A stretch of 13,911 nucleotides of DNA from an uncultured Aliterella sp. (GTDB lineage: Bacteria; Cyanobacteriota; Cyanobacteriia; Cyanobacteriales; Chroococcidiopsidaceae), in NCBI GenBank assembly GCA_905479905.1, contig CAJQOK010000570.1:1-13911 (forward strand). Reading direction: 5' to 3'. The translations under genes were made by a program, and so were the position numbers. The notes under the pieces are model-generated. The model was not told the origin of the DNA and ran no database searches. It saw only the letters and a program-made list of their open reading frames with translations. Each line of letters opens with the position of its first letter. Position 1 is the stretch's first letter. Below, piece after piece: positions 1 through 13,911 of the stretch.

Positions 1-322
1 AAAAGGCACAGACTACGGTAACGCAGGTAACGAGCAGTTGGAAGCAGATAATCCAAAATCGGTAATGTCCCCAGCGAGTAAAACCATAGCGGTCAATTAG
101 AGGCGACCATAGAAAACTTAGCGTTATTGGTAAAGCAAGTGTTGGAAGTATGCCAATTGTCTCTAAAGAAGCCCCTTGCTGACGCATGAAAACAGGTAAG
201 GCATCATAAAGAAACCATGCGGGTAGATACTGCGACACGTACAAGCTGCCAATTAAACTGAATTTCTTGAAGTTTTTGGCATTAATCACTGGAATAGAGT
301 CCTTTAATACTTTTGAATTCAA
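1..322 (-). CDS. PAT/AmpG-type MFS permease, likely siderophore importer (partial, N-terminus)
   Basis: The reverse strand reads an open frame of about 107 residues that leaves the window at its left edge, so only the N-terminus is present. Visible pieces include SLYVSQYLPAWFLYDALP, an amphipathic loop MRQQGASLETIG, the hydrophobic stretch ILPTLALPITLSFLWSPL and then LIDRYGFTRWGHYRFW. The SLY.xQ.LP...F...LP..(L/M)RQQG..LE.IG pattern and the polar D-R-Y-G loop after the second helix are typical of the PAT branch of the major facilitator superfamily (AmpG, RhtX/FptX). RhtX/FptX members are single-protein inner-membrane siderophore permeases. A TTG at 322 gives a 4-base TTGA overlap with the stop of the upstream TonB receptor gene; a GTG at 289 is the alternative start. 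The tight coupling to a siderophore receptor makes import of ferric siderophore across the inner membrane the likely role. Substrate and completeness cannot be judged. Confidence 0.75.
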   Translation of the reverse strand, partial: MNSKVLKDSIPVINAKNFKKFSLIGSLYVSQYLPAWFLYDALPVFMRQQGASLETIGILPTLALPITLSFLWSPLIDRYGFTRWGHYRFWIICFQLLVTCVTVVCAF

Positions 323-2892
323 AACCGCACCGAAATTGAGCCAATCACAGTAAAAGGTTCGCCAGGATAAATCCCGCTAGTTCTGCTAAAAGGCACGCCA
401 GTAATATAGTCAATATCAAAAATATTCTTGAAATTGAGAGCAAAACGCCAATCATCTTGGCGGTAAAAAATAGCCGCATTAGTGAGAAAGTAACTACCTA
501 AACGAAAGCTGTTATCTAAGTCGCCCTCACGTTCTCCAATGTAGTTGACTCCAACTCCAGCGCCTAAACCTTGAAAATCACCGCTTTGGATTTCATAGGT
601 TGTCCATAGACTGGCGCTATTTTTAGGAACACCGGAGAGTGAGTTGCCCGTAGGTATAATGTTGTCTTCTGTAACTTCAGCATCTGTGTGTGCGTAAGAG
701 GCAATAATGTTCCATCCAGGTAAAATTTGCCCGCTAACATCAAGTTCAATGCCTCGACTTTGTTGTTCGCCTGTGGCTACGGAAATGCCTAGCCCTGGAA
801 AATTAGAATCTTCCGTCGCCACATTTTGTTTAGTAATGTCAAAATACGCTAAGGTCGCAAACAGATTACCTTCTAATAATTGGGTTTTAACTCCAACTTC
901 ATACCCTTCACCCCGTTCTGGTTCTAGGGGATCGCCATTAACAGTAAATCTATCAATATTGGGATTAAAGGATTGCGAATAGCTGGCGTAAAGGGATACT
1001 GCTTCAATTGGTTGATAAACAATTCCTATACGCGGAGTCCAAGCATCATTAGATTGATTGGTGTCACCGCCTGGATAGAAAAGTGCTGGCTCGTTTTCGA
1101 TTTCTTGGTCTACAGTTTCATAGCGCAAGCCTGCAAGTAATTTCAACTTGTCAGAAAAAGCAATCTCATCTTGGACATAAATACCTAACCTATTTGTTGT
1201 AGATTTCCGATCTATGAGCAAAACATCTAGCGAAGTCCGAGGAGTAGTGCCATAAACGGGATTGAATACATCTAGGGGTACTGAATTGAAGAAATCAGCC
1301 TTGGCAAAGGTATCAGAGTCGGTACGATTCAAATCAACACCAAATAAAAGGGTGTGTTTTACTGAACCTGTAGCAAATTTACCGACGGCATTTGTCTGTA
1401 GGGCGTAGTCATCGGAGTAAAAATCATCAAAAGCATAAACGCGATCAAGAATGCCCGTTGTCTCATCAAAGGCAGTGGGAATCGTCAATTTATCGCTAAA
1501 GACTTTACTACTTGCATAGCGAAAGGCATTGCGTAATGTCCAACTGTCGTTAAAACGATGCTCTAAAGCATACCCCGTACTAACAAATGTCCGCTCAATA
1601 AAGTCGTCTGGTTCGCCAGTAATGCGATCGCGCGGAACATCAATTACTTGATCTCCTACAGCAATCAAACCCGCATCAAACGCTCGTTCGCGGTTATAAT
1701 ACTGCACGTCAAAGGTAATATCTGTGTCTTCGCTTAGTTTTAAAGCTAAAACAGGCGAAACAAAAAATTGCTCAAAATTTTGGTCAAAACCCCGGAAACT
1801 TTCACTATTTAGATAAGACACATTTAGTCTATACAGTAGGTTGTCGCCATTACTTAAGGGGCCAGAAATATCGAGCCGCGATCGCACCAAGTCATAACTT
1901 CCAAGTTGTACTTCCGCCTCGTAAAAAGGTTCTGATAATGGCTTTTTAGTCACAGCATTAACTATCCCGCCTGGTTGAATCTCTCCATACAATATTGAAG
2001 CTGGCCCTTTTAAAACTTCGACACGTTCTAAGTTTGCTGTTTCTGGAACCTCTTGAAAGCCATATTGTCTGAAACCATCTATTAATAGAGGCGCGTCATC
2101 AAAACCTCGAATAGTATAGTTAGCTTCTGTAAAGGTATCAAAACCGCCAGAAATCACGTTGCTGACGTTGCGTAATGCTTCATCTAGTTGAATGACTTGT
2201 TGATCTTCAAGCGCCCTTTGAGGCACTACCTGAATCGATTGGGGAATATCAATAATCGGGGTGTCTGTTCTCGTCCCAGTAGTAGCGTTGGGTGCGCTGT
2301 ATCCATTTTGCCGACCCGTAACCGTCAGTTCTATTGGCTCATTAGTCTCTGCTGATGGTTGTTCTGGTTGATTTTCTAGAGGTGCTTGTTCTGGTTGCTG
2401 TTGCTGGGGCGTAGCAGCTACTTTAGGTATAAATTCAAAAATCAATCCCTCATCACTGTCAAACAAATCAACTTGAGGCAAACCCGCTTCACCCTTTACC
2501 GTCACCCGAATAGTATTAGTACCTTGGTTACTCACTGTGATTTCAGCAATTCCTGCAACTGGTTTTTCTTGGCGGAATGACTCATTATTGGGTAAGCGCA
2601 ACTGGGCGTTAACAACATCAGCAATATAACTATTGCCACTACTGCGATTGACCACAGACAACTGTTCTCCAATCGTCTGTAAAATCACCTCCACACCTTG
2701 CTCGGTGGGGTTGGCTTCGACTACCGTTACTTGCACAATTTCTGATGTTGGCGACTGCACTAACAGTTGAGCGTTAGTTACTGGATACTTTACTTCACTA
2801 CTGGGAACGAGCCGTGCTGTAGCTTCTAAGGCAACGCCAAACCAAATAAAGCCTGTAACTAACAGAATTTGCCCTAACTGCGGTTGTCTCAC
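319..2892 (-). CDS. TonB-dependent siderophore receptor with N-terminal AMIN domain
   Basis: An 857-residue outer-membrane receptor predicted to bind a ferric siderophore and pass it to the periplasm using TonB energy. Order of parts: signal peptide about 1-27; AMIN domain about 50-155, a cyanobacterial addition ahead of the plug; Gln/Pro-rich linker about 160-185; possible TonB box IELTVTGRQ at 187-195; plug about 205-320 with IPQSIQVVPQ, TIRGFDDAPLLIDGFR, LERVEVLKGPASILYGE and PGGIVNAVTKKP; then a 22-strand-type barrel to the C-terminus. It ends in SVRF, a terminal Phe typical of BAM substrates. A GTG start at 2892 is chosen because GAGGA lies about 7 bases upstream. The frame is intact and full length for the family. 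It is followed directly by an MFS permease, and a Fur-like box lies about 125 bases upstream. No AraC-type regulator, common beside such receptors, is present next to it. Confidence 0.95.
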   Translation of the reverse strand: MRQPQLGQILLVTGFIWFGVALEATARLVPSSEVKYPVTNAQLLVQSPTSEIVQVTVVEANPTEQGVEVILQTIGEQLSVVNRSSGNSYIADVVNAQLRLPNNESFRQEKPVAGIAEITVSNQGTNTIRVTVKGEAGLPQVDLFDSDEGLIFEFIPKVAATPQQQQPEQAPLENQPEQPSAETNEPIELTVTGRQNGYSAPNATTGTRTDTPIIDIPQSIQVVPQRALEDQQVIQLDEALRNVSNVISGGFDTFTEANYTIRGFDDAPLLIDGFRQYGFQEVPETANLERVEVLKGPASILYGEIQPGGIVNAVTKKPLSEPFYEAEVQLGSYDLVRSRLDISGPLSNGDNLLYRLNVSYLNSESFRGFDQNFEQFFVSPVLALKLSEDTDITFDVQYYNRERAFDAGLIAVGDQVIDVPRDRITGEPDDFIERTFVSTGYALEHRFNDSWTLRNAFRYASSKVFSDKLTIPTAFDETTGILDRVYAFDDFYSDDYALQTNAVGKFATGSVKHTLLFGVDLNRTDSDTFAKADFFNSVPLDVFNPVYGTTPRTSLDVLLIDRKSTTNRLGIYVQDEIAFSDKLKLLAGLRYETVDQEIENEPALFYPGGDTNQSNDAWTPRIGIVYQPIEAVSLYASYSQSFNPNIDRFTVNGDPLEPERGEGYEVGVKTQLLEGNLFATLAYFDITKQNVATEDSNFPGLGISVATGEQQSRGIELDVSGQILPGWNIIASYAHTDAEVTEDNIIPTGNSLSGVPKNSASLWTTYEIQSGDFQGLGAGVGVNYIGEREGDLDNSFRLGSYFLTNAAIFYRQDDWRFALNFKNIFDIDYITGVPFSRTSGIYPGEPFTVIGSISVRF

Positions 2893-3015
2893 TTTCAGTC
2901 CTCATCACCTACTTGCCGTTAGTAAATTCATCAATAACATCGCAATTAAGACTAACTTATTGACACATATTACTAATAAAACTCAAGAATAACTCTACAG
3001 TAAACAATAGTTAGT

Positions 3016-3030
3016 TGCAACTGATTATCA
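3016..3030 (-). promoter_or_regulatory. Possible Fur box upstream of the TonB receptor
   Basis: On the reverse strand the 15-mer TGATAATCAGTTGCA matches the 7-1-7 Fur consensus TGATAATnATTATCA at 11 of 14 informative positions; the left half is perfect and the right half weak. It lies about 125 bases upstream of the receptor start codon, where iron-dependent repression would be expected. The match is by eye only and no convincing -35/-10 pair was found beside it. Confidence 0.45.
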
Positions 3031-3164
3031 ATTTTTTTCTGGAATAGAACTAGCAGAGAACAGCATAATCACAGTATTGTGCTTACCCCAACTGCATTTT
3101 CCCTAAAATCGAGTTAAATCGCCTTCGTTTAAGAAACCAGGAGAAAATCATGGGTTAGCCTTTG

Positions 3165-3218
3165 ATTAGAAAAGATTGCCTTAATATTTCTTAATTATAT
3201 TTAATTAGAAAAGATTGC
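3165..3218. repeat. 15-bp direct repeat upstream of the isi promoter
   Basis: ATTAGAAAAGATTGC occurs at 3165-3179 and again, identical, at 3204-3218, with starts 39 bases apart. Both copies lie 30-100 bases upstream of the predicted isi -10 element and in the intergenic region shared with the divergent TonB receptor. This geometry suits paired binding sites for an activator, but no regulator can be assigned. Confidence 0.5.
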
Positions 3219-3248
3219 AATAGTCATGTTAAGATGCCTCTAAGTTAG

Positions 3249-3265
3249 TTGAGTATAATTCTCAA
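3249..3265 (+). promoter_or_regulatory. Fur-like box overlapping the -10 element of the isi operon
   Basis: TTGAGTATAATTCTCAA is an inverted repeat (TTGAG/CTCAA) that contains a perfect TATAAT at 3254-3259. Its 15-base core matches the 7-1-7 Fur consensus at 11 of 14 positions. A -35 element is not obvious. A repressor bound here would cover the -10, the known logic of Fur control of isi operons. The next start codon is at 3310 with TAGGAGA at 3294-3300 in front of it, so the predicted untranslated leader is about 40-45 bases. Confidence 0.65.
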
Positions 3266-3309
3266 TAAACTCTAATTTTTTGATAACCTGATTTAGGAGA
3301 ATATATTGC

Positions 3310-3472
3310 ATGATCAGAACGATAGCTCAAGCACTTGAAACTATTCTTTGCTGGGCGGGAAATACTCATTTAACTAATTCTGGCAAACTACTGAGGGCGC
3401 ATATTGCTCACGCTGGATTGACTTGTGGGCAGGGGAATGACTTTATTTGAGCTTACTCATTTCAATTGTTGA
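3310..3472 (+). pseudogene. isiA: Decayed remnant of an isiA/CP43-like chlorophyll-binding protein gene
   Basis: A 46-codon frame starts at ATG 3310 behind TAGGAGA and reads ...CWAGNTHLTNSGKLLRAHIAHAGL, then stops at 3450. This aligns with the N-terminal pattern of the IsiA/Pcb/CP43 family (WWAGN-x-RLxNLSGKLLGAHIAHAGL), with one residue missing before SGKLL. The expected continuation is in other frames: WAG at 3426-3434, then MTLFELTHFN at 3437-3466 followed by TGA at 3470-3472. Compared with the family, about 4 bases are lost before WAG and 1 base after it. Nothing resembling the remaining roughly 300 or more residues follows. Full-length members bind chlorophyll and form antenna rings round photosystem I under iron stress; this fragment cannot. 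Its place ahead of flavodoxin and IsiC fits isiA; origin from a psbC-like paralogue is the alternative. The short frame may still be translated. Confidence 0.8.
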
Positions 3473-3603
3473 GTAATCTCGATTTGTTATAGCACCACGT
3501 TTAGGCGATCGCGTAAGCATTACTGTTGTGTGTGCGATCGCTCCAAGCCTCCTCAATCGTAGACAGTCCTTCTCTAAAAATTTCTGACACAAAAGTATTT
3601 ATT

Positions 3604-3982
3604 ATGGTTCAGATTACGGCTATTCATCGACCGTTTCATCTCCAGTTATTGCCACTCAACGCCGCCTCTGGGCAAGTAATTAATTTCGAGATTGTTGAAT
3701 ACACGAGCGGGCAACAAACCCTGTATCAACAGAATTTGATGAGTTTAGGCGCAGAAACTGCCAGAAATCTGTGAGGAAAAGGATGTGACGATCGCGGTGC
3801 TAGAAGGTCACGGCACTTTGACATTGAATCAGGAGATTGTTCCTCTTGAACCTGGGCGGTTTATCTTCATTCCAGCGCAGATGTCTCATACGTTGCAGAC
3901 ACAGACCAGTCTCGTTTTTTTGCTCAGTCGTTGCGAGTCCAATTCAGGTTTACCCGAAACGCCTTGGGCAATTACGTTGTAA
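3604..3982 (+). pseudogene. Cupin-domain protein gene broken by a single frameshift
   Basis: Two adjoining frames make one small cupin. The first, from ATG 3604, reads MVQITAIHRPFHLQLLPLNA... to MSLGA and stops at 3774. The second, one base out of phase, reads KLPEICEEKDVTIAVLEGHG, then TLTLNQEIVPLEPGRFIFIP and AQMSHTLQ, ending at TAA 3982. The G-x-G-x-L and P-G-x-x-x-x-I-P elements are cupin_2 features. One extra base near 3742-3750 explains the break; the joined product would be about 125 residues. Ligand or reaction cannot be inferred; a complete metal-binding His set is not evident. It lies between the isiA remnant and flavodoxin, so it probably belongs to the same transcript. No strong Shine-Dalgarno precedes 3604. 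A sequencing error could also explain the shift. Confidence 0.65.
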
Positions 3983-4021
3983 CTTAAATTTTTTCCGTCC
4001 ACAATTAGTAATTACGTTGAT

Positions 4022-4534
4022 ATGACTAAAATTGGTTTATTTTTTGGAACCCAAACTGGCAACACCGAAACCCTCGCCGAAACTATTCAGAGAGTATTTG
4101 GTGGCGATAATGTCGTAACACTACACGATGCTGCGGATACTGAAGCGGCTGAACTGGAGGGCTATGAATATCTGATCATTGGTTGCCCCACCTGGAACAT
4201 TGGTGAACTACAAGCCGATTGGCAAGGCTTGTATGATGAGCTAGACAACATCGATTTTAGTAACAAGAAGGTTGCCTATTTTGGACCTGGCGATCAAATT
4301 GGTTATGCCGATAATTTCCAGGATGCAATGGGTATTTTGGAAGAAAAGATTTCTGAACTGGGTGGTACTACGGTTGGTTATTGGTCAACCGATGGCTACG
4401 AATTTAATGAGTCTAAAGCTGTCAGAGATGGCAAATTTGTTGGATTAGCTCTCGATGAAGATAATCAGTCAGAGTTGACTGACAAGCGCATCAATACTTG
4501 GGTGGCACAACTGAAGCGAGAGTTTGGGGTGTAG
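4022..4534 (+). CDS. isiB: Long-chain flavodoxin
   Basis: A 170-residue FMN electron carrier that replaces ferredoxin in photosynthetic electron transfer when iron is short. The phosphate-binding loop is GTQTGNTE at 9-16. The isoalloxazine is flanked by Trp58 in PTWNIGELQ and Tyr95 in GDQIGYADNF, both typical of cyanobacterial IsiB. The loop at 85-92 reads AYFGPGDQ, with Pro where many homologues have Thr. The region about 120-145 is the extra loop of the long-chain class. The gene follows the cupin pseudogene by 39 bases and precedes the IsiC-like gene, giving isiB-isiC order. No clear Shine-Dalgarno lies ahead of ATG 4022. Expression is probably driven from the Fur-like promoter near 3250. 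Confidence 0.95.
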   Translation: MTKIGLFFGTQTGNTETLAETIQRVFGGDNVVTLHDAADTEAAELEGYEYLIIGCPTWNIGELQADWQGLYDELDNIDFSNKKVAYFGPGDQIGYADNFQDAMGILEEKISELGGTTVGYWSTDGYEFNESKAVRDGKFVGLALDEDNQSELTDKRINTWVAQLKREFGV

Positions 4535-4607
4535 ATAGTAATAACCAAACTGGATTTACCAAGCGAATTCTTTTTTTGCTACCAGTTCTACGGAATACTT
4601 ACTGATC

Positions 4608-4645
4608 GCGCGATGGCAACGAAAACGCCGTACCCGGCATCGTAC
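4608..4645 (-). repeat. 38-bp dispersed repeat, copy 1 (between isiB and isiC)
   Basis: This 38-base sequence is an exact reverse complement of 12243-12280. It contains GCCGTACCCGGCATCG and has imperfect outer arms (CGATGGC / GGCATCG) able to pair as a hairpin. A related third copy is at 8039-8074. It sits in the 150-base gap between flavodoxin and isiC, where a hairpin could affect transcript processing. Confidence 0.75.
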
Positions 4646-4684
4646 AACTTGGAACGTAACAGAATCAACTCATACTAAATAATC

Positions 4685-5473
4685 ATGTCTAATTTGCCTG
4701 ATGTGCTTTGCCTAAGTGCCAGTCCGCATTTACAAGTATTCAATCGCCCATTGCTGCAATCCCTTGCACAGCATACTCCAGTTGCTCAGTGGGAATATCA
4801 ACTTTCACCCGATGAACCCTGTTCTCTCGACATTGCCTTGGTGTTGCTGCATGACTATTTGAAACACCACGATCGCCCAATTCATCTAATCGGTCACGGG
4901 GTTAGCGGGCTATTGGCGTTGCTGTATACCCAAAGACATCCCGAACGCGTGCGATCGCTAACGTTACTATCCGTTGGTGCATATCCTGCTCTAGATTGGC
5001 AGGCATATTACTACGCCCAGCGCAACCTTCTACCCTGTAGTCGTCAAATCTTATTGACTCGCATGGTAGATATATTGTTTGGTTGCTCGTCTAAACCTAT
5101 GACAAAAGCGTTGGTGAAGATTTTGGATCGGGATCTTGACGATTCGCTATCTCCTCATAGTCTTGTCAAATGCTTGAACTTAACACCAATTCGAGTAGCA
5201 GTACCTCTGCTGGTGTGTGGCAGTGTGGATGATGTTGCTGTCGATCCGCACCAACTTCGCAGTTGGCAGCAGTATTTTAGTGCAGAATCATCAAAACTTT
5301 GGGTGTGTCCGGGTGGGCGCTATTTCTTTCACTATTTTTATCCTCAACAAACAGGAGAACAAATTTTGAGCTTTTGGAAGTCTCTACTACCAAGTCTGAA
5401 CAACCCCAGATCGGAAAAACTGTTTCTAGCTGACAATTTTGAACCCAAAGCAGCCTCGATTCTTGTTGAGTAG
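4685..5473 (+). CDS. isiC: IsiC-like alpha/beta-hydrolase-fold protein
   Basis: A 262-residue protein of the alpha/beta-hydrolase fold. The nucleophile-elbow region is HLIGHGVSGLLALLYTQRHP at 67-86, followed by ERVRSLTLLSVGAYP. A late strand reads VPLLVCGSVDDVAVDP, where the acidic triad residue is expected, and GGRYFFHYFYPQQ supplies a candidate His. At the elbow the canonical G-x-S-x-G Ser position is Gly72, with a Ser two residues on (Ser74), so classical Ser catalysis is doubtful. Position directly after flavodoxin matches isiC, the third gene of iron-stress isi operons, whose biochemical role is not established. ATG 4685 is the first in-frame start. The product has no evident signal peptide and is probably cytoplasmic. 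Assignment to the fold is firm; the name rests on context. Confidence 0.8.
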   Translation: MSNLPDVLCLSASPHLQVFNRPLLQSLAQHTPVAQWEYQLSPDEPCSLDIALVLLHDYLKHHDRPIHLIGHGVSGLLALLYTQRHPERVRSLTLLSVGAYPALDWQAYYYAQRNLLPCSRQILLTRMVDILFGCSSKPMTKALVKILDRDLDDSLSPHSLVKCLNLTPIRVAVPLLVCGSVDDVAVDPHQLRSWQQYFSAESSKLWVCPGGRYFFHYFYPQQTGEQILSFWKSLLPSLNNPRSEKLFLADNFEPKAASILVE

Positions 5474-5513
5474 CCCTAGTCAGAAATGAGCTTTCGTAAA
5501 ATTGAACTTAGCC

Positions 5514-5831
5514 ATGCCATACTCTATTTGTCCCTCAGTGATTCAATTGATTGCGATCGCTGGATGTCGCTGCGGTGCCTTTTTGCTAACAGGTTTCTTC
5601 TGCTGGAGTTTTTGGCATACGATTTGTGAAGGTATCCGTCATCTTAAAAAACTGCATCAAGTGCCATGCGATAGCTGCCAGTATTTCACAGGTGAATATC
5701 TGTTGAAATGTACCGTGCATCCGTGCAAAGCCTTTTCCGAAGAAGCGATTGACTGTTTAGGTTTTGCACCCAATTTACAGACGGTAATGCCAAGATTTGA
5801 TCGGGGTAGACATCCTTGCTTAAAGCGATAA
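5514..5831 (+). CDS. Small membrane-anchored Cys-rich protein
   Basis: A 105-residue protein without a recognised name. Residues about 8-38 (VIQLIAIAGCRCGAFLLTGF and onward) form one hydrophobic segment. A basic stretch HLKKLHQ follows, then a soluble tail PCDSCQYFTGEYLLKCTVHP with further Cys at 71 and 81. The tail Cys pattern is C52-x2-C55-x10-C66-x4-C71-x9-C81, which suggests metal or Fe-S/zinc binding or disulfides. Similar CxxC-x-YFTG...LKCTVHP tails occur in cyanobacterial hypothetical proteins (from memory, not checked). The gene starts 40 bases after isiC; ATG 5514 is preferred over an in-frame TTG at 5502. The regulator gene begins 29 bases downstream, so all three are likely co-transcribed. 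Confidence 0.75.
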   Translation: MPYSICPSVIQLIAIAGCRCGAFLLTGFFCWSFWHTICEGIRHLKKLHQVPCDSCQYFTGEYLLKCTVHPCKAFSEEAIDCLGFAPNLQTVMPRFDRGRHPCLKR

Positions 5832-5860
5832 AAAAAGCAGATTTTTCTGGAGCTATAACT

Positions 5861-6487
5861 ATGACACCAACAATTCAGCTAGAGGAGATAATGGAAGACT
5901 TCGATCTTGCGAGTCGCCAAGCATTATATCCTTTCAAAACAGCCCCAGCGCGAAGAGAGCGCCAAATTCAACGGGCGTTCAAGCGACGAGAGTATATCCC
6001 ACTAGATAATGGTATTCTTTGGCAAATTGAGATTGGAGTGGTTCGCACATCGACATTAGCATCTGATGGCACCATTATCTCTTTGGGCTTTTGGGGAGTA
6101 GGAGATGTAATTGGTCGGCTTCTTGCTGGCATCCAACCTTACCAAATTGAATGTTTGACCAATGTAAAAGCGATCACCTTGAAGCAAAATGAGTGCTGGG
6201 ATTTACATCGGGTTATGTTGTCTCATATTTACCAGATGCAAGAACTGCTCAGAGTTCGTCACGGACAAATTCAGCAACGATTTCTACAATTTCTGAACTG
6301 GTTGGCGACTAAATTTGGCGTTAGGGTAGAGCAGGGACGACTGATTCCGCTCCGCTTGACTCATCAGGAGGTTGCAGAGGTGCTAGGCACAACGCGAGTG
6401 ACGGTGACACGCCTATTACAGCAATTGCAGCAACAAGGAATCATTAGTCAAGGCAAACACCAAATTCTACTGCGCGATCGCCCGTAA
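5861..6487 (+). CDS. Crp/Fnr-family transcriptional regulator
   Basis: A 208-residue regulator. Residues about 35-110 form the beta-roll effector domain (YIPLDNGILWQIEIGVVRTS, then DGTIISLGFWGVGDVIGRLL). Residues about 120-150 form the dimer helix, rich in Gln and Leu. A winged helix-turn-helix follows at about 166-205, with LTHQEVAEVLGTTRVTVTRL and then QQQGIISQGKHQILL. The recognition helix TTRVTVTRLL matches the Crp pattern. The cAMP-contact signature of Crp (GE..L....RSA) and an Fnr-type N-terminal Cys cluster are absent, so the effector is unknown. ATG 5861 is chosen because GGAG at 5849-5852 lies 8 bases upstream; an in-frame TTG at 5816 would overlap the previous gene. Its place at the end of an iron-stress gene run suggests a link to that response. 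The last codons overlap a HIP1 site. Confidence 0.9.
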   Translation: MTPTIQLEEIMEDFDLASRQALYPFKTAPARRERQIQRAFKRREYIPLDNGILWQIEIGVVRTSTLASDGTIISLGFWGVGDVIGRLLAGIQPYQIECLTNVKAITLKQNECWDLHRVMLSHIYQMQELLRVRHGQIQQRFLQFLNWLATKFGVRVEQGRLIPLRLTHQEVAEVLGTTRVTVTRLLQQLQQQGIISQGKHQILLRDRP

Positions 6488-6971
6488 TTCTTTTTCGTCT
6501 CCTCAATAACTCACTGCTACTGGGATTTGAAAACTGCTGTTACTGTACTTCATTAACTTGAAATCTGCTGTATATAGTAGAAATAGGCGATCGCCTCTGG
6601 CGCTACCCCTTGGGTAATCGCTTTGGTAATTGGCAACCAACAACACGGGAAATCATTGTTGAATTGGTAAGTATTGGTCAAGAAAGTTTTGTTGATGATG
6701 GTACAGGGCGAAGTTTGCGCTTTGATAGAGTTGAATAGGCGATCGCTTTTTGTAGTGCAGATTGGCTTAATAGGCGATCGCAAATGACTGCGATGCTTGT
6801 ACAGTGTTATGAAATAAAAGATTAGACGGAAACTTTTAATATAATAATTAGTTATGCCGCTTCGTTTCCAATTTGGGTGTAGATGAAAAGTGTCGCTCAC
6901 AACACTACAGGTTAGGTAAGCTTATACTATTCATCAAGGCGACCTTGTTACCCCAATAACATAGACAAGCA
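6488..6971. other. Intergenic stretch with three HIP1 copies and a possible coding remnant
   Basis: No complete gene is seen in this stretch. AATAGGCGATCGC occurs three times, at 6582-6594, 6734-6746 and 6769-6781. Between the first two, an open frame without an ATG (6562-6738, plus strand) reads ...GDRLWRYPLGNRFGNWQPTT, then REIIVELVSIGQESFVDDG and GRSLRFDRVE before a stop. Its composition looks protein-like and it may be the 3' remnant of a lost gene, but I cannot assign a family. The AT-rich end (6820-6960) presumably holds the promoter of the methyltransferase gene. Confidence 0.35.
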
Positions 6972-7560
6972 ATGAACGAGCAAAACAATCTGAAAGTGCC
7001 TACTATTGTCGAGAAAATTTTGTCTGACACCTTAGTAATAGGGTTCCAAATGGCATCTGAACTGTTAGCAGGTTCGTTGCTGAGAACTTTAGCTGCAAGT
7101 AAACCCAGTGGTAATTTATTAGAACTTGGTGCTGGTACGGGTGTTTCTACAGCTTGGCTACTTGACGGCATGGATAAAGATTCACGGCTTGTTTCAGTGG
7201 AAAATGACTGTACCGTAGCTTCTATTGCTCAAAAATATTTAGGGCAATGGCGATCGCCTCACTTTTCGAGTAGAAGATGCTGAAGCTTTTGTTGAAACTC
7301 TATATAAGAGTAGTCATCAAAAATTCGACTTAGTTTTTGCCGATACATGGGCAGGAAAATATACTCACCTTGATGAGGTATTGCACATTTTGAAGCCAGG
7401 GGGTTTTTATGTAATAGATGATATGTTACCTCAGACAAACTGGCTAGAAGATCATGAACCCAAAGCTATGTCACTCGTTTCACAATTGGATAGCAGGCAC
7501 GATTTGACTATTACAAAACTCAATTGGGCAAGTGGCATTATTATTGCAACAAAACTGTAA
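6972..7560 (+). pseudogene. Class I SAM-dependent methyltransferase, interrupted by one frameshift
   Basis: Two out-of-phase frames together encode about 195 residues of a Rossmann-fold methyltransferase. The first, from ATG 6972, holds motif I, NLLELGAGTGVSTAWLLDGM (about 48-67), and the motif II acidic strand RLVSVEND, and then stops at 7283. The second, read one base later, continues with LTFRVEDAEAFVETLYKSS, then FDLVFADTWAGKYTHLDEVL, LKPGGFYVIDDML and LNWASGIIIATKL, ending at TAA 7560. The order FADxWxGKYxxLDEVLxxLKPGG is that of small-molecule O-methyltransferases. One extra base in or beside the HIP1 sequence GGCGATCGCC at 7249-7258 explains the break. The substrate is unknown. The SAM-decarboxylase-like gene begins 19 bases after the stop, so the two are likely a functional pair. 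It may be a true pseudogene or a base-call error. Confidence 0.8.
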
Positions 7561-7579
7561 TGACACCTTGAACAAAAAT

Positions 7580-7945
7580 ATGATTAAGAATCTTGCACCA
7601 GACATTTTTCGGCAGCGATTGCTGATTGAAAGTTTCTACACTATTGATATAAGTAGGGAGACTGTAGAGAAATATCTTCTTGATATTGCTGAAAATCTCA
7701 GCCTTCGGACATATGGTAAGCCTGTTATCTTCGCACCTACTTCAAGTATGGGTCAAGAGAAAAATGCAGGATACGATGCCTTTATTCCGCTTATTGACTC
7801 TGGCATCTCAGCCTACTTTTGGAGCAATGCTAAGTTTTTCTCGATTGTGATTTACACCTGCAAAGGTTTTGATGAGCAAGCAGCCATTGACTTCACACGA
7901 GAATACTTTGCCGTATCGAGTGAGATAGCCAGCGCCTCGTTCTAG
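7580..7945 (+). CDS. S-adenosylmethionine decarboxylase-like protein
   Basis: A 121-residue protein resembling bacterial SpeD-type pyruvoyl decarboxylases. After LLIESFYTIDISRETVEKYL come LRTYGKPVIFAPTSSMG, AGYDAFIPLIDSGISAYFW and FFSIVIYTCKGFDEQAAIDF. By motif alignment with SpeD (E-S-H-x-[ST]-I-H-T-W ... D-x-F-T-C-G), Asp73-Ser74 sits at the self-cleavage/pyruvoyl position and Cys94 at the active-site Cys. Tyr79 replaces the His used in processing of classical SpeD. It could therefore be an altered decarboxylase or a non-processed homologue; spermidine synthesis should not be assumed. ATG 7580 is preferred; an in-frame extension to 7532 would run inside the methyltransferase gene. The close pairing with a SAM-dependent methyltransferase suggests a short SAM-related biosynthetic pathway. 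Confidence 0.7.
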   Translation: MIKNLAPDIFRQRLLIESFYTIDISRETVEKYLLDIAENLSLRTYGKPVIFAPTSSMGQEKNAGYDAFIPLIDSGISAYFWSNAKFFSIVIYTCKGFDEQAAIDFTREYFAVSSEIASASF

Positions 7946-8038
7946 TACAAATACAGCATAACAATCCTGTTGCACGCCGACCTGATAAAGATGATGCAAA
8001 CATCAATTTAAGAAGAACTAGCTATAACGAGAGAAGAA

Positions 8039-8074
8039 GTGCGATGCCGGGTACGGCGGGCGCAGCCATCGCAC
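8039..8074 (+). repeat. Dispersed repeat, variant copy with 8-bp hairpin stem
   Basis: GTGCGATG (8039-8046) pairs perfectly with CATCGCAC (8067-8074) around a GC-rich loop containing CCGGGTACGGCG. The left half shares GATGCCGGGTACGGCG with the 38-bp copies at 4608-4645 and 12243-12280; the loop differs. It lies between the SAM-decarboxylase-like gene and the IS5 element and could act as a transcript-end hairpin, although no T-run follows. Confidence 0.65.
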
Positions 8075-8112
8075 TGGCTAAACTTACATAAATAAGCGAT
8101 CGCTCTAACATA

Positions 8113-8135
8113 TATAGAACCCATTTGACATCTCT
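8113..8135 (+). repeat. Left terminal inverted repeat of the IS5 element
   Basis: It is identical in reverse complement to 11539-11561 over 23 bases, with core GAACCCATTTGACATCTCT. The transposase stop codon (8134-8136) overlaps its inner edge. Confidence 0.9.
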
Positions 8136-8416
8136 AAGAAGCTGCAAGCCTCTTGATCATTAACCTGACAAAGCAAAGGTTGAGCTTAGTGGTCGCACTT
8201 GCTAAGGTTCTCTCATGGTTCTTAACCAGAATCTTACAACGCTCCATCCAAGCATTGGAACGCTCAATCACCCACCGAGCAATAGCTGGAACAAATCCAG
8301 ACTTTCCTGTCACTGCCTTTTCTTGTCTAGATGGCTTGGTTGACAATTCAAACTTTATTTTCTTCATAATCTGTGGATATATCTTCTCTAACTCCTGTCT
8401 CAGATGCTCTGGGTGA
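8134..8416 (-). pseudogene. IS5 transposase orfB, C-terminal fragment
   Basis: The reverse strand, read from the 8-bp duplication at 8409-8416, gives HPEHLRQELEKIYPQ, then SGFVPAIARWVIERSNAWME and RCKILVKNHERTLAS, ending RLMIKRLAAS at 8134. RWVIERSNAWM...KNHERT is the C-terminal catalytic Glu region of IS5-type DDE transposases. It joins in frame to the fragment at 10919-11212 once the insert and one duplication copy are removed. It has no start of its own and is not expected to function. Confidence 0.9.
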
Positions 8417-8439
8417 GGCGTTGCGGAAAGAGTAATGAT

Positions 8440-9129
8440 TTAGACGGGAATAGGCACTGTTCCGAACCGCAGATAGTGCAACAATAATCGCACAGAACAT
8501 TTAATCATCTCTATCGACTTGGAATAACAAAGGGTTTTACGATGTAGCCGTGCTAAATAGTGCCGTAGCCGAGTGTTCTCCCCTTCTACCCGCGTCATGT
8601 AAGTCTTACTAACAATGTGTTGAGAGCCATCGATGAACTTGGAGTAAACCGCATACCCATCAGTGACATACCAAAAACTTTGCCAACACTTTACTACTAC
8701 CCAGAGCAATTGGAATGTCCCAGAACTGCGATCGCCAATTGTCCAAGCGATGATCCCAGGCTGCCAATGATTCACCGCAGTCCATATCCAGACTTTGTGG
8801 CGCTTATTGCCCACAAATGTCTGTAGTTCATCAAGATCTGTGATTTCTGGCTCCTCTTCTGTCTCTGGTGTATCTGGTAGCCGCGTTCCAGCTTCTCTTA
8901 CCCAACCCATTACTGTAGTGTGATGGATATCAGTTACCCGCTCAATGCCTCGCAGTCCCATGCCATTGAGGTACATTTTCATGCACAACTGCTTGACCTC
9001 ATCTGAGTACTGCCAGGGGCGATATGACTCCAGAAATTGATGACCACATTGCTTGCACTTGTAACTCTGCCTACCTTTACGCTGCCCGTTTTTAACTGTT
9101 TGATAGGAGTTGCAATTAGGACATTTCAT
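8440..9129 (-). CDS. IS1-family transposase
   Basis: A 229-residue transposase in a single frame; unlike E. coli IS1 it needs no insA/insB frameshift. The N-terminus is an InsA-type zinc finger with CPNC at 3-6 and CKQCGHQF at about 26-33. A helix-turn-helix region follows, MGLRGIERVTDIHHTTVMGW. The InsB-type catalytic half contains DLDELQTFVGNKRHKVWIWT, YVTDGYAVYSKF and RVEGENTRLRHYLARLHRKT, providing the Asp, Asp and Glu/His residues of the IS1 active site. The frame is intact and ends 23 bases from the element end, so the protein may be active. It would act on the GGCGTTGC ends of its own element. Confidence 0.93.
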   Translation of the reverse strand: MKCPNCNSYQTVKNGQRKGRQSYKCKQCGHQFLESYRPWQYSDEVKQLCMKMYLNGMGLRGIERVTDIHHTTVMGWVREAGTRLPDTPETEEEPEITDLDELQTFVGNKRHKVWIWTAVNHWQPGIIAWTIGDRSSGTFQLLWVVVKCWQSFWYVTDGYAVYSKFIDGSQHIVSKTYMTRVEGENTRLRHYLARLHRKTLCYSKSIEMIKCSVRLLLHYLRFGTVPIPV

Positions 9130-9148
9130 TTATCCATTCTAGCAAAAT

Positions 9149-9171
9149 ATCATTGCCGTTTCCGCAACGCC
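9149..9171 (-). repeat. Internal third copy of the IS1 end sequence
   Basis: Read on the reverse strand it starts GGCGTTGCGGAAACGGCAAT, identical to the left end for the first 13 bases and differing at three positions after that. It separates the transposase gene from the cargo genes. The cargo lipoprotein stop codon (9174-9176) is only two bases beyond it. Confidence 0.75.
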
Positions 9172-9173
9172 CA

Positions 9174-9863
9174 TTATGTAGTACAACGTCGCCATCCCCA
9201 TGACGCACTTACTTCCTGATTAGCACGATCTTCAGCCGTAGCGCCACCTATAGATTGGGAATAGTGGGCAATCCAAGCTGCATTTACAATTACATAGCAC
9301 TGATCGTTTGTATCCAACTGGTTAGCTGTTGCTAACTCGATTAGTGGTTTTCCAGAGTGTACTAAGGGGCGGTAAGTACATGGAGGTTGCTCTAAATTAG
9401 CTGACGTAGAATTAAGTAATATACAGCGATACTCTTTACCTGAACCCTCAGGAGGTATTCCTTTGTTGTCTACTTTTGCATAGAGGTAGACAATGACTCG
9501 AATTGGCACTTGTGAAGTTTTCAGCCATCCAAGTGTTGCTGAGTTTTGTGTGCTTAGGTGCCAGAGCATTGAAGTTGGGGGAGTATTTGTGCTACCACCA
9601 GCGGCTAACCAGTCGCGGTAGAATGGTTGTAACGACAACTCAGTAGGAGTAGCAACGATAAAGGATGGCGACGTATTAGGGGCAGCCAACTTCTCGTCTG
9701 GTAGATAAGGAGCAAGTGAGAGCCTAGCGTTTAAGACAACACCACGTTTGCCAGAGCTAGAGCGTTCAGTAGCGCACCCAGCACTAATAGCTAGACCGGT
9801 TACGAATAGACAAATGTGTCGTCTCCAGTTTCGCATTCGTACTTTATTTAGCGCTTCTCGCAT
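9174..9863 (-). CDS. Predicted lipoprotein, transposon cargo, function unknown
   Basis: The product has 229 residues from ATG 9863, or 220 from ATG 9836. It begins with basic residues (RNWRRH), then the hydrophobic stretch ICLFVTGLAISAGC, whose final Cys fits a signal-peptidase II lipobox, so a lipid-anchored exported protein is predicted. The mature part contains WLAAGGSTNTPPTSMLWHLS, VPIRVIVYLYAKVDNKGIPP, Cys in EYRCIL and EQPPCTYRP, and DQCYVIVNAAW; no known domain is recognised. The preceding cargo gene ends at 9848, so the first start overlaps it and the second lies 11 bases after it; translational coupling is likely. A longer upstream extension is open but runs through the neighbouring gene. 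The C-terminus stops two bases from the internal IS1 end, so it may be trimmed. Confidence 0.65.
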   Translation of the reverse strand: MREALNKVRMRNWRRHICLFVTGLAISAGCATERSSSGKRGVVLNARLSLAPYLPDEKLAAPNTSPSFIVATPTELSLQPFYRDWLAAGGSTNTPPTSMLWHLSTQNSATLGWLKTSQVPIRVIVYLYAKVDNKGIPPEGSGKEYRCILLNSTSANLEQPPCTYRPLVHSGKPLIELATANQLDTNDQCYVIVNAAWIAHYSQSIGGATAEDRANQEVSASWGWRRCTT

Positions 9864-10690
9864 TGGATTTCGTCGTCGTTCTGCTCGTAGGCTGCGGCTG
9901 AGAATTTCTGAACTCCGGTGCTGACCGTGCCAAACCCTTCGGTTCGATAGCGATACCAGTCTCCTGCCTCGCATTTTGCCACAGCGGTTCGGCGATAGCT
10001 TTGAACTCTACCGCTAGGAATTGAAACTGTTTGTGCTGCCAGAGTCGCTACTCGCTGCCAGCCATACCAACGTGAGCGATAAGTTTTAGCACTAATCGTG
10101 TTTGATACTAAGGGAAGAACCTTGCAGAACGACTCAATGCGCGTGTGGATCTCCTCAGAATAGGTGTTCGAGGCGTGTGGTGTATTTACCCGTAGTCCAC
10201 ACTGCCCATCCTTGGGGTAAGCCTTTAGGTAAGCGTCATTAGTTATCACCTTGTCATTACTCCCTACCGTACCCATGTAATCGTACGTGCCGCGTACGGA
10301 AATAGAGGTTGCCTCATCTGTCGCATTACTGGACATATTATCCGGCGCATTCTCAAACACTGTGTCTGCTTTATCCTCCGATACACTGTCTAGTGTTGAA
10401 TCTTCGGCTGCTGTTGCACGATCTGGGTAAGCCTTTGGGTAAGCGTCATTAGTTATCACCTTGTCATTACTCCCTACCGTACCCATGTAATCGTACGTGC
10501 CGCGTACGGAAATAGAGGTTGCCTCATCTGTCGCATTACTAGACACATTATCCGGCGCATTCTCAAACACTGTGTCTGCTTTGTCGTTCGACAATCTATC
10601 TAGCGCTGAATCTTCGACTGGTGCTGCATGAACTGTAGTAGTTAGGCTCAGTGTTAGAAATAGGAGTGATGCAGGTATCCCTCTTCGCAT
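9848..10690 (-). CDS. Secreted protein with 70-residue tandem repeat, transposon cargo
   Basis: A 280-residue protein preceded by a strong TAAGGAGA 7-8 bases before ATG 10690. Signal peptide about 1-22 (LLFLTLSLTTTVHA, cleavage after AHA-like VHA). Residues about 25-94 and 95-164 are two nearly identical 70-residue repeats (DKADTVFENAPDN, SSNATDEATSISVRGTYDYM, GTVGSNDKVITNDAY). The C-terminal domain, about 162-280, has four Cys (164, 189, 240, 277) and the motif RSRWYGWQRVATLA, suggesting two disulfides outside the cytoplasm. Cys-containing WYGW-type domains are, as I recall, found in small exoproteins of Gram-positive bacteria, but no function is known to me. It is the first gene of the two-gene cargo, read in the same direction as the transposase. 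Confidence 0.75.
   Translation of the reverse strand: MRRGIPASLLFLTLSLTTTVHAAPVEDSALDRLSNDKADTVFENAPDNVSSNATDEATSISVRGTYDYMGTVGSNDKVITNDAYPKAYPDRATAAEDSTLDSVSEDKADTVFENAPDNMSSNATDEATSISVRGTYDYMGTVGSNDKVITNDAYLKAYPKDGQCGLRVNTPHASNTYSEEIHTRIESFCKVLPLVSNTISAKTYRSRWYGWQRVATLAAQTVSIPSGRVQSYRRTAVAKCEAGDWYRYRTEGFGTVSTGVQKFSAAAYEQNDDEIQCEKR
10215..10634 (-). repeat. 210-bp tandem duplication inside the cargo gene
   Basis: Two adjoining 210-base units (about 10215-10424 and 10425-10634) keep the reading frame and encode the 70-residue protein repeats. The first 160 or so bases are almost identical; differences concentrate toward the end encoding EDSALDRLSND versus EDSTLDSVSED. Low divergence indicates recent duplication or ongoing homogenisation. 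Confidence 0.9.
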
Positions 10691-10897
10691 AGTTTCTTCT
10701 CCTTAGCAGTGTAACGCTTGAAGTTTTCCTATAATTACTTCACAGCTAAAGGGTAGAAAGTTCAACATTTATCTATATTTGTTTACAATCTGGTTTTCAT
10801 CTGCGAGTCAGACTTATAGCATTGCTGAATTAGTAATAAATTAATGCAGATGTGCAACTTTAAAGCTTGATTCTCTTATTGGCTTCTAATTGAAAAA

Positions 10898-10918
10898 CAT
10901 TACACTTTCAGCAACGCC
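10898..10918 (-). repeat. Right outer end of the IS1-related transposon
   Basis: On the reverse strand it reads GGCGTTGCTGAAAGTGTAAT, matching the left outer end at all but two positions, closer than the internal copy at 9149-9171. It is followed directly by the CTGGGTGA target duplication at 10919-10926. Confidence 0.85.
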
Positions 10919-11212
10919 CTGGGTGATAGCCACGATCTAACAAGATTGTGATTTTGGGAATGTTCACAGGTTTGGACTGGAAGTAGTCGATGTTGAGCGT
11001 CAACATCTCAATCAATCCCGCATCATCGGAGAGATTAGCGCTGGTACAGTGGGTAAAGAAAGGAAACCCCAATGTATCAACTGCTAAATGCCGTTTGATG
11101 CCATTAGTTGCTTTGTAGAAGCAAAACCCTTTAGATTTGACACTTGCATTACACGTGTTTTGTACGGCTTGAGAGTCAATGATAATTAACGTCGTCCACT
11201 TGGCTTTTTTTT
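10919..11212 (-). pseudogene. IS5 transposase orfB, N-terminal fragment
   Basis: Read in the -1 frame relative to orfA, from the A8 slippery run at 11205-11212: AKWTTLIIIDSQAVQNTCNA, then GIKRHLAVDTLGFPFFTHC, LSDDAGLIEMLTL and ITILLDRGYHP. IIDSQ and LLDRGY carry the two catalytic Asp of the DDE triad. The frame runs into the right copy of the target duplication, and the missing Glu half is at 8134-8416. No stop codon occurs before the junction. Confidence 0.9.
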
Positions 11213-11494
11213 GACTTGTTCTCGCACTTGCTCATGCAAGACGCTCATCAATTGTTCAATGGCTCCCGCTTCTCGCCACTGTTTATAGTGCCAGTAGACC
11301 GTTGAGTAAGGCGGCAGGTCTTTGGGTAAGTCTTCCCAATTGCACCCATTTTTCAGTTGGTAAAAGATGCCATCAATGATGTCTCGTCTTGTCCAGTTTG
11401 AGGGTCTTGTCCGCTTCTTCGGCGGTAAAACTTCCACCAATAACGGTTCGAGAACTTCCCATTCTGCGTCAGTTAAGCTGCTTGAGTATGGCAT
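11186..11494 (-). CDS. IS5-family transposase orfA
   Basis: 102 residues, MPYSSSLTDAEWEVLEPLLV, then RDIIDGIFYQLKNGCNWEDL and PPYSTVYWHYKQWREAGAIE, the N-terminal DNA-binding domain of IS5 (IS427-group) transposases. An in-frame extension to 11518 is possible. The gene ends QVKKKPSGRR with stop at 11186-11188. A run of eight A at 11205-11212, just before the end, allows -1 slippage into orfB, the usual way these elements make full-length transposase. The frame itself is intact, but the fusion product is lost because orfB is split. Confidence 0.9.
   Translation of the reverse strand: MPYSSSLTDAEWEVLEPLLVEVLPPKKRTRPSNWTRRDIIDGIFYQLKNGCNWEDLPKDLPPYSTVYWHYKQWREAGAIEQLMSVLHEQVREQVKKKPSGRR
11205..11212 (-). 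promoter_or_regulatory. Probable programmed -1 frameshift site (A8) in the IS5 transposase
   Basis: Eight consecutive A on the reverse strand (T on the plus strand). OrfA reads GTC AAA AAA AAG; stepping back one base gives GCC AAG TGG, the orfB frame, which stays open for the whole fragment. Slippery A-runs of this kind are established for IS5-family elements. Confidence 0.75.
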
Positions 11495-11538
11495 CGTCAC
11501 TTCACTAGAGAGTAACATGACCTTACTTCATCCCAGTA

Positions 11539-11561
11539 AGAGATGTCAAATGGGTTCTATA
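11539..11561 (-). repeat. Right terminal inverted repeat of the IS5 element
   Basis: Exact 23-base reverse complement of 8113-8135. It ends 30 bases before the antitoxin start codon. Confidence 0.9.
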
Positions 11562-11591
11562 CAAGACAAGTACATTAAGGCAATCTAAGGA

Positions 11592-11825
11592 ATGAACGTT
11601 ACTGTTGATGACTTGCAACGCGAAGTGTTGCAATATCTCCGCCGAGTAGAAGCTGGTGAAACAATCGTTATTATTAGACAGGATAAAGCGATCGCGGAAC
11701 TTAGACCTATTGCTATTCCTAATCAATTGCGACCCTTTGGTTTATGTGCAGGCGAGTTTACCGTTCCCGATGATTTTGACGACCCGTTACCGGAAGATAT
11801 GCTTAGAGCCTTTGAGGGTAAATGA
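11592..11825 (+). CDS. Phd/YefM-type antitoxin (VapB-like)
   Basis: 77 residues. The N-terminal half, VTVDDLQREVLQYLRRVEAG followed by ETIVIIRQDKAIAELRPI, follows the Phd/YefM pattern in which the fold dimerises and binds the operon operator. The C-terminal half, LRPFGLCAGEFTVPDDFDDP and LPEDMLRAFEG, is the kind of tail that wraps round a PIN toxin. It overlaps the toxin start by 4 bases (ATGA), so the two are translationally coupled. AAGG sits just before the ATG, with another AAGG 11 bases upstream. The IS5 element ends only 30 bases upstream, so the native promoter may have been displaced. Confidence 0.87.
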   Translation: MNVTVDDLQREVLQYLRRVEAGETIVIIRQDKAIAELRPIAIPNQLRPFGLCAGEFTVPDDFDDPLPEDMLRAFEGK

Positions 11826-12202
11826 AGCTTTTGCTAGATACGCATATTTTTCTTTGGTTTATTAGTGGCGATCCTCAATTATCAAAAAATATTCAAAATG
11901 CCATTCGCGATCCAGAAAACGAAGTTTATTTGAGTGTAATTTCTATCTGGGAGGCAATTATCAAGTATCAGTTAGGTAAGTTGCCTTTACCAGAGCATCC
12001 CGCCACTTATTTACCCAAACAACGCGATTTACATCAAATTGCTAGTCTTGCTCTTGACGAAAGTAGCGTGATTCAACTAAGCCAACCACTATTGCATCGT
12101 GATCCATTTGATAGAATGCTTATCTGCCAAGCTTTACAAAATAATTTAACGATTGTGACCGTAGATACAGCAGTTCGTGCCTACTCAGTTAGTGTAATGT
12201 GA
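11822..12202 (+). CDS. vapC: PIN-domain toxin (VapC-like ribonuclease)
   Basis: 126 residues, the full length of a PIN domain. The acidic metal-binding residues are visible: Asp6 in LLLDTHIFLWF, Glu44 in ISIWEAIIKYQ, Asp94/Asp97 in HRDPFDRMLICQA and Asp115 in IVTVDTAV. Such toxins cleave RNA (often tRNA) unless bound by the antitoxin. The start overlaps the antitoxin stop in an ATGA quartet. The set of residues is complete, so activity is plausible; the RNA target is unknown. Confidence 0.92.
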   Translation: MKLLLDTHIFLWFISGDPQLSKNIQNAIRDPENEVYLSVISIWEAIIKYQLGKLPLPEHPATYLPKQRDLHQIASLALDESSVIQLSQPLLHRDPFDRMLICQALQNNLTIVTVDTAVRAYSVSVM

Positions 12203-12242
12203 TTCCCCCAAGAAAATTCTACTAGCCATAACTAGACAAGCA

Positions 12243-12280
12243 GTACGATGCCGGGTACGGCGTTTTCGTTGCCATCGCGC
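12243..12280 (+). repeat. 38-bp dispersed repeat, copy 2 (downstream of vapC)
   Basis: Exact reverse complement of 4608-4645. It lies 41 bases after the toxin gene, in the space between vapC and the convergent CAAD gene, followed by two HIP1 sites (about 12304 and 12333). Confidence 0.75.
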
Positions 12281-12353
12281 ATTTCACTAAAGTTGCATGA
12301 AAAAGCGATCGCGCCTAGTAATTAAACTAAAAAGCGATCGCCTACAATCAAAC

Positions 12354-12755
12354 CTACTTGTCTAGAAATCCTTTGATTTTTTGCCCCAACTCTTGCCTAT
12401 TTGAGGTGTTGAGCAAATAGCGGTTGATAAACCAAATAAAATAGCCAATTCCAACTAATTCAAAGGTTGGTGCTACCAAAGGAATCTCATTAATAGCTGC
12501 TATCACAGCTAAACTGACTCGAAACGCAATGATTGCGCCAAAAATCAGTCCCAAGTTGATTAATAGTGATTGATTCTCGCCAAAAAAACTGCCTAAATTT
12601 TCTGATAGTTGCGATAAAAAGTCTACAACCTGAGTAACTATCCATTGTCCTTTTTGCATAGATTGACTGGTAGGGGAAAAAGTCTGAGGTTCAGGCTTTA
12701 TAACTACCTTCACTCCAGGAGTTTCAATTACTGGTTGGGTTGGATCTACTTCCAT
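12354..12755 (-). CDS. CAAD-domain / CurT-like thylakoid membrane protein
   Basis: 133 residues. A polar, Pro-rich N-terminus is followed by an amphipathic segment (QWIVTQVVDFLSQLSENLGS), two hydrophobic helices at about 64-88 (LLINLGLIFGAIIAFRVSLA) and 92-112 (PLVAPTFELVGIGYFIWFIN), and a basic C-terminus RYLLNTSNRQELGQKIKGFL. The pattern of helix, short loop, helix, then RYLL..xxRxEL is the CAAD domain shared by cyanobacterial CurT and plant CURT1, proteins that bend thylakoid membranes; the same domain is also found inserted in some cyanobacterial aminoacyl-tRNA synthetases. It is a stand-alone protein of typical size. It is probably not in one operon with the DUF1517 gene, as a 90-base gap with a HIP1 site separates them. 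Confidence 0.85.
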   Translation of the reverse strand: MEVDPTQPVIETPGVKVVIKPEPQTFSPTSQSMQKGQWIVTQVVDFLSQLSENLGSFFGENQSLLINLGLIFGAIIAFRVSLAVIAAINEIPLVAPTFELVGIGYFIWFINRYLLNTSNRQELGQKIKGFLDK

Positions 12756-12845
12756 AATTCTGTATTTTTTAACTTAGCGAATAAGTGTAAATTACCATGC
12801 AAAGTTTAAGATTATGCTAGGCGATCGCACTTACTATATTTATCT

Positions 12846-13442
12846 TTATAGGGGGATTAACTCTGTAAAATTTTGCAACAATTGATCGTTAGTCAACTCA
12901 TCTCCCAATTGCGCGGGAGAAAAATGTACTTGAATTGCTTGCAATTTTTCTTGGTAATGCAGATTAATCAAGGCTTTCAAGCCATCTTTGAGAGCGGTGA
13001 TATTAGAAAGATCGGTTTCAAGTTCTGGTACTTCTCCAGTAAAAGCCGCCGTAATCATTACTACCAAGTTACGAGTTATCGGTATAGACAAAGGCTGATC
13101 TGTTGGGGTGTTGCTAAAATCTGGTTCGCTGAGGTAACGCTGTGCAGAATCAGTAAATAGTTCATTAACGTAATCTCCCGCGTCTCCTTCACTCCAAAAT
13201 ACATCGCCTTCGTTCGCCGCCGAAAGCCAGTATTCATCGTATTGCAACAGAGTTTGACATATTTCAACTAACCCCTCTCCCAATACTTCCAAGTCGCCAT
13301 CAGCATCCATAGCGGCTCTAGCAGTACGATTTAATACCCCTAATATTGGTGCTACTTCTTGTCCAGCGAGATGCAAAAATAAACGAGAAACAACAAAACG
13401 AGTACCACCAGTTAATTTACTAAAGCGATCGCGCAAACCCAT
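12846..13442 (-). CDS. DUF1517-family protein
   Basis: 198 residues, no signal peptide or membrane helix seen. The central QTLLQYDEYWLSAANEG matches the D-x-W segment of DUF1517 proteins, and the end, LQAIQVHFSPAQLGDELTND followed by QLLQNFTELIPL, matches their conserved V-x-W/F-x-P...D.LT.D.LL..YP.L.P tail. The family is found in cyanobacteria and plastids and has no settled function. ATG 13442 is preferred because GGAG lies 9 bases upstream; a GTG at 13457 would add five residues. The N-terminus MGLRDRFSKLTGGTRFVVSR is basic. The tyrA gene starts on the opposite strand about 70 bases away. Confidence 0.8.
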   Translation of the reverse strand: MGLRDRFSKLTGGTRFVVSRLFLHLAGQEVAPILGVLNRTARAAMDADGDLEVLGEGLVEICQTLLQYDEYWLSAANEGDVFWSEGDAGDYVNELFTDSAQRYLSEPDFSNTPTDQPLSIPITRNLVVMITAAFTGEVPELETDLSNITALKDGLKALINLHYQEKLQAIQVHFSPAQLGDELTNDQLLQNFTELIPL

Positions 13443-13513
13443 ATTTATGTACTCCACAACTTAAACTACTTTATCCCTGGCAAGATCATACTAGCTAAGT
13501 TTTTATTTAATCT

Positions 13514-13911
13514 ATGAATATTGGCATTGTGGGACTAGGACTAATTGGCGGATCTTTGGGGTTAGATTTACGCGCTTGTGGTTATCAGGTTTTGGGCGTA
13601 AGTCGGCGCGAACAAGTGTGTGATAAAGCAATCGAGCGCGGTGTCGTAGATTTGGCAAGTATAGACTTTGCTATCCTTTACGATGCGGAAGTTATATTTA
13701 TTTGTACGCCCCTAGCGGCGATTTTACCTACCGTAAACCAACTAATTCCTGTCCTCAAACCCTCCACCGTATTAACCGACGTTGGCTCCGTTAAAGTGCC
13801 AGTAGTAGAGGCTATTGCGCCTTTATGGTCAAACTTTGTGGGCGGCCATCCAATGGCGGGAAACTCTGAATGTGGAATTGAAGCCGCGCAAACCAATTTA
13901 TTTGCATCTAA
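13514..13911 (+). CDS. tyrA: Prephenate/arogenate dehydrogenase (partial, N-terminus)
   Basis: 132 codons are present and the gene runs off the right edge. The N-terminus MNIGIVGLGLIGGSLGLDLR is a Rossmann nucleotide-binding motif GxGxxG, followed by VLGVSRRE, where the cofactor-selecting residues (Ser-Arg-Arg) favour NADP. VIFICTPLAAILPTV, LTDVGSVKVPVVEAI and FVGGHPMAGNSECGIEAAQ are diagnostic of TyrA dehydrogenases; the His of GGHPMAG lies near the catalytic site. The enzyme makes the tyrosine precursor by oxidative decarboxylation. In cyanobacteria the usual substrate is arogenate with NADP, which the Arg pair supports. The first ATG was taken; no strong Shine-Dalgarno is seen. Confidence 0.93.
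   Translation, partial: MNIGIVGLGLIGGSLGLDLRACGYQVLGVSRREQVCDKAIERGVVDLASIDFAILYDAEVIFICTPLAAILPTVNQLIPVLKPSTVLTDVGSVKVPVVEAIAPLWSNFVGGHPMAGNSECGIEAAQTNLFAS

Follow-up and report, generated by a model that had tools for sequence, protein, structure and literature searches.

Tn9 is a composite transposon of the IS1 family, and Nezha is a MITE known from cyanobacteria. In its published description, Tn6645 from Moraxella osloensis is an IS1-family composite with ISAba3-like arms and 8-bp duplications (PMC6382973). The TIME-COMPs carry a MITE at each end and are described as being mobilised in trans by a Tn3-family transposase (PMC13367494), and integrons flanked by MITEs at both ends are reported from Acinetobacter (PMC10969869). 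Additionally, the term transporter IS (tIS) is used in one source for IS derivatives with passenger genes (PMC9330008), and an ISL3-type MITE with 8-nt duplications is reported from Microcystis (PMC11448079). Composites of the IS-IS and of the MITE-MITE kind are already known; our literature search found no IS1-MITE hybrid composite.

We analysed a stretch of 13,911 bp, in the following called the window, in which positions 8417-10918 form a unit of 2,502 bp. This unit is likely to be a composite transposon, having a complete IS1 on the left, an operon of two genes for exported proteins in the middle and an IS1-type MITE of 101 bp on the right. With Tn6645, as described, it shares an IS1-family arm, cargo between the arms and 8-bp duplications around the whole, but both arms of Tn6645 are ISs whereas one arm of the window unit is a non-coding MITE. 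The TIME-COMPs and the Acinetobacter integrons, in the accounts cited above, are similar in that a non-coding miniature element gives the outer end around passenger genes; the window unit differs in its other arm, where a complete IS1-family IS brings its own full-length transposase. A tIS as defined above also has a single transposase gene, passenger genes and two outer ends, and the window unit differs from it in that an inner IS, complete at both ends, and a separate MITE can be recognised. The anatomy is better described as a composite of one full IS and one MITE than as a transporter IS. Like Nezha and the Microcystis MITE in its published account, the MITE of the window is a short non-coding element with terminal repeats, and the Microcystis MITE also has 8-nt duplications; unlike them it has IS1-type tips and appears to serve as an arm of a gene-carrying unit.

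The unit is bordered on both sides by an exact 8-bp duplication, CTGGGTGA, with the left copy at 8409-8416, directly left of 8417, and the right copy at 10919-10926, directly right of 10918. This octamer is absent from the rest of the plus strand of the window, and by arithmetic (4^-8) a random match at all eight positions has p ~1.5e-5. The outer ends of the unit agree at 19 of 21 bases, and the left end agrees with the inner IS1 end at 18 of 21. Both the outer ends and the identical flanks had been put forward in the original prediction and were recovered at the same positions. When scored for an 8-bp duplication, the whole unit reaches 8/8, the IS1 core alone 3/8 and the MITE alone 1/8. Since neither the IS1 core nor the right-hand piece has a duplication of its own, the whole block was probably mobilised.

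The target of the insertion is an IS5-family element on the minus strand (about 8113-11561, bounds taken from the terminal repeats), and its second frame is interrupted by the unit. Once 2,510 bp, corresponding to the unit and one octamer, are removed, this IS5-type frame is continuous across the junction. The joined protein of 183 residues has homologues running uninterrupted through the junction with up to 85% identity over 183/183 residues (for example in the genomes G009 and G001), and some match was found in 19/19 family genomes, many of these being short, broken or distant. The genome of the window itself gives a match in two separate pieces, one covering residues 66-183 (8137-8490) and one covering residues 1-95 (10911-11195); the aligner stretched each of them slightly into the unit. 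The continuous IS5 frame and the uninterrupted relatives support an empty site. Together with the duplication of the unit at 8/8 against 3/8 for the core, they are good evidence that the 2,502 bp transposed as a single unit with an 8-bp duplication, as had been proposed.

Two further frames lie beside the IS5 element. One (6972-7283) resembles part of a methyltransferase, the match being weak and below the cut-offs, and the other (7532-7945) is S-adenosylmethionine decarboxylase-like (26.5 bits, cut-off 25). Both are possibly decayed genes.

The left arm is an IS1-family core of 755 bp (8417-9171, minus strand) with its outer end at 8417-8437 and its inner end at 9151-9171. It contains a full-length IS1 transposase of 229 aa (8440-9129, minus strand), which matches the profiles NCBIfam transpos_IS1 (NF033558; 244 bits, cut-off 100) and PF03400 (86.6 bits, cut-off 24.1) and is 88% identical over 229/229 aa to a multi-copy IS1 of the genome G010. 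Thus, the IS1 transposase and the two genes that the original prediction placed inside the unit are present, the genes as two ORFs. An IS1 is expected to have a size of about 0.75 kb and terminal inverted repeats of about 23 bp, and in the window core 20/23 terminal bases are complementary. Full-length cores with 76-82% identity to it were found in four other family genomes; cores of relatives measure ~756 bp, and the window core is complete with both ends present. At the inner end (9171), base 17 is C where T is found in 30/32 of the core ends compared (counted by eye), and this may or may not weaken that end.

An IS1 inserted alone should also have its own 8-bp duplication, which the window core does not have. 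This is expected for the arm of a composite, and the transposase and the ends still place the core in the IS1 family. We compared 16 complete cores from 14 fetched regions, which were picked by identity and represent a part of all core places (5 further regions had no complete core). Of these, 10/16 are directly flanked by a perfect 8-bp duplication. As the remaining 6/16 are also without a perfect one, the missing duplication of the window core is not decisive alone. No second composite with matching duplications was found in the 19 fetched regions, and the unit is known as one copy in a draft genome that is 65% complete and consists of 593 contigs.

In G010 (contig C2), two IS1 copies in opposite orientation were observed in one region (L071, 8780-9535 and 12278-13033). 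Their 8-bp duplications, TAGTTTTC and GAAAACTA, are reverse complements of each other, which suggests an inverted target duplication or a rearrangement.

The right arm is an IS1-type MITE of 101 bp (10818-10918) with the inner left tip AGCATTGCTGAATTAGTAAT at 10818 and the outer right tip at 10898-10918. The left tip agrees with 17/20 consensus bases, compared with 12 for the runner-up in the stretch from 9172 to the end of the MITE and a maximum of 15 in 500 dinucleotide shuffles of 9172-10880. Allowing at most one mismatch, the 21-bp right tip was found at 28 places in 8/19 family genomes, the window included. Seven of these places are in the genome of the window (again with the window included) and 13 in G003, which also has the three exact copies found elsewhere. 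As a control the reversed tip was searched, giving 0 places in the 19 family genomes. The recurrence of this end had been named in the original prediction as a point on which it could fail, and the end does recur.

Flanks of the right tip were examined at 19/27 non-window places. An IS1-type left tip (at least 16/20) is found 99-135 bp upstream at 8/19 loci, and the octamers of these two-tip loci match at 8/8 in five cases and at 7/8, 6/8 and 3/8 in one case each. The other 11/19 loci are without a clear left tip, some of them resembling IS1 ends by eye. One locus (L050) has an 8/8 octamer in spite of having no clear left tip; octamers lacking the left tip carry little weight, since the script gave preference to left positions where the octamer matched. 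The right tip thus belongs to a population of IS1-type MITEs making 8-bp duplications, as the IS does, and free-standing MITEs with this right tip are common in the genus.

With a length of 101 bp, no transposase, a recurring right tip and relatives with 8-bp duplications, the right arm looks like an IS1-type MITE in everything except a duplication of its own. That lack is as expected if the move of the composite replaced its outer flank. A MITE of equal length is present in G009 (contig C110), with the perfect 8/8 duplication CAAAGCTT. The two are identical at 63/101 positions, and their similarity between the tips was equalled by 7/1,000 simple shuffles. The 101-bp sub-type is rare, as a stricter two-tip pattern matched only these two MITEs in 291 order genomes.

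At four other loci in the genome of the window (L059, L062, L064 and L066), arrays of the heptamers GGTAATG/GGTAATT precede the right ends of IS1-type MITEs. These arrays look as if the left tip of the MITE had seeded short tandem repeats.

Two cargo genes lie between the arms, both on the minus strand. Gene 1 (9848-10690) encodes a predicted secreted protein of 280 aa, whose C-terminal all-beta domain is conserved; its signal peptide was judged by eye. Gene 2 (9174-9863) encodes a predicted lipoprotein, which has 229 aa if the start is at 9863 (the mechanical ORF starts at 9974), and its lipobox was also judged by eye. We infer co-transcription of the pair. Gene 2 retains an intact stop codon, 3-5 bp past the inner IS1 end, and the MITE is upstream of gene 1; this means that both genes are enclosed whole.

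In the N-terminal half of gene 1 there is a tandem duplication of 210 bp (92%, 10215-10634). A metagenomic relative (P0005) was also seen to have a doubled region. Residues 161-280 are predicted to form the all-beta domain, with a pLDDT of 88-97 for this block and a mean of 64 for the whole model. Comparison of the fold gave only common beta-sandwich matches, and the name 'Ig-like', which had been considered, was dropped for 'all-beta' because the fold scores were insufficient for a narrower name. Among the matches listed, relatives amount to 28 proteins for gene 1 and 3 proteins for gene 2, the window's own being included in both numbers. The cargo had been called foreign-looking, and this is mildly so: its G+C content is 46.6%, against 42.3% and 40.8% in the window outside the IS5 element, with 46.0% in the IS1 core.

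Using tblastn, a relative of gene 2 was found directly behind gene 1 in a Scytonema MAG (L046), in Streptomyces (L040), in Streptoalloteichus (L041 and L042, two scaffolds of one strain) and in Longimycelium (L044). Gene 1 of Salinispora (L043) and of Austwickia (L045) is followed by an open frame whose start resembles that of a lipoprotein, but for which tblastn gave no match. The actinomycete gene-2 proteins all align at just 20-28%. As the genes are adjacent both in actinomycetes and in the Scytonema MAG, the pair is probably older than the transposon.

Among the matches listed for 386 genomes sampled phylum-wide and 291 order-wide, the secreted-protein family was found in the genome of the window only; the Scytonema MAG is an example of the carriers that these samples miss. 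The original prediction had called for a further locus where the cargo and the ends are the same and the duplication is another; none was among these matches. Neither was any match to the cargo found in the 5 other genus genomes and 13 other family genomes searched. The gene pair is patchy within cyanobacteria.

Some neighbours of the pair were noted in addition. Those in Salinispora (L043, 6903-7811) and Austwickia (L045, 4906-5661) are alike by eye, matched no Pfam family and may represent a third component of the module. An IS5-type fragment of the Scytonema MAG (L046, 5710-5991) directly adjoins a truncated copy of the secreted-protein gene.

The composite reading follows from one duplication around the whole, a recognisable IS5 target that is interrupted, and related elements with similar tips at both ends of the passenger DNA. 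A classical IS-IS composite has a full IS in each arm; here the transposase was found in the left arm only, and we therefore use the term IS-MITE composite, as a variant of the classical form. Against it speak two changes in the first four bases of the inner left tip of the MITE and the weak likeness of its middle to the G009 copy. It is unlikely that the unit is instead a transporter IS, in which an IS1-family element took up passenger genes before its true right end at 10918, the end at 9171 being duplicated or a relic. The definition of such elements, as given in the source (PMC9330008), does cover one transposase, two genes inside two good outer ends and a duplication at the level of the unit, and the altered base 17 of the inner end would agree with it. 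By a requirement of our own, a transporter IS should be a single element without a related element at its end, and the window has a complete core like those of its relatives as well as a MITE-type left tip that makes the right end part of a 101-bp element, the length of the independent MITE in G009. The original prediction was correct in seeing an IS1-family element with two passengers; it had also assumed one IS1 bypassing its inner end in favour of an unexplained distant one, which is probably not the case since that distant end belongs to a separate MITE, as its outer tip.

Still less probable is a relic of an IS1-cargo-IS1 composite whose right IS1 was deleted down to the outer end. Tn6645, as described (PMC6382973), is a documented case of a composite having IS1-family arms and 8-bp duplications, and a 101-bp MITE could be an old deletion product, so that the relic and the MITE views shade together. 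However, tblastn with the transposase over the window found only the left IS1, and the presence of the MITE-type left tip and the many free-standing MITEs with the same right tip in the genus argue against a deletion at this locus. That the cargo is ordinary local DNA, with octamers arising by coincidence or by a misjoin, is very improbable. In its favour, the genome is a draft MAG of many contigs, but the perfect octamers exactly abut two IS1-type tips (the probability above being for the octamer alone), the interrupted gene is whole through the junction in relatives, and the cargo has no match in the genus and family genomes mentioned. Furthermore, two contigs have the same proteins on record; the longer one has 14,781 bases, and both may stem from one sample.

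For the IS-MITE composite, the donor genome would have had an IS1 copy directly after the operon's stop codon and a MITE upstream of gene 1; CATTATGT would have stood to the left of this IS1 and AGACTTAT to the right of this MITE. The IS1 transposase would have paired the far end of the IS with the far end of the MITE, the 21-bp tips of the two being near-identical. Everything between the paired ends would then have moved into the IS5-type transposase gene, 8 bp being duplicated. The ends, the duplication, the restored target frame, the MITE, the gene pair and the full-length transposase can be read from the DNA directly; judging from these, the window IS1's own transposase may well have moved the unit, accepting the tip of the MITE. 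A more tentative and rather doubtful extension is that IS1 and MITE made a conserved exported module self-mobile, and that with altered inner ends the outer pair is becoming preferred, turning a composite into a unit transposon.

If a MITE can act as the arm of a composite, one full IS landing close to one of many MITEs is enough to mobilise genes, and two IS copies are not required. Composite-transposon searches that look for two transposases would miss IS-MITE units. The unit would offer a travel route for an exported two-gene module that is patchy in actinomycetes and cyanobacteria. Under the doubtful extension given above, genomes rich in IS1-type MITEs would be primed in this respect, and any single IS1 landing near a MITE could mobilise the genes between them.
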